Below the pieces are notes generated by a model, which ran no database searches, had not been told where the DNA came from, and saw only the letters and a program-made list of their open reading frames with translations. This document shows, in pieces, positions 1-60,662 of a stretch of DNA of 60,662 bases. Made by a program: the position numbers and the translations under genes. The stretch spans positions 6,389 through 67,050 of the forward strand of contig DJXI01000058.1 of NCBI GenBank assembly GCA_002449695.1, read 5' to 3'. Each line of letters begins with the position of its first letter. The first letter of the stretch is position 1. The stretch comes from Verrucomicrobia bacterium UBA7008 (GTDB lineage: Bacteria; Verrucomicrobiota; Kiritimatiellia; RFP12; UBA1067).

Positions 1-376
1 CGGCTTCAGCGGGTTCCTCGGCCGCGGGCTCTTCAGCTTCGGGTTCCTCGGCCGCGGATTCCTCCTCAGCCGGCTCTTCCTCGGCTGCCGCCTCTTCCGC
101 CGCAGGTTCCTCGGCCTCTGCCGGTTCCTCGGCCGCAGGCTCCGCCGCCGCAGGTTCCTCGGCCTCCGCCGGTTCCTCGGCCGCAGGCTCCGCCGCCGCA
201 GGCTCCTCGGCTTCGGCCGCGTCCTCGTCCGCAGACGCTTCGGCTGGTGCCGCCGCGCTCTCGCTTTCAAGATCCGCGAGCAGATCGTCGAGATCGTCTT
301 GTGCAAAACTATGAACACCAACGACCGCAATGGCCATTGTCGCGCCGAGGGCGACCAGGTTTCTCAGGTTCGTCAT
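1..376 (-). CDS. N-terminal part of a probable type IV pilus/type II secretin (PilQ-like), cut by window edge
   Basis: Only the first 125 codons are inside the window. They start at an ATG at 376 with AAGGAG eleven bases upstream. The product begins with a signal peptide (about residues 1-25, ending in HSFAQ), followed by a long disordered stretch made almost only of Ala, Glu and Pro. No secretin domain is visible. The secretin call is an inference from position: this is the last gene after PilM-N, PilO-like and PilP-like genes, the place taken by the secretin Amuc_1098 in Akkermansia and by pilQ in pilMNOPQ operons. The acidic linker could instead belong to any periplasmic protein, so the call needs the missing downstream sequence. 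Confidence 0.55.
107..202 (-). repeat. Two tandem 48-bp copies in the Ala/Glu/Pro-rich linker
   Basis: Two copies of a 48-bp unit (107-154 and 155-202) differ at a single base. They encode a 16-residue Glu-Pro-Ala-rich unit in the linker of the putative secretin. Degenerate copies continue on both sides. Because the unit is a multiple of three, copy-number change would alter linker length without breaking the frame. Confidence 0.8.
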
Positions 377-426
377 ATCGAACGTTGCTCCTTGTTGACT
401 GTGTTGATATTATAAACTATTTTTTC

Positions 427-1572
427 TCACTGTTCAAGTGGTGCGGTGAGAGTTTTCTTTCCGGCCTCACCCGCCACCGAAACCGTCACGACCTTGTCGC
501 CGCGCTTGATTTCAACGACTTTATACGCATTGCCGTTGAGTTTGATCTCGTCGCCGACCGCAACCGAGAACTCCTTCGGCTCGCCGCGCGTGTAGACGAG
601 CGTGGCCTTCGCGTCCACCGCGACCGGCCGCTTCGACTCGCCCACGACCAGTTCGAGGCGCTTGCGGTCCTTCTTGCGCTCGATCGTGGCGATGGACGTG
701 TCGACCGTGCGCGTCAGCTGACGCTCGCCCTTGCTCGCCGCGATCTTGCGCTCCTCGCTGCGCGCCGTGTAGCCCTTGACGACGAATCCCGTCGGCATCT
801 GCTCCGCCGCGCCGATCTCCTCGCCCTCGAGCACCGAGTACGTCACGCCGCGCTGCCCGTACGCGTTCTTCCGCTTCGGATCGCGGAAGTAGTAGCGCTT
901 CGCGCCGTTCGGCAGCGGGGCCACCTTGTCGAAGTAGAACGGCAGATGCGTCTCCTGGAGCGGCAGCTTGAGTTCGAGCGAATCGAGGTAGTCGGGATGC
1001 GACGCCGGATCGTTCGGATCCGTCTTCGCCTCGAACTCCTCCCAGTTGGTGAACCCGTCGCCGTCCAGATCCCCGTCGCGGTCGTCGCGGTTCGGATCGA
1101 GCCCGTGCGCGGCCTCGTACTCGTCGTCCATGCCGTCGCCGTCGGAATCGAGCACGACCTTCTGCTCCTCCGGCTGCTTCGCGCCGCACAGCGGGCACGT
1201 CTTCATCCCGAACGGAATCGGCAGCCCGCACGACTTCTTCTCGTCGGCCGGATCGCCCTGCTCGCAGAAGACGCGCCGCTCCGACGCCATGAAGCTCTCC
1301 TGCGTCTCGGCGATCTCGACCACCTTCGGCGGCGTGCGCACGTCCTTCTCCGCGGCTTCGTACGGCGCCATGTCGACCGCCTCGACGCCCGTGTCGCCGC
1401 TGCGCGCGCCGCCCAGGCCCGCCAGCGTCGCGTTGGCCTTCTCGTCCGGATCCGTGCCGAGCGCCGTCACGAGCGCGAACACCGCCGCGCCCAGCGCCAG
1501 CACGCCGCCGGCCGCCACGAGCCAGTCCCAGTGCGCCGCGAAAAATCCCCTGCCTTCCTTGCCCGCGATCAT
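427..1572 (-). CDS. PilP-like inner-membrane pilus protein with zinc-ribbon-like cysteines and TSP3-type repeats (Amuc_1099-like position)
   Basis: This 381-residue protein has one membrane segment near residues 16-38. A four-cysteine cluster follows (C103, C115, C126, C129, the last pair as CPLC), then two acidic DxDGDG motifs at about 142-150 and 166-173 with the look of thrombospondin type 3 calcium loops. The C-terminal 100 residues are a small beta-rich domain resembling the HR domain of PilP/GspC, which contacts the secretin. The start overlaps the stop of the preceding gene by ATGA. Operon position matches Amuc_1099 and pilP. The membrane anchor, cysteines and repeats are seen; the PilP role is inferred from order and shape. 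Confidence 0.6.
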   Translation of the reverse strand: MIAGKEGRGFFAAHWDWLVAAGGVLALGAAVFALVTALGTDPDEKANATLAGLGGARSGDTGVEAVDMAPYEAAEKDVRTPPKVVEIAETQESFMASERRVFCEQGDPADEKKSCGLPIPFGMKTCPLCGAKQPEEQKVVLDSDGDGMDDEYEAAHGLDPNRDDRDGDLDGDGFTNWEEFEAKTDPNDPASHPDYLDSLELKLPLQETHLPFYFDKVAPLPNGAKRYYFRDPKRKNAYGQRGVTYSVLEGEEIGAAEQMPTGFVVKGYTARSEERKIAASKGERQLTRTVDTSIATIERKKDRKRLELVVGESKRPVAVDAKATLVYTRGEPKEFSVAVGDEIKLNGNAYKVVEIKRGDKVVTVSVAGEAGKKTLTAPLEQ

Positions 1573-2579
1573 TCCGCCACCTCCTTCGCTTCCTCGGACT
1601 CCCCGGCTTCCTTCGCCGCCGCGGCGGTGCCGAAGTCATAGGTCGTCAGTTTCAACGTCACCGTCAGCGGCTCGTCCAGCTCGGGGTCGGTCACGAGCCC
1701 CTTGCGGTTGACCTCCTCGGCCGCCACCTCCTGCTCCTCGGCCGCCGGCTGATGCCGCCGCCCGCGCCCGCGCCGGCCGCCGCCGGACGTTTCCGTCTTC
1801 TCCTTGCCGCCGAAGATCTCGGCGAGCGTATCCTTCTCCTTCGCGAACGAGAAGCCGTCGACCACGATGAAGCGCTCGATGATCGCGCACGCATCGATGA
1901 TCCGCACGAACGCCGCCGGCTTCGCCGTGAACTTCAGCTCGTAGCTCTGGGGCGTCGCCGGGTCCTTGGCGACGATCTCCTTCGCCGCGTTCTTGCGCGG
2001 GCCGCGGCGCTTCGGCTGCTCCTCCTCTTCCTTCGGCGCCTCGGCCGCCGCGCCCACCGTGACGGCCTTCAGCTCGCGCGCGCCGCAGCGCGCGAGGATC
2101 TTGACGAGCAGCGACACCTCCGACCACTGGCGCTGGAGCGCATCCAGCCGCTCGCGCGGGGGCATGCTGCCGCCGATGATGTAGTCCTTGAAGCCGAAGT
2201 CGAAGTCCTCCTTGACGATGTTCCCGTTAACGCCGCCGGGCAGCTTCGCGAGCTCGCGCGCCTCGACGACCATCTTCTGCTTGAACGACTCCGGCGTCGC
2301 CGCGCCGTCGGCCGCGAAGTCGCCGGCCGTCGCGAGGGCCAGCACCTCCGTGCGCCAGGCGTCCAGCTTCTGCGCGTTCGCGTCGATCGCCGCCACCGAT
2401 TCCGACTTCGGCGCGATCTTCGCCGAATTGATGCGCCGGACGTTGCCGAGCGCCGTCTCCAGGTCCTCGGCCTTCTCGCCCTGCTCCGCCCACGCGGAGT
2501 AGGTCAGATAGCCGACCGCCAGCACCGCGACGAGCGCCACGCCGCCGATCGCGGCCATCGTGATTTGGTTCCTGTTCAT
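1569..2579 (-). CDS. PilO-like pilus alignment protein, positional counterpart of Akkermansia Amuc_1100
   Basis: This 336-residue bitopic protein has a short cytoplasmic end, a membrane helix at about residues 8-28, a coiled-coil-prone segment, and a mixed alpha/beta periplasmic region interrupted by a low-complexity Glu/Arg/Gly stretch. Length and position fit Amuc_1100, an extracytoplasmic pilus-associated protein of Akkermansia known for effects on host metabolism, and PilO, which pairs with PilN beneath the secretin. It overlaps both neighbours by ATGA, so translation is probably coupled. I assign it by synteny and topology and cannot verify sequence similarity to Amuc_1100 without a search. 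Confidence 0.6.
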   Translation of the reverse strand: MNRNQITMAAIGGVALVAVLAVGYLTYSAWAEQGEKAEDLETALGNVRRINSAKIAPKSESVAAIDANAQKLDAWRTEVLALATAGDFAADGAATPESFKQKMVVEARELAKLPGGVNGNIVKEDFDFGFKDYIIGGSMPPRERLDALQRQWSEVSLLVKILARCGARELKAVTVGAAAEAPKEEEEQPKRRGPRKNAAKEIVAKDPATPQSYELKFTAKPAAFVRIIDACAIIERFIVVDGFSFAKEKDTLAEIFGGKEKTETSGGGRRGRGRRHQPAAEEQEVAAEEVNRKGLVTDPELDEPLTVTLKLTTYDFGTAAAAKEAGESEEAKEVAE

Positions 2580-4186
2580 TTAAACTTCACCTCCACTACA
2601 TACTGCTCGACGCAGTCGCCCTTGCCGAAGCTCGACATGTCGATCACCTTCACGGAATCCGGGTCGACGGCCGGATTCTCCTTCAGCCGCGCGACGACGA
2701 TCTCCGGCGCGGTCTTGCCGGCGTTGCGCCGGGAGAAGAACGCCACGCGGTCCTTCCAGCCGCGCAGCGTCACGCGGCCCGCCTCCCACTTCTCGATCCA
2801 CAGATCCTCGCCGATCGCCTGGCGGATCGCGTTGATCTGCGTCACCGCCGCGCCGCGCCGGACGACGAGCTGCCGCAGCGCCTCCGCGTCGGCGCGCGCC
2901 TGCTCCTCGCGGTTCTGCGCCGTCTTGATCTTCGCCTCGAAGCCCTTGAGCACGCTCGCCTTGCTTTCGATGGCGTCGTACTGCGCCTCGACGACCGCCT
3001 TGCCGTGGCCGACGGCCAGGAGGAGGCAGACCGCCGCCGCCACGAACGCGACCGCGCCCGCCGCCACGACGGGGATCTTGCGCACTTCCGCGCGCGCCGC
3101 GAGGATCGACGGCGGCATCAAGTTGATCGCCAGCTCCGCCTTGCCCGCCGCGTGCAGCGCGAGGCCCGCCGTCGCGCCGAGAAACGCGACGTCCGTCTCG
3201 AGCGCGGCCGCGTCGACCGCGCCGCCCGTGCCGATCGTCTCGAACGGGTTGAAGAACTCGACGTCGATCTGGAGCGAATCCTGGAAGAACTCGGCGAGCT
3301 GCGGCAGCAGCGCCGTGCCGCCCGTCAGGTACAGCTTCGTCGGCGCCCCGCCGCCCTGCTGCGAGCGGTAGAAGTTCATCGAGCGCGAAATCTCCGCGTT
3401 GAGGCGCGTCATCACCGCGCGGCACACCTTCGAGATCGTGTCGAGCGTCGCGTCGTCGTCCTCCATCACGCCGCCGAGCGAGACGTACGCCTTCTCGCGC
3501 TTGAACGCCTCGGCCTCGTCGAGCGTGCAGCCGAGCTTCTGCGCGATCTCCTTGGTGAGCGTGTTGCCCGCCACCGGGATCGAGCGGTTGTAGAGCTTGT
3601 CGCCCTCGACCACCACGAGCGAGGTCGTCTTCGCGCCGATGTCGAGGATGATCGCGCAGTCGTCCGCGCCCGGGCGGTTCGCCTTGAGCGCGTTCGCGAG
3701 CGCGAGCGGCGCCACGTCCACGAGCTCCGGCGTGAAGCCCGCCGCCGCCACCGCGTCCGTGATCGCCTCGATCTGCTCGATCTTCGCCGCGACGATCATC
3801 ACCGACTTGTCGCCGTTCTCGGTCTCGCCCAGCACCTGCCGGTCGCAGATCATCTCGTCGATCGGGAACGGCACGTTCTGCTCGACCTCGTAGCGGACCA
3901 GCTGCTCGAACTTCGCCTGGTCGCTGCCCGCGAACGGGATCGCCGCGAAGCGCGGGAAGACCATCTGGCCCGAGACGGCGATCGCCACCTTGCCGGGCTT
4001 GATGCCCTTCTCGCGGACGATCTCCAGGAGCGCGGGCGCGAGGATCGTCCCCGCGTTGCCCGAGTCGAGCGGCGCGGCGAGCGCGGCCGTGCCGTAGTTC
4101 ACGAGCTTCGGCTTCGCGCCCAGCTCGTATTCGGCGAGCGTGACCGACGACGCGCCGATGTTCAATGTCAATGTCTTGCTGGCCAT
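2576..4186 (-). CDS. pilM: PilM-PilN fusion, type IV pilus inner-membrane platform
   Basis: The 536-residue product joins two normally separate proteins. Residues 1 to about 345 are PilM, an actin/FtsA-like ATP-binding fold: NIGASSVTL near the N-terminus, ILDIGAKTTSLVVVEG as the second phosphate loop, and LTGGTALLP near the end of the fold. At about residue 353 comes INLMPP followed by basic residues, the N-terminal peptide by which PilN normally docks on PilM. A membrane helix (about 373-396), a coiled coil and a PilN-like periplasmic domain then follow. A ribosome site AAGGAAGG lies nine bases before the ATG. The gene follows the 254-residue secreted protein by 21 bases and leads into the PilO-like gene. 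Confidence 0.85.
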   Translation of the reverse strand: MASKTLTLNIGASSVTLAEYELGAKPKLVNYGTAALAAPLDSGNAGTILAPALLEIVREKGIKPGKVAIAVSGQMVFPRFAAIPFAGSDQAKFEQLVRYEVEQNVPFPIDEMICDRQVLGETENGDKSVMIVAAKIEQIEAITDAVAAAGFTPELVDVAPLALANALKANRPGADDCAIILDIGAKTTSLVVVEGDKLYNRSIPVAGNTLTKEIAQKLGCTLDEAEAFKREKAYVSLGGVMEDDDATLDTISKVCRAVMTRLNAEISRSMNFYRSQQGGGAPTKLYLTGGTALLPQLAEFFQDSLQIDVEFFNPFETIGTGGAVDAAALETDVAFLGATAGLALHAAGKAELAINLMPPSILAARAEVRKIPVVAAGAVAFVAAAVCLLLAVGHGKAVVEAQYDAIESKASVLKGFEAKIKTAQNREEQARADAEALRQLVVRRGAAVTQINAIRQAIGEDLWIEKWEAGRVTLRGWKDRVAFFSRRNAGKTAPEIVVARLKENPAVDPDSVKVIDMSSFGKGDCVEQYVVEVKFK

Positions 4187-4207
4187 GTGCGGCGACCTTC
4201 CTTGCTG

Positions 4208-4972
4208 TTACTGCATGACGGCTTCGTAGTCGTTCGGGTTCACGAGCGCCCAGATCGTCTTCGAGCGGTCCATGAGGCCCTGGCGGCGCTCGATCATCGG
4301 CTCGCCGCCCTTCGTCGTCGCGTTCATGATCTTCTGGTTGTTCCAGAACGCGTCCTCCAGGCTCTTCGGATGCGCGAAGTCCTTGACCTCGCCGCCCGAG
4401 CTCTCGCAGTCGCCCGCGAGCACCTCGCCCTTGTCGTTGGTGATCACGATGCCGACCGCGCACGGCTCGCCGTAGCGCTCGAGGTACGACGGCGGCAGCA
4501 CGACCGAGGCCGCGTGCGACCCGTCGGGGATGTTCTGGTAGGTGACCGTGGTCGTGAAGTACGAGTAGGGCGGGATGCCCTCCTTGTTGCTGCGGTTGAG
4601 CGTCGAGGTCTTCGTGTCCAGGAGGACGTGCCACGTGAACGTCAGCTGGTTCTGGAAGTCCGCGTACGTCGAGTACTTCGTCTCCAGGACGATCCACTTG
4701 CGCGGACGCGTGTACGCGCCCGAGACGTACGTCGCGCCGTTGATGCTCGGCGCGCCGAACGTCGCCTGCTTGTTGAGGCGCGGGAACATGTCGATCGTCA
4801 CCTTGGCGTCCTTGCCCGAGGTCGGCGCCTCCTCGTCCGCCGCCGCCGCCGCCTTCGCGGCGCGGCCCGCGGACATGCGCGTGCCCGCGCTGCGCCTGCC
4901 CGTCGTCACGGGCGCCGCCGTCACCGCCGCGACCGTCAGCGCGGCAACCGTCAAAATCATCAGCTTCTTCAT
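4208..4972 (-). CDS. Secreted protein of the pilus operon, positional counterpart of Amuc_1102
   Basis: The 254-residue product starts with a clear signal peptide (MKKLMILTVAALTVAAVTAA), followed by an Ala/Arg-rich linker and a beta-rich region with many aromatic and Thr residues, consistent with an Ig-like or jelly-roll fold. No cysteine-rich or catalytic motif is visible. It is the first gene of the five-gene pilus operon, as Amuc_1102 is in Akkermansia, where the product is reported to have an Ig-like fold. A role as a periplasmic or surface pilus accessory is inferred from context only. Confidence 0.55.
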   Translation of the reverse strand: MKKLMILTVAALTVAAVTAAPVTTGRRSAGTRMSAGRAAKAAAAADEEAPTSGKDAKVTIDMFPRLNKQATFGAPSINGATYVSGAYTRPRKWIVLETKYSTYADFQNQLTFTWHVLLDTKTSTLNRSNKEGIPPYSYFTTTVTYQNIPDGSHAASVVLPPSYLERYGEPCAVGIVITNDKGEVLAGDCESSGGEVKDFAHPKSLEDAFWNNQKIMNATTKGGEPMIERRQGLMDRSKTIWALVNPNDYEAVMQ

Positions 4973-5011
4973 GAGTTCATTCCTTTCTTGTTGTGTTGTG
5001 AAATGTGGGGG

Positions 5012-6001
5012 TTACAAAACTTTGATCTTCGGCAGGTCCTGGATGTCCACGAGGCCGACCACCCGGCCGTCCGCGTCGCACACCGGCAGGTCGTCGATGC
5101 GCCGCTTCTCGAACACCTTGACGATCTCCGCCGCGAGCGCGTCGTCGCGCACGAAGAGGGGGCTGCGCGTCATGTGGTTCGCCACCGGCTCGCCCAGCAC
5201 GTCGCCGCTGCCCCGGCCCGCGACGACGCGCCGGAAGTCGCCGTCGGTGAAGATGCCCGCGAGCCGCCCGTCCGCGGCGGCGATCACCGCGGCGCCCGAC
5301 TTGGCCTTCGTCATCGCCATGAGCGCGTCCATCACCGTCGCCGCCGGCGCCACCTTCGCCAGCTTCTCGCCCGTGCGCATGATGTCGGTTACCTTCAGGA
5401 TGAGCGCGCGCCCGATCGCGCCCGCCGGGTGGTTCAGCGCGTAGCTTTCGACGTCGAACTTCAGCGCGTCGATCATCACCATCGCGAGCGCGTCGCCCAT
5501 CGCCATCGTCGCCGTCGTCGAGTTCGTCGGCGCCATGCCGAAGGGGCACGCCTCCTTCCCGCACGGGATTTCGATGTGGATGTCGCTCATCTCGGCGAGC
5601 GTCGACTGCGGCCGGCCCGTCATGCCGATGACCTTCAGGCCGTGCCGCCGGATGGCGGGGATGAGCCGCAGGATCTCGTCGCTCTCGCCCGAGAAGCTCA
5701 GCGCGATGAGCACGTCGCGCGGCGCGACCATCCCGAGGTCTCCGTGCATCGCCTGCACGGGGTTGAGGCAGATCGAGCGCGTCCCCGTCGAGGCGAAGAT
5801 CGCGCTCATCTTCTCCGCGATGGCGAGGTTCTTGCCGACCCCCGTCACCACGATGATGCCTTCGTTGCGGATGCACGCGAGCATGAGATCGACCGCCCGG
5901 GCGAACGAAGCACCCAGCGAATCGCGGGTGCGGCGAAGCCCTTCGATCTCGATATCGAAGACTTCCGCCGCCCGTTTGATCATCTCCTGCTCTGTCATCA
6001 A
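5012..6001 (-). CDS. kdsD: D-arabinose-5-phosphate isomerase
   Basis: KdsD converts D-ribulose 5-phosphate to D-arabinose 5-phosphate, the first step to Kdo for lipopolysaccharide. The 329-residue protein has the full family layout: an N-terminal SIS sugar-isomerase domain (about 35-180) with GVGKN, the NPVQAMHGDLG loop with its conserved His, ALSFSGES and HPAGAIGR, then two CBS domains (about 205-329). The length is normal for the family. HPAGAIGR replaces the more usual HPGGALGR. AAAGG lies just upstream of the ATG at 6001, and a second ATG follows directly. It lies 39 bases before the pilus operon and may be cotranscribed with it. It implies an outer membrane with Kdo-containing LPS. Confidence 0.93.
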   Translation of the reverse strand: MMTEQEMIKRAAEVFDIEIEGLRRTRDSLGASFARAVDLMLACIRNEGIIVVTGVGKNLAIAEKMSAIFASTGTRSICLNPVQAMHGDLGMVAPRDVLIALSFSGESDEILRLIPAIRRHGLKVIGMTGRPQSTLAEMSDIHIEIPCGKEACPFGMAPTNSTTATMAMGDALAMVMIDALKFDVESYALNHPAGAIGRALILKVTDIMRTGEKLAKVAPAATVMDALMAMTKAKSGAAVIAAADGRLAGIFTDGDFRRVVAGRGSGDVLGEPVANHMTRSPLFVRDDALAAEIVKVFEKRRIDDLPVCDADGRVVGLVDIQDLPKIKVL

Positions 6002-6007
6002 TCGCCT

Positions 6008-6047
6008 TTCTCGGTTTCTCGGCTTCTCGGTTTCTAGACTTCTAGAA
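6008..6047. repeat. Five tandem 8-bp units with two CTAG sites upstream of kdsD
   Basis: The 59-base gap between pta and kdsD contains five consecutive 8-bp units. Three are TTCTCGGT or TTCTCGGC and two are TTCTAGAC and TTCTAGAA. The last two carry TCTAGA, the same core as the linkers of the hairpin arrays near 36.3-37.6 kb. No stem-forming sequence is present here. Confidence 0.75.
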
Positions 6048-6060
6048 TCCTCGTCGTCCT

Positions 6061-7098
6061 TTACTTTGTCGTGCTCTGCAAGAGCGTCACGCAGATCGTG
6101 CCCACGATGTCTTCCGCCGAGCAGCCGCGCGAGAGGTCGTTCATCGCCTTCGCGAGGCCCTGGAGGTTCGGTCCGATCGCGTCCGCCTCGCCGAGGCGCT
6201 GCGCGATCTTGTAGCCGATGTTGCCCGCCTGGAGGTCAGGGAAGATGAAGACGTTCGCGTTGCCCTGCACCGTGCCGTTCGGATTCTTGAGCTGGCCGAC
6301 CGACGGGACGATGGCCGCGTCGAACTGGAGCTCGCCGTCCATCTTGATGCCCTTCTCGGCAAAGACCGGCTTCGCGAGCTCGACCGCCTTCTGCACCTTT
6401 TCGACGAGGTCGCCCGCCGCCGAGCCCTTGGTGGAGAAGCTGAGGTACGCGACGCGCGGCTCGTTGCCGGTGAGGTCGCGGTACGTCTGCGCGGTCGCGA
6501 GGCCGATGTCGACGAGCTGCTCCGCCGTCGGGTTGGGGATGACGGCGCAGTCGCCGAACGCGAGCACCGAATCGCCCGCGGGCGTCGGCCGCTTGAGGTC
6601 CATGATGAAGCACGAACTCGCCGTCTTGACGCCCTTCTGCGTGCCGAGCGTGTGGAACGCCGCGCGCAGCATGTCGCCCGTCGAGGCGATGGAGCCCGCG
6701 ACGAGGCCGTCGACGCGGCCGAGCTTGACCATCATGCCGCCGAAGTAGATGCGCTTCGTGCGCAGCGTCTTCTGGGCCGCCGCGAGGTCGATGATCTTCT
6801 GCTTCTCGGCGGGCTTGCGCGCTTCCTTCGCGTTCCACGCCTCGAGGTACGCCGCCTCCAGCTCCGCGTCTCCTAAAGTGTAGTCGATCGTTCGGATGTT
6901 GCGTTCGGCGAGCTTCAGACCCGCCTTCGCCTCGGCCGCCGCGATCTCCTCGGCCGTGCCGAGCACGACCGGCGTGCAGATCTTGCGGTCGACGCAGGCG
7001 CACGCGGCCGTGATGACGCGCGCATCCATGCCCTCCGGCAGCACGACCGTGCCGTGCAGCGCCGAAGCCTTTTCAATAATCGTCTTGATTGCGTTCAT
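6061..7098 (-). CDS. pta: Phosphate acetyltransferase
   Basis: Pta interconverts acetyl-CoA and acetyl phosphate. With AckA it makes ATP from acetyl-CoA during fermentation, or activates acetate. The product is 345 residues, the short single-domain form (near 330 residues in Bacillus and Thermotoga) without the long N-terminal extension of E. coli Pta. Family blocks are visible: VVLPEGMDARV near the N-terminus, GLVAGSIASTGDMLRA, SSCFIMDLK, and NPNGTVQGNANVFIFPDLQ near the C-terminus. I chose ATG 7098 because GGAG sits six bases upstream and the sequence before it, in frame, is only shadow of ackA. It follows ackA by 35 bases. Confidence 0.95.
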   Translation of the reverse strand: MNAIKTIIEKASALHGTVVLPEGMDARVITAACACVDRKICTPVVLGTAEEIAAAEAKAGLKLAERNIRTIDYTLGDAELEAAYLEAWNAKEARKPAEKQKIIDLAAAQKTLRTKRIYFGGMMVKLGRVDGLVAGSIASTGDMLRAAFHTLGTQKGVKTASSCFIMDLKRPTPAGDSVLAFGDCAVIPNPTAEQLVDIGLATAQTYRDLTGNEPRVAYLSFSTKGSAAGDLVEKVQKAVELAKPVFAEKGIKMDGELQFDAAIVPSVGQLKNPNGTVQGNANVFIFPDLQAGNIGYKIAQRLGEADAIGPNLQGLAKAMNDLSRGCSAEDIVGTICVTLLQSTTK

Positions 7099-7133
7099 GG
7101 CTTGCTCCAGTCCCTTCTGTCCTTTAAGTCCCT

Positions 7134-8267
7134 TTACTTCCCGAGTATCTTCACGGTGTCCTGCGCGATGGCGAGCTCCTCGTTCGTCGGGATGATGACG
7201 ACCGGAATCTTGGAATCCCTGGTCGAGATCACCGCCACCTGGCCGCGCACCTTGTTCGCCTTCCTGTCGAGCTTGATCCCGAGCGCGCCGAGACGGCGGA
7301 CGATGCGCTCGCGCACCTCGCTCGAGTTCTCGCCGATGCCGCCCGTCATCACGATCGCGTCCGCGCCGCCGATCACGGTGTTGTAGCCGCCGATGTAGAA
7401 CGCCGTGCGGTAGGCGAGCATCTCCAGCGCGAGCTCGGCCTTCTTGTCGCCCTTCTCCGCCATCGCGCAGATGTCGCGGCAGTCGCTGGAACCCGCGAGC
7501 GCCGCAAGGCCCGACTTCTTGTTCAGGAGCGTATCCATCTCGGCCGGCGTCAGCTTCTCCGCCTCCATGATGGAGAGGACCGCCGCCGCGTCGATGTCGC
7601 CGCAGCGCGTGCCCATCACCATGCCGGCGAGCGGGGTGAGACCCATCGACGTGTCGACGCACTGGCCGTTCTTGACCGCCGCGAGCGACGAGCCGTTGCC
7701 CATGTGGCACGTGACGAGATTCACCTTGGAGACGGGCTTCTTGAGGAACTTCGCCGCCTCCTGGGTGATGAACTTGTGGCTCGTGCCGTGGAAGCCGTAC
7801 TTGCGGATGCCCATCTTCCTGTAGTACTTCGGGTCGATGGCGTACATCGCCGCGCAGTCGGGCATCGTCTGGTGGAACGCCGTGTCGAAGACCGCCACGT
7901 TCGGCACGCCCTTGAAGATCTTCTCGCACGCCTCGATGCCGCCGAGGTTCGCGGGCATGTGCAGGGGGCCGAACTTGACGAGCTTCCTGCACTTCGCCAT
8001 CACGTCCTTCGTCACCTTCACGGAGTCCTTGAAGACCTCCGCGCCGTGGAGGACGCGGTGGCCGATGGCGTCGACGTCCTTCGCGGCGTCGCCGAGATCC
8101 TTCACGACCTGGTCGAGCGCGGCCGTGTGGTCCTTCGGGCCGCCGCAGCCGATGCGTTCGACGAGGCCCTTGGCGATGCGCTCGCCCTTGACCATGTCGA
8201 AGAGCTGGTACTTGAGCGAGCTCGAGCCCGAGTTGATGACGAGAACTTTACGGATTGCCTTTTTCAT
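7134..8267 (-). CDS. ackA: Acetate kinase
   Basis: AckA catalyses acetyl phosphate + ADP to acetate + ATP. The 377-residue protein begins with the ASKHA-fold phosphate loop LVINSGSSSLKYQ and contains HRVLHGAE, VFDTAFHQTMP, YGFHGTSH, HMGNGSS, DTSMGLTPLAG and the adenosine-binding VMTGGIGENS. It is slightly shorter than the usual 395-400 residues but no core motif is missing. The ackA-pta order is the common one and implies acetate formation linked to substrate-level phosphorylation. An AAAGGAAAG lies rather far (about 18 bases) from the ATG. Confidence 0.96.
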   Translation of the reverse strand: MKKAIRKVLVINSGSSSLKYQLFDMVKGERIAKGLVERIGCGGPKDHTAALDQVVKDLGDAAKDVDAIGHRVLHGAEVFKDSVKVTKDVMAKCRKLVKFGPLHMPANLGGIEACEKIFKGVPNVAVFDTAFHQTMPDCAAMYAIDPKYYRKMGIRKYGFHGTSHKFITQEAAKFLKKPVSKVNLVTCHMGNGSSLAAVKNGQCVDTSMGLTPLAGMVMGTRCGDIDAAAVLSIMEAEKLTPAEMDTLLNKKSGLAALAGSSDCRDICAMAEKGDKKAELALEMLAYRTAFYIGGYNTVIGGADAIVMTGGIGENSSEVRERIVRRLGALGIKLDRKANKVRGQVAVISTRDSKIPVVIIPTNEELAIAQDTVKILGK

Positions 8268-8299
8268 ACGTGTTTGTCTGTTCTTTCCTTTGTTGCATC

Positions 8300-8334
8300 T
8301 TTCGCTTCGCCGCCCGGCGGGGGCCGCCGCCCCT
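8300..8334 (-). other. GC-rich hairpins between the giant gene and ackA
   Basis: Directly after the stop of the giant gene, the minus strand reads GGGGC-GGCG-GCCCC and then CGCCG-GG-CGGCG, two adjacent short hairpins. No U tract follows, so an intrinsic terminator is not supported. It may be a processing or attenuation structure between the giant-protein operon and ackA-pta. Confidence 0.35.
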
Positions 8335-11300
8335 TACGGGACGACGACCTCCTCCAGCTTCACCTTGAAGAAGCCGCTCTTGAGGTCGAGCTGCTTGTCG
8401 AACGGCACGACGACCGTCTCGTTCGTCTGCGGCGTGATGGCCACCGGCTCCGGCGTCGTGTAGACGAGCGTCCAGTCCGTGTCCTCGAGCGAGTCCTTCT
8501 TCAGGACCTTCACGAGCACGTGGACGGTGTCGCTGCCGGTGAACTCGTAGTACTGCGAGACGACCGTGCCGGAGATGCCGCTGGCGACATCGGCGTTGAC
8601 GGTGAGGTTCACCGCCGAGCCGTCGGGCTCCAGCGCGATACCGACCACCCGGACGGAGTTCGGCACGAGCTTGCCGCGCGTCACCTCGGCGATCGCCTCG
8701 AGCGTCGTCTTGTTCTTGAGGTCCAGGCCGAGGAGCGCCGCCACGAAGGTCTCGCTCTGCATCGCCGTGAAGGACGCGCCCGGGAGACCCTTCGAGAGGC
8801 CCGCGCTCGTCAGCGCGTTCGTCGCGATCGGCATCACGATGCCGCCGTCCGCCAGAACCGTCGTCGCCCCGGTCGCCCGCGTGCGGCGGTTGCCCTTGAG
8901 GCTCTCGTCCCAGTCGACGTTCCAGCCGCTGGCCGCGTATTCATAGGCGTCCGGCACCCAGTCGCCGTCGGTGTCGCTGTCCTCGATCCAGACGGCGGTG
9001 AGCGGCGCCGAGGCGATCGTGCCGTCGTTGACGAGCGTCACGGCGTCCGCGGCGTACCCCCACGGCTCCCAGGCGGAGAGCCGGCCGTCGCCGTCCAGGT
9101 CGATGAACGCGCGCACGTAGTAGGTGCCCGTCGCGGCCAGGCCCTTCAGCGTCGCGTTGGCCGTCGCGCGCACGAGGCTGTCGACCTCGTTCGTCGCCAG
9201 ACCCTGCGCCAGCGGCTCGCCGCTGAAGTCGGGCGTCGTGAACGCCTGGACGACGACCTTGCCCTGCGCCGTCGCGAGGTCCGCCTGCTTCTCCAGGACG
9301 ATCGACGGACCGGCGTACTTGACCGCCACGCGGATGGAGGAGTAGCCGTGGTCGTTGACCTCCTGCTGCGCGTTGACCGCCGTCGTGAAGACCGACGCGC
9401 CGTTCTGGGCCGACCAGGAGTCGGTGCGGAACTTCGCGTTGTACATCGTCACGCGCCAGTTGTAGCTGTCGGTCGTGCCGTAGAAGGCGTTGTCCTGCAG
9501 CAGGCTGCCCGCGCAGATCGGCGCCGTCCAGACGAAGTTGCCGTTCGCATCGGTGACCGGCGCGCGGCGGATGCCGGAGTCGTAGATCACCGTGTCGCCC
9601 TTGCGCACCTGCAGCTTGAAGGCCGTGTAGCTCGATCCGAACCGGGCCACGCGCTCATCCTCGCCCTCCATGCGCCACGTGAACGTGGGACGCGCCGCGT
9701 ACTGGAGGCCGTCCACCGCCACGGCCACCGGCGTCGCCCGCGTCCGGTCGAAGCGGCGCGTGATCAGCGTCGAGAGCGCGTAAACGGTGTTCGTGCCGTC
9801 GCCGCGGCCCCAGTTCGCGTCGCCGTCGCCGACCACCACGAGGTACTGGATGTTGGTGATGGACGAACCGCTGCCGAGCGTCCCGACGAGCGTCGAATTG
9901 ACCGTTGCGCCGCTCGAACCCGCGACCGTACGGTTGAAGTCGTCCGTCCAGTCGATGTCAAACGCCCCGTCGTTCAGGAAGTCGAGTTCCGTGAGCTGCG
10001 TGCGGCCGTCCACGCTGTAGAAGTTCTCGTAGACGACCTCGTCGAGGTCCTGACCCGGCCAGGTCGCGGCGATCGGATAGCCGTTGATCGCGAAGCGGAC
10101 GACGCGCACGCGGGCGTTCGCGCCCTCGGCGGTCACGAGCTCCAGCACGTTCGACGACGAGTTGACGCGCGGATCCTCGATCGGGACGAGATCCGTCCGG
10201 TCGGGCGTGTCCGCCCACAGGTCGACGCGCGGCGTCACCGGGCTGAAGTCCGTCAGCTCCACCTTGAACTTGGCGCCCGCCCAGCCGACGTCCACGCCGC
10301 GGACGACGCCGTAGAGACCGGCCTTCGCCGTCGAGGTCGAATTCTGGTCGACGTCGCTGTCGGAGGCCGCGGCCTCGACCGTGAACGTCGTCGCGCCCTC
10401 GCGCAGGAAGCCCGTCGTCGCGTCGCTCAGGTAGTGGCGGCCCTTCACCGGGATGGTCGTCGCCGGCGACCAGACGAGCTTGACGTAGCAGGTCGGCGGA
10501 TTGAGGCCGTGGTAGGTCGTCGTGTTCCCGTTGTTGCCGTTGTTGCCCGAGGCGCCGGCCGCCTGGGACGGATCGCCCACGTACAGCTCGTCCGTGAACT
10601 CCTCGTCGTCGAAGTCGATCGTGACGCGGCCCGTATCGTAGTCGATCGTGCCGACCTGGTGCGACTCGGCGAAGATGCCGCCGGACTGCACGAGCTTGCC
10701 GCCCTGGTCGATCACGTCGTAGTACCACAGCGCGGCGTCGGCGTCGCCGTAGCCGGTCGGCTGGAAGTACCGCTGGCCCAGCAGTTCGACGATCTGGCCC
10801 TCCACGTAGTTCTTGTCCTTGATGCAGAGCTTGAACGAGCCCTCCTTGATCGCGCCGGAACCGAGGTAGTACGTCCGCGTGCCGGTCGGCATCTGGCCGA
10901 TGTACTTCTCGCGCACCTCCTCGCTGGTCGTCGTGTTCTGCTGCGTGGCGGAGCCGCTTTCGTTCAACGTCGAGACCGTCCAGGTCGCCGTCGGCGCCTT
11001 GAGCGCGTCGGGATCGTCCGCCTCGTTCCACGCCTTCACGGTGAGCGTGCGGCCCTCGATGTCGGCCGTGCCGTTGTAGACGACCTCCATCTCCACCACC
11101 GGGACGGGATGCTCGATCAGCATGAAGTCGTCGATGCCCGCGCTCGTCTGCCGCGCCGGGCTCGTGCCGGCCCGGAACTCGGCGTAGTTGCTCCAGCCGT
11201 CGCCGTCGCGGTCCGCGTCCGGATCGTAGATGCCGCGCGCCGCGTAGTCGATGCCGTCGATGGTGCCGCGCTCGTACAGCGCCTCCCAGAGGTCGCGGAC

Positions 11301-14300
11301 GCGGTCGTGGTCGGTGAAGACCTCGCCGAGGTACAGCTCGCCGAACTTCCGGTAGTAGTCGAGCGTCGAGCCGTCGGTCATCGCCTGGTTCGGATCGACC
11401 TTGACGATCTGGAAGACCTCGCTGACGAGATATTCCGCGTAGTTGCTCAGGCCGTCGCCGTCGGCGTCCGCACCGGCCTGGTCGCCCTTGAGGTGATAGA
11501 GGTAGGCGTAGACGTCGAACACGCCGTCGCCGTCGGTGTCGATGCTCCACGGATCGGTCGGCCAGCTGCCCTGGTCGTACTCGTCGAGGATCGTCAGGCG
11601 TCCGCCGTCGGGCGTGTTGGCGTAGTCGCGCACGTAGTCCGCGCTCTTCCACGGCGAGATCTTCGCCTCGTCGACCGTCGCGGTCGCGCCCGCCGGGCCG
11701 AACATCACGTAGAGCTCCCAGCCGTCCGGGATGCCGTTGCCGTTCGTATCCGCCGTCGCCGCGTCGAGCGTGAAGTCCGCCGCGTCCGTCAGGCCGAGCG
11801 CCGCCAGCCACTTCGTCACGAGGTACTTGTCGAGCGCCGTGAACGCCTTGGAATGGACCGAGGTCCACTCGTTGCTGGAGACGGTCGGGTTGGCCGTGCG
11901 CGGGTTGTACCCGTAGTGATCGTAGACCTGCGCGTGGACGAGCGCGACCGGCACGTTCGTGACCGCGGTCACCTGCCATGTCGTGCCGTCGGCCGGCGCG
12001 GTCTCGGCGCCTGCGCAGTAGACCCACGACTGATTGCTTCCGTACGGGAAGAGCGAGACGAACGTGTAGTTCCCCGCCGTCTCGGGCGTCAGCGTGTCGC
12101 CGACCTGGACCGCCCGCGCGGTGTCGCTCGCCTTCACCCAGACGGACTTCGTCTCGGTTCCGTCGGTCGCCGTGAACACCGTCTGGCCCTTCAGCTCCGC
12201 GTACGCCATCACGTCGCCGTCGAGCGCCGTCGCGCCGTCATCCGCCAGCGGATTGGTGCCGTTTTCAACCTCCCAGCCGTCGGGCATGCCGTCGCCGTCC
12301 GTATCCGCCTGGTTCGGATCGGTTCCGTGGACGCCCGTCTCGTCATCGTCCGTGAGACCGTCGCCGTCGCTGTCGACATCCCGGCTGACGTCAGTGATCG
12401 CGGCATCGGCCGTCTGGAGGTCGTCCAGGCTTTCCAGCGGATCGGGCACGCCGTTCTTGTTGAGATCGGTATCCTCGATGTAGATCACCGCCGCGGACGT
12501 CTTGACCGCCTCGGCCTTCACCTCCACGCTCGCCGGCGTGTAGATGTCCGGGGTGTGCACGTCGACCTGGTTGGCATAGCCCCAGGATTCGTAGCGGTCG
12601 CGCACGCCGTTGTTGTTGCGGTCGATGAACGCGACGAGATAGATCTTGCCGGGCTCGAGGCCGCGCAGCACCGCGTTGGTCGTCGTCAGATCGGCGCGGT
12701 CGCCGAGGAGCGCGAGGTCTGCCAGACGCGCCCGGGCGCGCGGGGCGCCGGAGAAGTCCGGCGTGTCGTACGCCTCGACGAGGATGTTCGCGGCCTCGTC
12801 GCCCGCGGCGGGACCGTAGTAGCGCACCGCCGCCGCCGCCGAGCCGTAGCCGGTCAGCTGGCCGTCCGTGCTCGCGACACCCGTCGCGAAGTCGCTCCAG
12901 TCGCTCCAGTCCGCGTCGGCCGCTTCGTCAATCGTCGCGAACTTGGCGTTCAGGAGCCCCACGCGCCAGCGGTAGCTGCCGCCGTCCGCGAAGACCGGCG
13001 CGCCATTGGTGGCCGCGAAGTCGACATACAGGTCGGGCGTGAACGTGTAGGTGCCGTTCAGCCGCGCCGGCAGGAGCTTCGCGCCGGAATCATAGACGAT
13101 CGATCCCTCGTCGTCGCACACCTGCAGACGGAAGGCGGTCATCGTCTCGTCCTCGCTCGTCCAGACGAACGTCGGCGCGGCCTGGACGACGGCGGCGCCC
13201 TGGATCGGCGCGACCGCCCGGGCGGTGCCGCGGATGGTGTTGAACGTGTTGACGAACGTCATCAGCTCCTCGGTCTCCGGCAGGCCCGTCTCCTCGGACA
13301 CGGTGACGCGCTCGAGGGCGTAGGTCACGCGCGAGATGTCGGCGGGCGCGATGCCGACACGCGCGGCCGCCGCGTCCAGCGCGCCCCAGTCGAGGCCGAG
13401 GCTGCCGGTGCGGGTCACGTCGCCCTCGCACAGGTAGCTGCGGCCGGCGTACGTCAGCGTCTTGGAGAGAACCGTGGTGCGCGACGGGAGCTCCGTGCCG
13501 TTGACGGCCGTGCGCACGATGTGGTAGGTGCCGGCGATGCCGGATGTCTGCGCCGCGGCGCCCTCGGCGGCGTCGCCGACCGCGAGCACGGCCTCGGCCG
13601 AAACGCCGCCGGCGTCGCCCAGCACGGCGCTGCGGTCGCTCGCGAGCGTCGTCACGTCCACGCGCGGCAGGATCGCCGTGGTGTCGGTCAGCTCGATGAC
13701 GGTCTCGGCCGAGTGGAACCAGCCCACGTCCACGCCCTCGGCCACGCCGAAGGGCTCGCCGGGGGTGTAGACGCCATTGCCGTCCAGATCGTAGAACGCG
13801 GTGATCGTGTTCGTTCCGCCGCGCACGTATCCCGAGCCGGCCTCGCCGAGGTAGAGATCCAGACGGTTGTCGGCGAGTTTCGGTCCGGTCGAGGTGTACT
13901 TGAAGCGCAGCACGGTGCTCGACAGCGCGTAGGTGCCGTTGGTGCCGGTCAGCCCGTGTTCGGCGAACGGCCCGAGGTCGAGATCGTACGCGCCGGTCTC
14001 CAGATCGATCGTGCCGACGCGCTCGCCCAGCAGGCGGATGTAGCCCTCGTCGCCGACCGTGACGCCGTTGGCCTGGTTGAACTGGCTCCAGACGAAGGCG
14101 GACGTCGTCTGCAGCACCACGCGGTTCGAGCCGTAGGTGTTGTACAGCTGCATGTACTCGTCGTAGGTCAGCGGGTAGAAGCGTCCGGTGCTGCCGGGGA
14201 TGACGTCTTCCAGGCCGACGAACTGCACCACGTATTCCGAATCGCTGTCGACGGCCGCGAACTCGATGTCGAGCGACTTGGCGTTGATGTGGCCCGGCGT

Positions 14301-17300
14301 CAGCGTGCCGTGGACGACGCGGTCGCTCCACTTGCCGATGTAGCGCGTGAGCTCCTCCGATTCGCCGCGCTGGACCGTGAACGTCGCGTCGGCGCTTTCG
14401 GCTCCGCGCTTCGAGTAGGTCTGGATGACGATCGGCGCCTCGCCCACCTGCTGGCTGCCGTTGTAGGCGAGCGACAGGCGCAGCGTCGGAACCGGCATGT
14501 CCTTGATTTCGGAGTCGCCGACGATATGCGAGATGCGGTCGGCCGCGATCGTCGAGGTGAAGCGGCTGTAGCGCAGCTCCTCCCAGTTGGTCCAGCCGTC
14601 GCCGTCCGTGTCGTCGTGCGGATCGTAGACGCCCGGATTCGCGTAGCTCCGGGGATAGCCCGCCTCCCACCAGTCTTCCATGAAGTCATGGTCTCCGATG
14701 ATTTCGCCGAGATACCAGTTCGTCTTGTCCGCGCCGCCCTTGCGGAAGTAGTCGCGCACGAAGCCCTCCGACTTGTCGGTGATCGCCGCGAGCGGGTTGA
14801 GACCGACGGGCCAGCCGTCGGCGCCGGTGCCCCGGCCGAATGCCGCGCCCTCGGAGATGAGGTATTCCTGGTAGTTCGACAGGCCGTCGTGATCCGGGTC
14901 GTCGTTCGCGCCCATCTCGCTGACGCCCTTCAGCACCTCCCACCAGTCGGGCAGGCCGTCGCCGTCCATGTCCGCGGTCTGCGCGTAGGCCGGATCGATG
15001 CCGCCCGGGATCAGGCCGTGGGCCAGCGCGTAGACGTACGCCTCCGCCGTCGTGTAGCCGGCGTCGCGCGCCCACTGCGGGATGCCCGCGCCGTCCGGAT
15101 CGCCGTCAAGGGCCGTGCCGTCCGTCGTGATCGCCCAGACGTCCTCCGCGCCCTCGCCGTCCCAGCTTTCCGCGAGGCGCTGCGCGAACGCCGAGCCGAG
15201 CGGAACGAGGTCGCTCGTGCCGGTGAACTCGTAGCGGATGTCGGAGTAGTAGATGCTGTACAGGCCGTCGCCGAGCTTGAGGAACTTGTTGAGCGCATAG
15301 TCCTCCTCCAGCTTGAGCGACGTGAAGCTGTAGGGATTCATCGCGTTCGGGAACGTGAACGAGCCGAGGCTGTGGAACGAGGCCGGCGTGTAGCCCGCGT
15401 AGTTCTCGCTCCAGTACACGCTGTCCAGCACCGTGCCGCTCACGCGCGGCAGGTGGGCGACCGTGTTCTGGATCCACGGCACGACGTGCGGCGAGGTGTA
15501 GACCTGGTTGACCGCGATCGTCGCGTTCGTCAGGATGTCGTTCCACCAGCCGACCTTGACGAGGTCGCTCATCTCCGCGTCGTCCGGATCGCGCACGAGC
15601 GCGAGCACGTTCGCCGCGAAGCCCGCCGGGACCTTCTGGACGTACTGCGCCTCGGTCGCGCCGGGCAGCGCCGTGAAGTTGTAGTGCTGGATCAGCTCGG
15701 GATCGAGCGTGCCCTCGGCGTCGTTGTCGTTGCGCGTCGCGCCCTCCCGACGCTGGGCGACGATCCTGTCGCGCAGCGCCTTCACGTCGCTGACCGAGTA
15801 GCGCTTCCTGTAGTCGGCCGCGATCTGGTCGAGCGTGCGCGCGCCGTCCCAGATGCGCACTTCGTCGACGCTGCCCTTGAAGAGATCGCCCGCGAGCGTC
15901 TCCCACGCCGCGCCGGCCGCCGCGCCCGCCTCGAACGCCGCCGCGCGCGGGCTGCCGCCGAGGGCGGTCGCCGCCGGGTAGGCGCTGTAGGTGTTGTACG
16001 GGAAGCCGCGCGCGTACTGCGGATCCTGCATCTGGCCATGGACGCCGTTGGCCGGGATCATCGTCGTCGGCAGCGAGCTCATCTCCACGGCGTTTTCATA
16101 GAGCCGGAGCGTCTCGCCGTCGAACGTCAGCGCGAGGTGCACCCACGTGTCCGCCGGGAGCGCCGAGCCGGTGATCTCCACGAAGCCCTCGTCCGTCGAG
16201 CTGTCGAAGCGCGCGAGCGAACGGCCGCTCTCGTCGATGCCGAGCGCGAAGTTGAGGCGCACGACGGTGTTGGAGTTGAGGAGATCCCACGCGGGATAGT
16301 TGATGCCGCGCGTGACGACATACTGGCGTTCGCCGGCCGCCGGAGCTTCCGGCCGCACCCACGCCTCCACCGTGAACTGGCGGAAGAGCGACTGCCCGTT
16401 GGCGTTGCGACGGATCGGCTCGAACGTCAGCGCGACGCCCGGATCGTCCTTGCCGCCGAAGTGGATGGACTGGCGGCGGCTGATGTCGTCGAAGTCCAGC
16501 GGATCGCTCGTCGTCTCGACCACCTTCTCCATCTCGGTCTTGTCGCTGCGGAAGTCGCCGTCGGTATCGTAGCCTTCGTGCATCTCGTACGACGCGAACT
16601 GCGCCGTGCCGAACGGCGACGCGGTCATCGCGTCATCGTTGTAGTAGAGCGCCGTATACGACGGGCTGCGGCGGAACGTCAGGTAGGAGCTGACGTTCGT
16701 CACGACCATGTCGATCGCGATCGGATTGCCGGTGCCGTCCAGAACCGGCAGCCCGGCGGCGGTCGTGAGGTTCGTCGTCACCGTCTCGACCTCCATCACC
16801 GGCACCTGGAAGGAACCGACGGTCGAATCCGTCATCCACAGCGGCGACGGGTCGGTATGGTAGGCGTCGGGCGAGGCGAGGTTGGCCATCAGCGCCTCCT
16901 CCTCGTTTCTGAGGCCGTCGCCGTCGGCGTCGCACATGCTCACGCCCATCATCCACGGATAGCGGATCGCGTCGAGCGGCGGCGTCTTGTCCGCCGCATC
17001 CCATTCGCGGTCAAAGCCGACCCAGCCGTTCTTCCACGCGCTGATGGAGTAGTAGCGGTCGTAGATGACGTCCTTCGCGCCGACGTACGTGGTGAGCGTC
17101 TCGACGGTCGTCACGTTGTTCGACACGATGGTGACGTCCGATTCGCTCGGCTGGCCCGGATCGCCCAGGATCGGGTTGAGGCCGTGGAAGAGCTCCCAGT
17201 AGTCGTCCATGCCGTCCTCGTCGGTATCCCACAGGCGCGGATCGGTGCCGACATAGCCGGCGGCGCCCGTCGTCGTGAAGACGAGATTGGTGGTCGTCAG

Positions 17301-20300
17301 GATGTACGGCTCGACCGACTTGCCGGTCGCCTCGTCCCAGAACCAGGACATGCCGAGGAACGAGAACGCGCCGATCTCGCCGGTCGCGACCGTGCCCGAG
17401 GCGTAGGTCGTGGGATCCGTCAGGTCGACCGCCGTGCCGTCGGTGAACTGCCAGACGGTGGGCAGGCGGGCCGTCGTGACCTGCGGCTTCTCCTGGATCA
17501 GCTTCGGCGGCAGCATGTACCGCTTGCCGAGGTCCACGCGCGCATGGTCCCATTCGCGGGGCGGCAGGGCCAGGTAGCCGAGGTCGCGCAGGTAGTCGCG
17601 CGTCTCGTCCGCCGCCTCGTAGCGGGTCACGAAATCGACGAAGTTCGTGTAGCCGATCTCCTGCAGCGTCGCCAGCTCCGCCGGCGTGAAGCGCGTCGAG
17701 TAGCTCATTTCGAGGAACTGGCCCTCGCCGTTCTCGTCACGGCCGAACCAGCCGCCCGGCAGATAGGTGCCGCTGCCCAGATCGAACTTCGGCGCATCGA
17801 AGCCCATCAGCGGCGTGTGGAAGTCGTCGTAGCGGAAGTGGCGCATCGCCTGCACCATGTACTCCTGCCAGTTCTGGAGGCCGTCGCCGTCCCAGTCGAG
17901 ATCGGGCGAGCCCAGCCGGACCTCGGTCGCGGCGTCATTGGCGGTGCCGTCCATGCCCATGAGGATGTGGTAGCCGCCTTCCGCGACGTTGGTCGAGCTG
18001 CCGAAGGCCAGGAGCGCGGCGGCGATGTCGTTGAAGACCGACGTGTCCGGCGCGCCCTGCTTGAACTGGCTGTCGACGATGCTGGTGCCCGTGAAGAGCG
18101 CGCCGGCGTACTGGCGTTCCCACGGGTCGGGCAGGCCGTCGCCGTCCGTATCGAGGCAGGTCGGGTTCAGGCCGCCGCCGCGGATGCAGAGCGAGCCGTT
18201 GTCGGACGGCGAACCGTAGATGAAGTTGTGGGTGATCTCCTTGTACTCCAGCGTGCTGGTCGCCGCGCGCTGGCCCCAGCGGTTCATCGTGAAGAGTTCG
18301 CTCCAGGAGGTGCCCTCGGCGCCGTCGTTGATGCCGTCGCCGTCCGTGTCGATCTGGCGCGGATCGGTCGGGAAGAACTTGTTGAACCAGTTGACGTGGA
18401 CGCTGCCCGCCTGCGACGGATGGTTCGCGTAGATGCTTTCGCAGCCGGCGAACGCGAGCGTCGAATCGGTGCCGGCGTATTCGCCCACGAGCGTCAGGCC
18501 GTCATCGTAGGCCGAATTGTCGCCGATCGCCGCGATGAGGTTCCCGTAGCCGTCCGTGTACCCGTCCCAGTAGAGCGGGTCGTGGCCGCTGCTCGACTTC
18601 GGGATGCGGAAGTCGATCTGCGGATCGACGCCGATGTACAGTTCCCAGCCGTCCGGCACGCCGTCGGAATCGGTGTCCGCGCCGTTGCCGCACGCACCGT
18701 ACTCCTTGGTGCCGTCGCCGATCGTCGCGCCCGCCTCCGTCTCGGCGCTCGGGTTGGTGCAGTTGAGCGTGATGTACCCCTGGATCGTGTGCTTCTGGTC
18801 CGCGCGGACCGTCATGCCGGTGATCTGGCGGAACTTGAGGAGCAGGTACTCGTCGTGCGCGGTGTAGGCCGCCGTGTCGACGGGCGTACCGCCCGGAATC
18901 GGCGCGTTGTTCTTCAGCCAGCGCTTCGTCGTGGACAGCGACCCGTTGCTGCCGTTCACGTACCAGCCGGTGCGCGGATCGAAGCCCTTGTACCAGTAGA
19001 CCTGGGCGTGGTAGAGGTCGAGCGTCGAGAATATGACGCTGTGCGAATCGAGCGTCGTGCCGGTCTCGAACGTGAGCGTCGCCGCCTGCGTCATCAGCTC
19101 TTCGGTGACGTAGAGCGTCCGCGGGATGTAGCCGCCGTTGAACCGCGCGACCGGGAAGCCGGTGCCGGTGAGGATCGCCGCCGTTCCGTCATCGCTGTAC
19201 GTGTAGGTCGAGAAGGCCCAGAGCTCGCCCGTCGCCGACTCGACGATCATGTAGGCGGCCGTCGTGGAGGCGCGCGCCATGAAGTCGCCGTCGTGGTTGG
19301 TCTCGCCGTCGGGCGTATTGTTGTCCGTCGCCGCCTTCAGCGGATTGAGGTTGTACAGCACCTCGTAGAGGTCGCTCAGGCCGTCGCTGTCGGTGTCCCA
19401 GTGGATCGGGCTCGTGCCGATCAGCATTTCCTCGAGATCGAAGAGGCCGTCGTTGTCCGTGTCCTGCTCGGCCGACTTCCGGTATGCGTTCGGGTTGTAG
19501 ATCGCGGCGATGTCGGCGGACGTGATGACGTCGTCGGTGCTTTCGATGTCGGAAAGGTCGAACCGCGTGCCGGTGATCGTCGTGCGATTGCCGGTCGCGT
19601 CGACGCTGCCGACGGTCGCCGCGTACCACAGCGCGTATTCATAGCCGTCGGGCAGGCCGTCGCCGTCGGTGTCGTCGCTCGTCGGATCGGTGCGGTTCTC
19701 GACCGTGAAGCCCCACTTCGCGGGCGCATCGCCCTCTTCGTAGCCGCTCCAGGTCCAGTCGATGTAGGCTTTCGCCGCCGCCTGCTCCGTCGCGTTGGTC
19801 GGCGTCAGCCAGCCGTCCGCCAGATCGCCGGCGACGTAGTTCGCCGGCAGCGTCGCCAGGAGCGCGTCGGCCAGCGCCGCGCCCGCGTTCGCCTGCGCGT
19901 GGCTGACGAGGTAGAGCTTTTCGGCCAGGCTCAGGTCGAGATCGGAGATCCAGCCGTCGGCGGCCTCCTTCTTGTCGGCGCGGAACATGCCGTAGTTCAG
20001 GCCGTTGTGGGAACCGCGGACCTCCAGCCGCGCGGTGAACGGACTGCCGTCGTCGCCGCTCCACGTGGAGGGTGCGAGCGGCACGGCGATGCGCCCGGGC
20101 AGGAAGTCGAGGTCGTCGTTCAGCGTGTCGATCTGCGTGCGCGCCTCGGCGCCGGTGCCGTCCGCCTCCTGGACCGTGCCGTTCGCGTAGCTCTTCGCCA
20201 CGGCGAAGAAGTCCGGCACGCCGTCGGCGTTGATGTCGCCCATGTTGTCCGCCGCGCGCCATTCGCGCGAGAAGATCGCCTCCAGGAAGCGGTCGGCGTA

Positions 20301-23300
20301 GGCGTTGGCCGTCTCGTCGAACTCGTCGGCGCTCGGCAGCGTCACCGTCGCCGCGTAGTTGTCCGCGTCGGCGAACGCCGCCGCGTAGTCCGCGTACGTG
20401 CCGTAGTGCGGGCTGTAGCCGGTGAACGTCGCCTCGCCGCCCGCCGTCACGATCCAGCCGTAGAGGTAGCTGTCGTACGCGAGCGTGCTCGCGGCGCCGT
20501 TGCCGAGCCAGCCGGTCATGTCGCCCATGCCGGCGAACGTCGCCGAGGTCGCCGTCACGCCGAACGACAGCGCGCGGCGGTTCGTGAACTTCTTCGTGTT
20601 GTCGCCGACGAGCGTGCCGTCCTGCCACACGTAGCCGGTGCCGAGGCCCTGCGCGTTGACGTAGGGCGAGGAGATCGACGAGACGTTCGAGCGGTTCGCG
20701 CCGTGCGGGTAGACGATGACGTTCTTCGACGGATCGATCATGTAGAGGATCGTGCGCGTGGCCGGCCTGCCGTCCTTGTCCGTCACCGTCAGGATGACCG
20801 TCTTCGGGCCCGTCGAGTCAAACTGGAACTTGTGGGAGCCGCTCACCGCGCGGATGCTGCCGCCGGCGATGTCGATGTTGTTGGAGATGACCGTCGTCAC
20901 GCCCTCGACCGTGATCGCGACCGTCGCGGGCGGCGCGAAGTCGCCCGCGATGTCGCGCACCGCCCAGTTGACGATGTTGTCGACGCCGATCGACGTCTTG
21001 TTCGTCATGACCTCGCTCGCCTCCGACGGCGTCACGATGACGGGGTCGACGCCCTGCGGATACATCGTGAAGGGCACGAGGTTGGTGTAGAGCTCCCGGT
21101 ACGTCTTGCCCGCGTACGGCGATTCGGTGTCGGTCAGCACGTACGGGGTGATCGTCACGCCGTTGATCTCCGAGTTGCCCGTGCCGTCGATCGCGGTGAA
21201 GTAGATGTTCTGCGCCGGGTTGCGGTAGCCCGCGTTGAAGGTGACCACGTACACGTCCGCGAAGACGCCGGGCGTGATCTCGCGGTTCTCGACCGGCAGG
21301 TTCAGCGTCGGCAGCGCGAAGGTGTCGCTCGCGACCGCGTGATCGACCTTGAGACCGATCTCCAGCGCGTCGTTGGGCGTCGCGGTGAGCCTCACGGAGA
21401 GGGGCGCGTTGATTGCGCCGGTCTCGTCCTCGGGATAGACCGCCGAGGCGTCCATGCGGCCCGAGGTGATCTCCACGCCGGGCGTCGCGTTGACGATGAC
21501 GTAGAACGTGAACTTGTCGCCGTAGGCGTCCATGTCCTTGTCCTTCAGCGCGACCGTCACCTTGTTGGTGCCCGCCGACTGGAAGGTGAAGTTCGTCACC
21601 GTCGAGTAGACGCCGTCGGTCAGCGCGTTCGGGTTGCCGGGGACCGTGCGCACCTGCGGCAGCGACGTGCCGTCGTAGAAGGTGTACTGCACGAGGAATT
21701 CCTTGCCGTCCGCCGCGGTGAGGTCCGTCGCCGACGGCTCGGTCACCACCGTCGCGAATTTGCACTCGATGCCCTGCGACGTCTGGACGTCCTCGACGAT
21801 GTCGCCGTCGATCGACGTGCCGTCGACGCCGTTGATCTGCACGAGCGCGACCTTCGGAATCTCGTTGACGACGTAGATCATCAGCGAGCCGTCCGCGTAG
21901 CCGTCGTACGTCTTGTAGCCGTAGTCGGGATAAGTCGCATAGTCCGGCGCGCCGAGCGTCTTGTCCTCGCTCAGGAAGATGTTGAACGTCATCAGATCGC
22001 CGATCGTCGAGCCGTCCTTGAACTTCAGCGTCGCGTAGAGCCGGGAGGCCGACTCGCCGTTCAGGATCTCGACGCCCGTCCGGCCGCTGTCCGCGAGCGC
22101 GGTGCAGACGTCCACGTTGTTCGACGTCGCCTCGTCCGCCGGCACGAGGAACGCGTAGAGGTTGCCGTCCGCCGAGTTGGCGTCGCTCAGGAAGAACTTG
22201 ACCTGGAGCGTCGCGCCCTCGCTCGCCGTCTCGTCATCGTTGAGGCCGCTCGTCACCTGCGCCGTCACCTGCGGCGACTGGGTGACCTCGACCGTGAACG
22301 TCACGTAGTCCGCCGTCGCCGTCTTCGTTCCGTCCGGCGCCTGGAGGTACATCGTCACCGTGGCCGTGCCCGCCTTCGCGAGCCGGAGGCCGAGCACGCT
22401 CGCCGTGTCCTTCGCCGTGCCGTCCAGCGCGTTCGTGAACGTCGCCTGCTGGAACTTCGCGTCGCCGCCGCCCGCCGCGTACGTGCGCTTGTAGAAGACC
22501 GTGTAGCCCTCGGTCGTGCCCTTGAGGCGGTTCGCGTACGTATCGTCGATGCGGAAATCCTCGAGGAGGAACGATTCGCCCGTGAGCGCGCCCTCGAACA
22601 CAGCCCCGTTCGCCGGGTTCGCGATCTTCGGCGTCGTCGGGCTGATCGACAGCGTCGCCTGCGCGCCCGCCGCGTAGTGGTCGCCCGCGCCGTCGATCGA
22701 CGCGACCGACAGGATGATGCCGTCCTTCGTCTGCGAGCTGCCGCCCAGCACGTGGAGATACAGCGTCGCCATCGTGCTGCCCGCCGGAATCGTCACCTGG
22801 GCGGCCGGCTGGCTCCAGCTCGCCGTGCCGTCCGTCGTCGAGAGCGAAATGTAGTCGTTGGCGGCCAGGTCCACGTCCGTCGCGTCGGTGTACTTCGCGC
22901 CGAGCGTCACCGTGACGTCGGCGGTGTACGCCTCGCTCAGCTCGACCATCACCGTCGCCTTCGTCGTCTGGTAGTCCGCGTCCGCGCCGAGCGCGAGCGT
23001 CGTCGTGCTCGTCTCGCCGTTGAAGTAGAGCTTCGCGGCCGGCGGGTTCGGCACGTCCACGCGGACCGTGCGCGTGACGAAGTTCGGGATCACCGAGCCC
23101 GAGTTGTAGTAGATGTTGGTCGGCGTGTCCGCCATGAAGAGCGTCGTCGTCGCGCCCACCGCGCCCAGCGCCTTGAGGTAGAAGCTCTTGCTGTCGCTGT
23201 TCGCCGCGACCTGGATCTTGAGGCCCTTCGTCTTGAGCGGCTGGCCGTCCTCGTCCGTGCCGTCGATCGCGTACTCGGTGCCGATGCTCGCGCTGTTGCC

Positions 23301-24092
23301 GTCGACGACCACCACGTCCGGATCCTTCGTCCACACGTAGACGAACGCCGAGGACGTGTTCTCCGGGCTGTTCACCTTCAGCATCGGCAGCGCCGTGTTG
23401 ACGCACGTCGTGTCGTTCGAGTTGATCGAACGCCAGACCGTGTCGCTGTACGCGTTGGCGTCGAAGTCGACCTCCTTCACGTAGAAGCCCGCGCCCGCGA
23501 GCGAGTAGTCGTTCGACCAGTCGCCGCCCTCGGGACGCGAGGCATGCACCTCGTTCGAATCGTTCAGGATCAGCACGGCCTCGTCCTGGGTCGTGTCGCC
23601 GTTCGGATAGATGCCCCAGAGATGGTCGTTGGCCAGGCGGTAGACGATGCTCCCCTCGGTGAGGCCCGAGACGTCCGCGCGGCCCGCCGTGGTCGCGAGC
23701 ACGACCGGCAGCGCCAGATCGCCCGCACGCGGCGTGAAGCTGAAGACGAAATCGGTCGTCAGGCCGTTGGGAACGGTCGTGCCGGTGTACGCCGCCTCGC
23801 GCAGCTCGCCCGAGATGTAGACGTACATCTTCAGCGGGTCGGTCGCGCCCGTCACCTTCGGCACCATCACCCACGGCTGCGACGCCGAATACCCGATGCG
23901 GTTGACGAGACGCAGCTTGAAGTAGTGCGGGGTGCAGTCGATCGGATCCGCGACCGAGCTGACCGGCACGGCGAGCGTCTGGCCCGTCGCGTCGCACGGC
24001 AGAATCTCGATCAGGTCGCCGGCGGCGCGTGCCGCCGTCCCCGCCGCCAGGGCGAAGGTCAGGACGAGTGCTTTCATCAGTTTCATCTTCAT
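8334..24092 (-). CDS. Giant 5252-residue secreted repeat protein with TSP3-like motifs, Calx-beta-like and LamG-like domains
   Basis: I chose ATG 24092 because GGGAG lies about ten bases upstream and the product then starts with a classical signal peptide (MKMKLMKALVLTFALAAG, cleavage near ARAAG). Domains in order: a Calx-beta-like beta sandwich (about 345-485), Ig-like repeats, a LamG/concanavalin-like domain (about 2540-2765, with FTVEAWVRP, DTWVHLALTFDG and GSVDEVRIWDGA), and some two dozen acidic DxDGDGxxD motifs, typically followed by a Trp/Tyr-Glu, as in thrombospondin type 3 calcium loops. The C-terminal half contains an approximately 850-residue module twice. It ends in SGFFKVKLEEVVVP, like the end of the protein at 37669-39279. 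It starts four bases after the lipoprotein stop. The role is probably surface adhesion or matrix; no enzyme motif is seen. Confidence 0.85.
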   Translation of the reverse strand: MKMKLMKALVLTFALAAGTAARAAGDLIEILPCDATGQTLAVPVSSVADPIDCTPHYFKLRLVNRIGYSASQPWVMVPKVTGATDPLKMYVYISGELREAAYTGTTVPNGLTTDFVFSFTPRAGDLALPVVLATTAGRADVSGLTEGSIVYRLANDHLWGIYPNGDTTQDEAVLILNDSNEVHASRPEGGDWSNDYSLAGAGFYVKEVDFDANAYSDTVWRSINSNDTTCVNTALPMLKVNSPENTSSAFVYVWTKDPDVVVVDGNSASIGTEYAIDGTDEDGQPLKTKGLKIQVAANSDSKSFYLKALGAVGATTTLFMADTPTNIYYNSGSVIPNFVTRTVRVDVPNPPAAKLYFNGETSTTTLALGADADYQTTKATVMVELSEAYTADVTVTLGAKYTDATDVDLAANDYISLSTTDGTASWSQPAAQVTIPAGSTMATLYLHVLGGSSQTKDGIILSVASIDGAGDHYAAGAQATLSISPTTPKIANPANGAVFEGALTGESFLLEDFRIDDTYANRLKGTTEGYTVFYKRTYAAGGGDAKFQQATFTNALDGTAKDTASVLGLRLAKAGTATVTMYLQAPDGTKTATADYVTFTVEVTQSPQVTAQVTSGLNDDETASEGATLQVKFFLSDANSADGNLYAFLVPADEATSNNVDVCTALADSGRTGVEILNGESASRLYATLKFKDGSTIGDLMTFNIFLSEDKTLGAPDYATYPDYGYKTYDGYADGSLMIYVVNEIPKVALVQINGVDGTSIDGDIVEDVQTSQGIECKFATVVTEPSATDLTAADGKEFLVQYTFYDGTSLPQVRTVPGNPNALTDGVYSTVTNFTFQSAGTNKVTVALKDKDMDAYGDKFTFYVIVNATPGVEITSGRMDASAVYPEDETGAINAPLSVRLTATPNDALEIGLKVDHAVASDTFALPTLNLPVENREITPGVFADVYVVTFNAGYRNPAQNIYFTAIDGTGNSEINGVTITPYVLTDTESPYAGKTYRELYTNLVPFTMYPQGVDPVIVTPSEASEVMTNKTSIGVDNIVNWAVRDIAGDFAPPATVAITVEGVTTVISNNIDIAGGSIRAVSGSHKFQFDSTGPKTVILTVTDKDGRPATRTILYMIDPSKNVIVYPHGANRSNVSSISSPYVNAQGLGTGYVWQDGTLVGDNTKKFTNRRALSFGVTATSATFAGMGDMTGWLGNGAASTLAYDSYLYGWIVTAGGEATFTGYSPHYGTYADYAAAFADADNYAATVTLPSADEFDETANAYADRFLEAIFSREWRAADNMGDINADGVPDFFAVAKSYANGTVQEADGTGAEARTQIDTLNDDLDFLPGRIAVPLAPSTWSGDDGSPFTARLEVRGSHNGLNYGMFRADKKEAADGWISDLDLSLAEKLYLVSHAQANAGAALADALLATLPANYVAGDLADGWLTPTNATEQAAAKAYIDWTWSGYEEGDAPAKWGFTVENRTDPTSDDTDGDGLPDGYEYALWYAATVGSVDATGNRTTITGTRFDLSDIESTDDVITSADIAAIYNPNAYRKSAEQDTDNDGLFDLEEMLIGTSPIHWDTDSDGLSDLYEVLYNLNPLKAATDNNTPDGETNHDGDFMARASTTAAYMIVESATGELWAFSTYTYSDDGTAAILTGTGFPVARFNGGYIPRTLYVTEELMTQAATLTFETGTTLDSHSVIFSTLDLYHAQVYWYKGFDPRTGWYVNGSNGSLSTTKRWLKNNAPIPGGTPVDTAAYTAHDEYLLLKFRQITGMTVRADQKHTIQGYITLNCTNPSAETEAGATIGDGTKEYGACGNGADTDSDGVPDGWELYIGVDPQIDFRIPKSSSGHDPLYWDGYTDGYGNLIAAIGDNSAYDDGLTLVGEYAGTDSTLAFAGCESIYANHPSQAGSVHVNWFNKFFPTDPRQIDTDGDGINDGAEGTSWSELFTMNRWGQRAATSTLEYKEITHNFIYGSPSDNGSLCIRGGGLNPTCLDTDGDGLPDPWERQYAGALFTGTSIVDSQFKQGAPDTSVFNDIAAALLAFGSSTNVAEGGYHILMGMDGTANDAATEVRLGSPDLDWDGDGLQNWQEYMVQAMRHFRYDDFHTPLMGFDAPKFDLGSGTYLPGGWFGRDENGEGQFLEMSYSTRFTPAELATLQEIGYTNFVDFVTRYEAADETRDYLRDLGYLALPPREWDHARVDLGKRYMLPPKLIQEKPQVTTARLPTVWQFTDGTAVDLTDPTTYASGTVATGEIGAFSFLGMSWFWDEATGKSVEPYILTTTNLVFTTTGAAGYVGTDPRLWDTDEDGMDDYWELFHGLNPILGDPGQPSESDVTIVSNNVTTVETLTTYVGAKDVIYDRYYSISAWKNGWVGFDREWDAADKTPPLDAIRYPWMMGVSMCDADGDGLRNEEEALMANLASPDAYHTDPSPLWMTDSTVGSFQVPVMEVETVTTNLTTAAGLPVLDGTGNPIAIDMVVTNVSSYLTFRRSPSYTALYYNDDAMTASPFGTAQFASYEMHEGYDTDGDFRSDKTEMEKVVETTSDPLDFDDISRRQSIHFGGKDDPGVALTFEPIRRNANGQSLFRQFTVEAWVRPEAPAAGERQYVVTRGINYPAWDLLNSNTVVRLNFALGIDESGRSLARFDSSTDEGFVEITGSALPADTWVHLALTFDGETLRLYENAVEMSSLPTTMIPANGVHGQMQDPQYARGFPYNTYSAYPAATALGGSPRAAAFEAGAAAGAAWETLAGDLFKGSVDEVRIWDGARTLDQIAADYRKRYSVSDVKALRDRIVAQRREGATRNDNDAEGTLDPELIQHYNFTALPGATEAQYVQKVPAGFAANVLALVRDPDDAEMSDLVKVGWWNDILTNATIAVNQVYTSPHVVPWIQNTVAHLPRVSGTVLDSVYWSENYAGYTPASFHSLGSFTFPNAMNPYSFTSLKLEEDYALNKFLKLGDGLYSIYYSDIRYEFTGTSDLVPLGSAFAQRLAESWDGEGAEDVWAITTDGTALDGDPDGAGIPQWARDAGYTTAEAYVYALAHGLIPGGIDPAYAQTADMDGDGLPDWWEVLKGVSEMGANDDPDHDGLSNYQEYLISEGAAFGRGTGADGWPVGLNPLAAITDKSEGFVRDYFRKGGADKTNWYLGEIIGDHDFMEDWWEAGYPRSYANPGVYDPHDDTDGDGWTNWEELRYSRFTSTIAADRISHIVGDSEIKDMPVPTLRLSLAYNGSQQVGEAPIVIQTYSKRGAESADATFTVQRGESEELTRYIGKWSDRVVHGTLTPGHINAKSLDIEFAAVDSDSEYVVQFVGLEDVIPGSTGRFYPLTYDEYMQLYNTYGSNRVVLQTTSAFVWSQFNQANGVTVGDEGYIRLLGERVGTIDLETGAYDLDLGPFAEHGLTGTNGTYALSSTVLRFKYTSTGPKLADNRLDLYLGEAGSGYVRGGTNTITAFYDLDGNGVYTPGEPFGVAEGVDVGWFHSAETVIELTDTTAILPRVDVTTLASDRSAVLGDAGGVSAEAVLAVGDAAEGAAAQTSGIAGTYHIVRTAVNGTELPSRTTVLSKTLTYAGRSYLCEGDVTRTGSLGLDWGALDAAAARVGIAPADISRVTYALERVTVSEETGLPETEELMTFVNTFNTIRGTARAVAPIQGAAVVQAAPTFVWTSEDETMTAFRLQVCDDEGSIVYDSGAKLLPARLNGTYTFTPDLYVDFAATNGAPVFADGGSYRWRVGLLNAKFATIDEAADADWSDWSDFATGVASTDGQLTGYGSAAAAVRYYGPAAGDEAANILVEAYDTPDFSGAPRARARLADLALLGDRADLTTTNAVLRGLEPGKIYLVAFIDRNNNGVRDRYESWGYANQVDVHTPDIYTPASVEVKAEAVKTSAAVIYIEDTDLNKNGVPDPLESLDDLQTADAAITDVSRDVDSDGDGLTDDDETGVHGTDPNQADTDGDGMPDGWEVENGTNPLADDGATALDGDVMAYAELKGQTVFTATDGTETKSVWVKASDTARAVQVGDTLTPETAGNYTFVSLFPYGSNQSWVYCAGAETAPADGTTWQVTAVTNVPVALVHAQVYDHYGYNPRTANPTVSSNEWTSVHSKAFTALDKYLVTKWLAALGLTDAADFTLDAATADTNGNGIPDGWELYVMFGPAGATATVDEAKISPWKSADYVRDYANTPDGGRLTILDEYDQGSWPTDPWSIDTDGDGVFDVYAYLYHLKGDQAGADADGDGLSNYAEYLVSEVFQIVKVDPNQAMTDGSTLDYYRKFGELYLGEVFTDHDRVRDLWEALYERGTIDGIDYAARGIYDPDADRDGDGWSNYAEFRAGTSPARQTSAGIDDFMLIEHPVPVVEMEVVYNGTADIEGRTLTVKAWNEADDPDALKAPTATWTVSTLNESGSATQQNTTTSEEVREKYIGQMPTGTRTYYLGSGAIKEGSFKLCIKDKNYVEGQIVELLGQRYFQPTGYGDADAALWYYDVIDQGGKLVQSGGIFAESHQVGTIDYDTGRVTIDFDDEEFTDELYVGDPSQAAGASGNNGNNGNTTTYHGLNPPTCYVKLVWSPATTIPVKGRHYLSDATTGFLREGATTFTVEAAASDSDVDQNSTSTAKAGLYGVVRGVDVGWAGAKFKVELTDFSPVTPRVDLWADTPDRTDLVPIEDPRVNSSSNVLELVTAEGANARVRVVRFAINGYPIAATWPGQDLDEVVYENFYSVDGRTQLTELDFLNDGAFDIDWTDDFNRTVAGSSGATVNSTLVGTLGSGSSITNIQYLVVVGDGDANWGRGDGTNTVYALSTLITRRFDRTRATPVAVAVDGLQYAARPTFTWRMEGEDERVARFGSSYTAFKLQVRKGDTVIYDSGIRRAPVTDANGNFVWTAPICAGSLLQDNAFYGTTDSYNWRVTMYNAKFRTDSWSAQNGASVFTTAVNAQQEVNDHGYSSIRVAVKYAGPSIVLEKQADLATAQGKVVVQAFTTPDFSGEPLAQGLATNEVDSLVRATANATLKGLAATGTYYVRAFIDLDGDGRLSAWEPWGYAADAVTLVNDGTIASAPLTAVWIEDSDTDGDWVPDAYEYAASGWNVDWDESLKGNRRTRATGATTVLADGGIVMPIATNALTSAGLSKGLPGASFTAMQSETFVAALLGLDLKNKTTLEAIAEVTRGKLVPNSVRVVGIALEPDGSAVNLTVNADVASGISGTVVSQYYEFTGSDTVHVLVKVLKKDSLEDTDWTLVYTTPEPVAITPQTNETVVVPFDKQLDLKSGFFKVKLEEVVVP
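8935..14990 (-). repeat. Diverged tandem duplication of an about 850-residue module within the giant protein
   Basis: Two coding segments (about 14990-12430 and 11550-8935) encode proteins with the same ordered landmarks: a DGDG-plus-Trp/Tyr motif, DGLSNYxEYL, a YRK-LGE block, a DHD block, DGDGWxNxxEFR, GVDVGW, TPRVD, TPDFSG, (Y/L)VxAFID, ExWGYA and IEDxDxxxxxVPD. The copies are clearly homologous but diverged at protein level, so the duplication is old. Confidence 0.65.
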
Positions 24093-24096
24093 GGGC

Positions 24097-24445
24097 TTAT
24101 TCTCCCTTCTGCTTCTCATTGTTTAAATCCTTCAGCACGCGCTCGCGCACCGTCGCGGCCGCGCGTTTGCGGCTTGCGCCGAATTCCTCCAGGAGCGCGT
24201 CGCGGCGCGCCGCCAGCTCCTTCGCCTTGTCCCCCGTCAGCTCGGGGTCCTCGGCCTTCAGCGCCTCCAGCGCCTGGCGCACCGCCTCCAGATCGCCCTG
24301 GATGCGCTTCTGCTCGCCCCGCTCGACCTCCAGCTTCTGGACATACACGGGATCCTGCATCCGGGTCGTTTCCGGCTCGGGCTCCTTCTCCGCTTTCGGA
24401 CATCCCGTCAGGAGGACGGTGGCGGCGGCAAGCACCGCAAATCTG

Positions 24446-24462
<17 letters not shown>
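24097..24462 (-). CDS. Small lipoprotein with a coiled-coil body
   Basis: The product is 121 residues with a lipoprotein signal, ending in the lipobox LLTGC at Cys21 (followed by Pro, so not the inner-membrane-retaining Asp). The rest is charged and helix-forming, with heptad-like Leu/Ala spacing. ATG 24462 lies inside the last codons of the upstream giant gene (17-base overlap) without a ribosome site, so translation is probably coupled. The stop is four bases before the start of the 5252-residue gene. Placement between two giant secreted proteins suggests an outer-membrane-bound helper or anchor for one of them; this is inference. Confidence 0.75.
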
Positions 24463-36046
<11,584 letters not shown>

Positions 36047-36236
36047 GCGCCACCTTGTCTTTCATTCGTTTGATGTCATTGAAACACCAATATTTACTAT
36101 ACTTTTTTGCATGACGGATAGCAAGTTGCCGATGGCTTATTGACAAGCTATCAGCTACCCTGTTAACAGTCTTTGAACACTTTATCACAACTGGTCTGAA
36201 AAGGCAACGGGAAATTTAGATTTGCGCAGAAGAGAT
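36047..36236. other. AT-rich leader region without a gene
   Basis: About 190 bases separate array A from the giant gene. They hold the candidate promoter and an interrupted palindrome AGCT-ATC-AGCT near 36146-36156 that could be an operator. I see no open reading frame or RNA gene. Confidence 0.5.
36096..36124 (-). promoter_or_regulatory. Candidate sigma-70 promoter for the giant-protein operon
   Basis: On the minus strand TTGCTA (36124-36119) and TATAGT (36101-36096) are separated by 17 bases. TATAGT matches five of six -10 positions and TTGCTA four of six -35 positions. It lies 50 bases before the start at 36046 in the only AT-rich stretch upstream of the gene. Confidence 0.45.
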
Positions 36237-36543
36237 GCTAGAACGGGGCAGCTGGCTAGACTAGCTAGAACGTGGCGGCAAGCTAAAGAAGCTAGAACGG
36301 GGCGGCAAGTGTGCCGCCCCTAATCTAGAACGCCCGCACGAAGTGCGGGCTAATCTAGAACGCTCGCGCGTTGCGCGAGCTAATCTAGACTTTCTAGACA
36401 AGCGCGGCCGTGCCGCGCGCTCTAGGTTAGCCCGCGCAGCGGGCGTTCTAGATTAGGAACGGGGCCACCGCCCCGTTCCGTTCTAGATTAGCTCGCACCC
36501 CGTGCGAGCGTTCTAGATTAGCCCGCGAAGCGGGCGTTCTAGC
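36237..36543. repeat. Hairpin array A: eight palindromic units joined by CTAG linkers
   Basis: After one degenerate 24-bp unit (36237-36260) and further CTAG-containing sequence, eight hairpins follow. Stem arms are 36299-36307/36312-36320, 36332-36339/36343-36350, 36362-36369/36373-36380, 36402-36408/36412-36418, 36430-36435/36439-36444, 36456-36465/36470-36479, 36491-36498/36502-36509 and 36521-36526/36530-36535. Loops are 3-4 bases. Units 1-3 read CTAGAACG-stem-TAATCTAG on the plus strand; units 5-8 carry the same linkers on the opposite strand; unit 4, flanked by two TCTAGA sites, marks the switch. I count fourteen CTAG in about 310 bases. Stem sequences differ between units while staying complementary. 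The array ends at the stop of the four-helix-bundle gene. Confidence 0.9.
36291..36487 (+). repeat. 197-bp direct repeat, copy 1
   Basis: This segment of array A aligns without gaps to 37393-37589 in the same orientation, with three mismatches in 197 bases. The two copies flank the four-helix-bundle gene. Confidence 0.92.
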
Positions 36544-37237
36544 CTACCTACCCTGCTGCGCTTTCAGCGCGTTGATCTCGCCGCGCAGCCGGTTGATTGC
36601 CAAATTCAGCAGCATGATCTCCCTGTCCCTTTGCGCCAGCAGCATACGCAGCTTCGGCGCTTCGCGCGCGTCATCCCGCTGCTCCAGCCGCCGCTCCTGG
36701 CGCGCGTCACGCATCTGCTCGCGCGCGCTGCCCAGCTCGACAAATTCCGACTGCATTTTGCGGATATGCGACACCATCATTCGGTCGATCATGTGGCAGA
36801 GCGTATTGGCGCAATTCGCCAGCGTTTCATCATCGCATCTGCCGAAGAGCGGTTCATAGTCCTTCAGCGCATTGTGCGCACGGCAGAACGCGAGCATTTT
36901 GGCATAGCGCGGATGGCGCGCCGTCCAGCACATCAGCTTGTGCGTGCGCCTTGAGATAATCGAGATAATCTTCCTTCAGCTCCTTGATGCTGCCGCGCGC
37001 GACATTCAGGAGATTAATGGCGATTTCACTGGACGTGACGCCATCGGCATAACCTTCGACGATATTCTGCTTTCCGGAGCGCGCGGCCTGGACCATTTGA
37101 TCGACCGTCCGGTCGCCATGCGCGGGCAGAAAGCGGCGGCAGAAAGCGACGGTCAGCTGATAGAGGGCATCGGCTTTTTGATAGAAGTATAATTTGCGCC
37201 AATCCGTCTGATTCCACGATATTTTTCTTGCTTTCAT
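36544..37237 (-). pseudogene. Four-helix-bundle protein (23S rRNA intervening-sequence/Avd-like, 'four helix bundle suffix' type), split by a frameshift
   Basis: The first frame (from ATG 37237) gives a typical four-helix-bundle start: WRKLYFYQKADALYQLT, then RTVDQMVQAARSGKQNIVEG and LLNVARGSIKELKEDYLDYL. It loses the family sequence near 36945. The second frame (open to the stop at 36544) continues with the expected second half: CWTARHPRYAKM, DYEPLF, ETLANCANTLCHMIDRM and SEFV. It then adds a charged helical tail of about 50 residues. Skipping one base in GCGCACGCAC restores a single protein of about 230 residues. No slippery heptamer is visible, so I call a frameshift mutation or sequencing error rather than programmed frameshifting. 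Relatives are encoded inside 23S rRNA intervening sequences or act as Avd in retroelements. Here the gene sits between two hairpin arrays. Confidence 0.8.
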
Positions 37238-37243
37238 GGTTTG

Positions 37244-37273
37244 ATTATATCACAGGGAAAGAGCGGTTGTCTA
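37244..37273 (-). promoter_or_regulatory. Promoter of the four-helix-bundle gene, likely giving a leaderless transcript
   Basis: On the minus strand TAGACA (37273-37268; five of six) and a perfect TATAAT (37249-37244), preceded by an extended -10 TGA, are separated by 18 bases. The -10 ends only six bases before the ATG at 37237, so transcription should start at or next to the A of the start codon. No ribosome site is present. The -35 box lies at a CTAG site at the edge of array B. Confidence 0.6.
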
Positions 37274-37312
37274 GCCGGAATTTTCGAAATCTTACGCGCG
37301 CGGCGAGAGAGG

Positions 37313-37597
37313 GGCGGCTGGCTAGAGAAGCTAGAACGGGGCGACTGGCTAGACTAGCTAGAGAAGCTAGAACGGGGCGGCTGGCTAGACTGGCTAGAAC
37401 GGGGCGGCAAGTGTGCCGCCCCTAATCTAGAACGCCCGCACGGAGTGCGGGCTAATCTAGAACGCTCGCGCGTTGCGCGAGCTAATCTAGACTTTCTAGA
37501 CAAGCGCGGCCGTGCCGCGCGATCTAGGTTAGCCCGCGCAGCGGGCGTTCTAGATTAGGAACGGGGCCACCGCCCCGTTTCGTTCTAGACTATCTAG
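37313..37597. repeat. Hairpin array B: six palindromic units joined by CTAG linkers
   Basis: Array B begins with degenerate units, including two 24-bp copies (37330-37353 and 37366-37389), that form no clean hairpin. It continues with six hairpins at 37401-37422, 37434-37452, 37464-37482, 37504-37520, 37532-37546 and 37558-37581. These match the first six hairpins of array A in order and orientation, including the switch of linker orientation after unit 4. About sixteen CTAG sites occur in it. It lies just upstream of the four-helix-bundle promoter and just downstream of the terminator of the next gene. Confidence 0.9.
37393..37589 (+). repeat. 197-bp direct repeat, copy 2
   Basis: This is the gap-free partner of 36291-36487. 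The three differences are a loop base of hairpin 2 (A to G), a linker base after hairpin 4 (C to A), and a base in the stem of hairpin 6 (C to T) that still permits a G-U pair in RNA. Confidence 0.92.
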
Positions 37598-37605
37598 CCT
37601 TTCCA

Positions 37606-37640
37606 CAAAAAACGCAGAGCGCGGCATTTCTGCCGCGCTC
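37606..37640 (-). terminator. Rho-independent terminator of the secreted-protein gene
   Basis: On the minus strand a perfect 10-bp stem (GAGCGCGGCA with TGCCGCGCTC; 37640-37631 and 37626-37617) with a 4-base loop is followed by TGCG and then TTTTTT. It lies about 30 bases after the stop at 37669 and insulates the gene from the hairpin island. Confidence 0.85.
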
Positions 37641-37668
37641 CTCGTTTCTGCGCTTTTCGCGCACTGAC

Positions 37669-39279
37669 TTACTCAGCGAATTCCGTCGTGCCCACGCTCA
37701 CCTTGAAGAAGCCCGCCGCTTTCGTCAGGCCCTTGACCTCGATCTTCGCGCCCGTGCTGACGTCCGTCGCGGTCGTCGCGATCGGCAGCGCGCTGCCGCT
37801 CTCGACCTTGTAGTAGAAGCCGGCCGGAAGCGCCACACTTGTCGCGCCCGCGTCAACGGCCGCCAGCGCCTCCTCAACCGCAACTTTGACATCCGCTTTC
37901 AGCGCGGTCTCGTTCAGCGCGGCGGTCACTTCCCACTTATGTGTGTCCGCATTGTAGGTCGCAGTCTTGGTGAAGTACGCATTGTACGCGGCCTTCGCCT
38001 CATTGCTCAGACTGTCGGCATTCGGCGCGACCACGGTCACCATCGCCTCAACAGCGGCCTTGGTGTAAGTGGTGCCATCCTCGTCCGCAACATAGCCCGT
38101 GCCATTTGCATTGATTTCGGTTGTATCTTCCGGCTCATCGCCGCCTTCGTTTTCAGTGATGGTGATGACCAACGCAGCCGTATCGCCGTCACCATACTTT
38201 GAACCGTCAATGGTGATCGTATAGACGGAAGAACCTTCTTCGTCACCCTCGCCATCCGTCTTGACAATGTTCGCCTGATCAACCTGGACGCCGTTAATCG
38301 TCGCCGTCACCGTGACATCCCAAGCACTCACCATGCGAACGACGAACTTTGCATCGTCACCAACCGCAACAGTCGCAGTGGCAGCATAGGTTCCCGTTTT
38401 ATCCTCGCCTTCAAGCGCCCATGCATCAACAATATCATTCTCGTTGCCCGCCAAACGCACCTGTTCCAGCGTCACACTTGCAGTAAACTCGTCAACCTCC
38501 ACCGGCGGGAACGGATCGGTCGTCGTCCAGACCACATTGTCAAGCGCGCCCGTGCCCTGGAAGCCCGCTTCGGCAATCACATACTTGTTAACACCCGTCT
38601 GAACGAGGCTATAGAAATCGGTCGTCTTATCCGTCGCCTTGACCGGTTCCCCATCAATGTAGACATTGAAATAGGTGAGCTTGTTGTCGTCAACCGCAGC
38701 CTTGACCGTCAGGCGATACCAGGTATCAGCCGCATAATCACCGTCAACGGCGTCAACGGTGAAATTGGTCGGATCATACTCTCCCGTGAGCGCATTGTAA
38801 AGACCCGCCGTCACAACGAGGTTGGTCTTCGTGTCGTCGCCCTTCAGCCACACGAGGAGCTTATCGCCGTCCGAGGCCTCGACATCCGTCTCGCTCGCCG
38901 TGAACTTGACATTGGCATCGAAGAACACCGCCCCTTGATTGAGGTCGACGCTGCCCGCCTCCGCGCCCGCCTTGCGGTACATCACATCGTTGCCCGTATC
39001 GACCGACAGGAAGTAGTCGCCTGCGGTTTCAAAATCGTCCGGCAGATTCGTCGGCTTAACAACATCCTCACCGTATGTCTTCAGCACGGTCTGGGAGAAG
39101 TCACCCGTTCCTGTCCAGTACTGCGTACCAGAATCGGGGCTGCCCGAATCACTCGTGTTGACCGCGAAATCATTATTATTTTTGACGTAGTCTTCGAACC
39201 CAGTCGAGTTCAGAACTTCGGCCTGCGCCAGAGCGGCGAAACCGAGTGCTGCGACTGTCGTCATCATCAGCTTTTTCAT
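37669..39279 (-). CDS. Secreted protein with an N-terminal lectin-like beta-sandwich and Ig-like region
   Basis: ATG 39279 is chosen because AAAGGAG lies eight bases upstream and the product (536 residues) then begins with a clean signal peptide, MKKLMMTTVAALGFAALAQA. Residues of about 22-260 look like a LamG/concanavalin-type sandwich (STGFEDY, DTWYRLTVKAAVDD, FNVYIDGEPV, ALDNVVW). A beta-rich Ig-like segment follows, then an acidic linker and a C-terminal region ending in GFFKVSVGTTEFAE. The FFKV ending recurs in the giant protein at 8334-24092. The gene has its own candidate promoter and a strong terminator, so it is monocistronic. Its base composition looks less GC-rich than its neighbours. 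Function unknown; extracellular. Confidence 0.75.
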   Translation of the reverse strand: MKKLMMTTVAALGFAALAQAEVLNSTGFEDYVKNNNDFAVNTSDSGSPDSGTQYWTGTGDFSQTVLKTYGEDVVKPTNLPDDFETAGDYFLSVDTGNDVMYRKAGAEAGSVDLNQGAVFFDANVKFTASETDVEASDGDKLLVWLKGDDTKTNLVVTAGLYNALTGEYDPTNFTVDAVDGDYAADTWYRLTVKAAVDDNKLTYFNVYIDGEPVKATDKTTDFYSLVQTGVNKYVIAEAGFQGTGALDNVVWTTTDPFPPVEVDEFTASVTLEQVRLAGNENDIVDAWALEGEDKTGTYAATATVAVGDDAKFVVRMVSAWDVTVTATINGVQVDQANIVKTDGEGDEEGSSVYTITIDGSKYGDGDTAALVITITENEGGDEPEDTTEINANGTGYVADEDGTTYTKAAVEAMVTVVAPNADSLSNEAKAAYNAYFTKTATYNADTHKWEVTAALNETALKADVKVAVEEALAAVDAGATSVALPAGFYYKVESGSALPIATTATDVSTGAKIEVKGLTKAAGFFKVSVGTTEFAE

Positions 39280-39337
39280 GGTTTTTTCTCCTTTGTTTGT
39301 TGTGTTTTGAAATCTGCCTTTTCCAATGTTCGCCATC

Positions 39338-39366
39338 ATTCTACCAAATATTCTTCTCCCCCGCAA
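39338..39366 (-). promoter_or_regulatory. Candidate promoter of the secreted-protein gene
   Basis: TTGCGG (39366-39361) and TAGAAT (39343-39338; five of six -10 matches) are 17 bases apart on the minus strand, about 60 bases before ATG 39279. The -35 match is weak (three of six) and overlaps a small CCCCC-GGGGG hairpin. Confidence 0.35.
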
Positions 39367-39402
39367 GGGGGAATTTAAAAAATTTTCACCCGCATGGGGG
39401 AA
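39358..39402. repeat. Twin CCCGCA(A/T)GGGGG hairpin motifs around the manC stop
   Basis: Two copies of a 14-base motif (about 39359-39373 and 39388-39402) flank an AT-rich near-palindrome. One copy codes the last residues of manC. No U tract follows the downstream hairpin on the coding strand, so I do not call a terminator. Confidence 0.5.
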
Positions 39403-40471
39403 AAGCGAAGGAGCGGACGAGCTGCTTCACGTCCTGCGCGCGGTCGCGCGCACAGACGAGCGTCGCGTGCGGCGTGTGCACCACGACGACATTCTCCAGC
39501 CCGACCACCGCCGTCACGTGCGCGTCGTCCGACACGATGATGTTGTTCCCCGCGTCGTACACCGCCGTCTTCCCCAGCCGCACGTTCCCGCGCGCGTCCG
39601 CCGGAAAGTGCGCGGCAATCGCGTTCCAGCCGCCCACGTCGTCCCACGTGAACGCACAGCGCGCGACCAGGATGTTCGTCGCCTTCTCCATCACCGCGTA
39701 GTCCACGCTCGTCGCGCGGATCGCGGGATAGCGCGCCGCCATCACCGCCTCCACGTCCGGCGCGGCGGCGACGGCCTCGATCAGCCCGCTGAACTCCGGC
39801 GCGTGCGCGGCAAACGCCGCCGCCATCGTCGACGCCTTCCAGATGAACATCCCCGCGTTCCAGCTGTAGCGGCCCGTCGCGAGATACGCCCGGGCCGTCT
39901 CCAGATCGGGCTTCTCCACAAACCGCTCCACCTTCGCAAATTCGCTCGCCGTGCCGAAATCAACCTTCTCCGCGCGCGCGATGTAGCCGAAACCCGTCGC
40001 GGGATGGTCCGGCTCGACGCCGAGCGTGACGATCGCGTCGCTTCGGGCCGCGACCGCGAGCGCATCGCCCAGGACGCGGCGGAACGCCTCCTCCGGCGTC
40101 ATCAGCTGATCGGCCGTCAGGATCGCGCCCACGGCGTCCGCGCCGCCGCGCGCGCGCACCATCCCGACCGCGACCGCCACGGCCGCCGCCGTATCGCGCC
40201 GGCACGGCTCGCCGACGATGTTGGCCGGCGGCACCATCGGCAGCGCCGCGCGCGTCTGGGCGACGAACCGCGCGGCGGTGATGACGAGGATGCGTTCCGG
40301 CGGGATCAGGCCCGCGAGCCGGTCCGCCGCGTGGCGGATCAGCGGCTTGCCGCCGAAAAGCTCGACGAACTGCTTGGGCCGTTCCGGCGTCGACAGCGGC
40401 CACAGCCGCTCGCCGCCGCCGCCCGCCAGAATCACCGCGTAGGAGTCGCCGCGCGCCATCGTCTTACGCAT
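39386..40471 (-). CDS. manC: Mannose-1-phosphate guanylyltransferase
   Basis: The enzyme makes GDP-mannose from mannose 1-phosphate and GTP. The 361-residue protein holds only the nucleotidyltransferase part and lacks the C-terminal isomerase of bifunctional AlgA/ManC. Visible motifs are [13 protein letters not shown] followed by RPKQF (the GTP-binding loop), [30 protein letters not shown] and VDYAVMEK. The ATG at 40471 overlaps the end of gmd by eight bases; ATG 40459 is an alternative. With gmd it forms a two-gene unit feeding GDP-mannose into deoxyhexose synthesis. The last codons lie in a CCCGCATGGGGG motif repeated just downstream. Confidence 0.93.
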
Positions 40472-41471
40472 TCTTGAGCTTCAGTTCCTTCTCCGCGAGC
40501 GCGAGGTCGGCCTCGACCATCATCTTGACGAGCTCGGGGAACTTGACCTTCGGCTCCCAGCCGAGCTCGGTGCGCGCCTTCGTCGCGTCGCCGAGGAGCT
40601 GGTCCACTTCCGTCGGGCGGATGTAGCGCGCGTCGTACGCGACGTACTTCTCCCAGTCGAGATCGACCATCCCGAACGCGAGCTTGAGGAACTCCTTGAC
40701 GGAATGCATCTCGCCCGTCGCGAGCACGAAGTCCTCGGGACGCTCGTGCTGGAGGATGCGCCACATGCCCTCCACGTAGTCGCCCGCGAAGCCCCAGTCG
40801 CGCAGCGAATTGATGTTGCCCATGTAGAGCTTGTCCTGCAGCCCCATCTTGATGCGGCCGACGGCGCGCGTGATCTTGCGCGTCACGAACGTCTCGCCGC
40901 GGCGGGGCGACTCGTGGTTGAAGAGGATGCCGTTCGACGCGAAGACGCTGTACGCCTCGCGGTAGTTGCGCACGGCCCAGTACGCGTAGAGCTTGGCGAC
41001 GGCGTAGGGGCTGCGCGGATAGAACGGCGTCGTCTCCTTCTGCGGCACTTCCTGCACGAGACCGAAGAGCTCCGAGGTCGACGCCTGGTAGAAGCGCGTC
41101 TTGCCGGCGCGGCCCGTCAGGTGGATCGCCTCCAGGAGCCGCATCGCGCCGAGCGCGTCCACGTCGCCCGTGAACTCGGGCGAATCGAACGACACGCGCA
41201 CGTGGCTCTGCGCCGCGAGGTTGTAGATCTCGTCCGGCGCGATCTCGTAGACGAGGCGGATCAGGTTCGAGCTGTCGCCCATGTCGCCGTAGTGGAGGAA
41301 GAGCGTGCGCCCGTTGATGTGCGGATCCTGGTAGAGGTGCTCGATGCGGCCGGTGTTGAACGTCGACGCGCGGCGGATGAGGCCGTGGACCTCGTAGCCC
41401 TTGGCGAGCAGCAGTTCCGCGAGATAGGAGCCGTCCTGGCCCGTGATGCCGGTGATGAGTGCTTTTTTCAT
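40464..41471 (-). CDS. gmd: GDP-mannose 4,6-dehydratase
   Basis: Gmd converts GDP-D-mannose to GDP-4-keto-6-deoxy-D-mannose, the precursor of GDP-fucose, GDP-rhamnose or perosamine. The 335-residue extended short-chain dehydrogenase has the Rossmann motif [13 protein letters not shown], the NADP-binding RRAST segment, NLAAQSHV, the catalytic STSELFG, YxxxK as YAVAK, and [16 protein letters not shown]. Length is normal. It lies just after its own extended -10 promoter and is translationally coupled to manC. The final sugar is unknown because no reductase or epimerase gene is present here. Confidence 0.96.
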
Positions 41472-41481
41472 AGAGAGTGTC

Positions 41482-41493
41482 AGTATATCATAT
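41482..41493 (-). promoter_or_regulatory. Extended -10 promoter of gmd-manC
   Basis: The minus strand reads TGATATACT about ten bases before ATG 41471. It matches the TGATATAAT core of the promoters at 37244 and 52161. I see no convincing -35, which extended -10 promoters do not need. The transcript leader would be very short. Confidence 0.45.
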
Positions 41494-41498
41494 TCGCG

Positions 41499-42092
41499 CT
41501 AGGCGCGCAGGATCCCGAGCTCGAACGCGCGGCCGACGGCGCTCGTCGCGTTCGGCACGTGCAGCTTGACCATGATCCCCTTCAGGTGCGTCTTGACCGA
41601 CTCCGAGCCGATGCCGAGCGCGGCCGCGATCTGGTCGCGCTGGAGCCCCTTCGCGAGGTGGCGCAGGACGTCGAGCTCGCGCGCGGTGAGCGGCGAGGGC
41701 GCCGACTGGAACACCTCGCAGACGAAGTCGCCGCCGCCCGCGGCGATTTCGCGGATCGCCTCCGAGAGACGGTCCTGGTCCACGTCCTTGGGCAGATACC
41801 CCTTCGCGCCCAGCTCGCGCGCGCGCTGCTCCTCGTCCTTGAGCGGCATCCCGGCCAGCAGCAGGACCTTCGCGCCCTTCAGCCGCTCCAGCATGGCGAA
41901 CCCGTCGAGCTTCGGCATGCGCACGTCGCTCAGGATCACGTCGGGCCGCGCCTCGGCGACGAGTTTCAGCGCCTCTTCGCCGTTGGCGGCGAGCCCCGCG
42001 ACGGCGAAGCCCTCCTCGCTCTCCAGCATCGCCGCCAGGCCCTCGCGGACCATCGGGTGGTCGTCGACGATCAGTATGCGGATCTTGTCCAC
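41499..42092 (-). CDS. NarL/FixJ-type response regulator at the end of the pilin operon
   Basis: The 197-residue protein has a receiver domain (LIVDDHPMVREGL, phospho-acceptor Asp56 in LSDVRMP, Lys in GYLPKD) and a C-terminal LuxR-type helix-turn-helix (LTARELDVLRHLAKG, then SVKTHLKGIMVKL). The position usually held by a switch Thr/Ser after the fourth strand is Ala (LLLAGM). Translation starts at GTG 42092, directly after the TAA of the prepilin gene, with GAGG overlapping that stop, so the two are coupled. No histidine kinase gene is in the window. It may regulate pilus genes; the target is inferred from the operon only. Confidence 0.9.
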   Translation of the reverse strand: MDKIRILIVDDHPMVREGLAAMLESEEGFAVAGLAANGEEALKLVAEARPDVILSDVRMPKLDGFAMLERLKGAKVLLLAGMPLKDEEQRARELGAKGYLPKDVDQDRLSEAIREIAAGGGDFVCEVFQSAPSPLTARELDVLRHLAKGLQRDQIAAALGIGSESVKTHLKGIMVKLHVPNATSAVGRAFELGILRA

Positions 42093-43004
42093 TTACCTCA
42101 GCTCCTCGTAGCGGTCGCCCTTGAAGGTGAAGTCCGTTCCGGTGCAGAGCCACTCGGTCAGCTTGCGGTGGTCGCCGGAGGAAAGGCCGCTCTTGGGCAT
42201 CGTCAGCTTCTCGGTGTGCGCGTCGGCGAAGACGACGTGCGCGACCTTCGTGCGCTTGCCGGCGGTGTGGTTGAAGCCGATCAGCTCGCCGCCCTCGTTC
42301 GTCTTGTACTGGAGCACGCAGTCGTTGACCGTGCCCGCCGACGCGCTGTCGTCGACCGGCTCGGACGTGTAGCCCTCCTGGAACTGGAGCTCGGCGAGCA
42401 GCAGCCGGCGGTCGGCGCGGTCGAGCGTGTCGTAGCGGATGCCGTAGTACGAATCCGGCTTCGCGCTGCCGCCCTTCGTGTTGTCCCAGCCGAAGAAGCT
42501 GTTCATCACGTACGTCCAGAGCGGGCGGTTGCGCTGGAAGCGCTTGAGGCGCGTGTGCTCGGGGCAGACGAACAGCTCGCGGTTGCCCGAGATGTGCTTC
42601 CAGAGGACGCCGTTCGTCAGCGCGTACGTACGCTTGATGTCGTCCTGGTCGTAGCTGCTCGTCATCCAGCTCGCGCTCGCGATGTGCGACTGCACGGTGC
42701 CCGCGTACGCGCCCTGCGAATCCCAGCTGATCCAGCCGGGCATCTCGCGGTAGCGCATCTTGACGTTGCGGATGCCCTGCGACTCGTCGATGCCCACGCG
42801 CTCGATCGATCCGGCGAGCGGGTAGAAGCCGAACGACATGCCGTACGTCTGGCACGCGGTCGCGAGGTTGCGCATGTTCGTCAGGCACTTGACGGCGCGC
42901 GCCGATTCGGTGCCGCCAGCGAACGAGCCGATCAGCACGGCGGAGAGAATGCCCAGAATGCCGATGACGACGAGCAGTTCAACGAGGGTGAAGCCTTTTT
43001 TCAT
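42093..43004 (-). CDS. Prepilin-like protein with H-x-DxH-type C-terminus
   Basis: The 303-residue product starts with a type III signal, MKKG followed by FTLVELLVVIGILGIL (cleavage after Gly4, Glu at +5). The body resembles the large prepilin-like proteins common in Planctomycetes and Verrucomicrobia: CLTNMRNLATACQTYG near residue 45, FVCPEH, and a C-terminal NHTAGKRTKVAHVVFADAH segment similar to the H-X9-DG motif. It is the last structural gene before the response regulator. GGAG in the end of the upstream gene serves as ribosome site. Confidence 0.85.
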   Translation of the reverse strand: MKKGFTLVELLVVIGILGILSAVLIGSFAGGTESARAVKCLTNMRNLATACQTYGMSFGFYPLAGSIERVGIDESQGIRNVKMRYREMPGWISWDSQGAYAGTVQSHIASASWMTSSYDQDDIKRTYALTNGVLWKHISGNRELFVCPEHTRLKRFQRNRPLWTYVMNSFFGWDNTKGGSAKPDSYYGIRYDTLDRADRRLLLAELQFQEGYTSEPVDDSASAGTVNDCVLQYKTNEGGELIGFNHTAGKRTKVAHVVFADAHTEKLTMPKSGLSSGDHRKLTEWLCTGTDFTFKGDRYEELR

Positions 43005-43011
43005 GGTGTGT

Positions 43012-46000
43012 TTACTCCAGCTGCTTGTAGAAGAGGATGCGCGTGCGGTGCGGGTAGCCGCTGCCGGACTCGCCGGCGTTCGACACGTTGCCCGAGGTCG
43101 CGGTCGGGTCGCGCCAGACGAGCGCCACCGCGCGGCCGCCGAGCTGCGGCGGAATCCGGCTCATCATGCCGCCGCCCATCATCAGCGGTTCGGCGCGCAC
43201 GAAGATGAGGAAGAGCTGCTGCCGCGCGGCGAAGCAGTCGCGCCAGAAGCCGTAGAGGAACGAACGGTCGGCGCTCCACAGCTTGGTGGAGCCGAGGTTC
43301 ACGCCGCAGAAATCGCTTTCGTTCTGGCCCTCCCAGTCGAGATCGTCGAACGCGGCCTTCCAGTCCGCCCGGCCGCCGGACGGCTCCGGCACGCCCTCGT
43401 CGCCCGTCGTGTCGCGGCCGCGCATCTTGTCCATGAACGCGCCGGCGATCGCCTCGAGCTTCGCGTACTCGATGCGCGTGTCGCTCTGCATCGCGTTCCA
43501 GGCGTACTGCGAGTTGAACTCCTGCGCCGACAGATCCTCCAGCGCCTCCTCCTGATTGTTCGTCGAGGCCATGCGCCAGTCGACGGGCGTGTTGGCGAAG
43601 GCCGCCATGACGACGTTCGTCTGGTCGCTGTAGGGGTTCACCTTGAAGCCCGTGCCCGCGCTCGTGAAGCCGCAGCCCTCGAAGTCGTCGGCGCTCCCCG
43701 AGCCGCAGTCGTAGGCGCAGTACGTCTTCCACATGATGCCGGAGTTGAGCGCGCCGCCGGCGTTGGCGGCGAACTCGCTGCGGCCGTCGGGCCGCGCGTA
43801 GTGGCCCGTGGTGGCGTCGCCCTTCGCGTCGAGCCGCGTGCCGAGGCTCGGAATCAGCGCGAGCTCGTAGATCGACTGGAGATAGCCCTGGTCGCTCGTC
43901 GCCAGGAAGATGTCGCCGTCGCGGTCGGGCGCGGTGGTGTTGTTCAGCCAGTCGTTCGCGGTCGCGTTCGCCGCCTGGTACCAGCTTTCCGGCGCGTGGT
44001 TGAAGCGCGGATCGTCCACCTTCACGGCCGCGGGGCTGAGCTGGAGCGGCTGCTCGGTCGCGCCCGTATCCTCCATCCACTCCGAATCGTACCGGATCCG
44101 GATGCCCGTGCCGAAGCGCATCACCGGCCAGCTGCTGTTCGGATGGTCGACGCGCGTGACGATGCGGTCGTTGTCGATGTTGTTGAACGTCTTGTCGTCG
44201 AGGACGGAGGCCGGCACGAGATCGACCGTCTTGCTGTTCTTGTCGGTCACGCGCACCCACAGCGCGAGATTGAGCGACGCCGCGCCGCCGTTGCCGGCGT
44301 TGATCAGGTCGCGGAACTGGTTGTCGTTGGCGTACTCCGGCCGGACGACGCCGCGCGACGACAGCGGCGGCAGGCCGCAGTGCGCCTTGGCGACGCCGAA
44401 GCCGCAGCCCGCGCCCGCCGCCTGCGCGGCCTCGAGCGTGTTCGGCGTCGGCGTGAGAATGCCCGTGTTGGGGTTGGCCTGCCACGTGCGCGTCCACGTG
44501 TACGTCACCTCCATGACCGGCGTCTGGCCGAGCGTCGAGGCGACGCCGCGCGCGCCGCGCGTGTCGATCGACAGCTCCTTGACGGCGTCCTCCTCGGAAT
44601 CGCGGTTCTGCGACTTGAGGTCGAGCTGCTGCGCCGCGCCGAAGGGGATGTTGAGGATGCCGTCCTTCAGCGTCGGGTTCGCCGACGTCAGCTCGCCCGT
44701 GTTCGCGATGTGCAGCGCGTCGTCGGCGCTCGACCTCAGGCCCATCGGGTCGCCGTCGAGCGTGAAGAAGAGCGCCATCTTGCCGTCGACCTTGAAGTTC
44801 TCGCCCGAGATCGCGTCCTCGTGGGCGAAGGGATAGGCGAAGACGGACTTGATGCCCGCGCCGAGGCCCTCCGCGAACTTCTGGCCGTCGATCGTGTAGG
44901 ACACCTTCACGTACACCTGGTCCGTGCCGCCCGCCGGTCCCGTCGTCGGCGCCGGGCTCGTGCAGTCCTCGTTGCCGCAGACGTCGCTCGCATCCGCCTC
45001 GATCCGGAGCGCGGACGAGTCGAAGCCCGGCTTGAGCGCGACGCACATCGGCGCGCGTTCGACGGTCGGGATCGCGAGCGAGATCGGCACGCGGTCCTCG
45101 TCGAGGTAGTCGAAGAGCGCGGCCATGCCGAGCGTGGAGAGGCTGTCGTTCAATCGCCCGCTGCGCCCGACGATGTCCATCAGCGTCGTCCGGTTGCCCT
45201 CGCGGAGCTGGTCGTACGTGAAGGGCTGGTACTGGCCGTCGGCGAGGTCGTAGAGCTCGGAATAGTCGCTCTGCTCCTCCTCCGCCTCGGGCGATTCGGG
45301 CGGGAAGTAGCTGTCGGTGACGAACGTCATCTTCACCGCCTTGTCGACCTCGCCGTTGTAGAAGTTGCTGCGGCCGTCGCGGATGTAGCTGTAGAAGTAG
45401 CTCTTGATGTCGCCGAACGTCTGGCTGCCGAGCGCGAGGTTGAGGTCGCACAGCGACGTGAGCGGCACCTTGTTCGCGTAGTCGAAGCCGAGCCCGTCCG
45501 CGGCCTCGTCGCGGAACTGCTTCATGAACGTCTCGTCCCACTGGCTCGCCGCGCTGCCGGGGCTCGTGTGGCTCGCGTCCTCGAAGAGGTAGGCGAGCGA
45601 GATGCGGCGGCCCGACGCGGACGAGCGCGCCGTGTTGGCCGTCAGGCGGTTGACGTCGAAGTAGTCCGACACGTCGAGCGCGCAGAAGGCGTAGCGGCCC
45701 GCGTCGAATCCGAAGCTCTTCCACTCGCCGGCGGCCGACCGGCGCGAATAGTAGCGCGCCTCGTTGACGAGCGGCGGCGGGATGTAGGCCAGGCCCTCGA
45801 GCGTCAGCACGGGCGCGGTCGCGTCGGCGCTGCGGAGCGTGTTCGCGCCGATGTAGACGCGGTGCTTCCAGTAGTTGCGCTGACGGCCGATGTATTCGTT
45901 GCCGACGCCGGGATGCGGGTTGTTGGCGACGGCGAGGTCGATCTCGTCGATGGCGCGCGCGAGCGCCGACTTGACGAGATGGCGCGAGGCCGCGGCGCGG

Positions 46001-46116
46001 CGCAGGTAGCTCGACGGCAGGCGCGAATAGCGCATGTACGCCGAGAACGCGACCGCCGAGACGATCATGAAGGCCATCATGCCCAGGACGATGAGAAGCG
46101 CGGAACCTTTCTTCAT
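43012..46116 (-). CDS. Oversized GspK/PilX-like pseudopilin (1034 residues)
   Basis: The N-terminus MKKGSALLIVLGMMAF is the type III signal of the GspK/PilX class: cleavage after Gly4, and no Glu at +5, as in tip-located GspK. The following 30 residues are a hydrophobic helix and then SRHLVKSALARAIDEID, as in GspK. The protein is about three times longer than a normal GspK. The remainder is mixed alpha/beta with no motif I recognise; large GspK-like members also occur in the verrucomicrobial 'Verru_Chthon cassette' of prepilin genes. It overlaps the upstream gene by ATGA. A role as pseudopilus tip or secreted cap is inferred. Confidence 0.75.
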   Translation of the reverse strand: MKKGSALLIVLGMMAFMIVSAVAFSAYMRYSRLPSSYLRRAAASRHLVKSALARAIDEIDLAVANNPHPGVGNEYIGRQRNYWKHRVYIGANTLRSADATAPVLTLEGLAYIPPPLVNEARYYSRRSAAGEWKSFGFDAGRYAFCALDVSDYFDVNRLTANTARSSASGRRISLAYLFEDASHTSPGSAASQWDETFMKQFRDEAADGLGFDYANKVPLTSLCDLNLALGSQTFGDIKSYFYSYIRDGRSNFYNGEVDKAVKMTFVTDSYFPPESPEAEEEQSDYSELYDLADGQYQPFTYDQLREGNRTTLMDIVGRSGRLNDSLSTLGMAALFDYLDEDRVPISLAIPTVERAPMCVALKPGFDSSALRIEADASDVCGNEDCTSPAPTTGPAGGTDQVYVKVSYTIDGQKFAEGLGAGIKSVFAYPFAHEDAISGENFKVDGKMALFFTLDGDPMGLRSSADDALHIANTGELTSANPTLKDGILNIPFGAAQQLDLKSQNRDSEEDAVKELSIDTRGARGVASTLGQTPVMEVTYTWTRTWQANPNTGILTPTPNTLEAAQAAGAGCGFGVAKAHCGLPPLSSRGVVRPEYANDNQFRDLINAGNGGAASLNLALWVRVTDKNSKTVDLVPASVLDDKTFNNIDNDRIVTRVDHPNSSWPVMRFGTGIRIRYDSEWMEDTGATEQPLQLSPAAVKVDDPRFNHAPESWYQAANATANDWLNNTTAPDRDGDIFLATSDQGYLQSIYELALIPSLGTRLDAKGDATTGHYARPDGRSEFAANAGGALNSGIMWKTYCAYDCGSGSADDFEGCGFTSAGTGFKVNPYSDQTNVVMAAFANTPVDWRMASTNNQEEALEDLSAQEFNSQYAWNAMQSDTRIEYAKLEAIAGAFMDKMRGRDTTGDEGVPEPSGGRADWKAAFDDLDWEGQNESDFCGVNLGSTKLWSADRSFLYGFWRDCFAARQQLFLIFVRAEPLMMGGGMMSRIPPQLGGRAVALVWRDPTATSGNVSNAGESGSGYPHRTRILFYKQLE

Positions 46117-46577
46117 TTCCTCTCCTCCGCGTCAAGCCGGGTGAAGTTGGGCAGGTAGTAGCCCGTGGTGAGCGACGACATCGAGTTGAGCCCCGCGATC
46201 GCCCCTTCCTTGATCGTGACCTTGTAGGGCGTGCCCCACGGGTCGCGCATCACGCCGCCCGCCGAGAGCGACGCCATCAGCGTGGCGGGGATCTTGTCGC
46301 CCGAGTCGCCCGATTCCCGGCCGAGCAGGAAGCCGAGCGCGCCCGCGTCCGCGTCGCGGTCGGTCATCGGTTCGAGCCGGTAGGAGCCGCCGCGCGCGAA
46401 GTTCTCGTAGGCGAGGATCGCCTGCGCGACGATGCGGACCTCCGCGGTCGCCTTCTGGATGCGCGCGCGGCGCTGCGAGGCGTTGACGGATGTCGTCATC
46501 GCGCCCATGATGACGCCGATCATGCCGACGACCACCAAGAGCTCGATCAGGGTGAAACCTTTCTTATTCGAAGTCAT
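46113..46577 (-). CDS. GspG-like prepilin (154 residues)
   Basis: The signal is NKKG then FTLIELLVVVGMIGVI, with Glu at +5. The small body contains RDPWGTPYKV, the conserved Trp-Gly-x-Pro-Tyr block of major pseudopilins of the GspG class. The length is normal for GspG. It overlaps the upstream minor-prepilin gene by 14 bases and the GspK-like gene by four. Confidence 0.85.
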   Translation of the reverse strand: MTSNKKGFTLIELLVVVGMIGVIMGAMTTSVNASQRRARIQKATAEVRIVAQAILAYENFARGGSYRLEPMTDRDADAGALGFLLGRESGDSGDKIPATLMASLSAGGVMRDPWGTPYKVTIKEGAIAGLNSMSSLTTGYYLPNFTRLDAEERK

Positions 46578-47034
46578 CGGGGTAGCTCCATATGTCGTCC
46601 CACGTGTCGAACTCGCGGTCGGGCCCCGCGCACTTCACGTTCACAATGTAGTTCTTGCCGCCCGACGAGCCGCGCGAGCCGCCGACGCCCTTCTGGGTGA
46701 GGTCGCGCGGGCGCGTCGTCTTCGTCAGGCCCGTCAGGTACGTCGGCTTGTCGTCCGCCTCCGTCTCGGTCGAGACCGCGCGCGTGCGCAGCTCGCCCTC
46801 CTCGTTCCACGGCGAGAGCAGCTTGAGCGTCTCGTTGTTCCAGATGTAGAGGTCGTCGGCCTCCTCGCGGACGGCCGCGATGCATTCGCGCACGTCGCCC
46901 AGGTCCTCCACGACCGACGTGCCCGTGCGCCACGCGATCGAGGACTGGTTGAAAATCATGGTGAGGATCGTCACGAGCATCCCCAGAAGGAGGCTCGCCA
47001 CGAGGAGCTCAAGGATGGTAAAGCCCTTTTTCAT
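46564..47034 (-). CDS. GspJ/PilW-like minor prepilin (156 residues)
   Basis: The start at 47034 is set by the type III signal MKKGFTILELLVASLLLGML and a GGGGAAGG seven bases upstream. An in-frame open stretch further upstream is shadow of the next gene. After the helix, WRTGTSVVEDLGDVRECI resembles GspJ/PilW. The C-terminus is short and charged. Position between a GspI-like and the GspK-like gene fits the canonical I-J-K order. Confidence 0.8.
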   Translation of the reverse strand: MKKGFTILELLVASLLLGMLVTILTMIFNQSSIAWRTGTSVVEDLGDVRECIAAVREEADDLYIWNNETLKLLSPWNEEGELRTRAVSTETEADDKPTYLTGLTKTTRPRDLTQKGVGGSRGSSGGKNYIVNVKCAGPDREFDTWDDIWSYPDDFE

Positions 47035-47576
47035 TCGTTTGCCTTCCCCTGGAAGCGGACTTCGGCGTAGTACATCGGCGCCGACAGGAGCATCCCCGTC
47101 ACCTTCGTCGCCCGGAAGCCGATGCGCACGATGGCGCTGTCCTGGTCGTGCATGACGATGAGGCCCGCCTTGGCGTCGCCGAACTGCGAGGACGACCAGC
47201 TCCAGCTCGTCGCCGTCGTGTCCTCGCTCGCGAGGCCCGCCGCCGCGAGCTTCGACATCGCCTGGCCGAAGACGGTCGCGGCCTTCGACTCCGGGTTGGA
47301 CTCGACGATGCCGTCGCTGTTGAAATAGTCGGCCCAGCCCGCCTCGCTCGGGAAGCTCGGGATCGTCCGGAAGACGCTCCACTTGAGGTTCGTGGACGAG
47401 ATCGCCATCACGAGCGGCGAGATGACCGCGTCCGCGTAGGCGGCGGTGGCGACGTCCTCGACGCTCTGGCGGTTCTCGCGGAAGCCGAGCGAATAGAGGC
47501 CGACGATGGAAAGGATGCCGCCCGCCATGATCAGGATGGCGAGGTTGACTTCCATAAGTGTAAAGGCGCGTTTCAT
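47031..47576 (-). CDS. GspI/PilV-like minor prepilin (181 residues)
   Basis: MKRA followed by FTLMEVNLAILIMAGGILSI is a type III signal with Ala rather than Gly before the cleavage site and Glu at +5. The TLMEVxLAILIMAGGxLxI pattern is typical of GspI/PilV and of protein B of the Verru_Chthon cassette. The stop overlaps the next start by four bases. Confidence 0.8.
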   Translation of the reverse strand: MKRAFTLMEVNLAILIMAGGILSIVGLYSLGFRENRQSVEDVATAAYADAVISPLVMAISSTNLKWSVFRTIPSFPSEAGWADYFNSDGIVESNPESKAATVFGQAMSKLAAAGLASEDTTATSWSWSSSQFGDAKAGLIVMHDQDSAIVRIGFRATKVTGMLLSAPMYYAEVRFQGKANE

Positions 47577-47595
47577 GGGGCGTGATGTCTCCTTG

Positions 47596-48441
47596 TCATC
47601 TGCTGGGGTCGTCGGAGGTGTCGACCTTCTGCGCGGTGACGTCGCCCGACGCGTTGGGCCTGAGGGCGCTGACCTGGATCGTCCGGCCGCTGGAGCCGCT
47701 GCCCGCGGTCGCGCCCGAACCCGCGCTGACCTTCCCCGGCGTGAAGAGGCTCTTCTGCACGTCCTGGACGGGGCTCGCCGTGTCGGTGCGGTAGCTCGTG
47801 CCGAAGATGAAGTTCTTCGGCAGCTGGATCTCGGCGAACTCGAAGCCGTAGCCGTCGCCGACGGCCCAGGTCACGCCGTTGCGGTCGAGGAGCTCGTACG
47901 CGTAGGCGTCGATCTCGACCGAGCCCTGGCCGAGCGCGAGCTCCTGGCTGACGGGCTTGGCCTGCGTGCTCTGGGAGATGATGCTGCGCTTGCGCTCCGC
48001 GCCGTCGGCCGCGCCGTTGATCTGGTAGAGGTAGATGCCGTCCTCGCTCGAGCCGCTGCTCTCGCGGTCCTCGTCCTCGTCCTCGTCGAGCGTCAGGCGG
48101 CTGTAGCGCAGGTCGCCGAACTCGTCGCGCAGGTAGTTGCCGGAGACGCCCGAGATGCGGCCGGCGCGGCGCACCGCCACGGCCTTGCCCACGACGATGA
48201 GCGTCTCGGTGTCGGTCTCCTTCTGGAGCGTCTCGTTCCAGAAGTAGACGGCCACGGGCGCGCGGTCGATCTGGGCGCGCTGGTAGGCGACCTTCATGAA
48301 CTCGTTGACGTTCTGCATGACGCCGCGCTCCTCCATGCCGCGCTGCATGGCGCGGTAGCCGCCGATGGACACGGTGCCCAGAAGACCCATGATGGCCACG
48401 ACGACGAGAAGCTCGATCAGTGTAAAGGCGCGTTTCATCAC
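47596..48441 (-). CDS. GspH/FimT-like minor prepilin (281 residues)
   Basis: The signal MKRA then FTLIELLVVVAIMGLLG (from Met2) again has Ala at -1. The body has a long acidic DEDEDED loop near residue 125 and a Gly/Ser-rich stretch near the C-terminus. A GspH/FimT-type role fits the position before the GspI-like gene. The start overlaps the upstream stop by ATGA. Confidence 0.78.
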   Translation of the reverse strand: MMKRAFTLIELLVVVAIMGLLGTVSIGGYRAMQRGMEERGVMQNVNEFMKVAYQRAQIDRAPVAVYFWNETLQKETDTETLIVVGKAVAVRRAGRISGVSGNYLRDEFGDLRYSRLTLDEDEDEDRESSGSSEDGIYLYQINGAADGAERKRSIISQSTQAKPVSQELALGQGSVEIDAYAYELLDRNGVTWAVGDGYGFEFAEIQLPKNFIFGTSYRTDTASPVQDVQKSLFTPGKVSAGSGATAGSGSSGRTIQVSALRPNASGDVTAQKVDTSDDPSR

Positions 48442-49025
48442 TGCTGGTAGACCTTCATTTCGTCCGAGGGAATGGAATAGACCACCTTGAAGCGGCGGAA
48501 GTAGCCGTGGCTCGTCTCCGGGTAGCCGAAGTGCATCTCGGCGACCTTCATCTTCTTCTTCGACTGCTTCGTGCCGCGGATCGCGTCCATGAAGTCCATG
48601 CCGAGGCCGCGCGTGCCCGGCTCGCCCTGCGAGCGGCTGACGAAGAGGCCCGAGATGTCCATGCAGGGGTTGCCCTGCTTGGACATGTTGATGAGGTCGG
48701 CGATCATCGAATCGATCTCGGAGGCGTCGAGCACGTACTTCTCGGTGTCGGAGTAGTTGTCGGTGCCTTCGTTGTTGCTGCGCGCCGCGAGGTTCCCCGC
48801 GCGGATGCGCGCGCCGATCGTGCCCGGCCAGTAGCCCTTCTGCGCATAGAAGGCGGCGAGCCCCTGTTCGACGATGTTGCAGCAGGCGACCGCCTTGCGC
48901 GCGCGCGCCTGCTTGATGGAGCTGGCGGCGGCGGTCGTCACGATGCCGAGCAGGATCCCGATGATCCCGATGACCATCATCAGCTCGACGATGGTGAAGC
49001 CGCGCCGGTGTGTCTTAGCGGACAT
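48438..49025 (-). CDS. Prepilin-like protein (195 residues)
   Basis: The signal is HRRG followed by FTIVELMMVIGIIGILLGIV, with Glu at +5. Two adjacent cysteines occur in VACCNIVEQG after the helix, then a YWPG block common in pseudopilins. I cannot assign it to a numbered Gsp class. It is embedded in the operon with overlaps on both sides. Confidence 0.8.
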   Translation of the reverse strand: MSAKTHRRGFTIVELMMVIGIIGILLGIVTTAAASSIKQARARKAVACCNIVEQGLAAFYAQKGYWPGTIGARIRAGNLAARSNNEGTDNYSDTEKYVLDASEIDSMIADLINMSKQGNPCMDISGLFVSRSQGEPGTRGLGMDFMDAIRGTKQSKKKMKVAEMHFGYPETSHGYFRRFKVVYSIPSDEMKVYQQ

Positions 49026-49620
49026 TCTGCGTCTGTCCTTTCGTCCAGCTGTAGACGTCGTCGCTGCGCAGGCCCTTCGAGTAGGCCTCCATCCGGCCGT
49101 CCTTGCCGCAGCACCAGACGATCGCCGTCGCGCGCACGTCGATCGACTCGCCGCCGACGTTCACGCCCTCGATGATGCCGTCGCCGTCGTAGTCGATGGC
49201 GAAGCGCAGGATATGGTCGTCGATCGTGCCGCCCGAGGGCACGCGCGTCGATTCGCTGACCGCGCCGCCGGAGCGGTGGCGGATCACCGCCGTCGCCCAG
49301 GGCGAGACGATGCCGAGGCGGTCGTAGCCCGCGAGCGCGCCGTTCGACGTCGTCAGCGACATGTAGGCGGCGAGCGGGTAGGCGGCCGTGGCGGTCAGCC
49401 TGCCGTCGCCCTGCGAGGCGGTCCTGAGCACGCGCGGCCACGCGCCGCTCTGCTGGAAGAGCGTCGCGAGCGCCGTCGCCGTGTTGCTGACGAGCTCCTG
49501 GCAGCGCGTCTTCTCGGCCGTCTTGGAGAACTTGGAGTAGCCGCCGATCGTCGCGCCGACGAGCACGGCGATGATGCCGAGCACGACCAGCATCTCGATG
49601 AGGGTGAATCCTTTTTTCAT
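49015..49620 (-). CDS. Prepilin-like protein (201 residues)
   Basis: Start 49620 is fixed by the signal MKKG then FTLIEMLVVLGIIAVLVGA. The longer open frame upstream is a shadow of the neighbouring gene. The globular part has GAWPRVL and a short acidic DYDGDGIIEG loop. It has an 11-base overlap with the next gene. Confidence 0.82.
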   Translation of the reverse strand: MKKGFTLIEMLVVLGIIAVLVGATIGGYSKFSKTAEKTRCQELVSNTATALATLFQQSGAWPRVLRTASQGDGRLTATAAYPLAAYMSLTTSNGALAGYDRLGIVSPWATAVIRHRSGGAVSESTRVPSGGTIDDHILRFAIDYDGDGIIEGVNVGGESIDVRATAIVWCCGKDGRMEAYSKGLRSDDVYSWTKGQTQNVR

Positions 49621-49637
49621 TTCGCGTCTCCTCCTTG

Positions 49638-50822
49638 TCAGTTGCTCATGTGAATGATGTCGTCCGTCGTCCACTTCACCACGCACTCGTTCGCGCGCGC
49701 GTTGAGCCGCGCGCGGGAGATCCACGGCGGGAAGGTGCGGCCGTTCGGGCCCGCGCTCCAGAGCGTGTACTTCTGGTAGGGCGCGGGCGAATAGTAGTAG
49801 AAGTCGTTGTACCAGCCGTCCTTGACCGTCGCGCCGTCGAGGACGTACTGGTCGCCCGTCGAGTCCGCGCCGCCGGGCGAGAAGATCTCGAAGCCCGAGG
49901 GGTGCTTGAGGTCGAGCAGCGTCGTGTCGCCCGAGCGGTGCGACTGGATGTCGACGCCGAAGAGCGAGTAGGCGTGCTGGCAGCCGACGATGCCCGCGAG
50001 GTTGGGCATCCAGCGCGCGCAGACCGCCTGCGACGGGATGTTGGCCAGGCGCGCGATGTCGCTCTGCTGGCTGCTTTCGAGCCGCGACTTCATCTGCTGC
50101 CAGTTGGCGAACGTCTGGCCGGTGAACGGATCGCACGGCAGCACGTTGTTCTGGGCCCACTGCGCGAAGGAGCCGTTGAAGAAGTCGTCCGTGCCGTTCA
50201 TCATGACGAGGTAGCGCGGCAGGAGGTAGCTCATCAGGCCGAAGCGGAACAGCTGGATGTTGCGCCAGTCCGACTTGTCGCGGTTGGCGCTGAAGCGGCC
50301 CGAGTCCGACGCGCCGTCGAAGCCCGCCATCAGCTCGCGGTAGCGGCTCGCGCCGAGCGCCTCCTCGGTGTAGCCCTCCGTGCCCTCCGACATCAGCTGC
50401 TTGAGCGCGTCCGACAGGCCCACGATCAGGTTGCGGTACGCCTCGTTGTCGGGGTAGGGGTAGTTGCAGGCGACCGGCTGGGCGCGGCAGGCGGCCTGCA
50501 CCTGACGCCAGGCGTCGCGCTCGGCGGCCTGGCCGATCGACGTCCAGTTGAAGATGCCCGTGTTCTCCTGATCCGTCTGCACGCCGTGGATGTCGGCGCG
50601 CAGATAGGGGTTGCGCGAGCCGTGGAGCTTGACGGGCGGATAGCTGCCGAACGCGGCGTAGTAGCCCGACAGGCAGTTCTCCAGCCGCTGCAGACGGTCG
50701 ATCGTGATGGTGCGGTGGTCGCTGTCGCCGCCGATCGAGCTCAGGCGGAAGACCATCGTCATCAGCGTCGCGAGCACCGCGACGACGACCAGCATCTCGA
50801 TCAGCGTGAAACCGCGCTTCAT
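49638..50822 (-). CDS. Prepilin-like protein with a large globular domain (394 residues)
   Basis: Start 50822 follows from the signal MKRG then FTLIEMLVVVAVLATLMTMV and from a TGATG overlap with the stop of gspF. The C-terminal 350 residues have scattered Cys, Trp and Tyr, and no motif I know. As the first prepilin gene after gspF it may encode a major pilin-like subunit or a substrate-bearing pseudopilin; this is not decided by sequence. Confidence 0.8.
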   Translation of the reverse strand: MKRGFTLIEMLVVVAVLATLMTMVFRLSSIGGDSDHRTITIDRLQRLENCLSGYYAAFGSYPPVKLHGSRNPYLRADIHGVQTDQENTGIFNWTSIGQAAERDAWRQVQAACRAQPVACNYPYPDNEAYRNLIVGLSDALKQLMSEGTEGYTEEALGASRYRELMAGFDGASDSGRFSANRDKSDWRNIQLFRFGLMSYLLPRYLVMMNGTDDFFNGSFAQWAQNNVLPCDPFTGQTFANWQQMKSRLESSQQSDIARLANIPSQAVCARWMPNLAGIVGCQHAYSLFGVDIQSHRSGDTTLLDLKHPSGFEIFSPGGADSTGDQYVLDGATVKDGWYNDFYYYSPAPYQKYTLWSAGPNGRTFPPWISRARLNARANECVVKWTTDDIIHMSN

Positions 50823-52135
50823 CACGCACCCGCCCCCGAGACGGACGAAATGATCTTGATCATCGGCAGGAACATCGCGATGACGATGGTGCCGACCACC
50901 ACGGCGAGGACGATGATGAGGGCCGGTTCGATGGCCGCCGTCATGCCCGCGACCGCGTTGTCCACCTCGTCGTCGTACGTGTTGGCGATGCGCGTGAGCA
51001 TGTCGGCCAGGGCGCCCGTCTCCTCGCCGACCTCCACCATCGACACGACCATCGGCGGGAAGACCGAGCACTGGCTGAGCGGCTGCGTCATGCCCTCGCC
51101 CTCCTTCACGGCGTCGTGGACGTTCTGGAGCGCCTGCGAGACGATGCGGTTGCCGGTCGTGTCGCGCACGATCACGAGCGACTGGAGGATCGGCACGCCG
51201 GAGGAGAGAAGCGTGCCCAGCGTGCGCGTCACGCGCGAGACGGCCGTGCGCTGCACGAGCGTGCCGGTGACCGGCATCTTGAGCGACAGGAGGTCGTAGA
51301 ACTTCGCGCCCGCGGGCGTCTTGCCGACGACCTTCTTGATGACGACGAGCGCCGCGACGATGATGGCGAGCGTGAGGCCGTTGTGCTGCACCCATTCCGA
51401 CAGGTCGATGACCGCCTGCGTGATCGCGGGCAGCGCCGCGCCGCCGAGCATGTCGTTGAACACCTGCTTGAACTTCGGGATGACGGCGACGAGCAGGAAC
51501 GCGGTGATGCCGATGGCGGCGACGAGGACGACGATCGGGTAGATCATCGCGCCCTTCACCTTGTTCTTGATCTTCTCGGACTTTTCCGCGAATTCGGCCA
51601 GACGCCCGAGCACGACTTCCAGCACGCCGCCCGCTTCGCCCGCCTTGACCATGTTCACGTAGAGGTTGTCGAAGATCTTCGGGTACTGCGTGAGCGACTC
51701 CGAGAACGTGCCGCCGGCGGCGATGTTGTCGGCGATGCCGGTCAGCGCCTCGTTCATCTGCGGGTCCTTCATCTGGCGCTTGAGGACCTCCAGGCCGCGC
51801 ATGAGCGGCAGACCCGCGTTGACGAGCGTCGCCAGCTGGCGCGTGAACTGGGTGAGGACCTTCGTCTTCACCCTGCCGCGCATCCAGCTCGGCAGCTTGA
51901 TGTTGATTTCCTTGCTGCCGAGGCCCCCGCCCTTCTTCGCGACGGTGCCGCCCGCCTTCTTCGCGGGCTTCTTCGACGGCTGGGCCGCCGGCGCGTTCTT
52001 CACTTCACCGAGCGCGGTCGGCAGAAGCCCCTGCGCACGAACTGCGGCGATGGCGCTTGCGCGGTCGCCGGCCTCGATCTGGCCGCGGGTCTCGTTGCCC
52101 GCGGCGTCCTTCGCGATATATTGGAATGTCGCCAT
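50822..52135 (-). CDS. gspF: Type II secretion/type IV pilus platform protein (GspF/PilC)
   Basis: GspF/PilC is the polytopic inner-membrane protein that couples the assembly ATPase to pilin insertion. The 437-residue product has the small N-terminal domain (FQYIAKDAAGNETRGQIEAG), a Lys/Ala/Gly-rich linker, and two homologous T2SSF domains, each with hydrophobic segments. Motifs include FTRQLATLVNAGLPL, VNMVKAGEAGGVLE and MVEVGEETGAL. ATG 52135 is preceded by AAAGGA. It heads the long pilin operon. No GspE/PilB ATPase or prepilin peptidase is nearby. Confidence 0.95.
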   Translation of the reverse strand: MATFQYIAKDAAGNETRGQIEAGDRASAIAAVRAQGLLPTALGEVKNAPAAQPSKKPAKKAGGTVAKKGGGLGSKEINIKLPSWMRGRVKTKVLTQFTRQLATLVNAGLPLMRGLEVLKRQMKDPQMNEALTGIADNIAAGGTFSESLTQYPKIFDNLYVNMVKAGEAGGVLEVVLGRLAEFAEKSEKIKNKVKGAMIYPIVVLVAAIGITAFLLVAVIPKFKQVFNDMLGGAALPAITQAVIDLSEWVQHNGLTLAIIVAALVVIKKVVGKTPAGAKFYDLLSLKMPVTGTLVQRTAVSRVTRTLGTLLSSGVPILQSLVIVRDTTGNRIVSQALQNVHDAVKEGEGMTQPLSQCSVFPPMVVSMVEVGEETGALADMLTRIANTYDDEVDNAVAGMTAAIEPALIIVLAVVVGTIVIAMFLPMIKIISSVSGAGA

Positions 52136-52160
52136 AGAATCCTTTTGCAAGTTTGAAAAG

Positions 52161-52190
52161 ATTATATCACATCTCAACTACGCCAGTCAA
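52161..52190 (-). promoter_or_regulatory. Strong sigma-70 promoter of the gspF-pilin operon
   Basis: On the minus strand TTGACT (52190-52185) and a perfect TATAAT (52166-52161), preceded by TGA as extended -10, are 18 bases apart. It lies 25 bases before ATG 52135. It is the best promoter match in the window and shares the TGTGATATAATC core with the promoter at 37244. Confidence 0.8.
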
Positions 52191-52204
52191 CGGAATCGGG
52201 CGAG

Positions 52205-52240
52205 GGGGCTCGGTTTCCAGAATCCTGGGAATCCAGCCCC
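52205..52240 (-). terminator. Possible weak terminator after rnc
   Basis: Directly after the rnc stop, GGGGCT and AGCCCC can pair around a 24-base loop that itself holds a CCAG/CTGG hairpin. No U tract follows, so termination is uncertain. Confidence 0.25.
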
Positions 52241-52884
52241 TACAGATTTTTCAGGAGCTCGGCGGCGGCGCGCGATTCCGCTTCCTTGCGGCTCGACGCG
52301 CTGGCCGTCGCCTCGCCCACGTCCGCCACGGACACGCGCACGGTGAAAACCGGCGCGTGCGACTTGCCCGCGACGCGCACGAGCGTGTATTCGGGCTGGC
52401 GCGGCGGCGTCATCGCCTGCGTCTTGATCTGGAGATCGCCCTTCGGGTTGCCGCTCCACGCGCCCGCCTCGGCGTTGACCTCCAGCTCCAGCGCGTCGAA
52501 GACGGCCTTCGCGGCCGCGAGCCCGCCGTCCAGCCACGCCGCGCCGATGATCGCCTCGATCGCGTCGGCGAGCGTCTTGGACGTCCGCGGCAGTTCCGCC
52601 GCGCCGCGGTTGCGCCGCAGGTGCGCGGCAAGGCCGAGCCGTTCGGCGGCGGCGCAGAGCGCGGCGGACGAGACGAGGTGCGTGCGCTTGACGGTGAGCG
52701 GCCCTTCCGCCTCGTGCGGAAATTCGGCATAGAGGCGGTCGGCGGCCAGGAAGCCGAGCACGGCGTCGCCCAGGAATTCGAGCCGCTGATTGTCATGCGC
52801 CGTCGGCTCGCTCATGCGAAACGACGGCGTCGTGAGCGCCTCCGCGAGCAGCGCGGGGTTGCGGAACTCGTAGCCGAGGTTCAT
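52240..52884 (-). CDS. rnc: Ribonuclease III
   Basis: RNase III cleaves double-stranded RNA in rRNA and mRNA processing. The 214-residue protein has the signature NQRLEFLGDAVLG (residues 32-44) with E36 and D40, and the second catalytic pair D107 and E110 in DAIEAIIGA. A C-terminal double-stranded-RNA-binding domain (about 150-214) ends in KEAESRAAAELL. The N-terminus is a few residues shorter than usual. Translation is coupled to the upstream DUF4340 gene by an ATGA overlap. Confidence 0.95.
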   Translation of the reverse strand: MNLGYEFRNPALLAEALTTPSFRMSEPTAHDNQRLEFLGDAVLGFLAADRLYAEFPHEAEGPLTVKRTHLVSSAALCAAAERLGLAAHLRRNRGAAELPRTSKTLADAIEAIIGAAWLDGGLAAAKAVFDALELEVNAEAGAWSGNPKGDLQIKTQAMTPPRQPEYTLVRVAGKSHAPVFTVRVSVADVGEATASASSRKEAESRAAAELLKNL

Positions 52885-53591
52885 TCGGCTGGTTGTTCCG
52901 CAGGCGGTTCCGGCGCCGCCTCAGGTACCGCTTCCGGCTCCGCAGCCGCCTCAGGTGCCGCTTCAGGCTCCACAGGCGGTTCCGGCGCCGCCTCGGATTC
53001 AGCGGGCGGTTCCGGTGCCGCCTCGGGCTCAGCGGGCGTTTCCGGTGCCGCCTCGGGCTCAGCGGGCGGTTCCGCGTCCGCCGCCGGCTCCGGCGCGGGC
53101 GGAGGCGGCGCGAGCCAGAAGCCCGCGTCTTCCGTAAAGGCGTCGAGCGTATCGGCCACCAGCACTGTCTCGCCCTTGAACGCGGCGTAGCGCCCGAAGC
53201 CGTACTTCGGGTGGCGCTCGCCGAGCGTCAGCGCCGCGAGCTCGCCGCCGTTCGCGTCGAACACCTTGACGGCCAGCGGGTTCTCGATCGTCTTGCCGCG
53301 CACGACCTGCCCCACCTTGAGGTCGAGGAGCTTCAGGAGGTTTTCCGTGATCTTCGCGCGGTCGGCGGGCGCGTTCGTCGCCGCCGGCACGATCCAGCCC
53401 GCGTCGCCCGCGACGAGCGCGAGCGACGGGCCGATCTCGATCTTCGCGACCTTCTCGACGTCGAACGGCTTGACGAGCTTCTGGCCGTTCAGCGCCGGCG
53501 CGCGCGTGGCGGTGCCGCGGGAGAGGAAGAAGGCCGCGCCGCCCAGCACCACGGCGGCCACGCCCAGGATGATCAGGTTCTTGTTGTTCAT
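52881..53591 (-). CDS. DUF4340-like membrane-anchored protein with a Pro/Glu/Ala tail
   Basis: The 236-residue product has a membrane anchor at about residues 7-24, then a soluble domain (about 35-160) of the DUF4340 type: FDVEKVAKIEIG, IVPAATNAPADRAKI, LLDLKVGQVV and YGFGRY. The last 70 residues are a 10-residue-period Pro/Glu/Ala repeat. DUF4340 genes typically follow GldG-like genes, as here (three bases after the GldFG fusion). The function is unknown, probably a partner of the ABC system. The domain is shorter than many DUF4340 proteins. Confidence 0.75.
   Translation of the reverse strand: MNNKNLIILGVAAVVLGGAAFFLSRGTATRAPALNGQKLVKPFDVEKVAKIEIGPSLALVAGDAGWIVPAATNAPADRAKITENLLKLLDLKVGQVVRGKTIENPLAVKVFDANGGELAALTLGERHPKYGFGRYAAFKGETVLVADTLDAFTEDAGFWLAPPPPAPEPAADAEPPAEPEAAPETPAEPEAAPEPPAESEAAPEPPVEPEAAPEAAAEPEAVPEAAPEPPAEQPAE
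52905..53090 (-). repeat. 30-bp tandem repeats coding Pro/Glu/Ala decapeptides
   Basis: Several 30-bp units, partly diverged, encode decapeptides of the form EPEAAPEPPA. Copies near 52996-53085 are nearly identical. The unit length keeps the frame. Confidence 0.75.
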
Positions 53592-53594
53592 TTT

Positions 53595-56168
53595 TCAGCT
53601 CCTTTTGCGCAGGAAGAACCGCGCGAGACCAAAGAGGACGACGAGGACGGGCACCAGCACGATGTTGACGCACTTCAGGGTGAACCCGAGCGAATCGATG
53701 TCGGCCGTCAGCTCCTTGCGGACGTTCTTCAGCTCGCGGCGCGTGTCGGCCTGCGCCTTGCGGAACTTGACGATCTCGTCCTGCTGCTCGCGCGTGAGCA
53801 GCATCCGTTCGCTGCCGCTCTTCTGCGCCTGGAGCTGGTTGATCTTGGCCTGCGCCTCCTGAAGCTTCTGCTGGAGCGCCTCTTCCTTCTGCTGCCACTT
53901 CGCGAGCGCGGCGGCCTCAAGCCGGTTCACCACCTCGAAGGGTCGGTCGCTCGGCCCGCGTGTCCTGACGCCGATCAGCTCCGCGCGGCCCGCGAACTGC
54001 TCGATCACGTTGGAGAAGAGCGCGAGGTTGTCGTTCAGCGGCTGCGCCATGTTGCCGAACGGCGTGCGCAGCAGCCGCACGCAGAAGTCGTCGGCGAGGA
54101 AGTCGGAATCGGCGAAGAGCATCACGCTCGAGCGCCCTTCCTGCGTCACGTTCTCGACCTTGTTGGAGCCGACCGTGCCGTCCGCGAACGCCGACTTGAA
54201 GGTGCCGTCGAGCCGCGCCGCCACGACGCGCGCAACGCCGTCGGGCCGCGCCTCGCGCGCGCCGCCGCCCATCAGGATGCTGAACTTGCCGACCGCGCCC
54301 GAATGCGCGGCGGACGTCGTGATGACGGGCGTGAACGCGAGGTCGCTGCCCTCCTTCGGCGCGAAGGTGAACGCGCCCGCGAACGGGAACATCACCTGTG
54401 TCAGGCGCGAGACGAGGATGTCGCCCTTGTCCATGTTCTCGGCACCGAGCGTGAGGAACGTCGGCTCCTCGGCGACGCCGTTCGCGCCGTTGTTGAGGCG
54501 CGTCGCGGCCGACAGGTCGCTCGTCACCTTGTCGGTGTCGAAGGTGACGCCCCATGCGTCGAAGAGTTTGCCGAGCGTCGAGGGGCCGTCGCCGCCGAGC
54601 ATCAGCCCCATGCCGGCCTGCTGGCTCTGCGCGGCCATGACGTCCTTGAGCGACATCGGGTCGACGCACGCGATGAGCCGCCCGCCCCGGAGGACGAACT
54701 GGTCAATGGCGAAGAGCGTCTCGTCGGAGAGGTCCTTCGCGTGGATGAGGACGAGCGTCTTCACCTCGTCGGGGATCTTGTCCGCGTCGGGCGCGACCGT
54801 GCGCACGTCGTAGTCCTTGGCGAGCTCGGTGAGCGCGGCCCAGCCCTGCGGCTCGTTGCGGCGGCGCATCATCGGGTTTGCGCCGTCGGCGACGACGCCG
54901 TCGAGCGACGTCATCACGCCGATGACGGGCTTCTCCGGCCACGCGACGCGGGTGACGAGGCGCGTGACGTCGTATTCGAGCGTCGATTCGGTGCGCGGCG
55001 AGAGAACCCCGAGCGTCGCTTCGCGGTCGCCGCAGACCGCGACGAGGCCGAAGTAGACCGGCGCGCCGAACGGGCTGGCCGTCTGCGGCTCGACGCCGTA
55101 GCGCTGCGCCCATTCCTCGGCGTCGGAATCAGGCTTCGGATCGTACTTCTCGAGGACGAGGCGGCCCTTCGCCGCGCGGTCGTACTCCTGGAGGAGGTTT
55201 TCGACCTGCGTCGCGTAGAGCTTGAGCTGCGCGGGCATGTCGGCCGCGCTGGAGCTGACGTAGTACTTGAGCGTCACGTCCGTATCGAGCTGGCCGAGGA
55301 CGGCGCGCGAGCCCTTCGAGAGCGTGTAGAGCTTCTCCGCCGTCAGGTCGGCCCGGAGCGGCAGCTTCGCGAGGATCACGTCCGCCGCGACGACGATCAC
55401 CGCGAGGATGACGAGGCCCGCCGCGCCCTTCGACGCGCCGCGCCGCCCGTCGGTGACGGTCTTGGCGGCGGCGAGGAAGAAGACGATCGCGCCGGCGTAG
55501 AAGCCGATGTCCGCGAGATCCGCGACGCCGCGCTGGAGCGACTCGAAGTGCGTCAGGAGCGAGCAGCCCGCGAGCAGGTTGACGAGCGCCGTCGGCACGC
55601 CCCAGCCGGCGATCGCGCCGATGAACGGGCTGAAGCCGATGATGAGCAGCGCGAACGTCAGCGCGAGCGACACCACGAAGCCGACGACCGACGAGCGCGA
55701 GAGCGCCGACGCGAAGACGCCGACGGCCGTCGCCGCGCCCGCGAGGAGGAGCGAACCGAGGTAGCCGCAGAGGATCGCGCCCCAGTCGGGCGCGCCGAGG
55801 TAGCCGACCGTGAAGACGACCGGGAACGTCAGCGCGAGCGCGATGCCGATGAAGGCCCACGCCGCGAGGAACTTGCCGACGAGGGCCTCCCACACGGTGA
55901 TCGGCAGCGTCAGGAGCTGTTCGAGCGTGCCGTTGCGCCGCTCGTCCGCCCACGTGCCCATCGTCGCGGCGGGCACGAGCAGCAGATAGACCCACGGATG
56001 CCAGAAGAAGAACGGCGCGAGATCCGCCTGGCGCAGCTCGTAGAAGCGCGCGACGGCGAACGTCAGGAAGCCGACGAGCGCGAGGAACGCCGTCAAAAAG
56101 ACGTAGGCGACGGGCGAGTCGAAGTAGCTCCTGAACTCGCGCTTGAAGATGGTCCACACGTTTCTCAT
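53595..56168 (-). CDS. GldF-GldG fusion: ABC-2 permease joined to a GldG-like domain
   Basis: Residues 1 to about 245 form an ABC-2 permease with six hydrophobic segments, starting FKREFRSYFDSPVAYVF and containing TWADERRNGTLEQLLTLP, as in GldF/NatB-like permeases. A further membrane helix near 255-272 leads into the GldG-type periplasmic domain (LRADLTAEKLYTLSKGS, then a Rossmann-like region with VIGVMTSLDG and GGRLIACVDP). A coiled coil near 760-820 and a final membrane helix close the 857-residue protein. Partner ATPase upstream overlaps by four bases. Such fusions are common outside gliding Bacteroidetes, so gliding is not implied; substrate unknown. Confidence 0.88.
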   Translation of the reverse strand: MRNVWTIFKREFRSYFDSPVAYVFLTAFLALVGFLTFAVARFYELRQADLAPFFFWHPWVYLLLVPAATMGTWADERRNGTLEQLLTLPITVWEALVGKFLAAWAFIGIALALTFPVVFTVGYLGAPDWGAILCGYLGSLLLAGAATAVGVFASALSRSSVVGFVVSLALTFALLIIGFSPFIGAIAGWGVPTALVNLLAGCSLLTHFESLQRGVADLADIGFYAGAIVFFLAAAKTVTDGRRGASKGAAGLVILAVIVVAADVILAKLPLRADLTAEKLYTLSKGSRAVLGQLDTDVTLKYYVSSSAADMPAQLKLYATQVENLLQEYDRAAKGRLVLEKYDPKPDSDAEEWAQRYGVEPQTASPFGAPVYFGLVAVCGDREATLGVLSPRTESTLEYDVTRLVTRVAWPEKPVIGVMTSLDGVVADGANPMMRRRNEPQGWAALTELAKDYDVRTVAPDADKIPDEVKTLVLIHAKDLSDETLFAIDQFVLRGGRLIACVDPMSLKDVMAAQSQQAGMGLMLGGDGPSTLGKLFDAWGVTFDTDKVTSDLSAATRLNNGANGVAEEPTFLTLGAENMDKGDILVSRLTQVMFPFAGAFTFAPKEGSDLAFTPVITTSAAHSGAVGKFSILMGGGAREARPDGVARVVAARLDGTFKSAFADGTVGSNKVENVTQEGRSSVMLFADSDFLADDFCVRLLRTPFGNMAQPLNDNLALFSNVIEQFAGRAELIGVRTRGPSDRPFEVVNRLEAAALAKWQQKEEALQQKLQEAQAKINQLQAQKSGSERMLLTREQQDEIVKFRKAQADTRRELKNVRKELTADIDSLGFTLKCVNIVLVPVLVVLFGLARFFLRKRS

Positions 56169-56887
56169 TGCGCGCCTCCCTTCGTCAGATTGCGGAAAAC
56201 GACGTCGAGCCGGCCGCTCGGATCCATCGCCTTGAGCTGGGCGGGCGTGCCGTCCGCCTTGATCTCGCCGTCGGCGATGACGATGGCGCGCGTGCAGACC
56301 GCGTCGACCTCCTCAAGGATGTGGGTCGAGATGACGATCGCCTTCTCGGCGGCCATTTCCTTGATCATCTCGCGGACGGTGAACTTCTGGTTCGGATCGA
56401 GGCCGTCCGTCGGCTCGTCCATGATCAGCACCTTCGGGTCGTGGATGATCGCCTGCGCGAAGCACGTGCGCTGGCGGTAGCCCTTCGAGAGCGTTTCAAT
56501 CGTCTTGCGCGCGACGGGCGCGAGGCGCGCCTTTTCGATCACGCGCTCCACCGCGTCCTTGCGCGCGGTGCCCGTGAAGCCGCGGATTTCGGCGATGAAC
56601 GTCAGGTAGTCCTCGACGACCATCGCGCGGTAGCTCGGCGCGGACTCGGGCAGATAGCCGATCGCGGCCTTGGCGGCGACGGGCTCCCGCGCGATGTCGT
56701 GGCCGTCGATCACGGCCGTGCCGCTCGTCGGCGGCAGGAAGCCGGTGATCATGCGCATGGTGGTCGATTTCCCCGCCCCGTTGGGGCCGAGGAAGCCCAG
56801 CACTTCGCCCTTCTTGACCGAGAAAGAGATACCCTTGACGGCCTCGAAGTCCCCGAAGCGCTTCTTCAGGTTCTTGACTTCTAGCAT
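56165..56887 (-). CDS. ABC transporter ATPase, GldA/NatA-like
   Basis: The 240-residue ATPase has Walker A GPNGAGKST, signature LSKGYRQR, Walker B VLIMDEPTDGLDP, and the switch His in STHILEE. ATG 56887 is chosen because AAAGGGG lies just upstream; an ATG 15 bases earlier lacks this spacing. It works with the GldFG-like permease encoded next (ATGA overlap). C-terminal part is short, without an extra regulatory domain. Confidence 0.92.
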   Translation of the reverse strand: MLEVKNLKKRFGDFEAVKGISFSVKKGEVLGFLGPNGAGKSTTMRMITGFLPPTSGTAVIDGHDIAREPVAAKAAIGYLPESAPSYRAMVVEDYLTFIAEIRGFTGTARKDAVERVIEKARLAPVARKTIETLSKGYRQRTCFAQAIIHDPKVLIMDEPTDGLDPNQKFTVREMIKEMAAEKAIVISTHILEEVDAVCTRAIVIADGEIKADGTPAQLKAMDPSGRLDVVFRNLTKGGAQ

Positions 56888-56912
56888 GTTTTCCCCTTTC
56901 AAATGACTGCTG

Positions 56913-58631
56913 TCACGATTTCATTTCGGCGGCGAGCCGCGCGAGGAACGCATCGAGCTTCATCGCGCCGAGGTCGCCGTCTGCGCGCGACCGGACGGAG
57001 ATCTGCTCCGCCGCCTCGTCGCGCGGGCCGACCACGATCTGGTACGGCACCTTCTCCACCGTCGCCGCGCGGATCTTCGCGCCGAGCTTTTCGGCGGAGG
57101 AATCGACCTCGACGCGGTAGCCCGCCGCCGCGAGCGCGGCGCGGATCTTCTGCGCGTAGGCGGCGGCCTTGTCCGAGATCGGCAGGATGCGGACCTGCTC
57201 CGGCGCGAGCCAGAGCGGGAACGCGCCCGCGTAGTGTTCGATCAGAATGCCGATGAAGCGCTCGAGCGAGCCGAGGACCGCGCGGTGGAGCATCACGGGG
57301 TGGTGCTTCTTGCCGTCCGCGCCGATGTATTCGGCGTTCAGGCGCTCGGCGCTCGGCAGCTGGTAGTCGAGCTGGATCGTGCCGCACTGCCATTCGCGGT
57401 CGAGCGCGTCGGTGATCTTGAACTCGAGCTTGGGGCCGTAGAACGCGCCCTCGCCCTCCTGGATCGCGTACGTCATGCCGTTGGCGACGAGCGCCTTGGC
57501 GAGCGCGTCCTCGGCCTTGCGCCACGTCGCCTCGTCGCCGACGTGGTCCTCGGGCATGGTCGACAGGCGCACCTTCATGTTCTGGTCGAAGCCGAAGTCG
57601 GAATAGACGTCCTTCAGGAGGCGGCAGAACTTCGCGACCTCCTCCTCGATCTGCTCCTCGGTGCAGATGATGTGCGCGTCGTCCTGGACGAAGCCCCGGA
57701 CGCGCATGATGCCGTGGAGCGTGCCGCTCGGCTCGTTGCGCGCGCAGTGGCCGAACTCGGCGAGCCGGAGCGGCAGGTCCTTGTAGCTGCGCGTGCGGCT
57801 CTTGAAGATCTCGAGCGCGCCGGGGCAGTTCATGGGCTTGACGGCGAAGAGGCGCTTTTCGCTCTCGGTGATGAACATGTTCTGCTGGTAGTGCGCCCAG
57901 TGGCCGCTGCGCTCCCAGAGGCTGCGCGGCATGAGCGCGGGCGTGTTGACCTCCTGGTAGCCGTCCTTGACGAGCTTGCGGCGCATGTAGTCCTGGAGCG
58001 TCACGTAGATCGACCAGCCGCGCGGGTGCCAGAACACCTGGCCGGGATCCTCGGGGTCGAGGTGGAAGAGGTCGAGCTCCGTGCCGAGGCGGCGGTGGTC
58101 GCGCTTCTTCGCCTCCTCCTCGCGCGCGAGGAGCGCGTCCATCTCGGCCTGATCGCGGGCGATGATGCCGTAGATGCGCTGAAGCATCTTGTTGTGCTCG
58201 TCGCCGCGGTAGTAGCTGCCCGCGACGCGGCGGAGCTTGACGACGCCGATCTGCTTCGAATGCTCGACGTGGGGGCCGCGGCACATTTCGACGTAGTCGC
58301 CGACGGTGTAGGTGCTGATGTCCTCGCCCTCCGGGATGTCGGCGAGGCGCTCGAGCTTGTACGTCTGACCGGCGAGCATCCGGGCGCATTCGTCGCGGCT
58401 GACGACCTTGCGGACGAACGGCTCGTCGAGCGCGATGAGGCGCGCGATCTCGGCCTCGATCTTCGGGAAGTCCTCGGGCGAGAGGCGGTGGGGGAGGTCG
58501 AAGTCGTAGTAGAAGCCCTCGTCGGTCGCCGGGCCGATGTCCACCTGGACGTTCTCGAACACGTTCTGCACCGCGCGCGCCATCAAATGCGCCGCCGAAT
58601 GCCGTCTCATCTGGTCTGTCACTTCGCTCAT
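56913..58631 (-). CDS. thrS: Threonine-tRNA ligase lacking the TGS domain
   Basis: ThrRS charges tRNA-Thr. The product is 572 residues against about 640 in E. coli. It begins directly with the N2 editing domain (HSAAHLMARAVQNVF, with the HxxxH motif, and the later SYYRGDE block), so the N-terminal TGS domain is absent. The catalytic core is complete: motif 2 in RLAEFGHCARNEPSG, zinc ligands in MNCPG and LHRAVLGS, and the C-terminal anticodon-binding domain (VRILPISDKAAAYA). GAAGGAG precedes ATG 58631. It has its own promoter. Confidence 0.96.
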   Translation of the reverse strand: MSEVTDQMRRHSAAHLMARAVQNVFENVQVDIGPATDEGFYYDFDLPHRLSPEDFPKIEAEIARLIALDEPFVRKVVSRDECARMLAGQTYKLERLADIPEGEDISTYTVGDYVEMCRGPHVEHSKQIGVVKLRRVAGSYYRGDEHNKMLQRIYGIIARDQAEMDALLAREEEAKKRDHRRLGTELDLFHLDPEDPGQVFWHPRGWSIYVTLQDYMRRKLVKDGYQEVNTPALMPRSLWERSGHWAHYQQNMFITESEKRLFAVKPMNCPGALEIFKSRTRSYKDLPLRLAEFGHCARNEPSGTLHGIMRVRGFVQDDAHIICTEEQIEEEVAKFCRLLKDVYSDFGFDQNMKVRLSTMPEDHVGDEATWRKAEDALAKALVANGMTYAIQEGEGAFYGPKLEFKITDALDREWQCGTIQLDYQLPSAERLNAEYIGADGKKHHPVMLHRAVLGSLERFIGILIEHYAGAFPLWLAPEQVRILPISDKAAAYAQKIRAALAAAGYRVEVDSSAEKLGAKIRAATVEKVPYQIVVGPRDEAAEQISVRSRADGDLGAMKLDAFLARLAAEMKS

Positions 58632-58672
58632 ATTGCTCCTTCTAACGGAAGTTTTCTTCGTTCAAACAGGGT

Positions 58673-58681
58673 AGTATATCA
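58673..58681 (-). promoter_or_regulatory. Extended -10 promoter of thrS
   Basis: The minus strand reads TGATATACT 42 bases before the thrS ATG. The expected -35 region lies inside the terminator hairpin of the upstream gene and has no good match. The core resembles the gmd, four-helix-bundle and gspF promoters. Confidence 0.45.
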
Positions 58682-58682
58682 C

Positions 58683-58716
58683 AAAAAGGCCGCCTTGTGC
58701 GCGTCGCGCGGCGGCC
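58683..58716 (-). terminator. Rho-independent terminator after the phosphatase-Maf gene
   Basis: GGCCGCC (58716-58710) pairs with GGCGGCC (58694-58688) around a 15-base loop that holds a small inner hairpin, followed by TTTTTG on the minus strand. It directly abuts the thrS promoter. Confidence 0.75.
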
Positions 58717-58734
58717 GCAGGCGCGGCGACGCGC

Positions 58735-59940
58735 CTAGAGGATGCCCCAGTCGCGCAGCGGCTCCAGCGGCAGACCCATGATGTTCTCGTAGCTGCCCGT
58801 GTAGCCCGCGATGAGCCGATCGCCCGACGCGTCGATATCGTACGCGCCCGCGCGGTCGAGGGGGTTGACGCGCGCGAGATAGTCGTCGATCACCACCTCC
58901 GACAGGTCGCGAAACGTCACGCGGCTTTCGACCACCCGCACGTCGCCGTCGAACGCGACGCCCGTGAAGACCGTGTGCGTCCGGCCGCTGAGCGCGCGCA
59001 GAAATTCCTTCGCTTCGCTCAAGTCGCGCGGCTTGCCGTAGATGCGGCCCGCGCACCACACGATCGTATCGGCCGACAGGACGCGCCGCGCGTGCGCCGC
59101 CGCGCCCTTCGCGCGCGCGTTCTCGCGCACCGTCCGCACGGGGTCGCGCGGATCGCTCACCTCGGGCGCGTCCGTCTTGACGACCGTGAACGCGACGCCG
59201 TGCGCCGCCAGAATCTTCGCCCGCCGCGGGCTGCCGCTCGCGAGGACGACCGGCTCGCGCGCCGCGCCTGTGTCCACGCCGCAGATCCGGTCGCTCAGGC
59301 CCGCGCGCACGAACGCGTAGCGGCGCGCGCCGTCCGCATCCGGAAAAATCGCCGCCGCGTCGAGAAAGCGCGGCCAGTTCGCCTCGCTGAAGTGCGTCTC
59401 GACGCCCCTGCCGTGCAGAAACGACGCGACGAACACGTCGTGCGTCGTGAAGATCCCCGTCTGCGCCGTGAAGCGCGACAGCACGTAGTCCTCGTACGCG
59501 TCCGTCGCCGCCGCGAGCGGGTTGAAGCCGCGCTGGACGCCGTCGCGGAAATACTCCTGCATGTGCTCGAAGAACTTCGTGTCGCGGAAGCATTCCCACA
59601 GCTCCCGCTCGTCCGAGACGAACGCGCCCGCGTTGCCGATTTTCGCGTCCGTCGCGATCGGGCCGGGATCGATCCCCATCCCTTCGGCGATCCGCGCGGC
59701 CGTCATCACCGTGCGCCGCAGGGGGCTCGCCCGGAACTGGACGTCCGCGCCGCGCACCGCCGCGCGCAGCTTGGCGCCGAAGTCGCGGCTCATGCGCTCG
59801 CCCGCCGCCGTCAGCGGCAGCGACGCGCCGAACGTCCTGTCCTCGTTGGAGATGCGCGGGCGCTCGGCGTGGCGGACGAGCAGAAGGACGCGCGTCCCGC
59901 GCGCGATCGCCGCCGCCACCTGCTCGATCGTCGTCTCCAC
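58735..59940 (-). CDS. Fusion of a histidine phosphatase with a Maf-type nucleotide pyrophosphatase
   Basis: The 401-residue product starts at GTG 59940. Residues of about 15-215 are a histidine phosphatase: LLLVRHAERP (R23, H24), LPLTAAGERM, ASPLRRTVMTA (R75 region) and the second catalytic His in TTHD (H167). Residues 229-401 are a complete Maf domain, the family that hydrolyses non-canonical nucleoside triphosphates: LASGSPRRAKIL, SADTIV (Asp291), GKPRDLSEA, LSGRTHTVFTGV, DRAGAYDI and GSYENIMGLPLE. Both halves keep their catalytic residues. Maf is normally a stand-alone protein of about 190 residues. The gene starts three bases after the acyl-CoA synthetase gene, and a terminator follows. 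Confidence 0.9.
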   Translation of the reverse strand: METTIEQVAAAIARGTRVLLLVRHAERPRISNEDRTFGASLPLTAAGERMSRDFGAKLRAAVRGADVQFRASPLRRTVMTAARIAEGMGIDPGPIATDAKIGNAGAFVSDERELWECFRDTKFFEHMQEYFRDGVQRGFNPLAAATDAYEDYVLSRFTAQTGIFTTHDVFVASFLHGRGVETHFSEANWPRFLDAAAIFPDADGARRYAFVRAGLSDRICGVDTGAAREPVVLASGSPRRAKILAAHGVAFTVVKTDAPEVSDPRDPVRTVRENARAKGAAAHARRVLSADTIVWCAGRIYGKPRDLSEAKEFLRALSGRTHTVFTGVAFDGDVRVVESRVTFRDLSEVVIDDYLARVNPLDRAGAYDIDASGDRLIAGYTGSYENIMGLPLEPLRDWGIL

Positions 59941-59943
59941 GCG

Positions 59944-60662
59944 TCAGGCGAGCCCGTTCTGCTGCGCGACGAGCGCGGTCGCGCCGTACATCTGGCGCAG
60001 CTTCGGCTTTTCGATCTTGCCCGTCGGATTGCGCGGCACGTCCGCGAAGATGATCTTGCGCGGGCGCTTGTAGCGCGGCAGGTCGAGGCAGAAGCGGTTG
60101 ACCTCGTCCTCCGTGAGCGTCAGCCCCTCGCGCACCGAAATGATCGCGGCGGCGATTTCGCCGAGGCGCGCGTCCGCGAGGCCGATCACCGCCACGTCCT
60201 TGACCGCCGGATGCGCGCGCAGGAAGTCCTCGATCTGCACGGGGTAGAGGTTTTCTCCGCCGGTGATGATGACGTCCTTCGCGCGGTCGACGAGGTAGAT
60301 GAAGCCGTCCTTCTCCTCGGCCATGTCGCCGGTGAGGAGCCACCCGTCGGGCTTGAGGATCTCGTCCGTCGCCGCCCGGTTGTGGTAGTACTCCTTCATG
60401 ACGCCCGGGCCGCGCAGCGCGAGCTCGCCGACCTCGCCCGGCTGGACGGGCGTGACGCCGTCGCTGCGGACGATCTTCGTCTCCCAGCCGAAGCCCGCGA
60501 CGCCGATCGCGCCGACATGGTCAATGTTCGCGACGCCGAGATGGACCGCGCCAGGGCCGGTCGATTCGGAAAGGCCGTAGTTCGTATCGTAGTCGTGGTG
60601 CGGAAAGACCTTCTTCCAGCGCCGGATGAGCGCGGGCGGCACCGGCTGCGCGCCGATGTGCA
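59944..60662 (-). CDS. C-terminal part of an AMP-binding acyl-CoA synthetase, cut by window edge
   Basis: The last 239 codons are present and the frame is open to the window edge. Visible motifs of the ANL superfamily are TNYGLSESTG, GEVGELALRGPGVMKEYY, GWLLTGDMAEEKDGFIYLVDRAKDVI, GGENLYPVQIED and the catalytic Lys in NPTGKIEKPKLR. This is the profile of medium/long-chain acyl-CoA ligases. The acyl substrate cannot be told from this part. Confidence 0.92.
   Translation of the reverse strand, partial: HIGAQPVPPALIRRWKKVFPHHDYDTNYGLSESTGPGAVHLGVANIDHVGAIGVAGFGWETKIVRSDGVTPVQPGEVGELALRGPGVMKEYYHNRAATDEILKPDGWLLTGDMAEEKDGFIYLVDRAKDVIITGGENLYPVQIEDFLRAHPAVKDVAVIGLADARLGEIAAAIISVREGLTLTEDEVNRFCLDLPRYKRPRKIIFADVPRNPTGKIEKPKLRQMYGATALVAQQNGLA

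What the first reader, a model, noticed from the sequence alone, without database searches (positions are those of the whole stretch)
36237..37597. Four-helix-bundle gene framed by two arrays of CTAG-linked hairpins: a candidate new element
A 23S-IVP/Avd-like four-helix-bundle gene fills exactly the space between two hairpin arrays: its stop lies within three bases of a CTAG of array A, and its -35 box lies at a CTAG beside array B. Relatives of this protein are known from mobile or RNA-linked settings (23S rRNA intervening sequences, Avd of diversity-generating retroelements). A layout of one small nucleic-acid-associated protein plus flanking palindromes recalls REP/RAYT systems, but no transposase is present. 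I infer that the protein recognises the hairpins as RNA or DNA, and that array-gene-array is a mobile or duplicating unit.
Basis: partly seen in the sequence, partly recalled or inferred. Interest (0 to 1): 0.85.

Follow-up and report, generated by a model that had tools for sequence, protein, structure and literature searches.

The report
Four-helix-bundle genes inside repeat-array elements
Genes for a small helical protein of unknown function sit, in most cases tested across many bacterial phyla, between matching arrays of short DNA repeats, and comparison with relatives shows that such units come and go as pieces, which points to an overlooked kind of mobile genetic unit.

Summary
The layout is real and general. 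Two CTAG-linked hairpin arrays (direct copies, 93% identical over 245 nt, 1102 nt apart) flank a gene with a TIGR02436 (IVP-like) domain and TIGR04258 suffix; here it is frameshifted. Relative G021 has the same neighbour genes and one such array, no gene. Of 58 TIGR04258 genes in the genus, 53 of 54 testable have a short tandem array on at least one side (period 7-10; 15-20% of control windows), 31 on both, 30 of these with one period. Repeat class follows the protein tree (6 changes; shuffled mean 24.7). Plain TIGR02436 genes behave alike: 66 of 76 named loci have inverted, mostly heptamer, repeats next to the gene (controls 2 of 67, 3 of 112). One unit lies between speA and speE, at most 60 nt apart in 21 of 27 genus loci. 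No other gene family recurs within 1.5 kb in more than 3 of 80 loci. I read this as an undescribed class of small mobile or selfish unit: one four-helix protein plus cognate arrays, rRNA intervening sequences being a special case. Recognition and movement are inferred. G021's single array could be an assembly collapse.

The parts
36237..36543 (.). Array A: CTAG-linked GC hairpins, forward units then reverse units
   Evidence: left flank matches the left flank of the single array in G021
36544..36933 (-). 3' part of the split four-helix gene, 129 aa, with TIGR04258 suffix and C-terminal helix
36854..37237 (-). 5' part of the split gene in another frame, 127 aa, TIGR02436 / 23S IVP-like domain
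37244..37273 (-). promoter-like TAGACA-18-TATAAT, -35 box over a CTAG
   Evidence: consensus match only
37303..37600 (.). Array B: second, directly repeated copy of the hairpin array
   Evidence: D3, 93% over 245 nt; right flank matches the right flank of the single array in G021

Best explanation
The island is a decayed member of a widespread class of small selfish or mobile units. A unit is one gene for a four-helix-bundle protein of the IVP/TIGR02436 family, with or without the TIGR04258 suffix and a clade-specific C-terminal part, set between arrays of a 7-10 nt repeat that differs from unit to unit. In the plain form the array before the gene and the array after it are inverted copies, so a transcript or single strand could pair its ends around the gene, as in 23S rRNA intervening sequences. 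In the TIGR04258 form seen here each side carries its own forward-then-reverse array, the two sides are direct copies, and gene-free arrays of related type are scattered in the genome. I infer that the protein binds its own arrays as folded RNA or single-stranded DNA, that units settle between genes of an operon because a folded intergenic insert is tolerated there, and that arrays also spread alone as satellites. The enzyme that joins DNA is probably the host's, by recombination or replication template switching between arrays, not one in the unit. Shown: layout, generality, clade-repeat link, presence or absence at fixed sites. Inferred: binding, movement, tolerance.
For: Genus: array at 5' in 47 of 55, at 3' in 38 of 57, either 53 of 54, both 31 of 54 (same period 30 of 31); controls 21 of 143 and 24 of 120 windows. 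Repeat class on the 56-row tree: 6 changes, shuffled mean 24.7, 0 of 200 as low; the 15 CTAG rows are one side of one branch, SH-aLRT 95. G021: same neighbours, one array, no gene; left flank is A's, right flank is B's. Array hairpins, G021 against A: loops changed at 10 of 23 positions, stems 0 of 124 (Fisher 1.2e-9); against B 11 of 23 and 1 of 124. Named loci: inverted flank score at least 22 in 66 of 76, own partner best of all partners in 49 of 76; outer windows 2 of 67, direct orientation 8 of 76; neighbour ORFs 3 of 112, window ORFs 4 of 72. Phylum loci: median 28 against 14 (outer), Wilcoxon 2.7e-6, own partner best in 16 of 30. speA-speE gap at most 60 nt in 21 of 27; units with different repeats in G000/G021, G012 (IVP 49% identical) and G036 (IVP too distant for tblastn, TIGR02436 108 bits). 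Same strand as upstream gene 66 of 75, downstream 54 of 73, no baseline taken. Apart from ORFs antisense to IVP, no other family recurs in more than 3 of 80 loci within 1.5 kb.
Against: No binding or movement was observed. Arrays and genes inherited together would give a clade-repeat link without recognition; the tree is a quick one with long-branch warnings, and 2 of its CTAG labels and 1 other were set by hand. At the lenient threshold 15-20% of control windows also pass. In the phylum loci the lag test is weaker: at least 22 either side 26 of 30, both 15 of 30, controls 8 of 59; at 26 either 10 of 30, controls 6 of 59, one locus being N runs. 10 of 76 named loci show no inverted flanks at the threshold. 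G021's single array could be an assembly collapse: a gene contig of about 800 nt may have been lost to a length cut-off. No target-site duplication was identified. IVP proteins are hardly basic (median net charge +1, positive in 49 of 80; TIGR04258 +4, 51 of 58). Gene-free CTAG arrays are common: 23 of 45 genomes without a CTAG-clade gene have some, G021 267 matches, so the gene may not be needed for their upkeep, unless missed in incomplete genomes. Y1 transposase and RT genes are commoner in genomes with IVP (p 5e-8 and 0.002), so a trans-acting enzyme is possible.
Confidence: 0.6

Rival explanations
1. The hairpins are REP-like palindromes moved by a RAYT/Y1 transposase elsewhere in the genome, and the four-helix gene is a passenger caught between two copies.
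For: G000 has 5 Y1_Tnp matches, and Y1 is commoner in IVP-bearing genomes, 117 of 143 against 20 of 51. Dispersed gene-free CTAG arrays exist; 112 pattern matches against 2 in the control.
Against: No Y1 domain in the two island ORFs scanned; 26 of 143 IVP genomes show no Y1 match; the repeat follows the four-helix protein clade; plain members of the same family are flanked by other short repeats in many phyla. Genome size may confound the Y1 association. Where the 5 Y1 genes of G000 lie was not looked at.
Confidence: 0.12
2. The arrays are simple sequence repeats that grow by replication slippage at tolerant intergenic sites, and the gene is an unrelated small selfish ORF that survives in such sites.
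For: Heptamer repeats are abundant in several bacteria and slippage has been proposed for them (passages of PMC4692102 and PMC4679880).
Against: Slippage alone does not predict that the array after the gene is the inverted unit of the array before it, 66 of 76 against 2 of 67; nor close neighbours with a whole unit present or absent; nor repeats sorted by protein clade.
Confidence: 0.12
3. IVP units are non-autonomous retroelements: the transcript folds by its inverted arrays, the IVP/Avd-like protein loads it on a host reverse transcriptase, and cDNA is inserted.
For: PF05635 resembles Avd of DGRs (passage of PMC10053308); IVP lies on the strand of the upstream gene in 66 of 75; RT and IVP co-occur, p 0.002; G000 has one RVT_1 match, beside what I read as DGR repeats.
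Against: 83 of 143 IVP genomes of the phylum have no RVT_1 match; no second family recurs in more than 3 of 80 named loci within 1.5 kb.
Confidence: 0.13

Closest known systems
Intervening sequences (IVS) of 23S rRNA with an S23/IVP ORF
   Same: Same protein family; ORF between inverted ends; heptamers before the S23p ORF are reported for one such IVS (passages and discussion of PMC4990558).
   Different: Not in rRNA: no Rfam match at gathering score in the window or in 20 of the 80 named loci. They lie between protein genes, each with its own repeat; gene-free arrays are scattered; the TIGR04258 form has array modules as direct copies on both sides.
REP/RAYT (REPtron) systems
   Same: One protein gene between copies of a palindromic repeat that is also dispersed without the gene; repeat type follows protein clade (for RAYT: recalled).
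   Different: The two ORFs here show a four-helix family and no Y1 domain; most units tested are tandem 7-10 nt repeats; the hairpins here are joined by CTAG, not the GTAG or CGTC tags named in the title of PMC3733652 (listing).
Avd of diversity-generating retroelements
   Same: Homology of Avd and PF05635 (PDB 2GSC) is suggested in PMC10053308 (passage).
   Different: No RT or template/variable repeat seen at the locus; the one RVT_1 match of the genome is on another contig.
Heptamer repeats GGGAATC (Xanthomonas), GGGGA(C/T)T (Nostoc) and TAACTGA (Beggiatoaceae, some cyanobacteria)
   Same: Mostly intergenic heptamer arrays of unknown function; [quoted passage not shown]
   Different: The words S23, four helix and intervening do not occur in either main text. 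The link between those arrays and IVP genes was not tested here.

Membership tests
TIGR04258 four helix bundle suffix | score above curated cut-off | tested here: met
   41.9 bits against 40
TIGR02436 four helix bundle protein | score above curated cut-off | tested here: met
   33.4 bits against 24
PF05635 23S_rRNA_IVP | score above gathering score | tested here: not met
   31.7 against 33.8 for the split 5' part; intact relatives also score below it, 24.5-26.5
23S rRNA IVS | insertion inside a 23S rRNA gene | tested here: not met
   no Rfam match in the window nor in 20 of 80 named loci
23S rRNA IVS | ORF between inverted ends | tested here: met
   66 of 76 named loci; in the window each array is itself forward-then-reverse
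23S rRNA IVS | RNase III excision | not testable with these tools
   needs RNA work
REP/RAYT | Y1/HuH transposase gene between the repeats | tested here: not met
   the two island ORFs scanned match TIGR02436, TIGR04258 and, below cut-off, PF05635 and two related models; no Y1
REP/RAYT | many dispersed gene-free copies | tested here: met
   112 CTAG-array matches against 2 control; the 50 printed lie in 10 clusters, 1 at a four-helix gene
REP/RAYT | GTAG or related tag at the hairpin foot | tested here: not met
   hairpin feet are CTAGAACG and TAATCTAG; tag definition from a paper title and recall
Diversity-generating retroelement | RT at the locus | tested here: not met
   the one RVT_1 match of the genome is at C61

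The most novel reading that the evidence does not exclude
IVP/Avd-like four-helix proteins are a large family of repeat-specific nucleic-acid binders, each paired with its own 7-10 nt array; the C-terminal part sets the repeat (zipper-like helix with palindromic CTAG or CCGG cores, zinc ribbon or W-ended tail with GAC-type cores), and this class explains many of the unexplained heptamer arrays of bacterial genomes as well as rRNA intervening sequences.
Probability: 0.35. Interest if true: 0.92.

Novelty: categorically new. Interest (0 to 1): 0.85.

Why it matters
The function and origin of rRNA intervening sequences were still called unclear in PMC4990558 (2016, discussion), and heptamer arrays in bacteria were described without a known maker or function (PMC4692102, PMC4679880, passages). 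Finding that IVP genes as a rule sit inside matched arrays, that a unit has empty sites in relatives, and that the repeat follows the protein turns both into one testable question: does the protein recognise its own array? If so, it is a mobile unit of about 0.5-1.1 kb with no transposase of its own, whose gene family is present in 143 of 194 genomes sampled from this phylum.

Tried and rejected
Rfam scan of the window: nothing. Exact 5-mer spacing exceeded shuffles at 5' in 31 of 55 and at 3' in 26 of 57 flanks, outer controls 2 of 35 and 3 of 52, both flanks 17 of 54; it misses degenerate units and was followed by lag autocorrelation. A heptad-count classifier of C-termini misfiled rows and was replaced by motif rules made after looking at the alignment, so that cross-table is descriptive. 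Its two-way split of repeats put 10 of 18 coil rows as palindromic, 7 as GAC-type and 1 as weak, because it counts GAC tetramers over the whole flank; the simpler count, CTAG at least 3, gives 14 of 18 coil rows against 1 of 40 others. One coil row (G006) has a non-palindromic unit, TCCCAA. Reverse transcriptase as a required partner: rejected as general, since 83 of 143 IVP genomes show none. A conserved second gene: none found within 1.5 kb. One search counted one locus of N runs (L135) as an array; it was left out. Dropped or not seen: 4 of 80 named loci at contig ends, the one archaeal record among them; 2 of 58 genes left out of the tree, 3 labels set by hand; 30 of 39 speE matches fetched, of which 3 had no speA match. 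In L104 no IVP match was found by tblastn; alignment with L099 shows an internally shortened copy.

Full report
What is in the window. Array A (36237-36543) and array B (37303-37600) are CTAG-linked GC hairpins. They share a 245-nt direct copy, 93% identical, 1102 nt apart. Between them, on the minus strand, lies a four-helix gene with a TIGR02436 domain and a TIGR04258 suffix, split over two frames. The hairpin motif occurs 10 times in the window, 0 times in 50 shuffles, 15 times in the genome and 0 times for the reversed control.

Same locus in a relative. Genome G021 has the same left gene end and the same right gene (56% identical protein; 98% DNA over 615 nt further on), but between them only one hairpin array and no four-helix gene. 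Its left flank aligns with that of A and its right flank with that of B. So the difference is one gene plus one array. In a 192-nt block A and B differ at 1 loop, 1 stem and 1 linker position; G021 differs from A at 10 of 23 loop, 0 of 124 stem and 1 of 45 linker positions, from B at 11, 1 and 0. That fits gain in the G000 line, or gene conversion between A and B. Loops vary, stems hardly do, so the hairpin is what is kept, by selection or by a process acting on hairpins. Caveat: a short-read assembly could collapse two arrays and lose a short gene contig. G021's two TIGR04258 genes are of the zinc-ribbon type, and that genome is 85% complete.

The layout recurs with other repeats. TIGR04258 occurs in 35 of 61 genomes of the genus (34 over the cut-off), 58 genes. 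In G000 the C2 copy lies between octamer TTCTAGNN arrays and the C93 copy between GGGGACNNT arrays. Over all genes: array at 5' in 47 of 55, at 3' in 38 of 57, either in 53 of 54, both in 31 of 54, with one period in 30 of 31; controls 21 of 143 and 24 of 120. At a stricter threshold: either 45 of 54, both 26 of 54, controls 12 of 143 and 9 of 120. Repeat class (CTAG, period 7, 9 or 10) needs 6 changes on the protein tree, shuffled mean 24.7; the 15 CTAG rows, from 14 genomes, are one side of a branch with support 95 (quick tree, two of these labels set by hand). The C-terminal part follows too: zipper-like helix, zinc ribbon (PF01396 at or just under its cut-off in the two tested) or W-ended tail; CTAG at least three times in 14 of 18 zipper-like rows and 1 of 40 others. 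These are linked traits, so shared descent alone could give part of this.

Arrays without the gene. The pattern of three CTAG spaced 8 or 9 nt is found in 37 of 59 genomes: in 14 of 14 with a CTAG-clade gene and 23 of 45 without (Fisher 9e-4; counts, Mann-Whitney 4e-5). In G000 there are 112 matches against 2 in the control; the 50 printed lie in 10 clusters, 1 of them at a four-helix gene.

The plain family behaves alike. G000's one plain TIGR02436 match (C85) has GAGAGTT-type heptamers before it and AACTCTC after it. In this phylum TIGR02436 occurs in 143 of 194 genomes. For 29 of the 30 loci fetched there, plus C85, the immediate upstream and downstream flanks are inverted copies: median score 28 against 14 for outer windows and for other loci's flanks; the own partner is best in 16 of 30. 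The lag test on the same loci is weaker (either 26 of 30, controls 8 of 59; stricter 10 of 30 and 6 of 59), since these arrays are short. A scan of named genomes gave 80 loci, the best of at least 587, from many phyla. Of 76 testable, 66 score at least 22, against 2 of 67 outer window pairs, 8 of 76 in direct orientation, 3 of 112 neighbour ORFs and 4 of 72 window ORFs. The best lag of the downstream flank is 7 in 66 of 76 (ties go to 7). No Rfam family matches in the 20 loci tested.

Empty sites. The C85 unit lies between speA and speE. In 27 genus loci with both genes the gap is at most 60 nt in 21, including relatives whose SpeE is 90-96% identical; it is 528 nt in G000 and G021. G012 has at the same place another TIGR02436 gene (49% identical) with GGTTAAA/TTTAACC heptamers, and G036 a third (TIGR02436 108 bits) with GTTGAG-type repeats; G033 holds a shortened relative of the latter and G054 a gene-free repeat stretch; the gap of 128 nt in G043 holds a different palindrome. 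In L179 and L190 a unit lies between what I read as yicC and gmk; in L200 the same pair holds a gene-free repeat and a unit follows gmk (gene names are my reading). By a crude choice of neighbour ORFs, units lie on the strand of the upstream gene in 66 of 75 and of the downstream gene in 54 of 73.

What moves it. In 80 named loci with up to 1.5 kb on each side, IVP ORFs cluster in 77; the next clusters are ORFs antisense to it (6 loci) and families in at most 3 loci. RT is present in 69 and Y1 in 137 of 194 genomes; 60 of 143 IVP genomes have RT, 117 have Y1, 17 have neither. Incomplete genomes soften this, but neither looks required. The predicted structure of the intact C2 copy (mean pLDDT 86.9) is a helical bundle plus a long C-terminal helix. 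In the PDB no match reaches E 0.001; the best are the chains of 2gsc (Xcc0516), TM-score by target 0.67-0.85, E 0.01-0.05. A plain IVP protein matches 2rld by sequence, E 2.4e-38.

Literature seen. PMC4990558 (passages and discussion): IVS with S23p ORF and variable heptamers; origin and function unclear. PMC4692102 (abstract, passages) and PMC4679880 (passages): heptamer arrays, no IVP named. PMC10053308 (passages): PF05635 resembles Avd. PMC10910872 (two passages): an IVP protein is named in a figure legend on CRISPR associations. REP papers: search listing only. Searches for a described link between this family and flanking repeats found none beyond the Coxiella heptamers; the library lacks most subscription journals and preprints, and NCBI's family comments were not read.

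Verdict. The finding is real and far wider than the window. The nearest known kinds each fail a defining feature: rRNA IVS (not in rRNA) and REP/RAYT (no Y1 domain in the unit's ORFs). Hence categorically new, with the caution that rRNA intervening sequences are very likely its best-known outliers.

Noticed in passing
L217:227-2359 (G000 contig C11): A gene that I read as penicillin-binding protein 1C carries in frame a gene-free GAGAGTT/AACTCTC hairpin (4 + 4 exact units), the same unit type as the C85 element.
   Followed up: partly
L075 (G000 contig C61): The genome's one RVT_1 match lies beside repeats that I read as a DGR template and variable region, with an HRDC-like accessory ORF.
   Followed up: no
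L100 (G043), speA-speE gap: A palindrome unlike the heptamer arrays sits in a 128-nt gap at the same place.
   Followed up: no
window 24446-36046: A single 3866-aa open frame, glycine-rich, whose 5' end adjoins array A.
   Followed up: no
L176 (Phormidium): Its IVP unit has the heptamer CCCGACT (GGGAGTC on the other strand, rotated), one base from the GGGAATC repeat published for Xanthomonas.
   Followed up: no
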